Assembly (NCBI RefSeq): GCF_001623405.1 | Contig: NZ_LUHG01000104.1 | Coordinates: forward strand, 1-64,000 | DNA length: 64,000 nucleotides | Direction: 5' to 3' | Source: Hydrotalea flava | GTDB taxonomy: Bacteria; Bacteroidota; Bacteroidia; Chitinophagales; Chitinophagaceae | In this document: positions 1 through 64,000 of the stretch, one piece after another | How positions within the stretch are numbered: position 1 is the first letter of the stretch | How the letters are laid out: every line of letters begins with the position of its first letter | Made by a program: the position numbers and the translations under genes | Notes under the pieces: generated by a model | Databases searched by the model: none | Told to the model about the DNA's origin: nothing | Seen by the model: only the letters and a program-made list of their open reading frames with translations

Positions 1-11
1 GGAAGGCCGGT

Positions 12-1370
12 TTAAGCACCTGCAGGCACCTGGATAGGGTCGGCATAATATGCTAAACCAAAATTTCTTACCTGCGCTTCCTGCGGATGTAATACATGCC
101 ACTCAAACTCATCCCGGAAATGACGGATAGCCGCCGCTACAGGCCAGGCAGCCGCATCACCTAAGGGGCAAATAGTGTTTCCTTCAATTTTTCCCTGTAT
201 ATCCCACAACAAATCTATATCACTCATTTTACCTTCTCCTTTTTCCAAACGCAACAATATTTTCTCCATCCAGCCGGTACCTTCTCTACAGGGCGAACAC
301 TGTCCGCAACTTTCATGACGGTAAAACCGGGCCAAAGTATAAGTATGGCGCACTATACACTGGTCTTCATCAAACACAATAAAACCACCACTGCCCATCA
401 TGCTTCCGGTAGCAAAACCTCCATCGCTTAAACTTTCATAATTCATGTAACGGGTTTCACCTTTTGCTGTTTTCAACAGCAAATTTGCCGGCAAAATTGG
501 AACAGAAGAACCACCAGGTATACAGGCTTTTAAGTGCTTCCCGTTTTTAATGCCACCACAATATTCTTCGCTGTAAATAAATTCTTCTACACTAATGGTC
601 ATATCAATTTCGTACACACCGGGTTTATTGATATTACCACAGGCTGAAATTAATTTGGTACCGGTTGAACGGCCTACACCAATTTTGGCATATTCCTCAC
701 CACCCATATTAATAATAGGTACTACTGCCGCCAATGTTTCTACATTATTTACAACAGTTGGTCGTTCCCAAACTCCTTTGATGGCCGGGAAAGGAGGTTT
801 AATTCTGGGGTTACCTCTTTTTCCTTCCAATGATTCTAACAATGCGGTTTCTTCTCCACAAATGTAAGCGCCTGCCCCGCGTTGTACATAAATATTACAA
901 TTAAAGCCTGTGCCCAAAATATTGTTACCCAGCCAACCGTTTTGTTTGGCTTCTTCAATGGCATTTTCCAAAATACCTACAATCCAGGCATATTCACCAC
1001 GGATATAAATGTAGGTATCATTTGACCCCAAAGCAAAAGATGAGATGATTAAGCCTTCAATTAATAAATGGGGTAAAAACTCCATCAGGTACCTGTCTTT
1101 AAAAGTACCCGGTTCACTTTCATCGGCATTGCATACCAAATGGCGGGGCACGCCTTCGGGTTTGGCAATAAAACTCCATTTCATACCCGTAGGGAAACCG
1201 GCACCGCCACGGCCTCGCAAACCGCTTTTCTTCACTTCTTCCACAATGGCTTCCGGAGTCATGGTTTTCAGCGCTTTTTCAACTGCCTGATAGCCGCCTT
1301 CTCTTCTATACACATCATAATTTCTGATGCCTTCAATATGCGCTTTTGCTAATAATAATTTTACACCCAT
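12..1370 (-). CDS. nuoF: NADH-quinone oxidoreductase subunit F
   Basis: NADH-oxidising subunit of respiratory complex I. It binds FMN and the 4Fe-4S cluster N3 in the peripheral arm on the cytoplasmic side and passes electrons from NADH into the Fe-S chain. The 452-aa protein shows the FMN/NADH glycine-rich stretch GRGGAGFPTG (about residues 53-62), a second one around GAGAYICGEE (166-174), and the N3 ligands C355, C358, C361 and C401 in SCGQCSPC and TICPLG. It is complete, starting at an ATG and ending with TAA at the window edge. It is last in the visible nuoA-B-C-D-E-F run; nuoG would be expected just outside the window. Confidence 0.97.
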   Translation of the reverse strand: MGVKLLLAKAHIEGIRNYDVYRREGGYQAVEKALKTMTPEAIVEEVKKSGLRGRGGAGFPTGMKWSFIAKPEGVPRHLVCNADESEPGTFKDRYLMEFLPHLLIEGLIISSFALGSNDTYIYIRGEYAWIVGILENAIEEAKQNGWLGNNILGTGFNCNIYVQRGAGAYICGEETALLESLEGKRGNPRIKPPFPAIKGVWERPTVVNNVETLAAVVPIINMGGEEYAKIGVGRSTGTKLISACGNINKPGVYEIDMTISVEEFIYSEEYCGGIKNGKHLKACIPGGSSVPILPANLLLKTAKGETRYMNYESLSDGGFATGSMMGSGGFIVFDEDQCIVRHTYTLARFYRHESCGQCSPCREGTGWMEKILLRLEKGEGKMSDIDLLWDIQGKIEGNTICPLGDAAAWPVAAAIRHFRDEFEWHVLHPQEAQVRNFGLAYYADPIQVPAGA

Positions 1371-1404
1371 TTGTAATTACAATAAAAGTGAATAAATGAT
1401 GCTT

Positions 1405-1905
1405 TTAATTGTTGCATGCAGCATTGCTTCTGCATTCTTCAATAATTGCATCGACTTTTTCTTTGGTTAAATGTTCCCGATAATGTTTTCCCAACTGCAT
1501 CATGGGTGCGTAACCACAGGCCCCCAGGCACTCAACTGTTTTTAGCGTAAACATACCATCGGGCGTAGTTTCGCCGGCACCAATACCTAATTTTTCTTTG
1601 ATATAGTTGATTATATCATCGCTGCCATTCAGCATACAGGGGCCGGTTTGACATACCTCAAACATGTATTTCCCAACGGGCTGGGTATTAAACATGCTGT
1701 AAAAGGTGGCTACTTCATATACTTCAATGGGTTCTAATTGCAATAAATTGGCAACATAATCCATTGTTTCAGCGCTTAACCAACCGCCAAAGCTTTCCTG
1801 TGCCAAATGCAATACCGGCAACAGCGCACTTTTTTGTTTGCCTTCCGGATAACGCTTTATCAAACGGTTAAATTCCTGCATTTGCTGTTCTGAAAATTGT
1901 ACCAC
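1405..1905 (-). CDS. nuoE: NADH-quinone oxidoreductase subunit E
   Basis: The 24-kDa-type complex I subunit carrying the 2Fe-2S cluster N1a, partner of NuoF in the NADH-dehydrogenase module. The 166-aa thioredoxin-like 2Fe-2S ferredoxin has its four ligands at C85, C90, C126 and C130 (EVCQTGPC and VECLGAC). The start codon is GTG; no better in-frame ATG lies before the conserved helix. It sits 34 bases upstream of nuoF in the same direction, so it is almost certainly co-transcribed. Confidence 0.97.
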   Translation of the reverse strand: MVQFSEQQMQEFNRLIKRYPEGKQKSALLPVLHLAQESFGGWLSAETMDYVANLLQLEPIEVYEVATFYSMFNTQPVGKYMFEVCQTGPCMLNGSDDIINYIKEKLGIGAGETTPDGMFTLKTVECLGACGYAPMMQLGKHYREHLTKEKVDAIIEECRSNAACNN

Positions 1906-1932
1906 AACGCTATATTTTAGTTTGTTATGTGT

Positions 1933-3174
1933 TTATGCATCTAATTCACCTGCAATGAGGTTTAAACTACTCATGGTAATAATGGCATCGCTCAACATTC
2001 CACCCTTTGTTAATTCACTGTATGCCTGATAGTAAATAAAACTGGGCCTACGGAAATGTAGGCGATAAGGTGTTCTGCCACCATCACTAATTAAGTAGAA
2101 ACCCAATTCGCCATTGGCCCCTTCCACACAATGGTATACTTCTCCTTTGGGTATATCTGTTTCGCCCATAATAATTTTAAAGTGCCAGATTAATGCCTCC
2201 ATCTTTGTGTATACCTCTTTCTTTTCGGGAAGATAGTACTCGGGCACATCGGCATGAAATACTTCGGCTTCGGCTCCTTTAAATTCCTGTACTTTTTGGT
2301 AGGCCTGTTCTATAATATGTAAGCTTTGCCACATTTCTACATTACGCACTAAAAACCGGTCATAATTATCGCCGGTACTGCCCACGGGAACTACAAAATC
2401 AAAATCTTCATAACTACAATATGGACTGTGCACCCTTACATCATAATCAACCCCTGCTGCCCGTAAATTGGGACCTGTGAAACCGTAGTTTAAAGCACGC
2501 TCGGTACTAATGGCACCGGTATTTTGGAGGCGATCCATGAAAATACGGTTACGGGTAAAGAGATTTTCAAACTCTTTTAGCACTTTAGGATATTCCCGAA
2601 GAAATTTTTCTAACTTTTGAAAAGCAGTATCTGTAAAGTTGCGTTCAAAACCACCTATTCTGCCAATATTGGTGGTTAAACGAGAGCCGCATACTTCTTC
2701 ATAAATTTCATAAATCAATTCGCGGTATTGCATCACATATAAAAAACCGGTATAGGCACCACTGTCTACACCCACAATTGAATTACAAATAAGGTGATCG
2801 GAAATACGGGCCAGTTCCATGATAATAATCCGCAAATAATCTACCCGCTTGGGTGTTTTTACACCCAGTAATTTTTCGCAGGTCATGTGCCAACCCATGT
2901 TATTTATAGGACTGCTGCAATAATTTAATCGATCGGTAATGGGTGTTACCTGATAAAGCGGCCTGCGTTCGGCTAATTTTTCAAATGCCCGGTGAATGTA
3001 ACCTACGGTTTGCTCGGCCGATACAATACGTTCACCATCTAATTCAACAATATTTTGAAACACACCGTGGGTAGCGGGGTGTGTAGGACCCAGATTGAGG
3101 GTGGTGGTTAATTTTTCAATGGAACCATCCGGAAGTTTTACATGGTGTGGTTGCACCTCTTTTGTTTCCAACAT
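1933..3174 (-). CDS. nuoD: NADH-quinone oxidoreductase subunit D
   Basis: The 49-kDa-type complex I subunit, related to the large subunit of NiFe hydrogenase. With NuoB it forms the quinone-reduction pocket. At 413 aa it has the family length and conserved blocks: GPTHPATHG near residue 29, the quinone-site region IHRAFEKLAE, the VGSTGDNYDRF segment, and the terminal block ending SSLNLIAGELDA. Separate nuoC and nuoD genes are seen here, not the fused nuoCD of enterobacteria. It lies 28 bases upstream of nuoE in the complex I operon. Confidence 0.97.
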   Translation of the reverse strand: MLETKEVQPHHVKLPDGSIEKLTTTLNLGPTHPATHGVFQNIVELDGERIVSAEQTVGYIHRAFEKLAERRPLYQVTPITDRLNYCSSPINNMGWHMTCEKLLGVKTPKRVDYLRIIIMELARISDHLICNSIVGVDSGAYTGFLYVMQYRELIYEIYEEVCGSRLTTNIGRIGGFERNFTDTAFQKLEKFLREYPKVLKEFENLFTRNRIFMDRLQNTGAISTERALNYGFTGPNLRAAGVDYDVRVHSPYCSYEDFDFVVPVGSTGDNYDRFLVRNVEMWQSLHIIEQAYQKVQEFKGAEAEVFHADVPEYYLPEKKEVYTKMEALIWHFKIIMGETDIPKGEVYHCVEGANGELGFYLISDGGRTPYRLHFRRPSFIYYQAYSELTKGGMLSDAIITMSSLNLIAGELDA

Positions 3175-3227
3175 AATATTTCAATTAAATTGCCGACAGT
3201 TGTTTTGAACTGCCTTTACAATTGGAT

Positions 3228-3746
3228 TTAATAAATTGAACCGCCTCTGCCAAACATGGCATCATCTTTATCTATTCTGGTTTGATCTTCCAATGGATAT
3301 TCTTTCCTTAATGGGAAATAATCCATTTCATCTACATTTAAAATTCTTTTTAAATTGGGATGCCCGATAAAGTTTACGCCAAAAAAATCGTAGGTTTCTC
3401 TTTCCATCCAGTTGGCTGCTTCAAATAATTTGGTTGCCGTAAACACATCGGGTTGCTGTATACCGGTAAACACTTTATAACGGATGCGTATATTCTCTTT
3501 TAAATTATGTAAATGATATACTACAGCCAGTTCTTTTCCGGTATTATCCGGATAATGAACAGCACACAAATCGGTTAAGAAAGTAAATTGAAGTGTTGCA
3601 TCTTCATACAAAAACTGCAATATCTTTAAATTCATTTCTTTTGGTGATTGAAAACTGAGCAAACCAAATGGTGTTTCAAAATTAGACACCTGATCGCCAA
3701 ATTTTTCCTGAAGTTTTTGTTGTATGATTTCGTTGGTTAGTGCCAT
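3228..3746 (-). CDS. nuoC: NADH-quinone oxidoreductase subunit C
   Basis: The 30-kDa-type complex I subunit of the connecting module. The 172-aa protein contains the family signature in WMERETYDFFGVNFIGHPNL (about residues 112-131) and the C-terminal FPLRKEYPLED block. It carries no redox centre and helps join NuoB and NuoD. It lies between nuoB and nuoD with 53-60-base gaps, all on the minus strand. Confidence 0.96.
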   Translation of the reverse strand: MALTNEIIQQKLQEKFGDQVSNFETPFGLLSFQSPKEMNLKILQFLYEDATLQFTFLTDLCAVHYPDNTGKELAVVYHLHNLKENIRIRYKVFTGIQQPDVFTATKLFEAANWMERETYDFFGVNFIGHPNLKRILNVDEMDYFPLRKEYPLEDQTRIDKDDAMFGRGGSIY

Positions 3747-3806
3747 GACTGTTATAAGCGTTTACAGATTTCTTTAAAGCCTGATGAATAAGCCAATAAA
3801 TGGCGT

Positions 3807-4394
3807 TTATTGGATGCCATAACTTTCTAAAAGTGCCGTGTATTGCGGGCTGTTTCTGCGGCGAATACTTTCTTTACCTACCAATTCCTGAATTTTCATA
3901 AACCCGTCTAAAATAGCTTCTGGCCTGGGCGGGCAACCCGGCACATATACATCAACCGGTATAATCTGATCAATACCCTGTAACACACTGTAGGTATCAA
4001 AAATACCACCACTGCTGGCACAGGCACCTACACTCAATACCCAACGGGGTTCAGCCATTTGCAAATATACCTGCCTTAAAACAGGCGCCATTTTTTTGGC
4101 AATGGTACCCATTACCATTAGTAAGTCGCACTGACGGGGAGAAAAACCAACCCTTTCTGCACCAAAACGAGCTAAATCGTAGTGTGCACCCATTGTAGCC
4201 ATAAACTCAATACCACAACAAGAAGTGGCAAATGGCAATGGCCACAAAGAGTTTTTTCGTGCTAATCCCACTACTTCACTTAATTTGGTGGTGAAAAAGC
4301 CTTCTCCATTATATCCCTGCGGAGCCTCGCCCATAATAATAGATTTGGCGGGTTCTGCTGGTTTGGGATGAATATTAAAACGTACCGGACGCAT
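3807..4394 (-). CDS. nuoB: NADH-quinone oxidoreductase subunit B
   Basis: The PSST-type complex I subunit holding the terminal 4Fe-4S cluster N2, which donates electrons to quinone. In the 195-aa sequence the N2 ligands are the adjacent C59-C60 (TSCCGIEF), C125 (GACASSGG) and C154 (PGCPPRPEA). The core matches the family; the first 35 residues are a variable tail. It is separated from nuoA by about 166 bases, unusually wide for this operon, with a hairpin in the gap (see 4528-4548). Confidence 0.97.
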   Translation of the reverse strand: MRPVRFNIHPKPAEPAKSIIMGEAPQGYNGEGFFTTKLSEVVGLARKNSLWPLPFATSCCGIEFMATMGAHYDLARFGAERVGFSPRQCDLLMVMGTIAKKMAPVLRQVYLQMAEPRWVLSVGACASSGGIFDTYSVLQGIDQIIPVDVYVPGCPPRPEAILDGFMKIQELVGKESIRRRNSPQYTALLESYGIQ

Positions 4395-4527
4395 AGAATA
4401 ACATTTAATTTGCTTGATAAAATAAGGTTTTCAGGATTGTAAAACATCACTTACCACATCCTGCTAATTTGTTACACTCCTGCCATTTTTCAAAGAAAGT
4501 AAGCACAAATTGCACCATATATAACAT

Positions 4528-4548
4528 TTCAACTTCTTTTAAGTTGAA
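4528..4548 (-). other. hairpin in the nuoA-nuoB gap
   Basis: An 8-bp perfect inverted repeat (TTCAACTT / AAGTTGAA) with a 5-base loop lies between nuoA and nuoB. It has no U-tract on the minus strand, so it is not a standard terminator. It may be an mRNA processing or stability element that adjusts nuoA relative to the later genes. Function is inferred only from position. Confidence 0.35.
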
Positions 4549-4560
4549 GATTCCTTCCCA

Positions 4561-4965
4561 TTAATCTTCCCAATTCAATGCTCCCTTTTTAATGATATAC
4601 ACAAAACCAATGAGGAATAAAGCCACAAACAATACAATTTCCCAAAAGCCGGCCCATCCCAGAAATTTAAAGTTTACTGCATAGGGATAAAAGAAAATTA
4701 CTTCTACATCAAACAGTACAAACAAAATAGCCACTAAAAAATACTTTACTGCCATGGGTTGGCGGGCATTGCCATGGCTAGCTATACCACTGGAGAAATT
4801 TTCCAGTTTATCACTCGTTTTTCTTTTTGGACCTACCCAGGCAGACAATCCAATCATGGTAGCCACAAAACCTATGGCGAAAATGAGTTGAATGCCTATC
4901 GGGAAATAATTTTCAGCAGTATTGTTAAGCTGATTTAGTTGAAGAAGTGTACTAAAACCTATCAT
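4561..4965 (-). CDS. nuoA: NADH-quinone oxidoreductase subunit A
   Basis: Small membrane subunit of complex I, near the quinone channel. The 134-aa protein has three predicted membrane helices (around residues 20-42, 77-97 and 103-125) and the family's VEVIFFYPYA segment in the loop before helix 3. It is the first gene of the visible nuoA-F operon, and a TATTTTTG promoter-like box lies upstream at 4985-4992. Confidence 0.95.
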   Translation of the reverse strand: MIGFSTLLQLNQLNNTAENYFPIGIQLIFAIGFVATMIGLSAWVGPKRKTSDKLENFSSGIASHGNARQPMAVKYFLVAILFVLFDVEVIFFYPYAVNFKFLGWAGFWEIVLFVALFLIGFVYIIKKGALNWED

Positions 4966-4984
4966 AACATTCTTGAATGAGATG

Positions 4985-4992
4985 CAAAAATA
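4985..4992 (-). promoter_or_regulatory. -7 box for the nuo operon
   Basis: On the minus strand this reads TATTTTTG, matching the Bacteroidota sigma-factor -7 consensus TAnnTTTG, 19 bases before the nuoA start. No clear TTG -33 element is visible at the right spacing, so support is moderate. Confidence 0.45.
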
Positions 4993-5170
4993 AGGCAGTC
5001 TGTTTATAAACCCTTACTATTCTTTTGTTGTTTTTGATGAATTCAGCAATTTATAATGCCACAAGTATTTTCAAAATTGTTTTAATATTACCCGCTCTCA
5101 AAAAAATTAAAGTCAATAGCGTAATAATCTACTAAATTATGAAATTGGAGTTTCCAGGCTTGCTTCAATA

Positions 5171-5205
5171 AAAAAGTTGCCACTTTTTACAGCGGCAACT
5201 TTTTT
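5171..5205 (-). terminator. intrinsic terminator after the TPR gene
   Basis: The stem AAGTTGCC / GGCAACTT is flanked by A-runs on one side and T-runs on the other, so it can end transcription in both directions. It lies 31 bases past the stop of the minus-strand TPR gene and separates that operon from nuo. Confidence 0.8.
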
Positions 5206-5235
5206 ATTATATTTAAAAATGTATTTCCTGACGAA

Positions 5236-6969
5236 TTAATTCTTCGTTGCACCCTTTGTACCGGTGCTGTCAGTCTGTGGTTGTTTCCCTTCCATCAGCT
5301 TTTGCTTTTTAATGTTGCCTTCAATTGCGCCTTTAATTTTTAACATATCCGGATCATTGGGTATTAATTCTAAAATTTTGTTACAGATATCTAATGCCTT
5401 TTCATAATCTTTTGCCCTGTCATTGTAATAACCCATCATGTAATAATAGTCGATGATGATGAAGCGTTGATTTTTTACGCTGTCTTTCATCAAATAATCA
5501 ATCTGTTGTTGCAGTGCCGGAATGGCAATACCCGGATTAGAAGTGGTATCCAGCGCTTTGGCTGCCATTACATTAAAATAATAACCTTGTGGCTTATCGG
5601 GAAATGCTTTGATATAATTAGCCGCCACATCCATTACTTTGGGATAATCAGCTGCCTGATAAGCTACATTGGAAATATTGTAATAATCATATTCACTCCA
5701 GATACCTTTCAATGCTTGTGCCTGCAATAACCAGTCTAACTGTGCTTTATAGTTTTTAGCTTTCGCCATTAAATCTGCAGCCTGCGTCATGTAGTTGATT
5801 TTATTCACTTTAGAAGTATCTGACTGAATGGCTGATTGGATGTACTTAACAGCAACGTCGGCATTTTCAGGGAATTTAGAGAAAATTTTTACTGCCAGTT
5901 CATAATCAGCAGGCTTAATTTTATCGGTAGGTTCTAAAGTAAAATAGCGTTCAATATTTTGTTTGGCCTGTAATGAATCACCCAATTTATTATAGTTGTA
6001 GGCATACAATAAATTCAATCCGGGTAATTTGTCTGTACCACCTAAAGAGGTTTCTATTTCTTTTTCTTTAGCCAATGATTCCTGGTATTTACCTGCCTGA
6101 TACAGGTAATCTGCCAGATAGAAATCGTTTTGCGGATCTTTATCTGCATATTTTATGAATTTGTCCAAATTGGCTTTGGCCATATCTACATTTCTGTTCT
6201 TATAATATTCAAACAACGCCAGATAAGTATCGGGGAAAGAAGGATCTGCTTCCATTGCTTTTCCAAAAGCCGGCATGAAAGAGTCTTCATTATTCTGGCT
6301 CAGGTATACCATTCCAATTCTGTAATAAGCCAACACATTTTTGGGATCAATGGTGGTAGCCTGCTCAAATGCTTTTACAGCTTCACCTCCATTTTCGCCA
6401 CCTAATTTCAGATAGCAGATACCCATGTACACATACACCATAGAATTTTTAGGATCTAATGCAGCGGCTTGTTTTAATTTTTCAATACCATAGTTAGGAT
6501 CACCAATTTTGCTGCCTCCATCGGCATTGGCACGGCCTATGGCTTCTAAAATTTCAACACTGGGCTCGCCTTTATGTCTGCCTTTGGTGGGCGTTGTAGC
6601 TGTAATGGCCTGTTCAAACTTTTGTTTGGCAGCATTGATATCGCCACCTTCCAGCATGTCTATATGGCCTATGCCTACCCATATTAATGGCTCATTTACA
6701 CCATCGGTTAAAGCTTTCTGATACACAGCCTTCGCCGCATCCATTTGGGCTTTGGTTACTTCATTGCCGCCAATTAAAGCCTGACCGTACCAATAAATGG
6801 CTTGTACATCTTTGGGCTTATCGTCGTAATTTTTCTTCAAAATATTAATGGCAGATTGAACTTTGAATGACGAGTTTAAGTCGTTAATCCCATCAGCAAT
6901 CGACTGGGCCATCAATCCATTTACAGCCAGAAAGGCTGCCACTAGCAAAGTAATTGTTTTCTTCATCAT
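5236..6969 (-). CDS. secreted TPR-repeat protein
   Basis: A 577-aa protein with a clear Sec signal peptide (MMKKTITLLVAAFLAVNGLMAQS), followed almost entirely by tetratricopeptide repeats, for instance the blocks starting near MVYVYMGICYLKLG and LAYYRIGMVYLSQN. Such proteins are scaffolds for protein-protein contacts in the periplasm or outer membrane. It follows the PstS-like lipoprotein by 23 bases and shares its operon, suggesting a common envelope task. The partner is unknown. The downstream terminator at 5171-5205 ends the operon. Confidence 0.85.
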   Translation of the reverse strand: MMKKTITLLVAAFLAVNGLMAQSIADGINDLNSSFKVQSAINILKKNYDDKPKDVQAIYWYGQALIGGNEVTKAQMDAAKAVYQKALTDGVNEPLIWVGIGHIDMLEGGDINAAKQKFEQAITATTPTKGRHKGEPSVEILEAIGRANADGGSKIGDPNYGIEKLKQAAALDPKNSMVYVYMGICYLKLGGENGGEAVKAFEQATTIDPKNVLAYYRIGMVYLSQNNEDSFMPAFGKAMEADPSFPDTYLALFEYYKNRNVDMAKANLDKFIKYADKDPQNDFYLADYLYQAGKYQESLAKEKEIETSLGGTDKLPGLNLLYAYNYNKLGDSLQAKQNIERYFTLEPTDKIKPADYELAVKIFSKFPENADVAVKYIQSAIQSDTSKVNKINYMTQAADLMAKAKNYKAQLDWLLQAQALKGIWSEYDYYNISNVAYQAADYPKVMDVAANYIKAFPDKPQGYYFNVMAAKALDTTSNPGIAIPALQQQIDYLMKDSVKNQRFIIIDYYYMMGYYNDRAKDYEKALDICNKILELIPNDPDMLKIKGAIEGNIKKQKLMEGKQPQTDSTGTKGATKN

Positions 6970-6992
6970 GCTTTAAGTTTATAGTGGTTTGT

Positions 6993-7910
6993 TTACTCCT
7001 CAATTTGACTTTTTCGATTCACCAAATCCATTTTAGCAGGTGCTAAACCACCGCTTCTGAATATAAGTTGACCGCGTTCCAAAGTCATAAAATTTTTAAA
7101 TCCGGTACCCAATGCTACTGCATTTTCTTTTACAATATAATAAATGGGCCGGGTAAGCGGGTACTGTCCGTATGTAATGCTGGCCTGCGAAGGTTTCACA
7201 AAAACATCTTTTTCACCGCAGGCGGTGCATTCAATTAATCCCAGCCTTATTTTTTTAAGATTGGCCACCTGTTTGGGTTCATTGGGATTACCCACCCAAC
7301 TAATGCCCACAAAACCAATGGCATTGTTCATTTGCTTGATAACGGTTACCACCGAATCGCTGCTGCCGGCAGCCATTACATTTTTACCAAATGGTGCACC
7401 ATGTAATAAGGTATCCTGTAAATACCGAACCGTACTGGTAGCATTGGTGCCATCCATTACAACCGGCACATTTTTTTTGCCGGATAAAATATCTTTTAAA
7501 TCGTTAAAGGTAAAAACACTATCGGGATTATTTTGGTTTACAATTACGGCAACACCATCAAATGCCATTACACCAAATAAAGGTTTAAAACCTAATTTAT
7601 TTAAATAAAATGAATCTTCCTGCTTATTCAATCCTCTTGCCACAATGATCATTCGTGTACTATCTTTCATTAAATCTTTAAAGCAATCTACTTCCGGCTC
7701 ATATTTGGCAATAATATGCACATCAGGATAAGATGACTCATATACTTTAATTTGTTGCGCAATAACGGGCTGAAAACTTTCATCCACACTAATGTGAATG
7801 GTACCTTTTGATGGGGTATCGGTAATGACATATTTATTTTGCTGCTGTTGACACGCAACCAGCAAAACAACTAAAAAAGAAATAAAAACTACATGCCTGC
7901 TCATTACCAT
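6993..7910 (-). CDS. PstS-like substrate-binding lipoprotein
   Basis: A periplasmic binding protein of the PstS/phosphate family (about 305 aa). The ATG at 7910 is preferred: the codons before it overlap the upstream gene, and from here the protein begins with a lipoprotein signal ending in VVLLVAC (lipobox Cys). The first lobe contains ISVDESFQP and the later GGLAPAK region is typical. No PstC/PstA/PstB transporter genes are next to it. In several Bacteroidota such PstS-like genes sit with TonB/ExbB/ExbD or TPR genes, so a role other than phosphate import is possible. The start lies one base after the stop of the upstream small membrane protein. Confidence 0.85.
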   Translation of the reverse strand: MVMSRHVVFISFLVVLLVACQQQQNKYVITDTPSKGTIHISVDESFQPVIAQQIKVYESSYPDVHIIAKYEPEVDCFKDLMKDSTRMIIVARGLNKQEDSFYLNKLGFKPLFGVMAFDGVAVIVNQNNPDSVFTFNDLKDILSGKKNVPVVMDGTNATSTVRYLQDTLLHGAPFGKNVMAAGSSDSVVTVIKQMNNAIGFVGISWVGNPNEPKQVANLKKIRLGLIECTACGEKDVFVKPSQASITYGQYPLTRPIYYIVKENAVALGTGFKNFMTLERGQLIFRSGGLAPAKMDLVNRKSQIEE

Positions 7911-7911
7911 G

Positions 7912-8145
7912 TTAATACATTTTCTTAATGCCCCTGTACATTCTAAAGCCACCATACAACAAACAAACAGATCCTAAAAAATAACAAAACGCATCACCTA
8001 AAACCATAATTTGAGGTATTTGCCAGTATTTGCCTCCAAAAAGCAGTACAGACATACCCAAATACAGTAATGCCATAAAAATATCTCTCACAGAACTTAG
8101 AAAAATAAAGTTTTTTCTATGCTTTTCTCTAATTGGTTGCTCCAT
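7912..8145 (-). CDS. small two-helix membrane protein
   Basis: A 77-aa protein if started at the ATG at 8145 (EQPIREKHRKN...); an in-frame ATG at 8178 would add 11 residues. It has two hydrophobic segments (about 15-38 and 48-70) and a basic end. It is the first gene of a tight operon with the PstS-like lipoprotein and the TPR protein, its stop one base from the PstS start. I do not recognise a named family. The tight spacing argues that it is real. Confidence 0.6.
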   Translation of the reverse strand: MEQPIREKHRKNFIFLSSVRDIFMALLYLGMSVLLFGGKYWQIPQIMVLGDAFCYFLGSVCLLYGGFRMYRGIKKMY

Positions 8146-8246
8146 TTCATTACAATTAATACTGTATGGGATGGGCAATTTATAGAATAATTCCTTTGCG
8201 ATGCATTAAAAACCTCTAAGAATTTTCTAAGAATTTTTTTAATGTG

Positions 8247-8254
8247 CAAAAATA
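8247..8254 (-). promoter_or_regulatory. -7 box for the small-membrane/PstS/TPR operon
   Basis: Minus-strand TATTTTTG, a match to TAnnTTTG, about 100 bases upstream of the first gene of the operon. No clear -33 element was seen. Confidence 0.35.
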
Positions 8255-8478
8255 TTACCATAAAAAACCCGGTTTCTTTTGCTGTAAGAAGCATAAAAGC
8301 TGACATTCCACAAAACATATTTTGTTAAAAAAATGTATTCTTTTTTTCGCTGCCATCATAAATGCCCGAGTAAAACAGTGCTATTGACCGGCTTTTTGGA
8401 TGGTACAACATGCCATCCAATTGTAAATACCATAGTGGCCCACACCATGCAAAGCAATGTGAAAAGCTGCCGGCAATG

Positions 8479-8486
8479 TATATTTG
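8479..8486 (+). promoter_or_regulatory. -7 box immediately before the phosphatase start
   Basis: TATATTTG fits TAnnTTTG and ends five bases before the ATG at 8492. Transcription would start at or within a base or two of the start codon, predicting a leaderless mRNA. It also supports choosing 8492 over the more upstream in-frame ATG. Confidence 0.5.
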
Positions 8487-8491
8487 CAAGC

Positions 8492-8950
8492 ATGAAAGTA
8501 TTGATGGTTTGTTTAGGAAATATTTGCAGAAGCCCTTTAGCAGAAGGAATTTTACAACATAAAGTACAATTAGCCGGTTTACATTGGGAAGTAAACAGTG
8601 CAGGAACCGGTAATTACCATATTGGCGAACCACCGCATCTGCTTTCGCAAAAAGTAGCAATGGCACACGGCATTGACATCAGCAACCACAGAGCCAGGCA
8701 ATTTACCGCCAATGATATGATGGCTTATGACAAAATTTATGTAATGGACATGGATAACTATAAAGCCGTTGAACAAATCAGCAAAAAACATTTTGATGCA
8801 GCAAAAACTGCATTTATTATGAACGAATTGTTTCCTGGTTCCAATACCGAAGTACCCGACCCCTGGTTTGGTACCGAAAATGATTTTATAACTGTTTACC
8901 AAATGTTAGATGCTGCTACTGATAGTATACTTCAGAAATACAGTTCTTAA
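8492..8950 (+). CDS. low-molecular-weight protein tyrosine phosphatase
   Basis: A 152-aa cytoplasmic cysteine phosphatase that hydrolyses phosphotyrosine or low-molecular phosphate esters. The P-loop CLGNICRS (C7 nucleophile, R13) is at the N-terminus and the general-acid Asp is in VPDPWFG. The long open frame starts at 8333, but family length and the promoter box at 8479 place the true start at 8492. It sits 22 bases before hisS on the same strand. Confidence 0.92.
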   Translation: MKVLMVCLGNICRSPLAEGILQHKVQLAGLHWEVNSAGTGNYHIGEPPHLLSQKVAMAHGIDISNHRARQFTANDMMAYDKIYVMDMDNYKAVEQISKKHFDAAKTAFIMNELFPGSNTEVPDPWFGTENDFITVYQMLDAATDSILQKYSS

Positions 8951-8972
8951 AAAAATGATATAAAAACATCGC

Positions 8973-10463
8973 ATGAATAAACCTACTTTGCCCCAGGGCA
9001 CCCGTGATTTTAATGCCACTACCATATACAAGCGCAACTATATCTTCAACACCATACACCAAGCTTTTCAGTTATATGGGTTTGAACCCTTAGAAACGCC
9101 GGCAATGGAAAACTTAAGTACTTTAATGGGGAAGTACGGAGAAGAGGGTGATAAACTAATTTTTAGGATTTTAAGCAATGGTGATTTTAGCAAAGAAACC
9201 AGAATACGTGCTTTAAAAATGATTGACCTTCTATTCTCAATAAAAAAGGAAAATAATGACACTTATACTAAATCTGCTTATGATCTTCTAATCAACACCT
9301 CAAATATTGATGAAATTAGAGCGGAATTAGATCATCTTTTACAACCAAATGAATTATCAAAACATATTACAGAAAGGGCACTCCGTTACGATCTTACCAT
9401 ACCTTTTGCACGTTATGTTGCCATGAATTATGGGCAACTCACTTTCCCTTTTAAACGCTACCAGATACAACCCGTATGGCGTGCCGACCGGCCGCAAAAA
9501 GGCCGTTACCGCGAATTTTATCAGTGCGATGCCGATATTGTTGGCAGCAACTCACTCATGAATGAAGTGGAATTGGCACATTTATATGCTCATGTGTTTA
9601 AAATGCTGAACCTGCCCATTGTTATTAAAATCAATCACCGAAAAATATTGGCAGCTTTGGCAGATATATGTGGCGGAGCAGATAAATTAACCGACATAAC
9701 CGTTGCTATCGACAAATTAGATAAAATAGGAATAGATAAAGTAAAAGAAGAATTACAGCAACGCAACCTGTCGGCAGCACAAATTGAAACCATTGCACAT
9801 TTTCTGGAAATAAAAGGCAGTAATGAAGAAAAAATTGCAACACTTACCAACAGCATTGGCAAGCACCCGCTGGGTAAAGAAGGTATTGAAGCCCTGCAAT
9901 TTATTTTAAACCGACAAATGCCCGACAATCCGTTACCGTTAGAAATTGATGTTACCTTAGCCAGAGGCTTAAACTATTATACCGGAGCCATTTTTGAAGT
10001 GAAGGCCATTGGCTTTAGCATAGGCAGTATTGGCGGCGGCGGCCGTTACGATAACTTAACCGAATTATTTGGTGTACCCAAGGTACCCGGCGTGGGCATT
10101 TCATTTGGGGTAGACAGAATTTATGATGTAATGGAGGGGCTTGCATTATTTCCCAAACAATTAATGAAGGGTAGTAAAGTGTTGTTTTTTAATTTGGGAA
10201 TAGAAGAAAGCGTCCGTGCCTTTGCTTTGTTACAAAGTTTACGGGCACAAAACATCAGTGGCGAATTATATCATGAGCCTGCTAAATTTGATAAGCAATT
10301 TAAATATGCTGAAAAGAAAGGCATACCAGTTGTAATTATGCTGGGCAATAAGGAACTGGAAGAAAATACCTGCACTGTAAAACAATTGGCTACTGGCACT
10401 CAGGAAACCATTGCGCAGGCTGATTTAATCAACTATATTGCTACAATAGAATCGGGCTTGTAA
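8973..10463 (+). CDS. hisS: histidyl-tRNA synthetase
   Basis: Charges tRNA-His with histidine; class II synthetase. Visible motifs are LRYDLTIPFARY (about 137-148), motif 2 around WRADRPQKGRYREF (169-182), the histidine loop LARGLNYYTG, and motif 3 in GGGGRYDNL. At 496 aa it is some 35 residues longer than Bacteroidota relatives as I recall them. The extra material is a Lys/Asn/Ile-rich segment at about residues 75-130, between LIFRILSNGDF and the ERALRYDL block. The frame stays open across it, so it is an insertion, not an error. Confidence 0.95.
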   Translation: MNKPTLPQGTRDFNATTIYKRNYIFNTIHQAFQLYGFEPLETPAMENLSTLMGKYGEEGDKLIFRILSNGDFSKETRIRALKMIDLLFSIKKENNDTYTKSAYDLLINTSNIDEIRAELDHLLQPNELSKHITERALRYDLTIPFARYVAMNYGQLTFPFKRYQIQPVWRADRPQKGRYREFYQCDADIVGSNSLMNEVELAHLYAHVFKMLNLPIVIKINHRKILAALADICGGADKLTDITVAIDKLDKIGIDKVKEELQQRNLSAAQIETIAHFLEIKGSNEEKIATLTNSIGKHPLGKEGIEALQFILNRQMPDNPLPLEIDVTLARGLNYYTGAIFEVKAIGFSIGSIGGGGRYDNLTELFGVPKVPGVGISFGVDRIYDVMEGLALFPKQLMKGSKVLFFNLGIEESVRAFALLQSLRAQNISGELYHEPAKFDKQFKYAEKKGIPVVIMLGNKELEENTCTVKQLATGTQETIAQADLINYIATIESGL

Positions 10464-10484
10464 GCATTAGCATAAACAATACTC

Positions 10485-10519
10485 AAAAAGGCGATAGATG
10501 TGATACCTGTCGCCTTTTT
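10485..10519. terminator. bidirectional terminator between hisS and the next gene
   Basis: A 10-bp stem (AAAAAGGCGA / TCGCCTTTTT) with a 15-base loop, A-rich on the left and T-rich on the right. It lies between two convergent genes (hisS ending at 10463 and a minus-strand gene ending at 10540) and can serve both. Confidence 0.85.
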
Positions 10520-10539
10520 TATTCATGTTTTTATTTGCG

Positions 10540-10962
10540 CTATCGTGTAAGTGGTGCCAATGCATATTGTTTGTGCAGGGCAGGTAGCAGGGCAACGGGG
10601 CGTGTAGCAGCAGCGGTATCTTCTTTCTTGCCTTCTAAATGATAGCCCACAGCATCAATAATGACTGTTTTAACTTTTTTATTTTCATCCCTTTTAAATA
10701 CGGCAGTGCCCTGAAACGAAACCAATGCAAATGAATCTACGCCTAATTTCTGCAATACCGAGGTACCTGCATCAGATACCATATTTAGTCCGGTACTATC
10801 AAACGTTACTTCCACTTGCTCTACTACACTTCCATCCGGGAAAGTGTATTTTCCTATCAGTTCAGTTACGGTAGTGTCTTTTGTTGCCGGTGTGGTTTGT
10901 TGTGCCTGTGCTGTTATTACAGCGCCTGTTAACATAACCAACATGAATAAAAATGTTTTCAT
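10540..10962 (-). CDS. secreted DUF3471-like protein
   Basis: About 140 aa, starting at the ATG at 10962, which gives a signal peptide (KTFLFMLVMLTGAVITAQAQ). The mature part has the beta-rich pattern ELIGKYTFPDGSVVEQVEVTF ... GTAVFKRDENKKV, resembling the DUF3471 domain that is often fused to serine hydrolases. Here it stands alone. Periplasmic or secreted; function unknown. No neighbour gives a pathway. Confidence 0.65.
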   Translation of the reverse strand: MKTFLFMLVMLTGAVITAQAQQTTPATKDTTVTELIGKYTFPDGSVVEQVEVTFDSTGLNMVSDAGTSVLQKLGVDSFALVSFQGTAVFKRDENKKVKTVIIDAVGYHLEGKKEDTAAATRPVALLPALHKQYALAPLTR

Positions 10963-11108
10963 TTTTTTGACGTTAAGATACGGCAATATCAACTACATTT
11001 CAGCCTTCATAAAAAAATAATATCAGCAGGCAGTACAAATTTGTTCAGGCACAATTTTTAATCATGGCATGGTTTTTACATTTTTGAACCCAACAAACAA
11101 TTCCTGCC

Positions 11109-11507
11109 ATGAAGCCAATCATTGCCCTCGTTTTAGTGATGCTGTCATTTCAAGCCTGCACCTATAAAACAAATCCGGTTAAAACCCCACCACGCCCTGC
11201 TGCACCACCTGCACCGACTGCATTTATTGTGGTGGATGGCATGGGCAATATTCTTACACCAAAAGACAGATTTCCCCCCACTATTGGCCAGCAGGTAAAT
11301 TATACCCAAATTGCCCGTGCATTTACGCCCAATCAACGCAAAAATCTCCTTTATCGTTTTAACAGTATCCCGCCAAAAATCATTTATGTAGCTCCAGCCT
11401 ATACCCTACATTCCCTAAAAGGTACTTATTGCATTTACAAAAAAAAGTTTTGGTACTGGCAACACAGCAATGGACTATTTTATTTAGACGAAACCTATTA
11501 CCGATAA
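11109..11507 (+). CDS. hypothetical lipoprotein
   Basis: A 132-aa protein with a lipobox (LSFQAC, Cys at 17) followed by a Pro-rich linker (about residues 24-37) and a C-terminal part rich in Tyr and Trp (WYWQHSNGLFYLDETYYR). I do not recognise a family. It lies alone on the plus strand between a minus-strand gene and ssb. Confidence 0.55.
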   Translation: MKPIIALVLVMLSFQACTYKTNPVKTPPRPAAPPAPTAFIVVDGMGNILTPKDRFPPTIGQQVNYTQIARAFTPNQRKNLLYRFNSIPPKIIYVAPAYTLHSLKGTYCIYKKKFWYWQHSNGLFYLDETYYR

Positions 11508-11671
11508 TACGCATTATTGCAATGAATAGCCATTTGCAACAATCAGGAAAAAATTTAACAGCCCTTATGATGCTTAAAATAAATAATTGTTTAATTTTAA
11601 AATCGTTGTGAACATCGTTTAAAAGCAGTAATTTTAAGAACAACTATCTCACTTACCAAAACAACAAAAGT

Positions 11672-12100
11672 ATGAGAGGCGTAAACAGAGTAATGCTTAT
11701 CGGCAATTTGGGAAAAGACCCGGATTTACAGGTATTAGACGGGAATATTGGAGTAGCAAAATTTCCTTTGGCCACTACCGAAACCTATAAAGACCGCAGT
11801 GGCAAACTCGTTTCACAAACAGAATGGCATACCGTAGTTTTATGGCGTGGGTTAGCCGATTTGGCGCAAAAATACCTGCACAAAGGCAGTTTAATTTATG
11901 TAGAGGGCAGATTGCGTACCCGCAGTTGGGAAGATAAAGAAGGCAATAAAAAGTTTGCAACTGAAGTGGTGGGCGACAATCTGATTATGTTAGATAAACG
12001 TGCCGATGGGCATTCCGGCAATCATCCCGACAACCATGAAGGCTATGGTGGTGAAGATATTCCACCGATGATCGATCCGGGAGAAAATATGCCCTATTGA
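11672..12100 (+). CDS. ssb: single-stranded DNA-binding protein
   Basis: A 142-aa OB-fold SSB. It coats single-stranded DNA in replication and repair. The N-terminal region (RGVNRVMLIGNLGKDPDL) and the WHTVVLWRGLADLAQKYLHKG core are canonical. The C-terminus, where most SSBs carry an acidic tip ending in -DDIPF or similar, reads EDIPPMIDPGENMPY, so the usual partner-binding tip is altered. In many Bacteroidota mutY precedes ssb; it does not here. gldE and gldD follow. Confidence 0.93.
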   Translation: MRGVNRVMLIGNLGKDPDLQVLDGNIGVAKFPLATTETYKDRSGKLVSQTEWHTVVLWRGLADLAQKYLHKGSLIYVEGRLRTRSWEDKEGNKKFATEVVGDNLIMLDKRADGHSGNHPDNHEGYGGEDIPPMIDPGENMPY

Positions 12101-12186
12101 TTTTACAACCGCAAAAATGATATTTTTGTAAGTCAGGTGCTTTATTTGTGAAAACAGCCTGTTTTTATTCATTAAAATAAATTATT

Positions 12187-13536
12187 TTGGATCATCACCC
12201 GGCATTTTATCCGTTTACCATACTAAATGCAGCCATTCCGCAGGGCAGTATAGCATTAATTATTTTGCTTTTTATTTTATTGGTCATTTCATTTTTTGTA
12301 AGTGGGGCAGAGGCGGCTTTTTTTTCGCTGAAGCAAAAAGACATCAATTTGCTCAAAACCAAACAAAATCCTTCCTACAAAAAAATTATTCATCTGCTCA
12401 CCGAGCCTAAAAAATTATTGGCCTCTTTACTCATTGCCAACAGCTTTATTGATATAGCCATTATTATCATTTTCAATATTAGTATTGATGAATGGTTGCT
12501 GAATTACCACCCTGCATTTTTAGTTACCAATATCTGGATAGAATTTTTAATCAAAGTAGTAATTGTAACCGCCGTGTTATTATTGTTTGGTGAAGTAATG
12601 CCTAAAATTTTGGCCACGCAAAACAATATTCGCTTTGCCAAAGAAGTAGCACCACTCATTGAATTTATTCATTATATCTGCAAACGCTTAAGCAATGTGC
12701 TGGTAAAATATTCAGATATTATTGAAAGAAGATTAGCCCAAAAAACAGGCAGCATTACCAGCGATGAATTATACCATGCCATTGAAATTACCAAATCGGG
12801 TACCAGTGAAAACGAAAAAAACATCCTGAAAGGAATTATTAAATTTGGCAATATAACAGTGAAGCAGATCATGAAAGCCCGTTTGGAAGTACACGGCGTT
12901 GAGTTTAATACCAACTTTCATGAATTGCTGCAATCTGTTGCCGAGATGAGTTACAGCCGGGTGCCTGTATACAAAGAAGATTTAGATGAAGTAGTAGGCA
13001 TACTCAGAACCAAAGATTTATTGCCATTTTTAAATGAACCCGATACATTCGAGTGGCACAGCCTCATCTCTCCTCCCTATTTTGTGCATGAACATAAAAT
13101 GATTGAAGATTTATTACGCGAATTTCAAAGCAGACGCATACATTTTGCGATTGTGGTAGATGAATTTGGCGGCACCAGCGGCATTGTTACTTTAGAAGAT
13201 ATTCTGGAAGAAATTATCGGAGATATTAAAGATGAATTTGATGAGGAAGAATACGGCTACCGGAAATTAGATGAATACAACTACATTTTTGAAGGTAAAA
13301 TCATGATTAATGATGTATGCAAAATTATGCAACTGCCGGTTGATACATTTGATGCATTAAAAGGAGAAAGTGATTCATTAGCCGGATTAATATTGGAAAT
13401 TGCAGGTGAAATTCCCAGAAAAGGCCAGGTGGTTTCCATTCCCGGATTTGATTTTATGATGCTGGAAGTAGAGAAAACAAGAATCAACAAAATTAAAGTA
13501 ACCATCAGTAAAGTATCTGATGATGACCAACTGTAG
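12187..13536 (+). CDS. gldE: gliding motility-associated protein GldE
   Basis: A 449-aa membrane protein of the CorC/HlyC type: N-terminal DUF21 helices (about 20-150), a CBS-domain pair (about 205-330, with VKQIMKARLEV and GGTSGIVTLEDILEEIIG), and a C-terminal CorC_HlyC domain. The start is a TTG, since no ATG precedes the first helix. In Bacteroidota it lies in an ssb-gldE-gldD cluster, as here, and is associated with GldD function. Confidence 0.88.
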   Translation: MDHHPAFYPFTILNAAIPQGSIALIILLFILLVISFFVSGAEAAFFSLKQKDINLLKTKQNPSYKKIIHLLTEPKKLLASLLIANSFIDIAIIIIFNISIDEWLLNYHPAFLVTNIWIEFLIKVVIVTAVLLLFGEVMPKILATQNNIRFAKEVAPLIEFIHYICKRLSNVLVKYSDIIERRLAQKTGSITSDELYHAIEITKSGTSENEKNILKGIIKFGNITVKQIMKARLEVHGVEFNTNFHELLQSVAEMSYSRVPVYKEDLDEVVGILRTKDLLPFLNEPDTFEWHSLISPPYFVHEHKMIEDLLREFQSRRIHFAIVVDEFGGTSGIVTLEDILEEIIGDIKDEFDEEEYGYRKLDEYNYIFEGKIMINDVCKIMQLPVDTFDALKGESDSLAGLILEIAGEIPRKGQVVSIPGFDFMMLEVEKTRINKIKVTISKVSDDDQL

Positions 13537-13562
13537 TTTTACCATTTTTATACCCAAATAAC

Positions 13563-14159
13563 ATGCCATTTTTCCAACAACACAAAGCCATTATCGCTAC
13601 TTGTTTTGCTTTTGTCGCTTTTGCCTGCAATAGTCCCTTTGTACCCAAACCAAGGGGCTACTATAAAATCAATTTTCCCCAACACCAATACCAAACTTTT
13701 AATCAGCCCGGCTATCCATATACCTTTGAATATCCGGTATATGCACAGGTGGTAAAAGACTCTACTTTTTTTGGCGGAAAAACGGAAAATCCCTGGTGGA
13801 TTAATATTGACTTTCCGCAGTTTAACGGACGCATTTATATAAGCTACAAAGCTATTGGCCCCAACAGTTTTCAGAAATTGGTGAATGATGCTTTTACCCT
13901 TACCAACAAACACAGCGAAAAAGCCTATTCTATTGATGATTCGCTCATGGTAACCCCCAATGGCGTACATGGTATATTTTTTAAAGTAGGCGGCAATGTA
14001 GCCACCGCCAATCAGTTTTTTTTAACCGACTCTACCCATCATTTTTTAAGAGGTGCCCTTTACTTTGATGCCACACCCAACCAAGACTCATTAGCCCCCG
14101 TTAACCGCTTTTTGGTAGAAGATATGAAACACCTGATGAATAGTTTTAGGTGGAAGTGA
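13563..14159 (+). CDS. gldD: gliding motility lipoprotein GldD
   Basis: A 198-aa lipoprotein with signal peptide and lipobox FAFVAFAC (Cys 22), then the family block KPRGYYKINFPQHQYQ and a C-terminal segment ending DMKHLMNSFRWK. GldD is needed for gliding and type IX secretion in Flavobacterium johnsoniae; in non-gliding Bacteroidota its role is less clear. It follows gldE by 26 bases. Confidence 0.88.
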   Translation: MPFFQQHKAIIATCFAFVAFACNSPFVPKPRGYYKINFPQHQYQTFNQPGYPYTFEYPVYAQVVKDSTFFGGKTENPWWINIDFPQFNGRIYISYKAIGPNSFQKLVNDAFTLTNKHSEKAYSIDDSLMVTPNGVHGIFFKVGGNVATANQFFLTDSTHHFLRGALYFDATPNQDSLAPVNRFLVEDMKHLMNSFRWK

Positions 14160-14501
14160 GAAGATGATGATTGGAGTATAACGTTATTCGGGTTGCCGAA
14201 GATGGCGATTTTCACTACAAATGTCGATACAAAGCACTGAACCGCCAATTTTGCTAAACCGTTATAGGCTGGCGTTCGTGTACACCGTTTTTGTAAACTA
14301 TTTATCAGCATTGAGTTTGTTCATCAATCAAAAGCTGTAAAGCCCAGTGTGTTCCATTACAATAATAAGTTATGTTGTGTCTATTTTGAGTTTACCAAAC
14401 CATTGCATCATTTGCAGTAAAGCATGCCTGAATCAATAACGAATAGATGATTTACAATGTAACCCACCAAAGACTATAGACCAACACCCAACCCCCATTC
14501 A
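14160..14501. other. intergenic region, no gene seen
   Basis: About 340 bases between gldD and the convergent ABC permease. I see no credible frame, RNA gene or strong terminator hairpin in it. Confidence 0.5.
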
Positions 14502-17084
14502 CTACACTTCATTCCTCAATACCTCTAACGGAGAACGTTTTACAATACCACAGCTATTGATTAAACCAATGCCTACCGTCAGTAAACAAACCATCAATAC
14601 CAATATGATAATGGGTAACAGTTGCAGATGAAAAGCAGTTTCAAAAGTATATTTTGCCAATACCCAACCAGCAGCCAATCCTAACAATATACCGGTAATG
14701 GCAGCCAGTATACCGAGGAAAAAATATTCCAATGCGATAATAGCAAATATTTGTTTGCGGCTGGCACCCAGGGTACGCAACAATACAGTTTCGCGTATGC
14801 GCTGGTATTTACTCATGAATACAGATGCAATGAATACCACAATACCGGTGCTGATACTTAAGCCTGCCATAAAGCGAATAACAAAACCAATTTTACTGAT
14901 AAGGTCGTTGAGTATTTGTAATACTAAGGCCAAATCAATGATAGATACATTGGGGAATTGCTGCACAATAGCCTGTTGGAACTGCGCAGATACCTGTTGG
15001 GTAGGCACTTTGGTGAGCAATACCCAAAATTGCGGAGCAGATTCTAACACGCCTTTGGGAAACAGCACTAAAAAATTGGTTTGCATACCCCCCCAATTTA
15101 CCTGTCGCAGGCTGCCTACAATGGTTGGCATGGGTACCCCCTGCACATTAAATGTAAGGGTATCGCCCAAATGCACTTTGTTTCTTTTGGCAAAATTTTC
15201 TTCCATTGAAATATACGGCAGGCCATTACCGTTGGCAACGCCCACCCATTTACCCGCTACTATTTTTTCAGAAGCTGTTAATGAATCGCGGTAAGTAACG
15301 CGGTATTCTCTTCTGAATAAACCACGGGGCAGTTTACCGCTGGTATCAGTTAAAGCCTGCGCAGCCTTGATACCATTCAATGCTGCCACACGCATGTTTA
15401 CAACAGGCACAAACGCATTTACAGGCAAATGGTAAGTGGCTGCAACATTGCCTACGCCTTGTTTTTGGCTGCTTTGTATATCAAACAAAACAATATTGGG
15501 TTGGTTGGTACCGGATGATAGATTGAGCCGGTTCATTAAGATAGACTGCACAAAAAACAAGATACTGATGAAAGCCGTACCCAGCCCAATGGCTACCATT
15601 AATAATGTAGTTTGGTTATTGGGCCGGTATAAATTTGCCAACGCCTGTCGCACAACATAATTCCACGAGGAAGGAAAAAAACGCCGTACCATCCACATCA
15701 GTAATCGGGCAATGGCAGTTAATACCAGCAATGCCATACCGATACCGATTGTAAATTGAAGTGCCTGTTTCCATTCCTGTATTTGTACATACGTAAAGCC
15801 ATACACAAATAATACAATCAATACATATACCCACCATCCGGAAAAATCATTTTTACGTTGTGTGGGTTCATAAGCAACTCGGATTGCATTGAGTGGTGAT
15901 ATATTGCGGATAGACAACAAAGGCAAGAGTGCAAATAAAACAGATATCAGTACTCCCAGCAACATGCCCTGCCCTACTGCCGTCCAGGAGATGGCAGTAC
16001 TGATGTGTACCGGCAAAAAATCGCTTAGAACAAAGGGTAAAAACTGTTGTAAAACAATGCCCAATGCCGCACCAATGGCAGAACCCAGCAATCCGATACC
16101 GATAATCTGAATCAAAAAAATGGTAAAAGCCTGCGATGCTTTTACACCCAGACAACGCAATACAGCAATGGTATTTACTTTTTCTTTTACATACACATGC
16201 ACGGCACTGGCCACACCCGTGCAACCCAATAACAAAGCAATAAAACCCACTAAGGATAAGAAGCGTGTAAGATCAGTAAACGTACGTCCGGTATTTTCTT
16301 TTTGCGTTTCAACGGTTTCAATAGCACAATCGTTGGCTTCCAACCGGGGACGTACTGCTTCAGCCCATTTTTCAATATTTGCTGTTTGTTTAAAATGAAA
16401 ATAATACTGATAACTAACGCGACTGCCTTTTTGCAGCAGGCCGGTTTGCTGTATATATTGCAAGGGTAAGTATACAATGGGGGCAATTGCAGCAGAAAAA
16501 CCGGTTTGTCCGGGGGCATTCAATAATTTTCCTGCAATAGCAAAAGTGACTGTACCAACCTGAATAGAGTCACCAATGTTTGCTCCATATTGCAGCATTA
16601 AAGTGGCGTCTACCAATGCCCGTTGCTGTGTGCGGAAAGCAATGCCCGCAGCGGCAGGATCAGCTTCCAAAGCGCCATAATATGGAAAACTGCCTTGCAA
16701 TGCCCTTACCTGCACCAAATGGATACCGTTATTTTTTTTAAACAACACCATCGATGCAAAATTTCTTTCTTCCGAATAATTGCTGCTATGGCGTAAAGAA
16801 TCTACCAACTGTTGTATAGCGGGGGTGAGTGGTTGATTAGAAGTTATTTTAACATCGGCGCCCAACAAAGCCGCAGCCTGGTTGTTTATTGCATCATTCA
16901 AATTATTACCCAATGAATAAATGGCTACCAGGGAAGCTATGCCAACAATTACAGAAGATACAAAGAGCAGCAACCGGGAGCGGCTGCGCCGGCTATCCCG
17001 CCAGGCCATGCGCAACAACCAGCCCGGCCGGAAACTGTTTTTGTTTGGGTGATGTGTTACTATTTGTGAAGTATTTTGATTCAT
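14502..17084 (-). CDS. ABC transporter permease, FtsX-like (YbbP type)
   Basis: An 860-aa membrane protein with an FtsX-like topology: one N-terminal helix (residues 25-45), a large periplasmic domain, a block of helices (about 270-460 including LSLVGFIALLLGCTGVASAVHVYVK), a second periplasmic domain, and three C-terminal helices. It forms a transporter with the ATPase at 17128-17823. The pair lies divergent from a TesA-like lipase, matching the E. coli ybbP/ybbA/tesA order. The substrate is unknown; lipid or lipoprotein handling is plausible. Its start lies 43 bases past the ATPase stop. Confidence 0.85.
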   Translation of the reverse strand: MNQNTSQIVTHHPNKNSFRPGWLLRMAWRDSRRSRSRLLLFVSSVIVGIASLVAIYSLGNNLNDAINNQAAALLGADVKITSNQPLTPAIQQLVDSLRHSSNYSEERNFASMVLFKKNNGIHLVQVRALQGSFPYYGALEADPAAAGIAFRTQQRALVDATLMLQYGANIGDSIQVGTVTFAIAGKLLNAPGQTGFSAAIAPIVYLPLQYIQQTGLLQKGSRVSYQYYFHFKQTANIEKWAEAVRPRLEANDCAIETVETQKENTGRTFTDLTRFLSLVGFIALLLGCTGVASAVHVYVKEKVNTIAVLRCLGVKASQAFTIFLIQIIGIGLLGSAIGAALGIVLQQFLPFVLSDFLPVHISTAISWTAVGQGMLLGVLISVLFALLPLLSIRNISPLNAIRVAYEPTQRKNDFSGWWVYVLIVLFVYGFTYVQIQEWKQALQFTIGIGMALLVLTAIARLLMWMVRRFFPSSWNYVVRQALANLYRPNNQTTLLMVAIGLGTAFISILFFVQSILMNRLNLSSGTNQPNIVLFDIQSSQKQGVGNVAATYHLPVNAFVPVVNMRVAALNGIKAAQALTDTSGKLPRGLFRREYRVTYRDSLTASEKIVAGKWVGVANGNGLPYISMEENFAKRNKVHLGDTLTFNVQGVPMPTIVGSLRQVNWGGMQTNFLVLFPKGVLESAPQFWVLLTKVPTQQVSAQFQQAIVQQFPNVSIIDLALVLQILNDLISKIGFVIRFMAGLSISTGIVVFIASVFMSKYQRIRETVLLRTLGASRKQIFAIIALEYFFLGILAAITGILLGLAAGWVLAKYTFETAFHLQLLPIIILVLMVCLLTVGIGLINSCGIVKRSPLEVLRNEV

Positions 17085-17127
17085 GATTGCAGATTAAGAT
17101 GCATCTTTCAATATTTGAGTTGGTAAA

Positions 17128-17823
17128 TCAATGTTCAACCATTGCCGTAACTACATCTGATTCAATTTTTCCGCCTTTCAGGCGAATAATACGTTGCGTT
17201 TTTGATGCCAGTTCAATATCATGCGTTACCAATACCAATGTAGTACCGGATTCTTTATTCAAATTGAAAAGAAGGTTCACAATCATTTCGCTGGTTTCTG
17301 CATCCAGATTACCGGTAGGTTCATCGGCAAATAAAATGGCTGGCTGGTTGGCAAAGGCACGGGCAATAGCAATGCGCTGTTGTTCGCCCCCGCTCAGTTG
17401 TGCTGGGTAATGATGGCCCCTGTCTGCCAGCCCAACTTTATCTAATAGTTCTAATGAACGCTTTTTTACCTGCTTTTCGCCCCTTAATTCCAATGGCACC
17501 ATTATATTTTCCAATGCGGTTAATGTAGGCATTAACTGAAAGTTTTGAAAAATAAAACCCACATATTGATTTCTGATGGCAGCCAATTGATCTTCATCTA
17601 AATTTTCGAGACGTTGCTGGTGCAGTACAATGCTGCCGGAAGAAGGGTGATCAAGTCCGGCACACAAGCCCAGCAGCGTTGTTTTACCACTGCCGGAGGG
17701 ACCAATAATTGATAAAGTAGTGCCGGCTTCTGCAGAAAAACTGATATGCTCTAACACCGCTAATGTTTGATTGCCACTTTTATATGTTTTACCTACTTGT
17801 TGCAACTGAAGAATGGTTTCCAT
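17128..17823 (-). CDS. ABC transporter ATP-binding protein (YbbA type)
   Basis: A 231-aa ATPase. Walker A is GPSGSGKTT (about residues 40-48), the signature is LSGGEQQRIAIARA, and Walker B is ILFADEPTGNLD. The ATG at 17823 is chosen because residues before it (METILQLQQVGKTY is the domain start) do not fit the fold. It resembles the LolD/MacB/YbbA group and drives the FtsX-like permease downstream. Confidence 0.92.
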   Translation of the reverse strand: METILQLQQVGKTYKSGNQTLAVLEHISFSAEAGTTLSIIGPSGSGKTTLLGLCAGLDHPSSGSIVLHQQRLENLDEDQLAAIRNQYVGFIFQNFQLMPTLTALENIMVPLELRGEKQVKKRSLELLDKVGLADRGHHYPAQLSGGEQQRIAIARAFANQPAILFADEPTGNLDAETSEMIVNLLFNLNKESGTTLVLVTHDIELASKTQRIIRLKGGKIESDVVTAMVEH

Positions 17824-17968
17824 GTATTTTGATTTAACTTGCTCAAACAATTCAATAAAGGAACAATGCCCGTTTAGTGAGATGCACTGTACATTCAAAA
17901 GATTTGTTATAAAATTACCGGCAATCTAAATTTAAATTCGTACAACTATATACTTCAGCTACAACTTT

Positions 17969-18655
17969 ATGAAAAAGATATTGTTTTACATTCAGCTATT
18001 TTTAATTGTATGGGTGGTAGCTTGTAACCAAAACAAAACGGGGAACAAACAGCAGCAACAAGATACCCTAAATAAACCAACAGCAATACCCACCACGGCA
18101 AAACAAAAAATCATTGTATTTTTTGGCAACAGCCTTACAGCCGGATATGGTTTAGATCCTTCGCAGGCATTTCCTGCATTAATACAACAAAAAATAGACG
18201 CTTTACATTTGCCCTATCAGGTAGTAAATGCCGGTGTAAGTGGCGAAACTACAGCAGGTGGTTTAAGCCGCATTGATTGGATTTTACGGCAGCTGGTGGA
18301 TGTTTTTGTGTTGGAACTGGGTGGCAATGACGGATTGCGGGGTATTCCGATAACTGCTACTGAAAAAAATTTGCAGGCCATTATTGACCGGGTAAGAACA
18401 AAATATCCATCTGCCATTATTGTGTTGGCAGGTATGCAATTACCCCCTAATTTGGGGCAAACCTATACCCATACTTTTGAAGCCATTTATCCGAAACTGG
18501 CGGCTAAAAATCATGTTGCGCTCATCCCATTTCTGTTAGAAGGGGTTGGTGGCAACCCTGCACTGAACCAGAATGATGGCATTCACCCCAATGCAACAGG
18601 CGCTAAGGTAGTAGCAGCAAACGTATGGAAGGTGCTGAAAGACATATGCAAATAA
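17969..18655 (+). CDS. GDSL-family esterase / TesA-like lipase
   Basis: A 228-aa SGNH hydrolase with a lipoprotein signal (WVVACNQN, Cys 19). Block I is FFGNSLTAGYGL with catalytic Ser, then the oxyanion GGND in LELGGNDGLRG, and the Asp/His pair in NDGIHPNATG. It acts in the periplasm or at the outer membrane as an arylesterase, thioesterase or lysophospholipase-like enzyme. It lies divergent from the YbbA/YbbP-like ABC transporter, the same neighbourhood as in E. coli. Confidence 0.88.
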   Translation: MKKILFYIQLFLIVWVVACNQNKTGNKQQQQDTLNKPTAIPTTAKQKIIVFFGNSLTAGYGLDPSQAFPALIQQKIDALHLPYQVVNAGVSGETTAGGLSRIDWILRQLVDVFVLELGGNDGLRGIPITATEKNLQAIIDRVRTKYPSAIIVLAGMQLPPNLGQTYTHTFEAIYPKLAAKNHVALIPFLLEGVGGNPALNQNDGIHPNATGAKVVAANVWKVLKDICK

Positions 18656-18685
18656 AATGGATGATGCGGCTGTATGAAAAAAATA

Positions 18686-20863
18686 TTACAAATTCCACCA
18701 GTAATTAAATTTTAAAGCCAGCTCTCTGTTTTTTACCATAAACGGGGCCGGATAATAATTATCGGTATATACCAGAAATAAGTCGGAGGCCGGTTTATAG
18801 CGCCACTGCAATCGGCTGTTAATGTTCAGGTTATTCAACTGATTGTTGTATTGAATATAGGTAGTGAAATATAAGTTATTAGTGAAAGTTACGTCAATAC
18901 GCGGCCCCACTAAATAAAACGGCGTATTACCCCATGGAGCAGGCAATTGCAGGTAATTATAACTAAAGTTCATATTCATATTAACATGAGGCTGAAAGCG
19001 ATAGCCAATGGTTGAATTAATGGCCAAATGTGTTCCGGAAGTATAATACCCGCCGTAACGTACCGAGAATGCATAAGTAAATAATTTTTGTGGTTGCGAA
19101 TTTATATCAAAGCCAACCGTAATCCATTTGTGTAAGGTTCCGGTAGGCAATGAATCTCTACCGGTATTGGTTGGATCGAAGGGTTGCAATAGTTGCACAT
19201 AATCTTGTGCTGCATAAGCATCTATACTCAATCGGTTACGAAATGTAATCAGGTATAGAAAACTGTTTTCATAATCGGTTCGGTGCATTTTTTCATCAAA
19301 ATAGTACGACAGGTTGAATTGAGGGCCATGACTTAAAATGCTGCCACCCTTTGGAAAAAAATATCGAATTATTTGAGGATTGAACCGAACATAACCGGTG
19401 CGGGGAACATAGCCTGTTTCTGCCGTATAATTTTTGCCTACATATTCATATTCCCCAATAACACTCCACTTACGGCTATTATAGGCCAGATTAGCTGCAT
19501 GGGAAATAGCATCGCCCGATTTGCCCGGACTAAATGATTTGAGCACAAAAGCCTTACCCGTCCATACATTATTGGGTGATGCGAGGTTGTATTGCAATCC
19601 AAAATTGCGGTTATACAACGAGTAAATGGGTTTTGTGGTATCATTTCCGGGATGGTAGCCAATAGAAGTTTTATCAACATAAATTACGCCAATGCTCGAC
19701 CGTTGGAAAACACGCCGCTGCAAAGAAACAACCGAAAAGTTTTGATTGGGAAGATATACCCCAGGTAATTGCTGTGTTTCCATATCCATGGCACCAACAC
19801 GCCAGTCTTTATTGAGTTTACCACTTAAGCGAGCACCTGCATTAATAGGCGCATCCAAACCAACCCTTCTTGAAAAGAAAGGCTGTATGCCGCTGAAACC
19901 AAAATCACCAAAAAGGTCGCTGTTCTCTAAAAAGAATTGCCTTTTCTCCGGAAAAAACAATTCAAACCTGCTTAAATTGGTTACTTGTTGATCAACTTCC
20001 ACCTGCGAAAAATCAGGATGTATGGTAAGGTCAAGGTTCAATGCAGGGGTTACAGATATTTTGGCATCTAAACCAAAACGCTGGCTCAATACGCCATAGG
20101 TATTGTTGGTATAATCTTTCTGCCAGTTGGTTAATGTATAAGGAATAACAGATATGTTTTTTTTATACAAGGGTGCAGCTGAGTCTAATTCAAGAATACC
20201 GGTATAGGCGAGCGAGGCTGTAGGGAACTGACGTGGAATGGGCGTCCAACTCGATTTTTCTGCTGCCTTTAAATCGTTCCTGCTGAAGTTAATACCCCAT
20301 TCTTTAATGCCGTTTTTATAACGAATACTTTTAAAGGGAATGGCTGCTTCAAAAACCCAACGGTTTTTATAATTCTTTACAACAGACACCCATTTGTTAT
20401 CCCAATTCAAATCCACTTTTCCGCCTTCATACATGGCACCATCCCATTGGGCACCATCGGCATTGGCACCAAACGTAAATCCGTTGGTTTGGTCATCGAA
20501 AGGATCTAAAAAGAAAATGAAATTATCATTTTTCTGAAAGTTAAAATCTCGGTGCAACGATTCTACCATATTGGGGCCTTTCCTTGTATTGTAACAAATA
20601 GCAAGAATATAAATATTATGATCATCATACACCATCCGTACTTCGGTGGGAACATTGGCTAAGCTGGTATCCATGGGTAACACCATAAAAAAGTTTTTAG
20701 CTACTTGTGCCTGTTGCCAGGCAGGTTCATCCATTACACCGTCAATTTTTATGGGTGTGTGAATTTTATGCATCGTGTAACGATAAGCAGCGTTCTTTTT
20801 TTGTGCCACCAACCTATTAATGCATAGCAAGGCTAATAAAAGTATAAGGCAATATTTCAACAT
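18686..20863 (-). CDS. DUF5916 outer-membrane protein with CBM9-like domain
   Basis: A protein of about 725 aa starting at the ATG at 20863, which gives a signal peptide (LKYCLILLLALLCINRLVAQ). An N-terminal carbohydrate-binding family-9-like domain begins with IKIDGVMDEPAWQQA (about 40-55). A long beta-rich C-terminal part with FFPEKRQFFLENSDLFG and many Tyr/Asn-rich strands ends in LKFNYWWNL, like an outer-membrane barrel. The biochemical role of this common Bacteroidota family is unknown. Convergent with the lipase gene. Confidence 0.8.
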   Translation of the reverse strand: MLKYCLILLLALLCINRLVAQKKNAAYRYTMHKIHTPIKIDGVMDEPAWQQAQVAKNFFMVLPMDTSLANVPTEVRMVYDDHNIYILAICYNTRKGPNMVESLHRDFNFQKNDNFIFFLDPFDDQTNGFTFGANADGAQWDGAMYEGGKVDLNWDNKWVSVVKNYKNRWVFEAAIPFKSIRYKNGIKEWGINFSRNDLKAAEKSSWTPIPRQFPTASLAYTGILELDSAAPLYKKNISVIPYTLTNWQKDYTNNTYGVLSQRFGLDAKISVTPALNLDLTIHPDFSQVEVDQQVTNLSRFELFFPEKRQFFLENSDLFGDFGFSGIQPFFSRRVGLDAPINAGARLSGKLNKDWRVGAMDMETQQLPGVYLPNQNFSVVSLQRRVFQRSSIGVIYVDKTSIGYHPGNDTTKPIYSLYNRNFGLQYNLASPNNVWTGKAFVLKSFSPGKSGDAISHAANLAYNSRKWSVIGEYEYVGKNYTAETGYVPRTGYVRFNPQIIRYFFPKGGSILSHGPQFNLSYYFDEKMHRTDYENSFLYLITFRNRLSIDAYAAQDYVQLLQPFDPTNTGRDSLPTGTLHKWITVGFDINSQPQKLFTYAFSVRYGGYYTSGTHLAINSTIGYRFQPHVNMNMNFSYNYLQLPAPWGNTPFYLVGPRIDVTFTNNLYFTTYIQYNNQLNNLNINSRLQWRYKPASDLFLVYTDNYYPAPFMVKNRELALKFNYWWNL

Positions 20864-21086
20864 GGCAGTTGCAATGGTTACCAACCGAAGTTATGCGGTA
20901 AAGCGAAAAATGAATACGATTTTAATGTAGCTGCCGGTTTATTTGATATCCATCAATTTTGTTTGTATATAATATGGCCTACCATGTATATTGTATGCAT
21001 ACAGATAAATAAAATATATTTCAATTGCCTGTACAAATTAAACATTTTCATTACATTACAGTCAAAGCCAACCATAGCTTAAATAT
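20864..21086. other. intergenic, no gene seen
   Basis: An AT-rich spacer between the divergent DUF5916 gene and the broken beta-lactamase-like gene. No hairpin or RNA gene found; it should hold both promoters. Confidence 0.4.
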
Positions 21087-22181
21087 ATGAAAATAAATTT
21101 TCAATTCGTAACAGTAATGCTGTGCCTGTTCATTGCAAAGGGATGCCATAAAAAAAATGCCCCCCTGCTACAGGTTCGTATTCAGACAGTTTATACTTTC
21201 CGCCAGTAAATAGCAGCACATGGGAAACCATTGCGCCGGCTACATTAGGTTGAGATAATACAGCACTGAATAATTTGTATCCTTACTTGCAAAGTAAAAA
21301 TACCAAAGCCTTTATTATTTTAAAAAACGGCAAAATTGTTACAGAACAATATTTTGGAAGTTTTACGGCAGACAGCTTATGGTATTGGGCATCGGCAGGT
21401 AAAACCATGACAGGCTTATTGGTGGGAATTGCACAAAGAGAAGGGCTATTAAATATCAATGACATTTCATCAAAATATTTAGGCACGGGATGGACAAGAG
21501 CTCCTATTGACAAAGAAAACAAAATTACCATTCGCCATCAGTTAACCATGACCACCGGTTTATATGATGGTGTACCCGATAATTACTGCACCTTGCCATC
21601 CTGCCTAATTTATAAAGCCGATGCAGGAACGAGATGGGCTTATCATACCGGCGCATACACTTTGTTAGATCAGATAATTGCCAATGCATCGGGTATACCA
21701 TTCAACAGTTATTTTCAACAAAAAATAAGCGATAAAATTGGAATGAATGGCATATGGATTAAATTACCTAATTCAAATAACTTGTATTATAGTAATGCGA
21801 GGAGTATGGCCAGATTTGGTTTATTGCTACTCAATAAAGGCAACTGGGGTAATATAACTGTGTTAGGTGATAACGTTTATTTTCATCAACAAACCAATAC
21901 TTCGCAAAATTTAAATCTGAGCTACGGGTATTTAACATGGCTGAATGGAAAAAGCAGTTGCATGTTGCCAACCCTGCAAACCGTATTTCCTACTGCAATC
22001 ATTCCCAATGCCCCTACAGATATGTATGCAGCATTGGGTAAAAACGATCAGAAAATTTATGTAGTACCCTCGCAGCAATTAGTTTATCAGAATGGGCAAC
22101 GCCGCTGATAGCAGCCAATTTTCCATTGCCGGTTTTGACAATGAATTGTGGGGAAAATTGAAATTGATGATGCATTTGTAA
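21087..22181 (+). pseudogene. broken class C beta-lactamase-like lipoprotein
   Basis: Remnant of a serine beta-lactamase-like hydrolase. The ATG at 21087 begins a lipoprotein signal ending IAKGC, but the frame shifts around the A and C homopolymers at 21150-21165. The next frame meets a TGA at 21251 where Trp is expected (GLG-stop-DNTALN). The main body at 21275-22084 keeps the SxxK nucleophile SAGKT and the fold segments, but reads YHT at the YxN position, where Asn is usual. A third break near 22085-22091 moves the end into another frame, giving RMGNAADSS ... FDNELWGKL and a stop at 22181. Three independent lesions make function unlikely. Confidence 0.85.
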
Positions 22182-22677
22182 GCTATCTTCCGGTTGATTG
22201 TATCGATGCCACTACACAAATATACAATTATTGCAATGCCCAAAAGTAGCAATACATTTTTTCGCCTAACCGGAAGCATATATTAGCATTTTAAAGTATC
22301 TTTCGGCTATCCCCCAATATCAAATGTAACCATGATTATTTTTTTATGAAAATACATTTATTCGGGTATCATTTCATTCCAAATATTATCAGCATTTTAT
22401 TGTAACATAAGCTTTGTAATTTTAAAGAAGCTACATTTCTGCAAATGAACAGCTCAACTGTTCAAAGGTGTTCATGAAATTTTAATAAAGAAATTATAAA
22501 AAAAACTTTGCTTTATTTCATTTGAATGTACCTTTCCAAAACAATTCTTTTAAAAATTTTCTTGTTTTAAAAAATACGCATCAAAAATAGTCGTTTTGAA
22601 TCTGTTATTCTTCGTGTACTATCACAACAAACACGGATAGCAAAACATTAAGTAGGAACAAAAAAATGTAACACCAT
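22182..22677. other. AT-rich intergenic region
   Basis: About 500 bases with no credible frame. It must hold the promoter of the GH30 gene. I found no clear TAnnTTTG box or riboswitch fold. Confidence 0.4.
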
Positions 22678-24144
22678 ATGAAAGTATTGATTACATGCAT
22701 ATTTGCTGCAATAGCAGGTATTGGTTTTATCAAGATTCCTGCTACGCAACCTGCGCCAAAAGCACATTCATACAACGCGAAGAAAGTGATTGTCTACACC
22801 ACTGCAGAAGGCACCCGTTACAGAATATCGGCAACCGATACCTTAACACTTTCACCAATGGGCCAGCCGGTTGAAACACAGATATGTGTTTTTGTAGATC
22901 CCGGAAAACAGTTTCAAAAAGTAATTGGATTTGGAGGCGCTATTACCGATGCTACTGCAGAAACATTTTATAAACTGCCTGAAGCTAGCAAACAAGAATT
23001 GCTCGATGCCTACTATAATCCAACAAAAGGCATTGGTTATACTATGGGACGCACCAATATTAACAGTTGCGATTTTAGCAGTGGCAGTTATACTTATGTT
23101 GCAAATAATGATAGTAGTTTATCTACCTTTTCAATTACACATGATAAAACTTATAAAATGCCGTTGATTAAAGCTGCAGCAAAAGCAACCGGCAACAAAT
23201 TTCATTTATTTGTTTCGCCATGGTCGCCACCGGCCTGGATGAAAGATAATAACAGCATGGTAGAAGGCGGTCACCTGAAAAATAATTTCAGGAAAGCCTG
23301 GGCACAGTATTATGTAAAATTTATAAAAGCTTATGAAGCGGATGGCATTCCTGTTTGGGGTCTTACAGTGCAAAATGAACCCATGGCCAAGCAAACCTGG
23401 GAATCCTGTATTTACAGTGCTGAAGCAGAAAGAGATTTTGTGAAAGGTTATTTAGGACCCGCATTACAGCGGAGTGGCCTTGGCGATAAAAAGCTGATTA
23501 TATGGGATCACAATCGTGATTTATTGTACCAACGTGCCAGCACAGTATTGGATGATCCGGAAGCAGCCAAATATGTTTGGGGTATTGGTTATCACTGGTA
23601 CGAAACATGGACAGGCAGTGGTATGGAATTTTTAAATGAACAAAGGGTACATGAAGCCTACCCGGATAAACATTTAATGTTTACAGAAGGTTGCATTGAA
23701 AAATTTAGTTATGACAGAATCAATGACTGGAGCCTGGGTGAACGTTATGGACACTCACTCATAAATGATTTTAATAATGGAACAGTGGCATGGACCGACT
23801 GGAATATTTTATTAGATGAAAAAGGAGGCCCTAACCATGTTGGTAATTTTTGTTTTGCGCCCATACATGCCGATACCCGAACCGGAAAACTGCTATACAC
23901 CAACAGCTATTATTATTTGGGGCAGTTTTCAAAATTTGTGCATCCGGGTGCCAGGAGAATTATCAGTTCATCGAACAGAGACCAGTTAGAAACTACTGCA
24001 TTTGAAAATCAGGATGGCAGCTTGGCTGTTATTGTGATGAACCCAACCAACAAGGCCATACAATACCATTTATGGATTCATGGTGCTGCCACACAATTAG
24101 TTAGCCTACCCCATTCTATTGCAACAATGGTAATAGACAAATAG
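22678..24144 (+). CDS. GH30 glycoside hydrolase (glucosylceramidase-like)
   Basis: A 488-aa secreted or periplasmic retaining glycosidase of family GH30. Order: signal peptide (to about residue 20), start of the barrel at GFGGAITDATAETF (84-97), the acid/base Glu E234 in VQNEP, the nucleophile E337 in FTEGC, then a C-terminal beta domain. Related enzymes cleave beta-glucosyl or beta-1,6-glucan bonds; the substrate cannot be settled here. No SusC/SusD pair or regulator sits beside it, so it is not part of a standard polysaccharide locus in this window. Confidence 0.9.
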   Translation: MKVLITCIFAAIAGIGFIKIPATQPAPKAHSYNAKKVIVYTTAEGTRYRISATDTLTLSPMGQPVETQICVFVDPGKQFQKVIGFGGAITDATAETFYKLPEASKQELLDAYYNPTKGIGYTMGRTNINSCDFSSGSYTYVANNDSSLSTFSITHDKTYKMPLIKAAAKATGNKFHLFVSPWSPPAWMKDNNSMVEGGHLKNNFRKAWAQYYVKFIKAYEADGIPVWGLTVQNEPMAKQTWESCIYSAEAERDFVKGYLGPALQRSGLGDKKLIIWDHNRDLLYQRASTVLDDPEAAKYVWGIGYHWYETWTGSGMEFLNEQRVHEAYPDKHLMFTEGCIEKFSYDRINDWSLGERYGHSLINDFNNGTVAWTDWNILLDEKGGPNHVGNFCFAPIHADTRTGKLLYTNSYYYLGQFSKFVHPGARRIISSSNRDQLETTAFENQDGSLAVIVMNPTNKAIQYHLWIHGAATQLVSLPHSIATMVIDK

Positions 24145-24167
24145 CTTTTAAATAAAAAATAAACAAC

Positions 24168-24629
24168 ATGAATTCTGTTATACAAAACATAGTAAATATT
24201 AGAAAATACTTAATTGAAATGTGTGAACCTTTATCCGTTGTACAACTCAATACAATACCTAATGGGTTTAACAATAATATTGTTTGGAATTTTGGCCACT
24301 TAATTGCAGCACAGCAAGGGCTTTGTTATATACGTTCCGGACTTAAACCGGTGGTAGATGAATCTATTATATTACAGTTTAAGGGAGGTAGCAAACCAGA
24401 AAAGCAATGGGATGAACAAGAAATTGTACGCATAAAACAAACAATGATCGATTCATTACACCAACTGAATGCGGATATAGCGGAGCAGCTATTTTCTCAA
24501 TACGAAACATTTCAAACCCGCTATGGCGTTACCTTAAGCAGCATTTCAGATGCCATACAATTTCTTCCTTTTCATGAAGGATTGCATACCGGCACCATTA
24601 TGGCCATTAAAAAATTAGTAAGCCTTTAA
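24168..24629 (+). CDS. DinB-family protein
   Basis: A 153-aa four-helix protein of the DinB/YfiT-like superfamily. The putative metal-binding histidines are in NFGHLIAAQ and FHEGLHTGTI. Such proteins include thiol-dependent transferases; the particular reaction is unknown. It follows the GH30 gene by 23 bases and may be co-transcribed. Confidence 0.8.
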   Translation: MNSVIQNIVNIRKYLIEMCEPLSVVQLNTIPNGFNNNIVWNFGHLIAAQQGLCYIRSGLKPVVDESIILQFKGGSKPEKQWDEQEIVRIKQTMIDSLHQLNADIAEQLFSQYETFQTRYGVTLSSISDAIQFLPFHEGLHTGTIMAIKKLVSL

Positions 24630-24793
24630 TTCATCAACAATTTTCGTAAATACAAAGCAATAATAATATTAAAGAAATTTTTTAACTATGTACTTCCAAA
24701 ACCGGTCAATTAAAATAAAAATGCAACGGTTTTGAAATTTTAAATATCAACTAAAAGGCTAATAAAATTACGTGAAGCTATTAATGTAACTGA

Positions 24794-25489
24794 TTATTTT
24801 TCAACAGTTGTTATTTGCAGGTTTTTTTCTACAGAAATAATCTGGCATGTAATGATAATTGTAAAAAAGTTACTATCTATAATGATATATTTGATTTTGC
24901 ATGGAATCAACCTATTGCCAATTAAATTATTCCAGTAAATCTGTCTCAAAATCAATACTGCATTTTGTGTTATTCTTATATCATTGGTAAAGCTACGACC
25001 AATCACCAAGAATATTTTTCATTACCAATTACAATAGTTACCACTTTAATGAAATGTAATCATACTGCTGTACCTACGTATTTTCCCACTAAAAAAGTTG
25101 AATTTTGCGGACTAGTATGACCTAGAATTATATTAAATATAAACACAATGCACTTTTTCTTTTTATGAATTAAACAGCACCGGATAAATAGTATACAGTT
25201 TAATTTTTACACAAAAACATTACTGACAGTTGATTTACACAGAACCGGAACTTATGCTTCTAATACCCCATATATTGGTGTTGAAACCATTTTTGATCAG
25301 AAAGGCTCAGTATGGGGCCTTAATTTCAGGCCAACGAATCAAGATACCTCATTAACATTCAACACAGCAATTAATAGGTATACAAAAATTTCTGTGTCTT
25401 TTAAAAAAGACAGTACCGGGTATCAAACCATTGTAGATTCTGTGTATTGCGCTGCCGTTGGTAGTAACAAAGTAAGTATTACATACTAA
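24794..25489 (+). pseudogene. decayed secreted-protein remnant (tentative)
   Basis: One reading frame from 24794 to 25489 (232 codons) has only three internal stops (in the areas of 24955, 25120 and 25166), far fewer than expected in such AT-rich DNA. It reads like protein: LACNDNCKKVTIYNDIFDFAW early and a 106-codon open tail with GVETIFDQKGSVWGLNF to the stop at 25489. A hydrophobic stretch in a neighbouring frame just upstream (LIIFQQLLFAGFFLQ) looks like the lost signal peptide. No ATG gives a complete gene. I do not recognise the family. The opposite-strand frame here (24794-25009) has no support. Confidence 0.4.
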
Positions 25490-25499
25490 AACAGGTATT

Positions 25500-28259
25500 C
25501 TATACCACCACATTAATCATTTTGCCTTTTACAAAAATGAATTTTTTAATGGATTTATCGTCAGTCCATTTTTTTACTACTTCATTTTGTAAAGTAACCT
25601 GCTCCACTTCCTCTTGAGTAGCTGTGAGTGAAAAAGCAATAGTGGTTCTTAATTTGCCATTGATACTCACCGGATATTCTTTTACAGATTCGGTTAAATA
25701 CTCGGCATTCCAAACCGGGAAAGGTGCATTAACTACAGGCTCCTGGTTGCCCAGCACATGCCATAATTCTTCTGCAACATGTGGGGCATATGGCGCCAGC
25801 AAAACAACAAATGGTTCCAGAATAGCTTTATTATGCGTATGTAAATCGCTTAGTTCATTTACACAAACCATAAATGCTGCAACGGCTGTATTGAATGAAA
25901 ACCGCTCAGTATCTTCTTCAATTTTTTTAATGGTTTTGTGCAATACTTTTAATTGCTGTGGAGTAGCCGGTTCCTGATTCAGAATAACTGTCCCCTTCAC
26001 TTCATCAAAAAACAAGCGCCATAGTTTTTTCAAAAAACGGTGTACCCCTTCAATTCCCTTGGTATCCCAGGGTTTACTTTGCTCCACCGGACCTAAAAAC
26101 ATTTCGTACATGCGGAAAGTGTCTGCCCCGTATTTCGCCACCAAATCATCCGGATTCACGGTATTGAATTTAGATTTCGACATTTTTTCTACTTCAACAC
26201 CACAAATGTATTTGCCCTCTTCTAAAATAAATTCAGCATTGGCATATTCCCCATTCCGCCATTGTTTAAAAGCCGTTATATCTAATACCACACCATCTAC
26301 CATATTTACATCCACATGCAAAGCATTTACTTCGTATTGATTCTTCAATCCGGCAGAAACAAAAGCATGTGTGCCCTGAATTCGATATACAAAGCGGCTA
26401 CTGCCTTGTATCATACCCTGATTCACTAATTTCTTAAAAGGTTCATCAAAGCCAATATAACCTAAATCAAATAAGGCTTTGGTCCACATTCGGCTATACA
26501 GCAAATGCCCTACCGCATGTTCGGTTCCGCCTACATATACATCTACCTGCCCCCAGTAATCACTTATCTTTCTATCACAAAAAGCAGTAGTATTATGCGG
26601 ATCCATGTATCGCAAAAAATACCAGCTACTTCCGGCATAACCGGGCATGGTATTGGTTTCTAAATTGCGTTGTACCCATTCAGGAATATTGGCTAATGGT
26701 CCTTCTCCTTCCGGACCTGGAGAATAAGTTTCTACTTCAGGCAATAATAAAGGCAGCTCATTCTCTGGCAACGGTATAGCATTGCCCTCCATCCATTGTA
26801 TGGGGAAAGGCTCGCCCCAATAGCGCTGGCGGCTAAAAGCGGCATCACGCATTTTATAATTCACTTTTCTTTTGCCAATACCTCTTGTTTCTAATTCAAC
26901 AATCACCACTTCAATGGCTTTACGCATAGGCATACCCGTAAGGAAACCGCTATTGGTTAATATGGCATCTTTGGTAGGGTTTGCATCTATTCCGGTAAAA
27001 GCATTCCCAATAATATTGGTAATAGGAATATTGAAATGTTGGGCAAATTTAAAATCGCGTTCATCGCCGCATGGCACAGCCATAATAGCACCGGTTCCAT
27101 AACCCGCCAGTACATATTCTGCTACCCAAATTGGTATCCGTTGTTGGTTAAATGGGTTAATGGCATAAGCACCGGTAAAACAACCCGATATATTTTTTTC
27201 GGCTTGCCGCTCCCGATCACTTCGGCTTTTTACGTATGCCAGATAATCGTCAATGGCCTGTTTTTGTACGGGTGTGGTAATGGAATTTACCAACGGCAAT
27301 TCAGGAGCAATGACCATAAAATCAACACCAAAAATGGTATCGGGTCGGGTGGTATACACCCTAAGTTTTTCAGATTGCCCTTCTATTTCAAAATCAATTT
27401 CGGCGCCACTGCTTTTGCCAATCCAGTTGGTTTGCATTTCTTTCATGGCTTCACTAAAATCAACAGTAGTCAGGCCTTGTAATAAACGATCGGCATATTC
27501 TGTAATGCGTAAATACCACTGGCGTAATTTCTTTTTTTCAACCGGATGTCCGCCCCTTTCACTTACCCCATTCACCACTTCATCGTTTGCCAATACTGTA
27601 CCCAGAGCAGGACACCAGTTTACCTCGCCATAACCACAGTAAGCCAGGCGATAATGCATTAAAATTTGCTGCTGTTCCGTAAAAGTAAAACGCTTCCATT
27701 CGGCAGCGGTAAAATGCAAAGCAGCATCACCGGGACATTCGTGTTGTGCATTGCCTTCTTTTTCAAAAGCTTCAATTAAAGTGGCAATAGGCGCCGCTTT
27801 TTGCAACCGACGGTTAAAAAAGCTGTTAAATAGTTGCAAAAAAATCCATTGCGTCCATTTATAATAATTGGGGTCACAGGTTTTTACCTCTCTTTCCCAA
27901 TCGAAACAAAAGCCAATTTTATCTAACTGATTCCTGAAATTTTGAATATTATTTTCAGTTGAAATGGCCGGATGGATACCATGTTCAATAGCATATTGTT
28001 CTGCCGGAAGCCCAAACGCATCATATCCCATGGGATGCAATACATTAAAACCCTTCAACCTTTTGTAACGTGCAAAAATATCGCTGGCAATATAACCCAA
28101 TGGATGGCCTACATGCAAACCGGCACCGCTGGGATATGGGAACATATCCAATACATAAAATTTAGGCTTATCTGACTGATTGGGAACTGCATATACCCTT
28201 TCACTGTTCCAGTATTGTTGCCACTTTTGCTCTATTTCCCTAAAATTATATTCCATCAT
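25500..28259 (-). CDS. leuS: leucyl-tRNA synthetase
   Basis: Class Ia enzyme charging tRNA-Leu. At 919 aa it has the HIGH-type motif PYPSGAGLHVGH (about 41-52), KMSKS in VEKMSKSKFN, and the CP1 editing domain between them. It includes a long insert with AALHFTAAEWKRFTFTEQQ of the type seen in Bacteroidota. Two adjacent ATGs at 28259 and 28256 could start it. Confidence 0.97.
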   Translation of the reverse strand: MMEYNFREIEQKWQQYWNSERVYAVPNQSDKPKFYVLDMFPYPSGAGLHVGHPLGYIASDIFARYKRLKGFNVLHPMGYDAFGLPAEQYAIEHGIHPAISTENNIQNFRNQLDKIGFCFDWEREVKTCDPNYYKWTQWIFLQLFNSFFNRRLQKAAPIATLIEAFEKEGNAQHECPGDAALHFTAAEWKRFTFTEQQQILMHYRLAYCGYGEVNWCPALGTVLANDEVVNGVSERGGHPVEKKKLRQWYLRITEYADRLLQGLTTVDFSEAMKEMQTNWIGKSSGAEIDFEIEGQSEKLRVYTTRPDTIFGVDFMVIAPELPLVNSITTPVQKQAIDDYLAYVKSRSDRERQAEKNISGCFTGAYAINPFNQQRIPIWVAEYVLAGYGTGAIMAVPCGDERDFKFAQHFNIPITNIIGNAFTGIDANPTKDAILTNSGFLTGMPMRKAIEVVIVELETRGIGKRKVNYKMRDAAFSRQRYWGEPFPIQWMEGNAIPLPENELPLLLPEVETYSPGPEGEGPLANIPEWVQRNLETNTMPGYAGSSWYFLRYMDPHNTTAFCDRKISDYWGQVDVYVGGTEHAVGHLLYSRMWTKALFDLGYIGFDEPFKKLVNQGMIQGSSRFVYRIQGTHAFVSAGLKNQYEVNALHVDVNMVDGVVLDITAFKQWRNGEYANAEFILEEGKYICGVEVEKMSKSKFNTVNPDDLVAKYGADTFRMYEMFLGPVEQSKPWDTKGIEGVHRFLKKLWRLFFDEVKGTVILNQEPATPQQLKVLHKTIKKIEEDTERFSFNTAVAAFMVCVNELSDLHTHNKAILEPFVVLLAPYAPHVAEELWHVLGNQEPVVNAPFPVWNAEYLTESVKEYPVSINGKLRTTIAFSLTATQEEVEQVTLQNEVVKKWTDDKSIKKFIFVKGKMINVVV

Positions 28260-28419
28260 ACTAACTTGTAATAAAAAACGTTATCGTTACACTGAATGGT
28301 ATTATGAACTGTAGCTTACCGCAGAGTCTTATACAAAAAAAATAACCATAAAAAAATATCTTGCACTACTTTGCAGCTATTACAGTGAACTGACTGGCTG
28401 CAAATGTAAGTGATTAGGC

Positions 28420-28427
28420 TACATTTG
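28420..28427 (+). promoter_or_regulatory. -7 box upstream of ftsX
   Basis: TACATTTG, a match to TAnnTTTG, 27 bases before the ftsX ATG. It sits in the divergent leuS/ftsX spacer; no clear -33 box. Confidence 0.45.
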
Positions 28428-28454
28428 TACCGACAGAAGTTTTAAAAAAATTGT

Positions 28455-29330
28455 ATGGAGCATCAAAAAAAATCATCTTTAAAAAGAAGTAAACCCAACT
28501 ATGTAAACAGTATTGTAGGTGTTGCATTGGTATTATTGTTAATGGGTATTATGGGCTGGGTATTTCTGAATTTTGAAAGGGCAGGTAACGCTTTGAAAGA
28601 AGACATTAAAGTGCAGGTTTTTTTACGCACGGCGAATAAAGACTCCATTAGCCAAATGCAGCAATATATATCCACACAACCTTTTGCAAAAAATGTGGAT
28701 TATATAGATAAGGAAAAGGCCAAACAAATTTGGAATAAAGACAATAATGAAGACTGGGCAAAGATTTTAGATGCCAATCCATTACCCGAAAGTATTGACT
28801 TTTATGCCCGAGCTGCTTATGTGAATAAAGACAGCCTCGACGCTATTTCAACCCATATTATTTCCTTATTTGGCAATCAAATAACAGAAATAAAATATCC
28901 AAAAGATTTGGTGAACAACATTAACGAAAAAGCCACCCGTTTTGGACTTGCTTTTTTAGTCATTTCGAGTATTTTGTGCCTCATCGTAATATTTAGTATT
29001 GACAATACCATTAAGCTGGCTATGTTCAGTAATCGTTTCCTGATTAAAACCATGCAAATGGTGGGTGCAACACGCAGTTTTATAGCCCGGCCAATGGATA
29101 TTAAAGCCATTATAAACGGATTAATCAGTTCCGGAATTGCCATTATATTATTGTTTATTATCATTAGCTGGATAGAAAACCAGGTACCACAGTTAAAAGT
29201 AATTCATGATACGAAACTGAATTTTATTTTATTCGGGGGAATGATTTTGGTAGGCGTAGGCATTTCTTTATTTAGCACCCACAGAAGTGTGATTAAATAC
29301 CTGAAAATGAAGTTAGATGACCTGTACTAA
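28455..29330 (+). CDS. ftsX: cell division protein FtsX
   Basis: A 291-aa membrane protein that with the ATPase FtsE couples cell division to peptidoglycan hydrolase activation. It has an N-terminal helix (about 18-40), an extracytoplasmic domain, then three helices, including one around FGLAFLVISSILCLIVIFS. ftsE is not adjacent, as is usual in Bacteroidota. It is followed by DUF3098 and uppP. Confidence 0.92.
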   Translation: MEHQKKSSLKRSKPNYVNSIVGVALVLLLMGIMGWVFLNFERAGNALKEDIKVQVFLRTANKDSISQMQQYISTQPFAKNVDYIDKEKAKQIWNKDNNEDWAKILDANPLPESIDFYARAAYVNKDSLDAISTHIISLFGNQITEIKYPKDLVNNINEKATRFGLAFLVISSILCLIVIFSIDNTIKLAMFSNRFLIKTMQMVGATRSFIARPMDIKAIINGLISSGIAIILLFIIISWIENQVPQLKVIHDTKLNFILFGGMILVGVGISLFSTHRSVIKYLKMKLDDLY

Positions 29331-29424
29331 CCTAAAACCGGTTTTCTGTAAAAAAATATTCATTTAACACAGATAAATGAATGGGTTTGCTATATTGCAA
29401 CTTTAAATTAATGCATACAACATC

Positions 29425-29685
29425 ATGACAGATAAAAAAACAGCTATTACGAAGCAAATGCCTCCCCTATTTGGCAAAGAAAATTACAAGTGGATGATTA
29501 TTGGTGGCGTTGTTATTGCGCTGGGCATGTTTTTAATGAGCGGTGGTAAGAATGAAGACCCCAACCAGTTTAATTACAACTTAGTGTATAGTACAACACG
29601 GGTAACCATTGCACCCATTACCATTATTGCAGGTTTAATTATAGAAATTTTTGCCATTCTGAAAAAACCTAACGTAAAAGCTTAA
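29425..29685 (+). CDS. DUF3098 membrane protein
   Basis: An 86-aa protein with two membrane helices (around WMIIGGVVIALGMFLMSGG and ITIIAGLIIEIFAIL), the DUF3098 family found in Bacteroidota between ftsX and uppP. Function unknown; the conserved position suggests an envelope or division role. A strong terminator follows at 29701. Confidence 0.88.
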   Translation: MTDKKTAITKQMPPLFGKENYKWMIIGGVVIALGMFLMSGGKNEDPNQFNYNLVYSTTRVTIAPITIIAGLIIEIFAILKKPNVKA

Positions 29686-29700
29686 TCAAAAAAAACTTTT

Positions 29701-29730
29701 AAAAAAGCGATGTATGAACATCGCTTTTTT
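29701..29730 (+). terminator. intrinsic terminator after DUF3098
   Basis: A 12-bp stem AAAAAAGCGATG / CATCGCTTTTTT with a 6-base loop and T-run, 16 bases past the DUF3098 stop. It separates ftsX-DUF3098 from uppP. Confidence 0.88.
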
Positions 29731-29803
29731 AAAATCTGAATATTACTTTCTGCTAATTTGTAGCCAATAAAACCTTACTAAACCAAACAACAAAAACCTG
29801 TCC

Positions 29804-30598
29804 ATGAATTTAGTTCAAGCCATTATTGAGGGTATTATAGAAGGCATCACTGAATTTTTACCGGTTTCTTCTACCGGCCATATGATTATTGCCAGTTCTG
29901 TAATGCACATTGAAAAAGATGCATTTACAAAAATGTTCGAAATTGCCATACAATTAGGGGCAATATTATCAGTAGTAGTATTGTATTGGAGAAAATTTTT
30001 TGATTTCAGCCGCTGGCAATTTTATGTAAAACTAATTGTAGCTGTAATACCTGCTTTGGTATTGGGAAAATTGTTTGCCGATAAAATAGATCTGTTATTA
30101 GAAAGCCCCACTACTGTTGCAGTGAGCCTTTTGGCAGGCGGTATTGTGTTGTTGTTTATTGACCGGTTTTTTAGAAAAGAAACCATTACCACCGAAACTG
30201 AAATAAGTTATATAAAAGGATTCATTATTGGTATCTGGCAATGCCTGGCGATGATACCCGGCGTAAGCAGAAGTGCAGCCAGCATTATTGGCGGCATGCA
30301 GCAAAACCTAACCCGCAAATTGGCAGCTGAATTTTCATTTTATCTGGCAGTGCCTACCATGGCTGCTGCTACCGGCTATAAAATGCTTAAAACCTGGCAA
30401 GAAAATCCGGAAGTAGTTACCAATACCCATAATATACAATTATTGGCCATTGGTAACATTATAGCTTTTATTGTGGCTATGCTGACCATTAAATTTTTCA
30501 TCAGTTATTTACAAAAACATGGGTTTAAACTTTTTGGCTGGTACCGTATTGTTTTAGGTATTGTTGTGTTGGTATTATTTTATACCGGTAACCTGTAA
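29804..30598 (+). CDS. uppP: undecaprenyl-diphosphatase
   Basis: Integral membrane phosphatase (BacA type) that recycles undecaprenyl diphosphate for cell-wall synthesis. The 264-aa sequence has the two signatures: the N-terminal [12 protein letters not shown] (about 14-25) and GVSRSAASI in the middle, and about eight helices. Confidence 0.95.
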
Positions 30599-30668
30599 TG
30601 AAACTCTGCTCAATTTTCTGGGTTTAGCGAATTACCAACCTCTTGTACCTTTACAATAAAAACATGAC

Positions 30669-32003
30669 ATGCAAACGGTTTCCAAAAAAGTAATTAATGG
30701 TTGGGCCATGTACGATTGGGCAAATAGTGCCTACAATTTAGTAATTACTTCTACCATTTTTCCTGCATATTATGACGCCATTACCACCCTCACAGATAAA
30801 GCAGGTAATATTCTCAGCCACAAAATTCAGTTTGCAGGGTTTAGCATAGAAAGTGCCTCGTTGTACAATTATGCTTTGGCATTGGCTTATTTTGTCATCG
30901 CACTCATCTCTCCTATTTTATCTTCCATTGCAGATTATAAAGGAAACAAAAAAGCTTTTATGCAATTCTTTTGCTATCTGGGCGCATTGGCTTGCTGTAC
31001 TTTATTTTGGTTTACAAAAAACACATTATCGTTAGGCATTATCTGTTGTATTTTAGCAGCCATAGGCTATTGTGGCAGCCTTGTTTTTTACAATGCCTAT
31101 TTACCTGAAATTGCTGCAGAAGAAGATCAGGATGATGTAAGCGCAAAAGGTTTTGCATATGGCTATATTGGAAGTGTTTTATTGCAAATTGTATGCTTTG
31201 TTTTTGTGTTAAAACCCGAATGGTTTGGAATAAAAGATGCGGGCTTTGCACCACGTTTATCCTTCTTATTAGTAGGACTGTGGTGGATGGGTTTTGCACA
31301 AATTACTTTTAGCCGGCTACCCAAAAGCAAAGTCAGCAAAACAGCAGCCCAACACAACCTTTTGTACTACGGCTTTCGCGAATTAAAAAAGGTGTGGGAT
31401 CAGGCCAGGCATCTGCCCATTCTAAAAAAATTCCTGTTGGCATTTTTCTTTTACAGTATGGGGGTTCAAACCGTAATGTTAGCTGCAACATTATTTGGCA
31501 GTCAGGTTTTACAAATGGCTACCAGCAAATTAATATTGTGTATATTGTTAATTCAAATTGTAGCCATTGCGGGGGCTTATCTCATGGCAAAGCTTTCAGA
31601 TAAATTCGGCAATTTTAAAGTACTTCTATTTGTTACAGTAATTTGGATTGGCGTTTGTGTAGCTGCTTATTTCATAACTACTGAAATACAGTTTTATATG
31701 ATTGCCGTTATAGTTGGGCTGGTAATGGGGGGCATACAATCGTTAAGCCGTTCCACTTATTCTAAAATAATGCCCGAAACAAAAGATACTGCCTCATTTT
31801 TCAGCTTTTATGATGTAACTGAAAAAATTGCCATTGTAATTGGTATGTTTAGCTTTGGCTTTATACAACAAATTACCGGTAATATGCGTAATTCGGTCAT
31901 AGCATTAATGGTGTTTTTTATCATCGGAATGCTGTTTCTGTTACTGATTATTACCGGAAAACCTTATAGAAATAAACCTGATGATGTAATTGCTGCTGCA
32001 TAA
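30669..32003 (+). CDS. MFS transporter, UMF1 family
   Basis: A 444-aa integral membrane protein of the major facilitator superfamily, UMF1/Atg22-like type, with about 12 helices. It starts with MYDWANSAYNLVITSTIFP (about 14-32), a hallmark of the family. The substrate is unknown. It starts 70 bases after uppP and may share its transcript. Confidence 0.85.
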   Translation: MQTVSKKVINGWAMYDWANSAYNLVITSTIFPAYYDAITTLTDKAGNILSHKIQFAGFSIESASLYNYALALAYFVIALISPILSSIADYKGNKKAFMQFFCYLGALACCTLFWFTKNTLSLGIICCILAAIGYCGSLVFYNAYLPEIAAEEDQDDVSAKGFAYGYIGSVLLQIVCFVFVLKPEWFGIKDAGFAPRLSFLLVGLWWMGFAQITFSRLPKSKVSKTAAQHNLLYYGFRELKKVWDQARHLPILKKFLLAFFFYSMGVQTVMLAATLFGSQVLQMATSKLILCILLIQIVAIAGAYLMAKLSDKFGNFKVLLFVTVIWIGVCVAAYFITTEIQFYMIAVIVGLVMGGIQSLSRSTYSKIMPETKDTASFFSFYDVTEKIAIVIGMFSFGFIQQITGNMRNSVIALMVFFIIGMLFLLLIITGKPYRNKPDDVIAAA

Positions 32004-32052
32004 ACAATTACAGGGCAGCGCATATTTGGAGATGAAATAAACATTTTATTTT

Positions 32053-32910
32053 ATGAAATTACATACCATTGATACCGGCAATTTTAAATTAGATGGCGGT
32101 GCTATGTTTGGGGTAGTTCCAAAAACCATTTGGCAAAAACTAAACCCAGCTGATGAAAACAATCTTTGCAACTGGTCGATGCGCTGTTTACTGATTGAAG
32201 ATGGCAACCAACTCATATTAATTGACAATGGAATTGGTAATAAACAGGATGCAAAATTTTTTTCGCACTATTATTTAAATGGCGATGCTACTTTAGAAAA
32301 ATCGTTGGCCAAAGCCGGTTTTCATAAAGATGATATTACTGATGTTTTTTTAACGCACCTGCATTTTGATCATTGTGGAGGAAGTATTGAAATAATAAAC
32401 AACAAATTAGTACCTGCCTTTAAAAATGCAACCTATTGGAGCAATGCAGCACACTGGCAATGGGCCACACAACCCAATGCCCGGGAAAAAGCTTCTTTTT
32501 TAAAAGAAAATATTTTACCCATTCAGGAAAGTGGACAGTTAAAATTTATTGAAACCGGCAAAATTGACAGCCCTGTTCCCGCACCCTTTCATCCAGACAT
32601 CCAAATTATTTTTGCCGATGGACATACCGATAAAATGATGTTGCCTCAAATTAAATACAAAGGGTATACCGTTGCTTTCATGGCCGATTTGCTACCATCA
32701 ATAGCACATATACCATTACCCTATGTAATGGCTTATGATATGTTTCCATTAACCACACTCAACGAAAAAAAATATTTTTTAGAAAAAGCTGCGCTTGAAA
32801 ACTATATCCTGTTTTTTGAACACGATATTCAGAATGAATGTTGCACGCTTTCACAAACAGAAAAGGGAATTCGGCAAAAAGAAATATTTCGATTGCAGGA
32901 ATTGGGATAA
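32053..32910 (+). CDS. metallo-beta-lactamase fold hydrolase
   Basis: A 285-aa cytoplasmic MBL-fold enzyme. The metal-binding HxHxDH motif is THLHFDHCGG (about 100-109); further His/Asp ligands lie at ADGHTDK and later. It resembles quorum-quenching lactonases and related hydrolases; the substrate is unknown. Close convergent neighbour of the DUF3108 gene. Confidence 0.85.
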   Translation: MKLHTIDTGNFKLDGGAMFGVVPKTIWQKLNPADENNLCNWSMRCLLIEDGNQLILIDNGIGNKQDAKFFSHYYLNGDATLEKSLAKAGFHKDDITDVFLTHLHFDHCGGSIEIINNKLVPAFKNATYWSNAAHWQWATQPNAREKASFLKENILPIQESGQLKFIETGKIDSPVPAPFHPDIQIIFADGHTDKMMLPQIKYKGYTVAFMADLLPSIAHIPLPYVMAYDMFPLTTLNEKKYFLEKAALENYILFFEHDIQNECCTLSQTEKGIRQKEIFRLQELG

Positions 32911-32916
32911 ATAACA

Positions 32917-33708
32917 TTAATGGAAAGACAGCATGGATGATAATGGGTACCGTAAATTACGGTATTGCATCATATCTACCTTCACACTACCCACCACAAT
33001 AGGGCTTTCAATGCGCAAAGGAATATGATTGGGATCGTCTGAAACCCACACATTCATTTTTTCACCACCGGTAAAAATGGTTCCTTTTACCAATAATGGC
33101 CTGAATTTAATGGCTCTGAATTTTCCATATTTGGTTTTAATTACCTCTTTACCTAAATACCTGATATATAATGGATAAACCTGATTGTCTAAAAACATAT
33201 CGAAAGGAATTTTATCATCTACTTTATATCCGCTGAAATCAATATTACGGGCATAGTAAATTGAACTTAACACATCCTGAATACAGGAAGGTACTTTATA
33301 AACACCCTTGGTTGTAATGGCAGTATTGGTTTGCTGGTTAAATGTTACGTTTTCATAAGTTTTATATCCACCCTCATCCACATTTCTGATAAATTTATAC
33401 GGCTGTAGCGTTGCTGTGTCAAAATAAGTCTCGTAGCGGTCGCGCACCTTAAAAATCCAGTCGTAACTAGGGTTTGAACTACCGGTACCCACTACATGGT
33501 ACACATCTTTATTATTTAACTTCTCTAATGCAGTAGTAAAGTTGGCAGTACCTGCATTTACATATACCCCAATTACAGAATAAAAAATGGTATAAGAAAT
33601 ACTTTCACCATTTTCAAAAGCATAATTACGTACACCGCAGGATTCTTCCCCTGCCCATAATGGGAAAGAGGTAGCCAACGTAAACAATAAAATAACTATT
33701 TTTTTCAT
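32917..33708 (-). CDS. DUF3108 secreted protein
   Basis: Begins at the ATG at 33708, which gives a signal peptide (KKIVILLFTLATSFPLWAG); about 263 aa. The mature protein matches the DUF3108 pattern: GESISYTIFYSVIGVYVNAG near the start and VWVSDDPNHIPLRIESPI near the end. Likely periplasmic, beta-rich; function unknown. Its stop is only six bases from the convergent MBL gene. Confidence 0.85.
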   Translation of the reverse strand: MKKIVILLFTLATSFPLWAGEESCGVRNYAFENGESISYTIFYSVIGVYVNAGTANFTTALEKLNNKDVYHVVGTGSSNPSYDWIFKVRDRYETYFDTATLQPYKFIRNVDEGGYKTYENVTFNQQTNTAITTKGVYKVPSCIQDVLSSIYYARNIDFSGYKVDDKIPFDMFLDNQVYPLYIRYLGKEVIKTKYGKFRAIKFRPLLVKGTIFTGGEKMNVWVSDDPNHIPLRIESPIVVGSVKVDMMQYRNLRYPLSSMLSFH

Positions 33709-33815
33709 GCAACTATCTTCAGCTAAATATAAAATCAATGATTCGTGTTCTTTACAATTACAGCCATTTGAATGAAAGGTTGCAATTTTTTTGCCACATT
33801 TTCTTCAATGTACAT

Positions 33816-34802
33816 TTATTTTTTAAATAATTTAATACGCAGTACCAACATACTGCCTGCCAAAGCCGGAAGAATTCGATTAATCAACCAAATACCGGTA
33901 GCTGCAAACAATATACCCAGCATATTGCTGCTAACCAAACCAAATAATTGTAAACTCAATGCGCCACGAATGCCTACCTCGGCCAAAGCAATGGTAGGCA
34001 CAATGGCCAATACCAAAAAAAACACTGCCGTAATACATACCAATACCAGCACATTTTCATGAACGCCACAAACCTGTAACATCAGCACATATTGCAAAAG
34101 GAAAATTACAAAACGAAGAGCGGAAAAAATTAAAACTGTTGTTAATTCCTTCCAATTTAAGGTGGCAATGTTTGTAAAAAAATAACTGTATTTTTTTACA
34201 AGAGACAATTTTTCTATCAACTTTGTTATGCCGGATAAGTTATAATAAACAAATACCAGTACTACTGTAAACAGTACGATTACCCATAACATATTCTGTA
34301 ACCAATACTGCACAGCATCAGAAAGTTTACCCAGTGCTTCTATTCCAATATGCTTTAAATACAGCCAAGCTGCAATGCCGGCTATAAAGGTGATGACTAA
34401 CTGACTTATACTGGCTACCATGTTTAAAGCAACTGACCGCAACCTGTTTCCTTCATCTAAATACATCATTCTACCCACATATTCACCTACATTATTGGGC
34501 GAATTGATGGCAAATGCCTGCCCTGTTAAAACCGCTTTAAATGCTTTTGTATAACCAATTACCTGAATGGTTTGTAATAGAAACTGCCATTTTTTAGCTT
34601 CAATACCCCAATTTACCAGCATCAACAACAAAACAGCCACCAACTTCCACCATTCTGTTCCGGTTAAAGAAATCCATAATACCTGCAATGCCCCCTCTAT
34701 ATTTTTTTGATGCTGAATTTGATGATAAATAGAAAAAACTAACCAGATAAATAATACCGGCCCCAGAAAATAATTGATAAATATTTTAAACCGCTTGTTC
34801 AG
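33816..34802 (-). CDS. flippase-like membrane protein (LPG synthase TM domain)
   Basis: A multi-helix protein of the lysylphosphatidylglycerol-synthase transmembrane (UPF0104) family. The core contains GQAFAINSPNNVGEYVGRMMYL and a helix with VLAIVPTIALAEVGIRGAL. The first possible start usually called is a TTG at 34688, but the frame continues upstream for 38 codons and encodes a basic stretch and a helix (NKRFKIFINYFLGPVLFIWL) typical of the family's N-terminus. No ATG, GTG or TTG fits there; a CTG at 34802 is the best candidate start. The in-frame stop is at 34845-34847. Confidence 0.75.
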   Translation of the reverse strand: MNKRFKIFINYFLGPVLFIWLVFSIYHQIQHQKNIEGALQVLWISLTGTEWWKLVAVLLLMLVNWGIEAKKWQFLLQTIQVIGYTKAFKAVLTGQAFAINSPNNVGEYVGRMMYLDEGNRLRSVALNMVASISQLVITFIAGIAAWLYLKHIGIEALGKLSDAVQYWLQNMLWVIVLFTVVLVFVYYNLSGITKLIEKLSLVKKYSYFFTNIATLNWKELTTVLIFSALRFVIFLLQYVLMLQVCGVHENVLVLVCITAVFFLVLAIVPTIALAEVGIRGALSLQLFGLVSSNMLGILFAATGIWLINRILPALAGSMLVLRIKLFKK

Positions 34803-34940
34803 AACGAATAATTTAGCAGCAAAGTAATAGGGAATAAACCATATTTAGAAACCCATGGGTTGAATTACATACATTCACCTAACATTTCAATTCATTCATA
34901 GGGATAAAGAAAGGAAGATTGTAACACCAACACCAATTAC

Positions 34941-35504
34941 ATGCATAAAAAAAATATAATTTTAGGAATAGACCCGGGCTCGCAATTAATGGGGTATGCC
35001 TTACTGGCTGTACAAAATAACCAGCCGGCATTAATCACGATGGATATACTTAGTTTAACAAAGTATGATGACATTTATGAAAGATTAGAAAAAATTCATA
35101 CAAAAATTTGCAGCTTAATCAGCACGTACAAACCCCATTCCTTTGCCATTGAGGCGCCTTTCTTTGGCAAAAATATACAAAGCATGCTAAAATTGGGCAG
35201 GGCCCAGGGTGTGGCTATTGCAGCTGCCATGCAGTATAAAATACCTGTAACAGAATATTCTCCCAAAAAAGTAAAACAATCTATTACAGGAAACGGTAAT
35301 GCCGATAAGGAGCAGGTATGGAAAATGCTGCAGCAGATTTTGCACATTGAAACAAAACCAAAATATTTTGATGCCTCCGATGCTTTAAGTGTGGCATTGT
35401 GCCACTATTACCAAACCAATAGTATATTGGGGCAGACACAGAAAGGATTTAAAAATTGGGCTGATTACATTCAACAGCAGGAGAAGAAAAAGAAAACCCA
35501 ATAG
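34941..35504 (+). CDS. ruvC: Holliday junction endonuclease RuvC
   Basis: Resolves Holliday junctions with RuvAB in recombination repair. The 187-aa RNase H-like fold has the four catalytic acids visible: D11 (IDPGS), E71 (AIEAPF), D144 and D147 (FDASDAL). The C-terminal tail is rich in Lys. Convergent with the HIT-protein gene. Confidence 0.95.
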   Translation: MHKKNIILGIDPGSQLMGYALLAVQNNQPALITMDILSLTKYDDIYERLEKIHTKICSLISTYKPHSFAIEAPFFGKNIQSMLKLGRAQGVAIAAAMQYKIPVTEYSPKKVKQSITGNGNADKEQVWKMLQQILHIETKPKYFDASDALSVALCHYYQTNSILGQTQKGFKNWADYIQQQEKKKKTQ

Positions 35505-35523
35505 CACTTCATTCAGCCCGTTC

Positions 35524-35913
35524 CTATAAATATTGTAATATATTTTGTTGCACTTCTGCCAATTCCTCTTGTGTTAATTGCAATTTTTTGTTGAGCAAAT
35601 GTACATCCTGCATGCCATCCATCGGTATTAAATGAAGATGTGCATGGGGTACTTCAAAACCCAATGTAAGTATGTTTACACGGTTACATGGATAGGCTTT
35701 TTGAATGGCCTGTGCAATGGGCTGTGCAAAAGGTAAAATACCCGCTAAATACTGAGATGGCAATTCAAAAAGTTTATCAGTTTCTATTTTTGGAATTACC
35801 AGCGTATGGCCTTTTGTAAAAGGGAAAATATCTAAAAAGGCATAGAATTGATCGTTCTCTGCAATGCGGTAGGAAGGAATATCGCCACGGATAATTTTTG
35901 AAAATATCGTCAT
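35524..35913 (-). CDS. HIT-family hydrolase
   Basis: A 129-aa histidine-triad nucleotide hydrolase. The triad motif HAHLHLIPM is near residues 89-97. Start ...IFSKIIRGDIPSYRIAEN is typical of Hint-like proteins, which cleave nucleotide phosphoramidates or adenylates. It lies downstream of greA on the same strand but is separated by a terminator. Confidence 0.93.
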   Translation of the reverse strand: MTIFSKIIRGDIPSYRIAENDQFYAFLDIFPFTKGHTLVIPKIETDKLFELPSQYLAGILPFAQPIAQAIQKAYPCNRVNILTLGFEVPHAHLHLIPMDGMQDVHLLNKKLQLTQEELAEVQQNILQYL

Positions 35914-35958
35914 AAAATTAAATTAAGGATTGAATAAAAAACACACGTTACAAAGCTA

Positions 35959-35995
35959 AAAAGCCTCATTCACAAAAAATGCAAATGAGGCTTTT
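35959..35995 (-). terminator. intrinsic terminator after greA
   Basis: A 12-bp stem AAAAGCCTCATT / AATGAGGCTTTT with a 13-base loop, 16 bases past the greA stop. The flanking T- and A-runs allow termination in both directions. Confidence 0.85.
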
Positions 35996-36011
35996 ATTTG
36001 AATCGGAAAAA

Positions 36012-36479
36012 TTAAATCGTAATATTTTCAACCTTAAATTTAATCATGCCGGCAGGCGCCTGTATTTCAGCAACTTCACCAATTGCTTTGCCCAATAAGC
36101 CCTTCCCAATTGGGGAACTGGCCGAAATTTTACCCTCTTTTAAATTAGCTTCCTTTTCACCAACAATTTGATAAGTAAATGTTTTTTTAGTGGCCATATT
36201 TACAACGGTAACTTTGGTTAAAACGGCTACCCTGCTGGTATCAATGGTTTCGGGATCTACTATTTTTGAGTTCGCAATAATCCCCTCTAATTGTTTAATT
36301 CTGGCTTCCAGCATTCCTTGTGCTTCTTTTGCAGAATCATATTCTGCGTTTTCTTTTAAATCACCCTTTTCACGAGCTTCAGCAATTGCTCTGGCTGCAG
36401 CCGGACGATCAACAGTTTTCATGCGTTGCAATTCTTCCCGCATTTTTTCAAAAGTCTCTTTAGTTACATATTCACTCAT
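36012..36479 (-). CDS. greA: transcription elongation factor GreA
   Basis: Binds RNA polymerase's secondary channel and stimulates cleavage of backtracked RNA. 155 aa from the ATG at 36479 (an upstream TTG at 36485 would add two residues). It has the N-terminal coiled coil with DLKENAEYDSAKE (acidic tip) and the C-terminal FKBP-like domain with SPIGKGLLGKAIGE. Its leader contains an unusual hairpin (36502-36536). Confidence 0.96.
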   Translation of the reverse strand: MSEYVTKETFEKMREELQRMKTVDRPAAARAIAEAREKGDLKENAEYDSAKEAQGMLEARIKQLEGIIANSKIVDPETIDTSRVAVLTKVTVVNMATKKTFTYQIVGEKEANLKEGKISASSPIGKGLLGKAIGEVAEIQAPAGMIKFKVENITI

Positions 36480-36501
36480 AGCCAACGTTTTTAATAGACA
36501 T

Positions 36502-36536
36502 AAAAAAATACAACGCTACACATTCCTGTAGCGTTG
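36502..36536 (-). promoter_or_regulatory. terminator-like hairpin in the greA 5' leader
   Basis: On the minus strand, a perfect 10-bp stem CAACGCTACA / TGTAGCGTTG with a 6-base loop is followed by TATTTTTTT, the shape of an intrinsic terminator. It lies 31 bases before the greA ATG and just after the likely transcription start, and no upstream minus-strand gene needs terminating. It is a candidate attenuator; E. coli greA also has a leader terminator. Confidence 0.6.
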
Positions 36537-36545
36537 CAGTAATCA

Positions 36546-36553
36546 CAAAATTA
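36546..36553 (-). promoter_or_regulatory. -7 box for greA
   Basis: Minus-strand TAATTTTG, a match to TAnnTTTG. It places the transcription start about ten bases before the leader hairpin's outer arm, so the hairpin would form at the very 5' end of the mRNA. Confidence 0.45.
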
Positions 36554-36692
36554 AGCATTCTAATTTAAAAAAGTAAACTAATTATAAAATTTACAGCTTT
36601 ATAGCCTATTGCATATTTTACTGAAGTGGGCTCCTATTATTTGGCTCTGTTAAAAAATCAGCAAGTTATCTTACGTATTAACAACCATCAGC

Positions 36693-36700
36693 TACATTTG
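36693..36700 (+). promoter_or_regulatory. -7 box for the ABC exporter operon
   Basis: TACATTTG, a match to TAnnTTTG, 15 bases before the ATG at 36716. It supports that start over the more upstream in-frame ATG at 36626. Confidence 0.5.
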
Positions 36701-36715
36701 TTGTTATTGAAGCAC

Positions 36716-37654
36716 ATGGAACCCATTATTCAGGTAAAAAACCTATCCAAACAATTTGGAGATATTGTAGCAGTCAATGACCTTTCTTTTACCGTACCTG
36801 CCGGTTCGGTTTACGGATTTTTAGGCCAAAATGGAGCCGGAAAAAGCACTACTATCCGCATGCTGTTATCGCTCATTACACCTACCGAAGGCAATATCCG
36901 TTTTTTTGGTCTTCCATTGCAACAACACCGCAAGGAAATTTTCAAAAATATTGGCGCCATTATTGAAAGACCCGATTTATATGGTTATTTATCGGCCTAT
37001 GATAACTTAAAAATGTTTGCCTGTTTAAATGGCATGCATCCTACCCATTTGCAGTTAATGAACCAATTGGAACAGGTTGGTTTGGCAGACAGAGCAAAAA
37101 ATAAAGTAAAGACTTTTTCGCAGGGAATGAAACAAAGGCTGGGAATTGGCATTGCTTTAATTCACAATCCTTCACTCATTATTCTGGATGAACCTACCAA
37201 CGGATTAGACCCACAGGGTATTGCAGACATCAGGCGCTTAATTGTACAACTCAGTAAAGAACAACAAAAAACCATATTGCTTTCATCACATTTATTGAGC
37301 GAGATTGAGCAGATGGCCACACATATTCTGATTATTGATAAAGGCAAAAAAATTATTGCCGACAGTGCCGCAGCTTTATTTAATCCCGCTGAAACCATTG
37401 TAGAAATAGAAACCACCAACAATATTGCTTCTTTAGCAATTTTAAAAGCTTCAAAATGGCAACCCCATCTTCAATTGAACAGAGGGCCCAATATATTTTT
37501 AAAAATGCATCATGACCAAATTCCCGATTTTAACAGAGCATTATTCAATCTGAATATTCAACTTTTAATGTTACAACCCAGACATAGTTTAGAAGATTAT
37601 TTTTTACAGGTTACCGCCAATAGCAATTCAGATACACTTATTTTAAATCATTAA
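36716..37654 (+). CDS. ABC transporter ATP-binding protein
   Basis: A 312-aa ATPase from the ATG at 36716. Walker A is GQNGAGKST, the signature FSQGMKQRLGIGIAL, Walker B LIILDEPTNGLDP. It belongs to the BcrA/GldA-like group that pairs with ABC-2 permeases, here the gene 11 bases downstream. A C-terminal domain of about 80 residues follows the ATPase core. A LolA-like protein ends the operon. Confidence 0.9.
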   Translation: MEPIIQVKNLSKQFGDIVAVNDLSFTVPAGSVYGFLGQNGAGKSTTIRMLLSLITPTEGNIRFFGLPLQQHRKEIFKNIGAIIERPDLYGYLSAYDNLKMFACLNGMHPTHLQLMNQLEQVGLADRAKNKVKTFSQGMKQRLGIGIALIHNPSLIILDEPTNGLDPQGIADIRRLIVQLSKEQQKTILLSSHLLSEIEQMATHILIIDKGKKIIADSAAALFNPAETIVEIETTNNIASLAILKASKWQPHLQLNRGPNIFLKMHHDQIPDFNRALFNLNIQLLMLQPRHSLEDYFLQVTANSNSDTLILNH

Positions 37655-37665
37655 TATTTTGTTGA

Positions 37666-38541
37666 ATGTTTACACTACTGCAGGTAGAACTTTATAAAAT
37701 TTTTAAACGCCCCAGAACCTATATTGCTTTTATAGCCATTGCAGGATTAATTGGCATTATACAACTGGGTTTAAAATTAGATGGCGATGCTTATGTTAAT
37801 TTTGTAATGAGCAATGTAGAACAGTCATTTACTTTTGATGGTAAACTACTAAATGGTTATTTGGTATGTTATATTATTCTGCAATTGTTATTGGTACATG
37901 TACCGCTGTTAATTGCACTGGTTGCTGCAGATATGGTTAGTGGCGAAGCCAATATTGGTACTTTACGGCTCATGCTTACCCAACCTGTAAGCAGGTGCGA
38001 AATAATATTGGCCAAATTTACTGCCGCTGCTATTTACACCTTATTATTATTGGTTTGGATGGCTATTTTAGCATTATTTGTAAGTATATGGCTATTTGGC
38101 ACCGATGATTTAATTATACAAAAAACCCGTTACTTAGTGCAACTGAGTAAAGATGATATTTTTTGGCGCTATGTTGGTGCATTTGGATTTGCTTTATTGG
38201 CTATGCTAACGGTGGCGGCTTTGGGTTTTTTATTATCGGTATTTGCAGAAAACTCAATTGGGCCTATTGTAGCTACCATCAGCATTATTATATTTTTCAC
38301 AATTTTAAGCACCATGAGTATTCCCATTTTTCAAAAAATTCAACCTTATTTATTTACTACCCACATGGTAGCATGGAAAGAATTTTTTGATTTAAAGGTA
38401 AATGCTGATAATACCGCATTAAAAGGCACTCTGCAAAACAAAAGTCAGATTGTACAATCGGCCTGGATACTGATTGCACATATTGTGCTGTTTGTAGGTG
38501 TGGCTATGTTTGTTTTTAAAAGGAAGGATATATTAACCTAA
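37666..38541 (+). CDS. ABC-2 type permease
   Basis: A 291-aa membrane protein with six predicted helices and the start LLQVELYKIFKRPRTYIAF common to ABC-2 exporters. It forms a transporter with the upstream ATPase. The segment GEANIGTLRLMLTQPVSR is the coupling region typical of such permeases. Substrate unknown. Confidence 0.88.
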   Translation: MFTLLQVELYKIFKRPRTYIAFIAIAGLIGIIQLGLKLDGDAYVNFVMSNVEQSFTFDGKLLNGYLVCYIILQLLLVHVPLLIALVAADMVSGEANIGTLRLMLTQPVSRCEIILAKFTAAAIYTLLLLVWMAILALFVSIWLFGTDDLIIQKTRYLVQLSKDDIFWRYVGAFGFALLAMLTVAALGFLLSVFAENSIGPIVATISIIIFFTILSTMSIPIFQKIQPYLFTTHMVAWKEFFDLKVNADNTALKGTLQNKSQIVQSAWILIAHIVLFVGVAMFVFKRKDILT

Positions 38542-38587
38542 CAATTTAATGTACACTTTATTTATTAAACGCTGAAAATGAATTTGA

Positions 38588-39289
38588 ATGAAGGGAATAA
38601 AAATTTTGTGGATTGCTATGGTAGCACTATTCATTACTCATAACAGTAATGCCCAAGATGAAACCGCTTTAATTGAAAAAGTAAAACAAAAGTTAGATCA
38701 GGTGCATGATTATGTAGCTACCGGCCGAATGAAAACCGATGTTGCTTTTATTAAGGCCCCTGTAGGCAATGTAAAAATGTATTACAAACAACCGGATAAT
38801 TTTAGATTGATACGTGAGGGCGGCATTTCAATTTTACCGAAAGGTGGTGTTACGGTTAATTTAAATACCATTATGGCGACTAAAAGTTACGTGGCTCTAT
38901 TTGCAGGTAATACAGTAACAGATGGCTTTCCCACGAAAATAGTAAAACTGTTACCCATAAACGAAAACAATGCTATTGTTTTAACCACACTTTATATTGA
39001 CGAAAAAAACTTACTGATTAGAAAAGCCATTACCACAACTAAAGAAAATGGTACTTACCAAATTAATATGCAATATGGCCGATACAGTAATTTGGGCTTA
39101 CCGGATAAAGTGATTTTTACTTTCAACACACATGATTATAAAATACCCAAAGGTGTTACTTTAGAAATGGATGAACCACTTACAGATACAGACAGGAAAA
39201 AAATGCAACAAAAAAATGGAAGGGTTGAAATTGATTATGCTTCATACACCATTAATAAAGGCTTGCCGCCAGGTATATTCAATAATTAA
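38588..39289 (+). CDS. LolA-like outer-membrane lipoprotein carrier
   Basis: A 233-aa protein with a signal peptide (ILWIAMVALFITHNSNAQ) and a beta-rich LolA/LolB/RseB-like fold: KMYYKQPDNFRLIREGG, then VILTTLYIDEKNLLI-like strands and SNLGLPDKVIFTF. Probably a periplasmic carrier of hydrophobic cargo. It is third in the operon with an ABC exporter, so it could receive what the exporter releases. The stop overlaps the convergent epimerase gene by four bases. Confidence 0.75.
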   Translation: MKGIKILWIAMVALFITHNSNAQDETALIEKVKQKLDQVHDYVATGRMKTDVAFIKAPVGNVKMYYKQPDNFRLIREGGISILPKGGVTVNLNTIMATKSYVALFAGNTVTDGFPTKIVKLLPINENNAIVLTTLYIDEKNLLIRKAITTTKENGTYQINMQYGRYSNLGLPDKVIFTFNTHDYKIPKGVTLEMDEPLTDTDRKKMQQKNGRVEIDYASYTINKGLPPGIFNN

Positions 39290-40161
39290 TATACTTCTAA
39301 CGACCAGGTACGATTAAATTTTGAATGTGGCGCTAATACATATACCCCTTCTTTTTGAATCAGTTGCTGATGGGTATTTTCACTGTCGGCAACCCCACAC
39401 CAGGGTTCTATACAAACAAAATCAGCATCTTTGGCAGCCCAAATTCCTAAGTATGGAAAATCAGGAAATTGTAAGGTAATGCCATGTTTATTTTTTGTGT
39501 TGCATAATTGAACGCTGTTAGAAACCAAGTGTTTAAATACCAATGCATCTTTATAAAACAACGATTTGTGCAATGCAATAGTATTACTATTCTGTAAAAA
39601 AGGCACCGGCTCTTCCTGCAACAAGCCATCATCTGTTAATGGCCAAATACCCATATTTTCAACTTGATTAAATTGTAAAAAATAATCTTCATAAACTGTA
39701 TCGGTAGTAAGGGGTACTACAAATGCCGGATGTGCACCTAATGAGAAATACATATCATCTAAATCTGTATTCTCAACTGTATATTCAACGGTAAGTATAT
39801 TGTTGCTGATGGTATAAGTAATGAAGAACAGAAACCGAAATGGATAAACCTGTAAAGTTTCAATAGAATTGGTTAATATGAACTGAATCGAATTGTCAGT
39901 ATGTTTTTGCACCGAAAAAACCATATCTCTTGCAAAACCGTGCCTGCTTAAATGAAAGGCTTTGTTATTAAAATAATAAGTATTTTGTTTTAAACTGCCT
40001 ACAATGGGAAATAATACGGGACTTTTTTTAGCCCAGTATGTTGGATTGCCATTCCATAAATATTCCAATCCTATTGTTGTATGGAAGATGCGCTGTAACT
40101 CAGCACCTTTATCGGCAATTTGCACCAGCATGGTTGAACTGGCAATGGTATAAACAGCCAT
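39286..40161 (-). CDS. aldose 1-epimerase family protein
   Basis: A 291-aa galactose-mutarotase-like protein of the LacX type. It has the catalytic-region His in LGAHPAFVVPL and the DFPYLGIWAAKDADFVCIEPW block. It likely converts sugar anomers in the cytoplasm. It lies just downstream of pdxA on the same strand. Confidence 0.85.
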   Translation of the reverse strand: MAVYTIASSTMLVQIADKGAELQRIFHTTIGLEYLWNGNPTYWAKKSPVLFPIVGSLKQNTYYFNNKAFHLSRHGFARDMVFSVQKHTDNSIQFILTNSIETLQVYPFRFLFFITYTISNNILTVEYTVENTDLDDMYFSLGAHPAFVVPLTTDTVYEDYFLQFNQVENMGIWPLTDDGLLQEEPVPFLQNSNTIALHKSLFYKDALVFKHLVSNSVQLCNTKNKHGITLQFPDFPYLGIWAAKDADFVCIEPWCGVADSENTHQQLIQKEGVYVLAPHSKFNRTWSLEVY

Positions 40162-40176
40162 ATCAGTTGGTTAAAA

Positions 40177-41262
40177 TTATTCTTCTACTTTTTCATCTAC
40201 CGCATTGGCTAAAATTCGTGCGCTCATTTTTTTCATAGGATTAGCACGGGCATCTTTATAACCCTGTCTGGTTCTAATAATATCTACGGCTTCAAAAATG
40301 GCAGCAATAAATGAAGTATGGTCTGCTTTTCCTTTTCCTGCAATGTCAAATGCCGTACCGTGGTCGGGGCTTGTTCTTACGGCAGGTAATCCTGCTGTAT
40401 AATTGATGCCTTCACCTAAGGCCAATGATTTAAAAGGGATCAGACCCTGATCGTGATACATGGCCAATACAGCATCAAACTGATTGTATTGCGCTCTTGC
40501 AAAAAATGCATCAGCACTATAAGGCCCAAAAACCAACATATTGTGTTTGGCATCTTTAATGGCAGGTTTTATAATGGTTTCCTCTTCTGTTCCTATTAAG
40601 CCTTCATCGCCTGCATGTGGATTTAAACCTAAAACAGCAATACGTGGCTTTTCTATTCCAAAATCAGTTTGTAGGCTTTGGTGTATAATTTTTATTTTTC
40701 TTAAAATATTTTCCCTGGTAATCAGTCCTGCAATTTCTTTTACGGGAATATGTTCTGTAACAACTGCCACACGCATATTTTCGGCAACCATTATCATTAC
40801 TACATCATCTGCCTGAAACTGAGCTTTCAAATAAGGTGTATGCCCGGTATACTGAAAAGTTTCAGATTGTATATTTTGTTTATGAATGGGTGCAGTAACC
40901 AAGCCATGAATATTTCCCTCCTTCAATGCTTTAACCGCCATTTCAAGCGAACGTAAAGCATACTCGCCACCTGTGGCATTTAACACACCGGGTTGAATGG
41001 CCACTTCTTCTTCCCAACAACTGAATAAATTAACCTGCTTATGGCTTAATTTAGAAAAATCTTTGGTGCTATTGTAAGTAAAATTATAGTCTGGTAAACT
41101 TTTTCTGTAAAAATTAATACTCTTGTTGCCCGAAAAAACCACCGGAATACAGATATCAAGTATACGATGGTCAGATAGCGATTTAATAATTAATTCAATA
41201 CCAATACCATTTAAATCGCCGGAAGTAATGCCTATAACAGGTTTTAGCAGTTCATTGCTCAT
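40177..41262 (-). CDS. pdxA: 4-hydroxythreonine-4-phosphate dehydrogenase
   Basis: Oxidises 4-phosphohydroxy-L-threonine in the DXP-independent-numbered step of pyridoxal-5'-phosphate synthesis. At 361 aa it shows the metal-binding histidines in TGHTPYLKAQF, LNPHAGDEGLIG and AMYHDQGLIPFK. pdxA lies divergent from rsmA, the arrangement seen in many bacteria. Confidence 0.95.
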   Translation of the reverse strand: MSNELLKPVIGITSGDLNGIGIELIIKSLSDHRILDICIPVVFSGNKSINFYRKSLPDYNFTYNSTKDFSKLSHKQVNLFSCWEEEVAIQPGVLNATGGEYALRSLEMAVKALKEGNIHGLVTAPIHKQNIQSETFQYTGHTPYLKAQFQADDVVMIMVAENMRVAVVTEHIPVKEIAGLITRENILRKIKIIHQSLQTDFGIEKPRIAVLGLNPHAGDEGLIGTEEETIIKPAIKDAKHNMLVFGPYSADAFFARAQYNQFDAVLAMYHDQGLIPFKSLALGEGINYTAGLPAVRTSPDHGTAFDIAGKGKADHTSFIAAIFEAVDIIRTRQGYKDARANPMKKMSARILANAVDEKVEE

Positions 41263-41356
41263 AATACAACATTAAAAGGTAAAGTTAAGGAGAATAGTGT
41301 GTGAAAGTACCATACAAATACTTAACTGAAACAGAATATCAGCCTCTACAAATGGT

Positions 41357-41364
41357 TATTTTTG
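41357..41364 (+). promoter_or_regulatory. -7 box immediately before rsmA
   Basis: TATTTTTG fits TAnnTTTG and ends five bases before the ATG at 41370, the same spacing as for the tyrosine phosphatase gene. A leaderless mRNA is predicted. Confidence 0.45.
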
Positions 41365-41369
41365 CAGCA

Positions 41370-42131
41370 ATGGAATACCAATTAAAAAAATCGTTAGGTC
41401 AACATTTTTTAATCAATGAATCTATTTGTAAAAAAATAGCAGCGGCATTGCAGGAACTTCCGCTCAGCCATTTATTAGAAGTAGGCCCCGGAGGTGGCGC
41501 TTTAACCAAATATTTATTACAAATTCCCAATATTGATTTGAAGGCCGTTGAAATAGATACGGAAAAAGTTGCCTATCTGGAAAAAACATATCCAAATTTA
41601 AAAAATAATATTATCCATACCGATATGCTGGAAATGGATGCCCCATTTACCACCCATTTTACCGTAATTGGCAATTTTCCTTACAACATTTCTTCGCAAA
41701 TTCTGTTTAAAATTTTAGAATGGAAAACACAGGTTCCATTTGTAATTGGTATGTTTCAAAAAGAAGTAGCACAGCGCTTAGCTGCCAAACCCAATAGTAA
41801 AGCCTATGGTATTTTAAGTGTATTAATACAAGCATTTTACAAAGTAGAATATTTGTTTGATGTGGAGCCAACTGCTTTTAAACCACCACCAAAAGTAATG
41901 AGCGGGGTTATCCAGCTAACAAAAAACGAGCATGTAGTACCCATGCATAGCGAGAAATACTTTTTTTTATTGGTGAAAACTGCATTTAACCAACGCAGAA
42001 AAATGTTACGCAATGCCGTAAAAAATTTATTTGAAGCAACAGTATTGCAAGATGAAATATTTAGTAAAAGGGCAGAACAATTAGGTGTAGATGATTTTGC
42101 AATGCTGACTTTTAAAATGAAATTAAATTAA
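41370..42131 (+). CDS. rsmA: 16S rRNA dimethyladenosine transferase
   Basis: Dimethylates two adjacent adenosines in the 3' hairpin of 16S rRNA. 253 aa from the ATG at 41370, where the conserved start [14 protein letters not shown] begins. The SAM-binding motif is [12 protein letters not shown] and the catalytic motif is GNFPYNIS. Residues encoded before 41370 do not match the family. Confidence 0.95.
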
Positions 42132-42169
42132 TAAAAAATAGTAGATGCCATTGCATCAATGTTTTGGAC

Positions 42170-43108
42170 ATGAAACAACAAGTTATTATTACTGCTAAAT
42201 GCCACCCTGTTTTAATGGAAACATTTGAAGAAAAGGGCTTTGAAGTACTATACCAACCAGGTATACAATACAACGAACTGTTTGCAGTCATTGAAAATGC
42301 AACAGGATTGATTGTAACCACCAAGTTATTGATTGATAAAGCGATGCTGGATAAAGCCCGTAATTTAAAATGGATTGGCCGCTTAGGCAGTGGTATGGAA
42401 ATGATAGATGTAGCTTATGCAGAAAGCAAAAACATTGCATGTGTAAGCAGTCCCGAAGGCAACAGAAATGCTGTGGCAGAACATGGCTTGGGTATGTTAT
42501 TAAACTTAATGAATAACATTACCAAAAGCTATTTGGAAATAAAGGAAGGCAAATGGCTAAGAGATGCGAACCGTGGTGAAGAACTTTTTGGCAAAACAAT
42601 CGGTATTATCGGGTTTGGAAATAACGGTAGCGCATTTGCGGAAATTTTAGCATCATTTAATGTTACCGTTTTGGCTTATGACAAATACAAATCTGATTTT
42701 GCAAAAGGATACATACATGAAGCAAACATTGAACAAATTCAACGCTATGCCGATGTAATTAGCCTGCATGTGCCACTTACATCAGAAACACGTCATTTGG
42801 CCAATACATCATTTTTCAATGCCTTGGAAAGAACACCTTATTTTCTGAACCTTTGCAGAGGAAAAGTAACTGATACCAATGCTTTAATCCATGCATTGAG
42901 CAATAAAAAAATTAAAGCTGCCGGTTTAGATGTATTAGAGAATGAACAGTTAGACAAATATACAACTGCTGAAAAGAAACAACTAAACTGGCTGTTAGAC
43001 CAACCCAATGTATTGGTTACGCCGCATATTGCGGGCTACAGCCATGAGGCATTGTACAAAATGGCAAAAGTAGTATTAGAAAAATTAGGCTTTGCCTCGC
43101 AAAAATGA
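42170..43108 (+). CDS. D-2-hydroxyacid dehydrogenase, SerA-like
   Basis: A 312-aa NAD-dependent dehydrogenase of the phosphoglycerate/2-hydroxyacid family, starting at the ATG at 42170 (a TTG two codons earlier is possible). The NAD-binding GFGNNGSA lies near residues 147-154; the catalytic Arg is in LCRGKV, Glu in VLENEQ and His in TPHIAGYS. It lacks the C-terminal ACT domain of long SerA proteins. The substrate is probably 3-phosphoglycerate or a related acid; not settled. Confidence 0.85.
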
Positions 43109-43112
43109 TGGA

Positions 43113-43404
43113 TTATTTTTTTTCGACATTTAAATATTCCTGCAACACTTTTACATAGGCTTCAAAGGCTTCAATACCTTTGGGAGTTATTTTACAAGTG
43201 GTTAAAGGATAATTATTACTGAATTTTTTTTCTACTTCTACATAGCCGGCTTCTTTTAATTTTTGAATTTTTACCGACAAGTTACCGCAGTTGCATTTGT
43301 TTTTTCTTTAATAAAAAAAATCAGCTTCCTGCACAGTAATTAACAAACTCATCATCGCAAGTCTTAATCGAGAATGTAATATTTGGATCCAACTCTTTAA
43401 ACAT
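43113..43404 (-). pseudogene. broken winged-helix transcriptional regulator
   Basis: Remnant of a short wHTH regulator (HTH_34 / MarR-like, about 97 aa). It starts FKELDP from the ATG at 43404, then shifts by one base near 43384 into LHSRLRLAMMSLLITVQEADF, shifts again at the T8 run (43313-43320 area), and returns near 43289 to NLSVKIQKLKEAGYVEVEKKF and on to the stop at 43113. Three frame changes in 290 bases make it non-functional if the sequence is right. Its start overlaps the end of the small membrane gene by 8 bases. Confidence 0.8.
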
Positions 43405-43603
43405 GAATGGCCTGCTGCTTTAAATATCTATTACGCAATAATATTCCGGTAATTAACCAACTAAAAACAACTGCAATGGTTTGCAATAAAAAATCGAAAG
43501 TAGTATTTAAAAAACAGGAAGTCACAAAACAAACCATACAAAGCAAACCACCCAATAACATGGGCTTAAATTTTCTGATAAATCTTTCTTGGATTGGCTG
43601 CAA
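43397..43603 (-). CDS. small two-helix membrane protein beside the broken regulator
   Basis: 68 aa if started at the TTG at 43603, or 54 aa from the ATG at 43561. Two hydrophobic segments (about residues 15-34 and 38-57) and a basic tail. It overlaps the start of the broken regulator gene, as in translationally coupled pairs. No family recognised; it may itself be a remnant. Confidence 0.4.
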   Translation of the reverse strand: MQPIQERFIRKFKPMLLGGLLCMVCFVTSCFLNTTFDFLLQTIAVVFSWLITGILLRNRYLKQQAIHV

Positions 43604-43765
43604 ATGATTGCCATATTAATTACGCACAAATGCACCTCATTAAAAAACAGATGCTTCAAAAACAATACTATTAAACACAACAATTGGCAGCAAAAGCCTC
43701 ATTATGGAAAAAATTAGAATGGGTTTTGATTGCTTTATTATTCAGTTCTGCTACAGAAATAACAG

Positions 43766-44227
43766 TTATTTTAACTTCAATTTCTGTTTATCCTTATTAT
43801 TGATAAACACATCACCATTCTTTATATCATCTGCGAGTTGCTGAATAGTTTTAGTTTCAAATAATGCTATCAACTGTTCTTTTATTATTTTATATTTCGA
43901 ATGCATAGGGCAAGGTTGTGTCTCAGAACATTTATCCAAACCTAACACACATTTATCCAGCACTTCATCTTCTCCCATTGCCTTAAGGATGGTGCGAACC
44001 GGCAGTTTTTTCGCTTTTTCAGTCATAAAAAATCCGCCGTTAGGTCCACTGACAGATCGGATGATTTTATTGTCCTTTCTAAGTGCCTGTAATATTTTAG
44101 CGGTAAATGATTGAGGCGCATCAATGGCCTTAGAAATTTCTCCAATTACGATTTTGTTTTCCACTGTGCCTTTTTGTGCAACGTATATCGTTGCTCTTAA
44201 TGCATATTCTGTTGCTTTTGAAAACAT
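43766..44227 (-). CDS. Rrf2-family regulator, NsrR-like
   Basis: A 153-aa winged-helix regulator from the ATG at 44227, where the conserved start FSKATEYALRATIYVAQ begins. Three cysteines C93, C100 and C106 (spacing Cx6Cx5C, in DKCVLGLDKCSETQPCPMH) fit the Fe-S ligand pattern of NsrR/IscR-type Rrf2 proteins, which sense NO or cluster state. It lies divergent from the unusual NO reductase / putative NO dismutase gene, so NO-responsive control of that gene is the natural inference. The fold and cysteines are seen; the ligand sensed is inferred. Confidence 0.88.
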   Translation of the reverse strand: MFSKATEYALRATIYVAQKGTVENKIVIGEISKAIDAPQSFTAKILQALRKDNKIIRSVSGPNGGFFMTEKAKKLPVRTILKAMGEDEVLDKCVLGLDKCSETQPCPMHSKYKIIKEQLIALFETKTIQQLADDIKNGDVFINNKDKQKLKLK

Positions 44228-44388
44228 GAAGTTGATTTTAAAAAGAAAATTACATTTTATTTTAGTAACTGCATAAAGTTGTGGTATCAATCCATCTTGC
44301 AACTTGCAAATGAATCTTTTGTTCCTACTAATTTTAGTTCAATCACTAGAGTAATAGATGGAAATATTCAAAATAAAATTTTTTTTGT

Positions 44389-44402
44389 AAATACATGTAT
44401 TT
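44389..44402. promoter_or_regulatory. perfect palindrome AAATACATGTATTT
   Basis: A 14-bp perfect inverted repeat in the Rrf2/nod control region, about 160 bases upstream of the Rrf2 start. Its ATGTATTT half-sites resemble half-sites described for NsrR, though in the opposite arrangement. Candidate operator. Confidence 0.4.
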
Positions 44403-44805
44403 TTTACAATGTATTAAATTTTTGGTATAATCAAATTTTTCTGAGAATGAATAGGAAGGTGCCTTGCTGTGTAATTTTTTAGATACCCCCAAGTTATGGT
44501 CAATCATCCTGAGAATAGATTCAGTTATCAATTGTTTTAGTTCCTTAAAATCAAAAACAAAGCCCGGTATCAGAATATACTCGTCTTTGGGTGAATTCCT
44601 TGAAACAGTAACCTACAATTTGTAAGAAAAGCAGTGCATATTTTTGCAGACGCCTGTATAATCATCAATGGCATGTTCCAGTGCGAAAAAAAATATTACA
44701 AATTTTATTAGTTGTAACATAATATATACCTGCCTGAGATACCAGTCCTCAAACACCGGATAGTTTTTAGTCGGCGCTTTTGAAAATAATAAATTCGAAT
44801 AATTT

Positions 44806-44821
44806 AGGACAAATTTATCCT
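44806..44821 (+). promoter_or_regulatory. candidate operator AGGACAAATTTATCCT
   Basis: A 16-bp inverted repeat with one mismatched pair, placed 7 bases upstream of the -7 box of the putative nod gene. A bound Rrf2 dimer here would block the promoter. Identification rests on symmetry and position only. Confidence 0.45.
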
Positions 44822-44828
44822 TAATTGC

Positions 44829-44836
44829 TATATTTG
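44829..44836 (+). promoter_or_regulatory. -7 box of the putative nod gene
   Basis: TATATTTG, a match to TAnnTTTG, 17 bases before the ATG. A second small palindrome (ATAAATATTTAT, 44840-44851) covers the likely transcription start. Confidence 0.5.
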
Positions 44837-44853
44837 TCGATAAATATTTATTT

Positions 44854-47196
44854 ATGGCAAAAAATAATTTCATCAGATACCTGCTTAATCCCAAAAACTG
44901 GTGGCTGCCATTACTAGTAATTTTTGTAATTAGTATAGCAGGCGTAACGATGATTGGGCTACATACTTACACAGAAGCACCCCCTATTCCAAACTATGTT
45001 TCAGCCAAGAATGAAACTGTTTTTTCAAAGGAGGATGTGTTAAAAGGTCAGGCATTATTTCAAAAATATGCACTGATGGAATATGGCAGTATGTTTGGTG
45101 ATGGTGCCAACCGTGGCCCAGACTATACAGCAGAAGCCTTACATTATGTTTCACAATACATGAATGACTATTATCTATCCCGGTTGAAAGCCGGAGCAAA
45201 TAGCAATTTGCTTAAAAAGGGGGTGGCAGAACAGGTAAAAGCAGAAATTAAAAGCAATCATTATAGTAAAGACAACAACAGTGTAACACTTTCCCATGCA
45301 CAAGTTTTTGCAATCAGAGAATTAATAAAATATTACCACCAAAAATTCACAAACTCCTCTTCCTCCGGAGCATTTAAACCAGATGGTTACATTTCTGATG
45401 AAAATGAAATAAAGTCATTAACAGCCTTTTTCTTTTGGGGTTCATGGGTTTGTGGCGTAGAAAGGCCGGGAGAACATTACAGCTATACACATAACTGGCC
45501 TTACGATCCTGCAGCAGGAAATACACCGAGTGCTGCGATTATTTTATGGAGTATTATCGGTTCATTGGGGTTGATATTTGGGTTGGGCATCGTATTGTTT
45601 TATCATGGCAAGCTGGATAAGCTGGGTGATGATGTTTATACAAAAAAGGCAGAGCCTTTTATGACAAAAGGTGATATACAAAAGTTTCAACCGGATGCCA
45701 TTCAAAAAAATACCTACAAATTTTTTTATGTTGCCATAATACTTTTTGCTGTACAGGTTTTGGCGGGTATTTTAACCGTACATGATTTTTTAGGTTTTAT
45801 AAATTTTTTCGGATTCAATATTTCCGAAGCATTGCCAATTACTGTAACGAGAAGTTGGCATGTACAATTATCCATTCTATGGATATCAACCTGCTGGATT
45901 GGCGCGTCATTTTTTATGATGTCATTTGTATCACCCAATCAATCAAAAAAACAGGTTACACTTATTAATACTATTTTCTGGCTTACGGTATTGCTGGTGG
46001 CAGGTTCCTTTTTCGGTATGTTGCTTGGGCCGAAAGGTCTTGCCGGGAAAAACTGGTATTTGCTAGGAAACCAGGGATGGGAATATGTTGAACTTGGAAA
46101 ATTATGGCAGATTATACTGGGTGTCGTATTCATTATCTGGGCAGTAACCATTTACAAAGGAATTAAACCTACTATGAAATTAAAGCAGCCATGGGCTTTA
46201 CCTAACTGGTTAGTATATGCCACATTCAGTATAATTTTATTATTGATCTCCGGCTTTATTGCAACACCCAAAACCAATTTTGTGATTGCTGATTTCTGGA
46301 GATGGATGGTAGTGCACATGTGGGCCGAAGCTTTTTTTGAAGTGTTCACCACAGTGCTGATTGGGTACTTTATGGTATTGATGGGATTGGTAAGCAGGCA
46401 GGCTGTGATTCGTGTTATCTATTTAGCAACCTTATTATTTCTTGGTTCTGGTTTACTGGGTATTTCACATAATTTTTACTGGAATGCTAAGCCGGTTTTC
46501 ACAATGGCTCTTGGCTCAGTGTTTTCAACATTGCAGGTAATACCTTTAGTGCTGCTCACATTAGAAGCATGGCGTTTCAGCAAACTCCCAAAACTGCTGG
46601 AAACGAATAATCGGATAAATGGAGATTTGAATAAATGTTTTGGATTTTCTGAAGTGTTCCTGTTTTTGGTAGCTGTTAATTTCTGGAATTTTTTTGGAGC
46701 AGGTGTTCTGGGATTTATTATCAATCTTCCTATTGCCAATTATTATGAGCATGGAACTTATTTAACCGTTAATCATGGCCATGCTGCATTAATGGGTGTT
46801 TATGGCAATCTTGCAGTAGCTGCTGTTTTATTTTGTTGCCAGTTATTATTTAAGGCCGATTGGTGGAAACCAAAACTTATTAAAACAATATTCTGGTCTA
46901 TTAATATCGGTTTATCACTAATGGTATTACTTGATTTATTTCCTGCAGGTATTTACCAGTTTAAAACAGTAACAGAACAAGGACTATGGTATGCCCGTAG
47001 CAGTGCATTTATAGAAAGCAGTGGTTTTCAAGCGCTCACTTGGCTGCGTATTGTTGGTGGTTCCATTTTTACTCTAGGCGGCGTGATACCACTTGTTTGG
47101 TTTATAACCAGTAGAAGAAAAGGGTTAAAAAAAGATGAAAATAATAATACAATACAATCAAAAACTGATGAAAATATTGCAACGATATTGGCTTAA
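44854..47196 (+). CDS. nod: putative nitric oxide dismutase (unusual qNOR-type)
   Basis: A 780-aa heme-copper-oxidase-superfamily membrane protein with the single-chain qNOR layout: N-terminal helix (16-38), cytochrome-c-like extracytoplasmic domain, then about 13 helices. Kept: H336 (RSWHVQL), H641 and H643 (VNHGHAALMG) as heme ligands, H488 and E492 (VVHMWAEAFFE), and H539. Changed: standard GTFHHLY reads GISHNFYW, so the second FeB His is N540. Standard FSALEVVPL reads FSTLQVIPL, so the catalytic-site Glu is Q561. At the quinol site H310 is kept, but the partner Glu is G314 and the C-terminal Asp (usual GD in WxRxxGD) is G736. These changes match the group proposed to dismutate 2 NO to N2 and O2 (Methylomirabilis, and a Bacteroidota case). 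Activity is inferred; a divergent NO reductase is the alternative. Confidence 0.8.
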   Translation: MAKNNFIRYLLNPKNWWLPLLVIFVISIAGVTMIGLHTYTEAPPIPNYVSAKNETVFSKEDVLKGQALFQKYALMEYGSMFGDGANRGPDYTAEALHYVSQYMNDYYLSRLKAGANSNLLKKGVAEQVKAEIKSNHYSKDNNSVTLSHAQVFAIRELIKYYHQKFTNSSSSGAFKPDGYISDENEIKSLTAFFFWGSWVCGVERPGEHYSYTHNWPYDPAAGNTPSAAIILWSIIGSLGLIFGLGIVLFYHGKLDKLGDDVYTKKAEPFMTKGDIQKFQPDAIQKNTYKFFYVAIILFAVQVLAGILTVHDFLGFINFFGFNISEALPITVTRSWHVQLSILWISTCWIGASFFMMSFVSPNQSKKQVTLINTIFWLTVLLVAGSFFGMLLGPKGLAGKNWYLLGNQGWEYVELGKLWQIILGVVFIIWAVTIYKGIKPTMKLKQPWALPNWLVYATFSIILLLISGFIATPKTNFVIADFWRWMVVHMWAEAFFEVFTTVLIGYFMVLMGLVSRQAVIRVIYLATLLFLGSGLLGISHNFYWNAKPVFTMALGSVFSTLQVIPLVLLTLEAWRFSKLPKLLETNNRINGDLNKCFGFSEVFLFLVAVNFWNFFGAGVLGFIINLPIANYYEHGTYLTVNHGHAALMGVYGNLAVAAVLFCCQLLFKADWWKPKLIKTIFWSINIGLSLMVLLDLFPAGIYQFKTVTEQGLWYARSSAFIESSGFQALTWLRIVGGSIFTLGGVIPLVWFITSRRKGLKKDENNNTIQSKTDENIATILA

Positions 47197-47278
47197 TATT
47201 AAAATAATTAGTATCTGGTAATTGCATTTTTAATCGGACTTATGAAAAATTATCGCTTTAAAAAATATTTTTCGCACT

Positions 47279-47650
47279 ATGAAAACAAGAACTGGTTATA
47301 AGCCACTGTTGTATTCCTGCTCTGGCTGTTCCAGTGCTGCGCAAATGGCAAATTATATTGCTGTTCAGCTTGACAGGATGAATATTGCAGAAATGTCATG
47401 CATTGCCGGAGTTGGAGGTAACGTAAAGAATCTTGTACGTACAGCTACTTCCGGAAGAAAAATTATTGTAATAGATGGTTCCCAACTGGCATGCTCAAAA
47501 GCATGTTTGGGTAATCATTCAGTAACGCCTGATGTCCACATCGATTTGTCCTGCATGGGCGTTCCCAAAAAGTTACATGAAGATTTTGATATGAAAGATG
47601 CTAACGAAATTTTAAAACAAATTGAAATTCTCATCCATAAACAACAGTAA
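47279..47650 (+). CDS. DGC-type putative zinc-binding protein
   Basis: A 123-aa cytoplasmic protein of the DGC-domain family with six conserved-looking cysteines: C14 and C17 (YSCSGC), C41 (MSCIAGVGG), C72 and C76 (ACSKAC) and C92 (DLSCMG). At the motif that names the family (Asp-Gly-Cys) it reads D66-G67-S68. Such proteins often lie beside nitrogen-oxide or redox genes; a metal-binding or cluster-handling helper of the upstream oxidoreductase is a reasonable guess. It follows the putative nod gene by 82 bases on the same strand. Confidence 0.82.
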   Translation: MKTRTGYKPLLYSCSGCSSAAQMANYIAVQLDRMNIAEMSCIAGVGGNVKNLVRTATSGRKIIVIDGSQLACSKACLGNHSVTPDVHIDLSCMGVPKKLHEDFDMKDANEILKQIEILIHKQQ

Positions 47651-47752
47651 ATTATTCTTGTGAAAAATAAATAAACAGTATCTGTTTTTTGAAATTCACT
47701 TAAAAATCAACTGCTTGTGAAAGCTGGAGTAAAATCATAAAAGAAGTAACGC

Positions 47753-48433
47753 TTAAAAAGTAATTAGAGGAAATACTGATGATAATACCTGCCCGTAAAT
47801 AGCCGAATAACCGCCGGTGCTGAATATATTACCTTGAAATAAAGAAGGTGCAAAACGCTCTCTGCCGGCAATACCCGGTGAGCTGGCATAATAGGGGGTT
47901 GTTCACCACAAAACCATCTATGATTTGCGTGGTTTCAGAGCCTTCGCCACCCTGTACAAAAAGGCCTTCCTGTTCGTCTACCTGTTGGGCAACCGGCAAT
48001 GTTTTAATGGCTGCCGTAACATCGGCATTGACACCGCCCGTAGTGTACATATCCAACGCACTTAATACAGTTGCCACCCGCTTTTTATCGCCGGCAGCAA
48101 AACTACCTGCTGTAACAGAAACTGCTTTTACTTCTTCTTTCAAAACAAAAACCACAGCAAAGGCATTTTTGGCAATAACAATTTTTTCTTCTTTCAATCC
48201 ATAACCCATTATTTCGGCCTGTAAAATTTTATCTTCTTTTTCGAAGGTTTGGAACGAAAATTGTTCCAGACTGTCTGTCTGTTACAACACCATCGTAGGT
48301 TTGCAATAAAGTAATGCCTACACCATGAATGGGTTTACCTTTCACATCTTTCACCAAACCCGAAGTTTTTGTTTGGCTGTTGGTTGCTGCCCATAGCCAA
48401 AAATGCTATGAAAAATGCAATAATTTGTTTCAT
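47753..48433 (-). pseudogene. truncated, frameshifted TonB-dependent receptor remnant
   Basis: The N-terminal third of a TonB-dependent receptor in pieces. The ATG at 48433 gives a signal peptide (KQIIAFFIAFLAMG). After a shift comes a carboxypeptidase-regulatory-like domain (SGLVKDVKGKPIHGVGITLLQ), after another shift GYGLKEEKIVI, then plug domain (VQGGEGSETTQIIDGFVVNNP), a shift near 47895, and YYASSPGIAGRERF ... FSTGGYSAIYGQVLSS before a stop at 47753. The beta-barrel is entirely missing. At least three frameshifts plus truncation: dead. Confidence 0.88.
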
Positions 48434-48618
48434 ATACTCAATTTAAAAACACAAGCATAAAGTAGTTTACTTTATGCACTAAACTATTTTATAAAAAGTT
48501 GATTCTATGGTTTAAAATACTCCTTTTGTATGATGGAAAGAACAGGGATGGAAGCAGGTGAAATGATATAACTTATTGTGATAGAGCCGGTTGCTTGCTA
48601 TTGTTTGTAGTAAAAATA

Positions 48619-48646
48619 AAAACCCCGGTAATAAATCCGGGGTTTT
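48619..48646 (-). terminator. intrinsic terminator of the ATP synthase operon
   Basis: A 10-bp GC-rich stem AAAACCCCGG / CCGGGGTTTT with an 8-base loop, 21 bases past the atpA stop. It shows the operon ends with atpA, without atpG. Confidence 0.9.
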
Positions 48647-48666
48647 CAAAGTACTAATATGATTGA

Positions 48667-50244
48667 TTATTTATACTGTGGATATAAACCTGCAGCTAAA
48701 TCTGTCATTTTCTTTAAACTTTCATCATTCAATTGGCCTTTTTTAAATTCGGCTAATACATCGGGTAATTTTGTTTCCATTTCTAAAAGGAAATGGGCTT
48801 CAAATGCCTTCACCTTGCTTACAGCCACATCACGCAATAAACCCTGAGTACCCAAATAAATAATGGCTACCTGTTTTTCAACACTCATTGGGCTATACTG
48901 TGGTTGTTTTAGTATTTCTACGTTACGAGCACCTTTATCAATTACCGATTTTGTAGCAGCATCCAAATCACCACCAAATTTAGAAAAGGCTTCCAATTCG
49001 CGGTACAAAGCTTGGTCTAATTTTAAGGTACCGGCCACTTTTTTCATGGATTTAATTTGGGCATTACCACCTACCCTACTTACAGAAATACCTACGTTAA
49101 TAGCAGGGCGAATACCGGCGTTAAACAAGTTACCTTCTAAGAAAATCTGACCATCAGTAATCGAAATAACATTGGTTGGAATATAAGCAGATACATCACC
49201 AGCCTGTGTTTCAATAATGGGTAATGCAGTTAAGCTACCACCGCCTTTTACTAAGTGTTTAATAGACTCAGGTAGGTCGTTCATATTTTTTGCCACATCA
49301 TCGTTAGAAATAACCTTAGCAGCTCTTTCTAATAAACGGCTGTGTAAATAGAATACATCACCTGGATAAGCCTCACGACCTGGAGGTCTGCGCAACAATA
49401 ACGATACTTCACGGTAAGCTACAGCTTGTTTAGATAAATCATCATAAATAATTAAAGCAGGCCTTCCAGTATCGCGGAAAAATTCACCAATAGCAGCACC
49501 AGCAAATGGAGCATAGAACTGTAATGGAGCCGGATCAGAAGCAGAAGCAGATACAATGGTTGTATAAGCCATTGCACCATTATCTTCCAATGTTTTCATA
49601 ACACCGGCAACAGTAGAAGCTTTTTGGCCTACAGCTACATAAATACAATATACCGGGCTTCCGGCTTCATAAAATTCTTTTTGATTGATGATGGTATCAA
49701 CAGCAATAGCAGTTTTACCGGTTTGGCGGTCGCCAATAATCAATTCACGCTGGCCACGACCAATCGGGATCATGGCATCAATCGCTTTAATACCGGTTTG
49801 TAAAGGTTCTTTTACAGGTTCGCGGAAAATAACGCCTGGGGCTTTACGTTCCAGTGGCATTTCATACAATTCTCCTTTAATAGGGCCTTTGCCATCAATA
49901 GGTTCTCCAAGGGTATTTAATACACGGCCCACCATTCCATCGCCCACTTTAATGGAGGCAATTTGTCCGGTTCTTTTTACTTTGGCACCTTCTTTAATAC
50001 CTTCGCTTTCACCCATTAATACCACCCCTACATTATCTTCTTCCAGGTTAAGTGCAATGGCTTTTACGCCATTATCAAATTCTACCAGTTCACCTGAACG
50101 CACATTGTTAAGGCCATAAACACGGGCAATACCATCACCCACTTGTAAAACAGTACCCACTTCTTCCAATTCAGCCGATACATTGAAATTACTCAACTGT
50201 TGCCTGAGTATGGCTGAAATTTCATCTGGTTTAATGTCTACCAT
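48667..50244 (-). CDS. atpA: ATP synthase F1 subunit alpha
   Basis: Regulatory nucleotide-binding subunit of the F1 motor. The 525-aa protein has the P-loop [11 protein letters not shown] (about 170-180) and the [18 protein letters not shown] block. It is the last gene of the operon here and is followed by a strong terminator. The expected next gene, atpG, is not in this window. Confidence 0.98.
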
Positions 50245-50291
50245 ATTGTTGATTTTATGCTATGATTATAATTGTAAAAAGTTAATGCAGT

Positions 50292-50855
50292 TTATCGTAT
50301 TTGTTGCACATATAAATTTTGCTGAAACTGTTTTTTGATATCTTTTAAATCGCGTAATACACTGGCATCCACCAAATTGTTTTGAAAACTCAATACAAAC
50401 CCACCAATTAAACTTTTATCTACTTTAGTTTCCAACTGTATTTTATCAAATCCACGTGCTGTTTTTACTTTGGTTTCAATAGCATTTTTTAAACTGTCTG
50501 AAACCGGAACCGCCGTGGTTAATGTAACAATATGAATGCCTTTTAATTCGTTATAATGATCAATAAAAGCATTGGCTATTTCGGGTAATACATTTTCTCT
50601 GCCTTTTTTAACCAACAGTTCAAGATACAATGCCGTTAATGCGCTGATAGATTTACCGGTAACAGCTTTAATGATGGCATTCTTTTTATCGGAAGTAACT
50701 ACCGGACTTTCCAATAAATTTACAAATTCCCTGCTGGCCTTACAAACAGCTTGCAGGTATTGCATATCCGCCATAATTTTTTCCAGCTCATTTCTTTCAA
50801 TGCTGATGTCAATCAGGCTTTTGGCATACCGGTTTGCTAAACGGGGATTATTCAT
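50292..50855 (-). CDS. atpH: ATP synthase F1 subunit delta
   Basis: Stator subunit linking F1 alpha to the b subunit. About 187 aa from the ATG at 50855 (NNPRLANRYAKSLIDIS); a TTG two codons earlier is possible. The C-terminal KVDKSLIGGFVLSFQNNLVDASV is the conserved OSCP signature. Confidence 0.95.
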   Translation of the reverse strand: MNNPRLANRYAKSLIDISIERNELEKIMADMQYLQAVCKASREFVNLLESPVVTSDKKNAIIKAVTGKSISALTALYLELLVKKGRENVLPEIANAFIDHYNELKGIHIVTLTTAVPVSDSLKNAIETKVKTARGFDKIQLETKVDKSLIGGFVLSFQNNLVDASVLRDLKDIKKQFQQNLYVQQIR

Positions 50856-50886
50856 TATCAATAATTATAATTACCTTGAAATAGAA

Positions 50887-51381
50887 TTAATTTAATGGAA
50901 CAGCATTCACCAATGTTTGAATATATTTTTCCTGTTCTGCTTTACTGCTGAGTTCTCTGTGTAATATTTTTTCACTTACTTCAATTACCAAAGCGCCCAC
51001 CTGATTTTTTACATCAGTTAAAGCAGCATTCTTTTGTTGCAAAATAGCCGTTTGTGCATCGGCAACAATACGTTCATATTCCTGTTTGGCTTTCTCTTTG
51101 GCTTCGGCAATCATTTTATCTGATTGTTCTTTGGCTTCTTTTAAAATCACAGCACGCTCTTCTCTTGCTTTTGCCATTAATGCTTCATTCTCATTTTTCA
51201 ACGCAGCCATTTCTGCTTTTATTTTTTCTGCAGAAGCAATAGCATTGGCAATACCGATTTCTCTTTCTTTCAAAGTGAAAAGAATGGGCTTCCAGGCATA
51301 TTTACGCAGCACAATTAAAACAACAATAAAGGCAATAAATGTCCAGAATATTAAACCTAAAGCGGGTGTTAACAATTGCAT
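50887..51381 (-). CDS. atpF: ATP synthase F0 subunit b
   Basis: Peripheral stalk subunit. 164 aa from the ATG at 51381 (QLLTPALGLIFWTFIAF), giving one N-terminal membrane helix (about 8-28) and then a long charged coiled coil (AEKIKAEMAALKNENEALMAKAREERA). The longer frame from 51432 adds residues not expected in the family. Confidence 0.95.
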   Translation of the reverse strand: MQLLTPALGLIFWTFIAFIVVLIVLRKYAWKPILFTLKEREIGIANAIASAEKIKAEMAALKNENEALMAKAREERAVILKEAKEQSDKMIAEAKEKAKQEYERIVADAQTAILQQKNAALTDVKNQVGALVIEVSEKILHRELSSKAEQEKYIQTLVNAVPLN

Positions 51382-51518
51382 ATATTCAATTTCTATTTTA
51401 TAACAAAAAACTATTTTTTCAGAAAGCAACAATCATCTGTATACTGTTTTAGAATCAACTGCATTCGCAGCCCTTTGCTTTGAATGCAGTTGAGATAATG
51501 TTTCTTTTACAAGAACAA

Positions 51519-52905
<1,387 letters not shown>

Positions 52906-52925
52906 AAATTTGTTCAAATTTGCGG

Positions 52926-52933
52926 CAAAGATA
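52926..52933 (-). promoter_or_regulatory. -7 box of the ATP synthase operon
   Basis: Minus-strand TATCTTTG, a match to TAnnTTTG, 20 bases before the atpB ATG at 52905. It also supports that start over the TTG at 52917. Confidence 0.5.
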
Positions 52934-52988
52934 GGGGGATGGCTCTAAAAAATAGTTTGAACCTGAATTTTTGATTAAAAAAAAGTTA

Positions 52989-54839
52989 TCAAGAACCGGC
53001 CGATATAGTGTGATGGGCATGTTTTTCAAATTGCATTTCATACAATCGGGCATAAAACCCCCCGTTGGCCAATAATTGCTGATGGGTACCTATTTCTTTG
53101 ATAACTCCTTTGTCTAATACTATAATTTTATGTGCTTTTCGGATGGTAGACAGTCTGTGTGCTATAATAATGGAAGTTCGGCCCGAAATAAGGGTATCAA
53201 TAGCTTTTTGAATGAGTTGTTCACTTTCACTGTCAATAGATGAAGTGGCTTCATCCAATATTAATATGGCTGGGTTGTACAACAATGCCCGGATAAAGGA
53301 AAAAATTTGGCGTTGCCCCAAACTAAGGGTATTCCCTCTCTCCCGCACGTCAAAATCATACCCACCGGGTAAACGCATAATAAAATCATGCACATCCATC
53401 ATTTTGGCCGCAGCTATTACCTGCTCCTTGGTTATTTCCGGATTTCGAAGGGTAATATTATCAATAATGGAACCCGAAAACAAAAACACATCCTGTAATA
53501 CCACACCAATATGCTTGCGCAACGCTTCTGTGGTATAATCTTCAATTTTTACACCATCAATTAAAATACTCCCTTTTTGAATATGATACAGCCTGTTAAT
53601 CAGGCTGGCAATAGAGGTTTTACCACTTCCGGTATGGCCAACAATGGCAACCGTTTCACCGGCATTAATAGAAAAATTAATATCTTTTAAAACATATTGT
53701 TCCGCTACATAAGCAAACCAAACATGGTTAAATGCAATTTTACCTTTAATGGCATCAGGTGCAAACTGACCGGCATTATTGGTAACATCCGGATTATCCA
53801 ATACTTTAAACACCCGTTCGGCAGCCACCATGCCCATTTGCAATACATTAAATTTATCTGCAATTACACGGAGTGGTCTGAAAATCTGGTTCATAAACAG
53901 AATAAAGGCCACAATTTTTCCTGAAAAATTAATGGGAGCACCACCACCCAGTAAAATAGCCTGATTGGCAACCCACCAAATAATCAGCGCTGTACTTAAT
54001 GCCAGTACAATTTCTACAATGGGGAAAAATATACTATAAGCAAAAATGGCTTTAATATTGGCATTTCGGTGTTCTCGATTGATATTCTGAAATTTTTCAA
54101 ATTCTTTGTCTTCCACGGCAAAAGCCTGTACCACCTGCATACCTGTAATATGTTCCTGAACAAATGCATTCAACGCAGCCACTGCATTTCTAACCTTTAT
54201 AAAACTTTTATTTACTGCCTCTTTAAAATAATAAGTAGCAATAATTAACACCGGAAATGGAATTAAGGCAATCAGGGTAAGGCGCCAGTCAATCCAAAAC
54301 ATAGTGGCCAGTGTAATAATAATGGTCAACAAATCGGCTACAATTGGAATTAAGCCATCGCTAAAAATATCATTAATACTTTCAATATCGTTAATGGTGC
54401 GGGTAGTTAAGGTACCAATGGGTGTTTTATCGAACTGTGAAAGATTGAGGTGCAATATTTTATTGTATACCGTTACTCTTAAATCTTTTACCACGTGCTG
54501 GCCTAACCAGGCTGTTAAAAAAGTAAACGTAAACCGAACCAGGGTTTCAATCATTAAAAAAACAAGTTGAAAAATAGTAATGGCAATAATAAACGCTGTA
54601 ACGGTTTGCAAAGCCGTATTTTCGGTAAACAGATGCACCCATTTCGGAATCGGGGGATGTTTCCCGGTTACTTCATCCACCGTTAACTGAATTAAATAGG
54701 GCCTTACCGGCGCAAAAAATGCCATTACAATGGCTAAAACAATACTGCCATAAAACACAGAACGATAAGGCTTTACAAAATGCAAAACTCTTTGAAGCAG
54801 CGAAAAATTAATAAAACTTTTTTTATAATCAGATGCCAT
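52989..54839 (-). CDS. ABC exporter, MsbA-like
   Basis: A 616-aa half-transporter: six helices in residues 20-330, then the ATPase with Walker A GHTGSGKTSIA, signature LSLGQRQIFSFIRAL and Walker B ILILDEATSSID. As a homodimer it exports lipid or drug-like substrates. It lies divergent from spoT/relA and upstream of the ATP synthase operon. The substrate cannot be read from sequence. Confidence 0.93.
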   Translation of the reverse strand: MASDYKKSFINFSLLQRVLHFVKPYRSVFYGSIVLAIVMAFFAPVRPYLIQLTVDEVTGKHPPIPKWVHLFTENTALQTVTAFIIAITIFQLVFLMIETLVRFTFTFLTAWLGQHVVKDLRVTVYNKILHLNLSQFDKTPIGTLTTRTINDIESINDIFSDGLIPIVADLLTIIITLATMFWIDWRLTLIALIPFPVLIIATYYFKEAVNKSFIKVRNAVAALNAFVQEHITGMQVVQAFAVEDKEFEKFQNINREHRNANIKAIFAYSIFFPIVEIVLALSTALIIWWVANQAILLGGGAPINFSGKIVAFILFMNQIFRPLRVIADKFNVLQMGMVAAERVFKVLDNPDVTNNAGQFAPDAIKGKIAFNHVWFAYVAEQYVLKDINFSINAGETVAIVGHTGSGKTSIASLINRLYHIQKGSILIDGVKIEDYTTEALRKHIGVVLQDVFLFSGSIIDNITLRNPEITKEQVIAAAKMMDVHDFIMRLPGGYDFDVRERGNTLSLGQRQIFSFIRALLYNPAILILDEATSSIDSESEQLIQKAIDTLISGRTSIIIAHRLSTIRKAHKIIVLDKGVIKEIGTHQQLLANGGFYARLYEMQFEKHAHHTISAGS

Positions 54840-54950
54840 GTTGTTGGCAAAATTAACAATATTCAGGCGGGTATGTTATATGAAATGAAAAATTAACGGA
54901 GCCAACTGCTAAAATGCCAGTTGGTCAAGCCTTAGGCAGCAGAATATCAT

Positions 54951-54958
54951 TAATTTTG
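54951..54958 (+). promoter_or_regulatory. -7 box immediately before the RelA/SpoT gene
   Basis: TAATTTTG fits TAnnTTTG and ends seven bases before the ATG, predicting a leaderless or nearly leaderless mRNA. Confidence 0.45.
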
Positions 54959-54965
54959 TATTGTT

Positions 54966-57239
54966 ATGGAGAATGAGCAAGTAATAGAATCAACTATATC
55001 AGAAAATCAATTGCCGGCCTACACTTTAACCGAAGATCAGGAAAAGAAAGAAATTTTGCACCGTTACAGGGCATTGCTCAAAAGCCTGCGCCCAAAATTA
55101 AAAAGAGGCGATAAAGAATTAGTAAGGCATGCTTTTGAGATGGCAGCCGAAGCACATAAAACTATGCGCCGCAAAAGCGGAGAACCTTATATTTTACACC
55201 CCATTGCTGTAGCAATGATTTGTGTGGAAGAAATTGGACTGGGGGTAAGAAGTACCATTTGCTCATTGTTACACGATACCGTGGAAGATACCGACATTAC
55301 CTTAGATGATATTGAAAGGGAATTTGGAAGTGAAATTGCCAGAATAGTAGATGGGCTTACCAAAATAGCCACGGTAATGGATGCCAACACATCGCAACAA
55401 GCCGAAAATTTTAAAAAGATTTTATTAACCCTTACCGATGACCCGAGGGTTATTTTAATTAAACTGGCCGATCGCCTGCACAACATGCGCACATTAGATA
55501 GTATGAAGCGGGAAAAGCAGTTAAAAATCTCATCTGAAACCATTTGGGTTTATGCCCCATTAGCCCACAGAATGGGCCTTTACAATATTAAAACAGAAAT
55601 GGAAGATCTGGCCATGAAATACATGGAACCGGAAGCCTATAAAGAAATTGCCAGAAAATTATCTGAAACCAAACGCGAACGCACCCGGTACATCAATGAA
55701 TTTATTAAACCTATTAAAGAAAAACTGCAAAAATTAGGTTTCGATTTTGAAATACAGGGTCGCCCAAAAAGCATTCATTCTATCTGGAATAAAATAAAGA
55801 AAAAAGGCGTAAGCTTTGAAGAGGTGTATGATTTATTCGCCATTCGTGTAATTTTAAATTCGCCCACCGATAGAGAAAAAGAAGATTGCTGGAAAGTATA
55901 TTCCATTATTACCGATGCATATACCCCATCGCCCGAACGATTAAGAGACTGGCTTAGTAACCCAAAAAGCAATGGATATGAGGCACTGCATACTACTGTA
56001 ATGGGACCACATGGCAAATGGGTAGAAGTGCAAATACGCACCAAACGTATGAACGAAATTGCCGAGAAAGGATTGGCGGCACACTACAAATACAAAGAAG
56101 AAAAAACCGACGAAGACCGTTTTGATAAATGGTTCGGACAAATCAGAGAAGTGCTGTCGCAGGAAGATACCGATGGTGTTGATTTTTTACAGGATTTCAA
56201 AACATCTTTCTTAGCTGAAGAAATTTATGTATACACACCCAAAGGCGATGTAAAAATGATGCCCACCGACAGCACGGCGCTCGATTTTGCATTTGCCATA
56301 CACTCTGCAGTTGGCTCAAAATGTATTGGTGCCAAAGTGAACCACAAATTGGTACCCATTAGCCATAAACTGCACAGCGGCGATCAGGTAGAAATTATTA
56401 CCAGCAATAAACAAAAGCCATCTGAAGACTGGCTGAACATGGTGGTAACCGCCAAGGCAAAAGCAAAAATTAAAGATGCCCTGAGGGAAGAAAAAAGAAA
56501 AATTGCAGATGAAGGAAAATATACCCTGCAACGCAAATTAGAAAATCTGGGTGCAGCCTATAATAGTGCCAATATTGATGAGTTGGTTCATTTTTATAAA
56601 CTACCCTCCTCATTAGATCTTTTATATAAAATTGCCGTAAAACAAATTGATTTAAGAGAGTTAAAAGAATTTCATGTACTGGGCGATAAATTAGAAGCTC
56701 CCAAGCCTAAAATTATTTTACCTGCCGAAACACCACATGAAGTTCCGCATCAAAAAACCTACAGTAAAAAAGACAGCGAACTGATTATTTTTGGCGAAAG
56801 CAGCGATAAAATTATGTACTCCTTAGCCAAATGCTGCAACCCCATTCCGGGCGATGATGTGTTTGGATTTGTGAGCACCGGCAAAGGCTTAATTATACAC
56901 CGCACCAACTGCCCCAATGCTGCGCAATTGTTGGCCAACTATGGGCACCGCGTAGTAAAAACCAAATGGGCAAAAAACAAAGAAATATCATTCCTTACCG
57001 GTTTAAAAATTGTGGGGTTAGACGATGTGGGTGTAATCAATAAAATAACCAATATCATTAGCGGCGATTTAAGGATTAATATTGCAGCACTCACCATTGA
57101 ATCGGCCGAAGGTTTATTTCAGGGAACGGTAAAAGTGTTTGTGCATGATAAAGAAGAATTGGAAGAATTAGTGAAACGCTTAAAACAATTGCAGGGCATT
57201 CAAAGTATTGACCGGTTTGATACGGAAGATGCCAAATAA
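54966..57239 (+). CDS. bifunctional RelA/SpoT (p)ppGpp synthetase/hydrolase
   Basis: A 757-aa stringent-response enzyme. Order: HD hydrolase (about 50-200) with YILHPIAVA and LLHDTVEDTD, synthetase domain (about 255-370) with GRPKSIHSIWNKIKKKG and YDLFAIRVIL, TGS domain (near EEIYVYTPKGDVKMMP), zinc-finger-like C-C near KCCNPIPGDD, and ACT domain at the end. Both catalytic halves look intact, as is usual for the single long RSH protein of Bacteroidota. Confidence 0.95.
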   Translation: MENEQVIESTISENQLPAYTLTEDQEKKEILHRYRALLKSLRPKLKRGDKELVRHAFEMAAEAHKTMRRKSGEPYILHPIAVAMICVEEIGLGVRSTICSLLHDTVEDTDITLDDIEREFGSEIARIVDGLTKIATVMDANTSQQAENFKKILLTLTDDPRVILIKLADRLHNMRTLDSMKREKQLKISSETIWVYAPLAHRMGLYNIKTEMEDLAMKYMEPEAYKEIARKLSETKRERTRYINEFIKPIKEKLQKLGFDFEIQGRPKSIHSIWNKIKKKGVSFEEVYDLFAIRVILNSPTDREKEDCWKVYSIITDAYTPSPERLRDWLSNPKSNGYEALHTTVMGPHGKWVEVQIRTKRMNEIAEKGLAAHYKYKEEKTDEDRFDKWFGQIREVLSQEDTDGVDFLQDFKTSFLAEEIYVYTPKGDVKMMPTDSTALDFAFAIHSAVGSKCIGAKVNHKLVPISHKLHSGDQVEIITSNKQKPSEDWLNMVVTAKAKAKIKDALREEKRKIADEGKYTLQRKLENLGAAYNSANIDELVHFYKLPSSLDLLYKIAVKQIDLRELKEFHVLGDKLEAPKPKIILPAETPHEVPHQKTYSKKDSELIIFGESSDKIMYSLAKCCNPIPGDDVFGFVSTGKGLIIHRTNCPNAAQLLANYGHRVVKTKWAKNKEISFLTGLKIVGLDDVGVINKITNIISGDLRINIAALTIESAEGLFQGTVKVFVHDKEELEELVKRLKQLQGIQSIDRFDTEDAK

Positions 57240-57262
57240 AATTTCATTGACTGAAAATCTGC

Positions 57263-57470
57263 TCATTGCTTCCATAAATGTTCAGGGTAAAATTCAATAA
57301 TTTCCGGTACAGACATGCCAAATATTTGTGCAAGTTCAGATAATCTTTCCAGTGTTATGGCCGTATGCCCATTCTCCATATTACACAATTACTGACACTC
57401 ATATTTCACTGTGCTGCCACATATTTTTGAGGAAATCCTTTTATGAAGTTTCAAAGCATGACTTCCATTA
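57263..57470 (-). pseudogene. broken XRE-type HTH regulator
   Basis: Remnant of a small Cro/C1-like DNA-binding protein. Reading the minus strand: KGFPQKYVAAQ, then TGA in place of a residue, MSVSN, then a frameshift into NMENGHTAITLERLSELAQIF (about 57300-57380) and GMSVPEIIEFYPEHLWKQ to the stop at 57263. The N-terminal part is also out of frame (SHALKLHK). A stop and two shifts; dead. It lies between the RelA/SpoT gene and purA. Confidence 0.78.
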
Positions 57471-57530
57471 GAAGTATTTCCCAAAAAATATTTAATCTAC
57501 TTCTTTCCCCTATTCATAGCATCCATCGCT

Positions 57531-57538
57531 TACATTTG
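57531..57538 (+). promoter_or_regulatory. -7 box of purA
   Basis: TACATTTG, a match to TAnnTTTG, 22 bases before the purA ATG. No clear -33 TTG. Confidence 0.5.
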
Positions 57539-57557
57539 CGGCATCATAAAACTGTAA

Positions 57558-58823
<1,266 letters not shown>

Positions 58824-58895
58824 AAAAACAAAAAAAAATTTGGTTGGTATAAAATTGATTTGAAATTTTACAGCAATTAATAATCTTATTAGAAT

Positions 58896-59315
58896 ATGGC
58901 AGCAAGATCTGATAAGGATAAAAAATCCGAACCCAGTAAAAAATTACCAGATACAGGAAGCAAGAAAACTTCTTCTAAAAAGAAATTTGAAGAAGAGGAT
59001 GATGATTTAGAAGATGATGAAGATATCATTAAACCTAAAAAATCAGCAGCCTCCACATCAAAGAAAAAAAACATTGATGAGGATGATGACGATGTAGAAG
59101 ATGATATAGAAGATGATTGGGAAAAACCCGAAGAAGAAGATGATTGGGATCCCGATTTTGATGAATTTGACATTCCTAAATCTGCCGGCAAAAAAGTAGC
59201 AGGCGGCAAAAAAAAGGGTAATGCAGATGAAGATGACTTCAAAATTGATGAAGATTTTAAAGAATTTGACTTATTTGATGATAAGGATGACTTTGAGGAA
59301 GATGACGATTTTTAA
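58896..59315 (+). CDS. highly acidic low-complexity protein
   Basis: A 139-aa protein made almost only of Asp/Glu runs (for example EEEDDDLEDDED) alternating with Lys patches, with two DxFDEF / FKEFDLFDD motifs near the end. It is predicted to be disordered and strongly anionic. No family recognised. A Ser-rich frame on the other strand is only its shadow. It lies between purA and pabB on the same strand. Confidence 0.65.
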   Translation: MAARSDKDKKSEPSKKLPDTGSKKTSSKKKFEEEDDDLEDDEDIIKPKKSAASTSKKKNIDEDDDDVEDDIEDDWEKPEEEDDWDPDFDEFDIPKSAGKKVAGGKKKGNADEDDFKIDEDFKEFDLFDDKDDFEEDDDF

Positions 59316-59339
59316 GGCGTCTATTCCTAAAAAGATGCT

Positions 59340-60656
59340 GTGAACAGAATTACAAAATACTATCGGATTAATGATCCGAAACTCATAAAACAACAAATAG
59401 TACACTGGCTCAATCAGTATGCTGTTTGTTGTTTTTTTGATAATCACCAATACCAGCACGCCCAACACAATTTTGAAATACTGGCTGCAGCCGGAATTGT
59501 TTCAGAAACCGGTAAAAATAGTGTCATTGCTGACATAGATTACTGGTTAGCAGAACGCAACGACTGGATATTTGGACATTTGAATTACAATTTAAAGAAC
59601 CAACTTTTTAAAGGTTTTCATTCAGACCAAAAAGCCACTATACCTTTTCCTGAATTTTATTTTTTTCAACCTGAAGTGGTTTGTACCATGCAGAATGCCA
59701 CACTAAGTATCCATTCTGCCACCGCAAATCCGGATGATATTTTTAATCAGATACAATCCATGCCGGCATCTTACACAATACCGGTTCAACAAACTGCACA
59801 CTTCATCCCGGGTATTTCAAAAGAAACTTATTGCAGCATTATTGAACAGTTATTACAGCACATACACCGTGGCGATTGTTATGAAATTAATTATTGTCAG
59901 GAATGGATAGCTCCCAATGCACAAATAGACCCATTTGCAGCATACCGTGTATTAAGCAAGGTATCGCCTGCACCTTTTGGCGCATTTTATAAGCTGCAGC
60001 ATTTATACCTGCTTTGCTCCAGCCCCGAACGATATTTGTTAAAAAAAGGAAACCGGTTATTTTCATCACCCATTAAAGGCACTATTGCCAGAAATACCAA
60101 TATTCCTGCAATAGATGAGGCCTTGAAACAAAACCTGCTTCAATCAGCCAAAGAACAAAGCGAGAATGTGATGATTGTTGATTTGGTAAGAAACGATTTC
60201 AGCCGCATATGCAAAGCCGGTACAGTTAGTGTTACGGAATTATTTGGCATTTATACCTATCCCCAAGTACATCAAATGATTAGTACCATTACCGGACAAT
60301 TAAAAAACGACCTTACATTCTCCGAAATTTTAAAGGCTACTTTCCCAATGGGTTCCATGACAGGTGCACCTAAAGAAAGGGTGATGCAGTTAACTGAACA
60401 GTATGAATATTTTAACAGGGGTTTGTATGCAGGCAGTGTAGGGTATTTTACCCCTGAAAAAGATTTTGATTTTAATGTGGTGATTAGAAGTGTGCAATAC
60501 GATGCACAGCAAAAGGTATTGAGTTATGCTGTTGGGAGTGGTATTACTGCCGGTAGTGTGCCCGAGCAGGAATATGACGAGTGTTTATTAAAAGCAACCG
60601 CAATGGCTGCGTTGTTTAATGCGCGACCGGGCTACCCAGTAACAACTGCTGAATAG
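59340..60656 (+). CDS. anthranilate/aminodeoxychorismate synthase component I
   Basis: A chorismate-binding enzyme, most like PabB, which adds ammonia to chorismate for folate synthesis. The 438-aa sequence starts at a GTG and contains SSPERYLLKKG, SPIKGTIARN, MIVDLVRNDFSRIC and FPMGSMTGAPKERVM, all typical. No glutaminase partner or TrpE-type context is nearby. It overlaps the convergent lytic transglycosylase gene by 41 bases. Confidence 0.9.
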   Translation: MNRITKYYRINDPKLIKQQIVHWLNQYAVCCFFDNHQYQHAQHNFEILAAAGIVSETGKNSVIADIDYWLAERNDWIFGHLNYNLKNQLFKGFHSDQKATIPFPEFYFFQPEVVCTMQNATLSIHSATANPDDIFNQIQSMPASYTIPVQQTAHFIPGISKETYCSIIEQLLQHIHRGDCYEINYCQEWIAPNAQIDPFAAYRVLSKVSPAPFGAFYKLQHLYLLCSSPERYLLKKGNRLFSSPIKGTIARNTNIPAIDEALKQNLLQSAKEQSENVMIVDLVRNDFSRICKAGTVSVTELFGIYTYPQVHQMISTITGQLKNDLTFSEILKATFPMGSMTGAPKERVMQLTEQYEYFNRGLYAGSVGYFTPEKDFDFNVVIRSVQYDAQQKVLSYAVGSGITAGSVPEQEYDECLLKATAMAALFNARPGYPVTTAE

Positions 60657-61644
60657 ATTGTTCCAGAATTTGTTGTTTCGTTGCATCAAACAAATTTTTT
60701 TTCTCTTTAGGCAAATACATAGTATATTTTTTTCCGGATGCCAGTTGCGCTGCAAATCCCGGATTCAACTGGTTAAAATAAGCAGATAATATTTGAAGCT
60801 GTTTACAAATTAATGCAGCATTGTACCGCCCACTTACTTCTACAGAACAAAGGGTACTATCGGCACTGGTGATTACAGTTCGCTGTTCAGCAGGTACATT
60901 AAAATATTGCTGCACCTCTTGGGCAGTTAAGGTAGTTACTCCTCCGTTATTTTCAAATATATAATGGGTAGCAATATATTTTTTTACGTGATTACGGGTT
61001 TCTTCAGGCAAAAAATATTGTATATCCCAAAAGCTTTTGCTTTTTGCTTTTTCAATAGCCTGCTTTACTCTTCCTACCCCAGCATTATAGGCAGCAACTA
61101 CCAGAAGCCAATCGCCAAATTCGGCATACAACTCTTTTAATAATTTGGCAGCAACTTCAGTACTTTTAATAAAATCAGTTCGTTCATCTACATATTTATT
61201 ATTTTTCAAGCCAAACCGTTGTGCTTCATAGGGCATTAACTGCCAGGGTCCTACTGCCCCGGCCCATGATACAAGATTGGGTTGTAAATGACTCTCAATT
61301 ACACTCAGGTATTTCAACGCAACTGGTACTCCGTTAGCACTCAAAATATGATCATACAAATCAAAATAGGGCTTAGCCCAAAACTTCATCAGCAGTAGTT
61401 CTTTGCTTTGCTTTTCACTGTACTCACTGTAAAATGAAACCATTTGATAAGGAAGTGGAATATTCACAAAAGCATGACCGGAAGGTATTTGCAACAGGGT
61501 TTGAAAAGTATTCACCGGTGTTACAACAGTATCGGACAAATGAGAAGGATTTGCTGCAAGTGTATTTACCGGATTACACAATATACAAAACAGTAGCAAC
61601 GGGTAACAATAATGTTGCTTTATTTTCCGGATACACTGATTCAT
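60616..61644 (-). CDS. lytic transglycosylase, SLT domain
   Basis: A 342-aa periplasmic or lipid-envelope protein that cleaves peptidoglycan glycan strands. The signal segment YPLLLFCILCNPVNTLA is followed by the SLT domain with catalytic E117 in VIESHLQPNL, GAVGPWQLMPYEA, and AAYNAGVGRV. Unlike MltD it ends without LysM repeats. It is third in a tatA-gatA-transglycosylase run common in Bacteroidota. Confidence 0.88.
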   Translation of the reverse strand: MNQCIRKIKQHYCYPLLLFCILCNPVNTLAANPSHLSDTVVTPVNTFQTLLQIPSGHAFVNIPLPYQMVSFYSEYSEKQSKELLLMKFWAKPYFDLYDHILSANGVPVALKYLSVIESHLQPNLVSWAGAVGPWQLMPYEAQRFGLKNNKYVDERTDFIKSTEVAAKLLKELYAEFGDWLLVVAAYNAGVGRVKQAIEKAKSKSFWDIQYFLPEETRNHVKKYIATHYIFENNGGVTTLTAQEVQQYFNVPAEQRTVITSADSTLCSVEVSGRYNAALICKQLQILSAYFNQLNPGFAAQLASGKKYTMYLPKEKKNLFDATKQQILEQSIQQLLLGSPVAH

Positions 61645-61693
61645 ATTGCAGGATATTTTAAACCAATGTTGGTGATAAAATTTATAGCAACAA

Positions 61694-63145
61694 TTAATTC
61701 AAATGCGAAAGGTAATTACCCAATACCATGAGTTCGGTTTCTTTAAATTGGGGCATCATTACCTGCATACCAAAGGGCAAACCATTGCTGTGTTGAAACA
61801 AAGGCAAAGATACGCCGGGAATACCCACTAAATTGGCATATACAGTGTATATATCCGCCAAATACATTTCTACAGGATTGTTTCTCTTTTCACCTATCTT
61901 GAAGGCTGTACCCGGTACGGTGGGTGAAATGATAGCCTGATAATGCTCAAAAATATGGTCATTTTGTTCAACTAATAAACGCCTGAGTTGCTGTGCTTTA
62001 CTAAAATAGGCATCATAATAACCGGCACTTAATACAAAAGTACCCAATAGAATACGACGTTGCACTTCTTTTCCGAAACCCTGGCTGCGTGATTTTTTAT
62101 ATAATGCAGTCAGGTCATCCTGTGCTGCCAAATCTGCCCGATAGCCATATTTTACCCCATCGTAACGTGATAAGTTACTGGAAGCTTCTGCAGTAGTTAA
62201 AACATAGTAGGTAGGTACCACATATTTTAATAAAGGGAAATCAACCGGCTCTACAATGTGACCCTGTAAACGTAGTTTCTCAACATACTGGTGGAACGCC
62301 TTTGCTATTTCAGGATCTAAACCCGGATGTTCCAGCGCTTCTTTAAAATAGGCAATTTTAAAAGGTTCCTGTCGACTGCTTATACTGCTTTTTTGCAACA
62401 GATCGCTGTAGGCCGGAACAGGTTCTGCAGAAACAGTACTATCGTAGGCATCTTCTCCTGCAATTACTTCAAGTACCCTTGCAGTATCTTGCAAATGTTT
62501 GGAAAAAATACCAATCTGATCAAATGATGAAGCATAAGCAATTAACCCATGCCTTGAAATTCGGCCGTAGGTAGGTTTAAACCCAATAATCCCACACCAA
62601 TCGGCCGGCTGGCGTACAGAGCCTCCGGTATCACTTCCCAGACTTACCATACACATATCTGCCTGAACGGCTACAGCAGAACCACCGGAAGAACCACCGG
62701 GTACTTTGGTAATATCTGCAGCATTTTGAACAGGGCCATAAGCTGAATTTTCATTGGTACTGCCCATGGCAAATTCATCGCAATTATTGCGACCTATAAT
62801 AATGGCACCTGCTTCAATTAATCGTTCAACTGCAGTAGCGGAATATAGTGAGGAGAAATTATTTAGAATGAGTGAGCCTGCAGTAACAGTATGATTGCAG
62901 TAACAAATTACATCTTTCAATGCAACCACTACCCCATGTAAATGACCCATTGTTTTGCCTGCCATTCGTTCAAAATCTAAAAAGGAAGCACGGTCAAGCG
63001 CTTCTTTTGCATAAACTTCTATAAATGCGTTAAGGGAAGATTTTTTGCCAATATTGTCCAAATAATGTTGAACAGCCTCCACACAAGTAGTAGTGCCATT
63101 CAATAAATCATTGTGGTATTGAGCAATAGTGGTAAATGTAAACAA
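61694..63145 (-). CDS. gatA: Asp/Glu-tRNA amidotransferase subunit A
   Basis: Glutaminase subunit that supplies ammonia to convert Glu-tRNA-Gln and/or Asp-tRNA-Asn. The 483-aa sequence belongs to the amidase-signature family with triad K77 (ALKDVI), S152 (GGSSGGS) and S176 (TGGSVRQP). The start is a TTG at 63145; no ATG fits the conserved N-terminus. Confidence 0.94.
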   Translation of the reverse strand: MFTFTTIAQYHNDLLNGTTTCVEAVQHYLDNIGKKSSLNAFIEVYAKEALDRASFLDFERMAGKTMGHLHGVVVALKDVICYCNHTVTAGSLILNNFSSLYSATAVERLIEAGAIIIGRNNCDEFAMGSTNENSAYGPVQNAADITKVPGGSSGGSAVAVQADMCMVSLGSDTGGSVRQPADWCGIIGFKPTYGRISRHGLIAYASSFDQIGIFSKHLQDTARVLEVIAGEDAYDSTVSAEPVPAYSDLLQKSSISSRQEPFKIAYFKEALEHPGLDPEIAKAFHQYVEKLRLQGHIVEPVDFPLLKYVVPTYYVLTTAEASSNLSRYDGVKYGYRADLAAQDDLTALYKKSRSQGFGKEVQRRILLGTFVLSAGYYDAYFSKAQQLRRLLVEQNDHIFEHYQAIISPTVPGTAFKIGEKRNNPVEMYLADIYTVYANLVGIPGVSLPLFQHSNGLPFGMQVMMPQFKETELMVLGNYLSHLN

Positions 63146-63174
63146 AACCCGTTACAGATATTGGTGGTTAATAA

Positions 63175-63369
63175 TTACTTTGCAGCAGTTTCAGAGTCTT
63201 TTTCTTTCATTCCTTCCTGAAGTTCTCTTTTTACGTTGTCTTTTGCATCATTAAACTCACGAATACCTTTTCCCAAACCACGCATAAATTCCGGTATTTT
63301 TTTCCCACCGAATAATACCAAGATTGCAATTAAAATAATAATCAGTTCGGGCATTCCTAGATTGGCCAT
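63175..63369 (-). CDS. tatA: Sec-independent translocase TatA
   Basis: Pore-forming subunit of twin-arginine translocation. 64 aa from the ATG at 63369: one helix (MPELIIILIAILVLFGGKK), then the amphipathic IPEFMRGLGKGIREFND and an acidic/basic tail. The longer frame starting at 63420 adds residues not found in the family. Confidence 0.92.
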   Translation of the reverse strand: MANLGMPELIIILIAILVLFGGKKIPEFMRGLGKGIREFNDAKDNVKRELQEGMKEKDSETAAK

Positions 63370-63456
63370 AAAAAATTGATTTAAGAAGGTAAAGTTAGTA
63401 CAAATTATTGTACCAAACATTAAGTTATAGAATAGAAGGATTAAGACTGCATAAAA

Positions 63457-63482
63457 AAGCGGAAGTTTAACAACTCCCGCTT
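63457..63482 (-). terminator. intrinsic terminator after rplS
   Basis: On the minus strand an 11-bp stem AAGCGGGAGTT / AACTTCCGCTT (one G-T pair) with a 4-base loop is followed by TTTT. It lies 20 bases past the rplS stop. Confidence 0.85.
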
Positions 63483-63501
63483 AAATATTTGAATAATTTG
63501 A

Positions 63502-63852
63502 CTAGAAACGTTTTTCTTTAATACGGGCACTTTTACCGCTACGTTCTCTTAAATAGAACAATTTAGCTCTGCGTACTTTTCCTTTTTTGTTTAAAACTAT
63601 GGAATCGATATTGGGAGAGAAGAAAGGGAACAATCTTTCCACACCTACCCCATCAGAAATTTTGCGTACGGTAAAAGTTGCAGTAGCACCTGTGCCCTGC
63701 ATTTTTAACACATCACCACGAAAACTCTGAATACGCTCTTTACCACCTTCTACAATTTTATAGTTAACGGTAATATTATCACCACTTTTAAATTTGGGAT
63801 ATTCTTTTTTGGCAATTAACTGCTCGTGTACGAATTGAACTGCTTCGCTCAT
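63502..63852 (-). CDS. rplS: 50S ribosomal protein L19
   Basis: A 116-aa ribosomal protein at the 30S-50S interface, from the ATG at 63852 (SEAVQFVHEQLIA). It has the conserved SGDNITVNYKIVEGGKERIQ and the C-terminal RRAKLFYLRERSGKSARIKE. A TTG eight codons upstream is unlikely. Confidence 0.95.
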   Translation of the reverse strand: MSEAVQFVHEQLIAKKEYPKFKSGDNITVNYKIVEGGKERIQSFRGDVLKMQGTGATATFTVRKISDGVGVERLFPFFSPNIDSIVLNKKGKVRRAKLFYLRERSGKSARIKEKRF

Positions 63853-63873
63853 AACTTTAATTTTTGCGGACGG

Positions 63874-63903
63874 CAAAGGTAACAGAAAATTTTAAATTTC
63901 AAA
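63874..63903 (-). promoter_or_regulatory. promoter of rplS
   Basis: On the minus strand TTTG (63900-63903), an 18-base spacer, then TACCTTTG (63874-63881). This is a full Bacteroidota -33/-7 promoter, the best seen in the window, 21 bases before the ATG. Confidence 0.7.
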
Positions 63904-63921
63904 CCAGAATTTATAAATAAT

Positions 63922-64000
63922 TTATCTGGCTACATTAATGGCCCTTTTTTCGCGGATAACGGTTACTTTTATTTGCCCAGGATACGTCATTTCGGTTTGT
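63922..64000 (-). CDS. rny: ribonuclease Y, C-terminal end (partial)
   Basis: The last 25 codons of a minus-strand gene cut by the window edge: TYPGQIKVTVIREKRAINVAR and stop. This matches the conserved tail of RNase Y, a membrane-bound endonuclease of mRNA decay. Only this end is visible. Confidence 0.8.
   Translation of the reverse strand, partial: QTEMTYPGQIKVTVIREKRAINVAR

Follow-up and report, generated by a model that had tools for sequence, protein, structure and literature searches.

The gene at positions 44854–47196 (+) of the window, the 64,000-nucleotide stretch of Hydrotalea flava DNA analyzed here, raises the question of whether its product is a quinol-dependent nitric oxide reductase (qNOR) or one of the related proteins proposed to be NO dismutases (Nods). 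The ORF starts with ATG, is complete, and has no internal stop codons. Its 780-aa product matched the Pfam models COX1 and NorB_cytochrome_c-like, and no NCBIfam model at an E-value of 0.01. It also matched solved qNORs, the best being 3AYF from Geobacillus stearothermophilus (E-value 8e−159), with 36% amino acid identity over almost the full length. In the part of Ettwig 2012 (PMC3413370) covered here, the changes that define Nods are the replacement of one FeB-site His by Asn and of a nearby Glu by Gln, together with an altered quinol site, given there without a residue-by-residue list.

We mapped these residues with a phmmer alignment to 3AYF and a MAFFT alignment of 88 rows, comprising 81 Nod-type proteins (the window protein and 80 of 288 relatives from one genome scan) and seven qNORs (five from Chitinophagaceae, 3AYF, and 6QQ5). 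At the FeB site, H559 and H508 of 3AYF are kept as H539 and H488 in the window protein, and H560 is replaced by N540; the catalytic Glu, E581, is replaced by Q561. The heme ligands H355, H651, and H653 are kept as H336, H641, and H643, as are E512 (E492 in the window protein), E516, and E429. At the quinol site, E332 and D746 are replaced by G314 and G736, and the third residue, H328, is kept as H310, so that one of the three remains. The preliminary description had named H539, N540, Q561, G314, G736, H336, H641, H643, H488, and E492, all correctly according to the alignments to 3AYF, in which N540 and Q561 stayed opposite the qNOR His and Glu; the retention of H310 is an addition to that list. 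N540 and Q561 occurred in all 81 Nod-type rows and in none of the seven qNORs, every one of which had H, E, E, D, and H at the positions of H560, E581, E332, D746, and H328, respectively; therefore, the changes in the window protein are not due to chance. H488, H539, E492, E496, and the heme b/b3 ligands H336, H641, and H643 were likewise invariant in the 81 rows. The quinol-site positions varied among these rows, with H (64) or N (17) at the H328 position, G (57), N (17), D (6), or H (1) at the E332 position, and G (62), A (17), K (1), or a gap (1) at the D746 position, the K and the gap belonging to a protein with a frameshifted C-terminus (L047) and one that ends at a contig end (L044). The 17 rows with N at the H328 position formed one group, with Ala at 736. 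Among the 20 nod-positive genomes of the family, 17 were aligned separately, all sharing N540 and Q561; G143 and G220 are covered by loci L043 and L044, and the nod fragment of G142 ends short of the N540/Q561 site.

In a quick IQ-TREE phylogeny of 92 rows, from which L123 was left out, the 81 Nods and 11 qNORs fell on either side of one branch (SH-aLRT support of 100), with a program warning that the qNOR branches are long. The window protein grouped with its nearest Nods, from metagenome-assembled genomes (MAGs) of Ferruginibacter (91%), and its clade also held proteins of Algoriphagus and Cecembia, two genera with published nods. The Nod group in this tree was set by the relatives from the genome scan, and the likeness to the Nods of Methylomirabilis, HdN1, and Muricauda is by description; no record of these three was among the 80 loci of 288 relatives from the single scan. 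An AlphaFold2 model of the window protein, built with an input of 36 sequences (mean pLDDT of 75.9, pTM of 0.79), aligned with 3AYF over 723 residues (Z of 37.9, rmsd of 2.7). In this model, residues 310–321, 323–331, and 541–546, in the FeB and quinol pockets, had a pLDDT below 50; the match therefore covers the overall fold, and the pocket geometry was left uninterpreted. In summary, 3AYF and the window protein have in common the fold, the heme ligands, H488, E492, E496 (window numbering), and, by inspection, a cytochrome c-like N-terminal domain without CxxCH, whereas they differ in H560→N, E581→Q, E332→G, and D746→G and lie on opposite sides of the tree. By the published residue criteria, the window protein is of the Nod type and not a classical qNOR, and in the present tree the Nod group is the sister of the quinol-dependent NO reductases. 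The Nod-like placement in the preliminary description was thus borne out by the residues, the tree, and the relatives.

Its assignment of the host to Chitinophagaceae was also right: the nearest Nods are from Ferruginibacter, and the relatives within the family include Flavihumibacter sp. ZG627 and Flavisolibacter ginsengisoli. Its mention of a single Nod in a marine flavobacterium, however, understates the spread of nod, which is in print for Chitinophagaceae and other Bacteroidota. As far as the sources were covered, nod was reported in MAGs of Sediminibacterium (Chitinophagaceae) and Algoriphagus (Ruff 2023, PMC10264387) and in 66 of 1,362 MAGs, mostly from Pseudomonadota and next from Bacteroidota, the Bacteroidota nods being from lake enrichments (PMC13386854). 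These Bacteroidota nods share the phylum with the window genome, and one shares its family. The window nod is therefore a further member of a known putative Nod kind, within a family for which it has already been reported. Our 80 loci were mostly from Bacteroidota, with one each labeled Armatimonadota, Chlorobiota, Acidobacteriota, and Planctomycetota, these four being MAGs with the phylum taken from the label and the binning as deposited. Within the Chitinophagaceae, nod was found in 20 of 294 genomes from 13 genera, a patchy distribution that suggests both transfer and loss. Isolates with Nod-type proteins include Flavihumibacter solisilvae, Flavisolibacter ginsengisoli DSM 18119, Cecembia rubra DSM 28057, and Algoriphagus alkaliphilus DSM 22703. 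A plasmid search gave 318 records, all below 60% identity (33–36% in the best 25 of the 318), and a viral scan gave one partial relative. This last sequence, on a 231-kb viral contig (L123, 4968–6578), is a Nod-like ORF from whose center about 190 residues are missing, among them the counterparts of H488, H539, N540, and Q561, and is either a broken copy or an assembly artifact.

The nearest relatives carry, in divergent orientation to nod, genes for a NorC-like cytochrome c and a NorB-like protein of 472 aa; beyond this pair come a PTPS-like gene and an Rrf2 gene. A blastn comparison of the window with L031–L035 and L079 revealed a 100-bp scar (44698–44797) where L079 and L031 have 1.8 kb with the NorB-like and NorC-like genes. 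Beside the scar lies a remnant of the PTPS-like gene (44265–44696, −) with internal stop codons, detected by tblastn (E-value 1e−28) with the L031 protein, which matches Pfam PTPS. A NorB-like gene was divergent from nod and within 2.5 kb of it in 11 of the 81 loci; over the whole of the fetched flanks, such a gene was present in 17. Because the sister branch (L031, L032, and L079) and outer branches (L033–L035, L038, and L057) keep the NorBC-like pair, its loss in the window lineage would be the simplest reading. The nod gene is intact in the window even though this pair is lost and the PTPS-like gene is broken. A COX1 search of the window genome gave four proteins over the cut-off, which by reading are Nod, one CtaD-like protein, and two cbb3-like proteins; no NOR-type gene other than nod was found in this genome. 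Mutual exclusion between nod and other NOR genes was considered and proved wrong, as matches to a Nod query had missed the NorB-like family, which was found with a query of its own. NorB-like proteins (472 aa in L031, at 4160–5930, −; 442–474 aa in L129–L134) are encoded together with the NorC-like cytochrome c. In one alignment to 4XYD, the NorB-like protein conserved neither the first His of the FeB site nor its Glu, and the second heme-b His was Met. In L129–L132, the NorB-like and NorC-like pair is about 10 kb away from nosZ and is accompanied by Rrf2 and apparent hemerythrin-type genes. The NorB-like protein possibly belongs to one of the newer NOR classes; in the part of PMC12569097 covered, the NOR classes omit Nod, and Bacteroidota are mostly N2O “terminators.”

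Divergent from nod in the window is a gene for an Rrf2-family regulator (43766–44227, −), which matches Pfam Rrf2, contains Cys-x6-Cys-x5-Cys, and is 86% identical to that of L031; its start was placed at an ATG by homology, and the listed ORF reaches 44302 from a TTG. Among the loci with at least 1.5 kb of upstream sequence, drawn from the window and the 80 of 288 relatives, 43 of 69 had an Rrf2 gene within 2.5 kb upstream. The regulator scored 32.3 bits against the curated NsrR equivalog, below the cut-off of 182; it passed the Rrf2 superfamily model alone (77.7 against 73.3). A palindrome, GGACAAATTTATCC (44807–44820), a candidate operator, has its first base 47 bp 5′ of the nod start. Across 77 loci, it was found with at most one mismatch in 15 and at most two in 24, mostly at about −45 to −60, against 0 and 0.2, respectively, expected from base shuffles; these counts are not independent, since the motif itself was taken from the window and its closest relatives and many of the loci are closely related. 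One other exact copy was present in the genome, within an ORF, and there was no genome-wide enrichment (four places with at most one mismatch, against nine for the reversed control). What argues for the palindrome as a possible operator is the conservation of its position ahead of nod. The sequence departs from the NsrR consensus given in the part of PMC1274295 covered, gATGyAT-N5-ATrCATc; NsrR was described near nod in Cecembia (PMC13386854, in the portion used). The Rrf2 gene and the conserved palindrome before nod together suggest dedicated control.

On the other side of nod, 83 bp 3′ of it, lies a gene for a DGC-domain protein (47279–47650, +; Pfam DGC), which is possibly co-transcribed with nod; this family occurred in 18 of the 81 loci, usually directly downstream of nod. 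Farther downstream in the window (48667–52917, −), an F-type ATP synthase operon was recognized by eye, an ordinary setting. Elsewhere, a gene near nod in L031 (10936–12867) and its relatives (22 of 81 loci) encodes a conserved product of about 600 aa that has no Pfam match, and in L035 a stretch resembling the candidate nod operator (11222–11257) precedes this gene.

Regarding other nitrogen-oxide genes, the window genome carries nosZ, apparently with its usual neighbors; no NirK was over the cut-off (best score of 40.9 bits against 296.3), and there was no match to NrfA. Within the family, NirK was over the cut-off in 2 of the 20 nod-positive genomes, and five more had a member of a weaker NirK-like group (170–212 bits). 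The NirS profile PF02239 matched none of the 294 genomes and no control either, which makes this profile uninformative. In the family, nosZ accompanied nod in 19 of 20 nod-positive genomes, against 134 of 274 nod-negative genomes (P = 3e−5); the count of 20 omits a partial match at a contig edge (G245), with which the figure becomes 20 of 21. The difference also appeared by genus (13 of 13 nod-positive against 54 of 88 nod-negative; P = 0.004), and 39 of 47 named nod-positive genomes, chosen from the 80 for spread, had nosZ. All of these tests, and the comparison with congeners that follows, treat genomes as independent of kinship. Among nod-negative congeners, of which at least 22 were found, 14 of 22 carried nosZ against 19 of 20 nod-positive genomes (P = 0.02), an excess that remains over the congeners. 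Because nod-negative congeners often carry nosZ, lineage or habitat accounts for part of the link, as a pattern at the genus level. Its use as evidence of N2O formation is weakened accordingly, and the link proves neither an N2O product nor its absence.

We lean toward the reading that the window protein is a putative Nod that removes NO by dismutation. With one FeB-site His replaced by Asn, the catalytic Glu by Gln, and two of the three quinol-site residues lost, the enzyme probably would not draw electrons from quinol; two NO molecules would bind the modified heme b3–FeB site and be rearranged to N2 and O2. The neighboring Rrf2 regulator may switch nod on, and the likeliest role would be the removal of incoming NO in a host with nosZ and aerobic oxidases, for which the searches gave neither NirK nor NrfA; the presumed O2 product could be used by the host oxidases. 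Whereas the residues, the tree, the fold match, the synteny, the missing NorBC-like pair, and the other genes are results of the analysis, we infer that quinol is no longer used, and likewise infer the reaction, the response to NO, and the role. The putative Nod reading draws on the diagnostic residues described in the portion of Ettwig 2012 covered, which all 81 Nod-type rows have and none of the seven qNORs has; on the fully supported split in the tree and the Algoriphagus and Cecembia relatives in the same clade; on the 3AYF-like fold, the Rrf2 gene with its palindrome, and an intact nod beside a lost NorBC-like pair; and on the lack of any other NOR-type COX1 protein among those seen in the genome. 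Against it stand the retained H310, the company of nosZ, an enzyme that would be of use after one forming N2O, and the opposing results on Nods mentioned in PMC13386854, the covered part of which also says that the enzyme has not yet been isolated, as well as an Rrf2 score below the NsrR cut-off, a palindrome unlike the NsrR consensus, and the fact that no O2-consuming monooxygenase was recognized next to nod.

In the main rival reading, the protein would reduce NO to N2O, using another electron donor or a quinol site remodeled around H310, with NosZ taking the N2O to N2. We consider this possible but doubtful: the kept H310, the frequency of nosZ in nod-positive genomes, and the finding of no NOR-type gene besides nod in the genome would all fit, whereas the invariant His→Asn and Glu→Gln changes fall at residues fixed in qNORs, and the nosZ link is shared in part with nod-negative congeners. 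The replacement of the qNOR catalytic residues could also point to a degenerate or non-catalytic relative that binds or senses NO, but this is improbable given that the heme ligands, H488, H539, E492, E496, and N540/Q561 are invariant in 81 rows and that nod is intact beside a decayed neighbor. Hardly any weight can be given to an ordinary qNOR with odd residues caused by misalignment or sequencing error; despite the 36% identity to 3AYF over almost the full length, this is refuted because all 81 rows carry these changes and the protein lies apart from the qNORs in the tree with support of 100. Classical qNOR identity is ruled out by N540/Q561, the loss of two of the three quinol-site residues, and the tree position.

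As described in the covered part of PMC3413370, the Nods of Ca. Methylomirabilis oxyfera, HdN1, and Muricauda ruestringensis resemble the window protein in the His→Asn and Glu→Gln changes, a quinol site that is altered (in the window protein at two of three residues), and a qNOR-like length and fold. Against these descriptions, the window protein has no methane context and has an adjoining Rrf2 gene; it also keeps H328, a residue that the covered description does not list individually. Compared with the Bacteroidota nods of PMC10264387 and PMC13386854, the window genome, which goes unmentioned in the portions covered, has the NorBC-like pair deleted beside nod. In the open-licence literature, as far as its text was covered, neither this deletion nor the palindrome nor such nosZ counts came up. 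We tentatively propose, as an idea less probable than the putative Nod reading itself, that a dedicated, NO-responsive module of Rrf2, operator, and nod may allow Bacteroidota that are otherwise aerobic and lack their own nitrite reductase to detoxify outside NO and gain O2 for their oxidases, with NosZ handling outside N2O. With no NOR-type gene found besides nod, the window genome offers a useful natural case, and the isolate genomes with Nod-type proteins make a knock-out and a labeled-NO assay conceivable. If the module proposal is true, the gain of oxygen from NO would be widespread among heterotrophs and not a specialty of methanotrophs.
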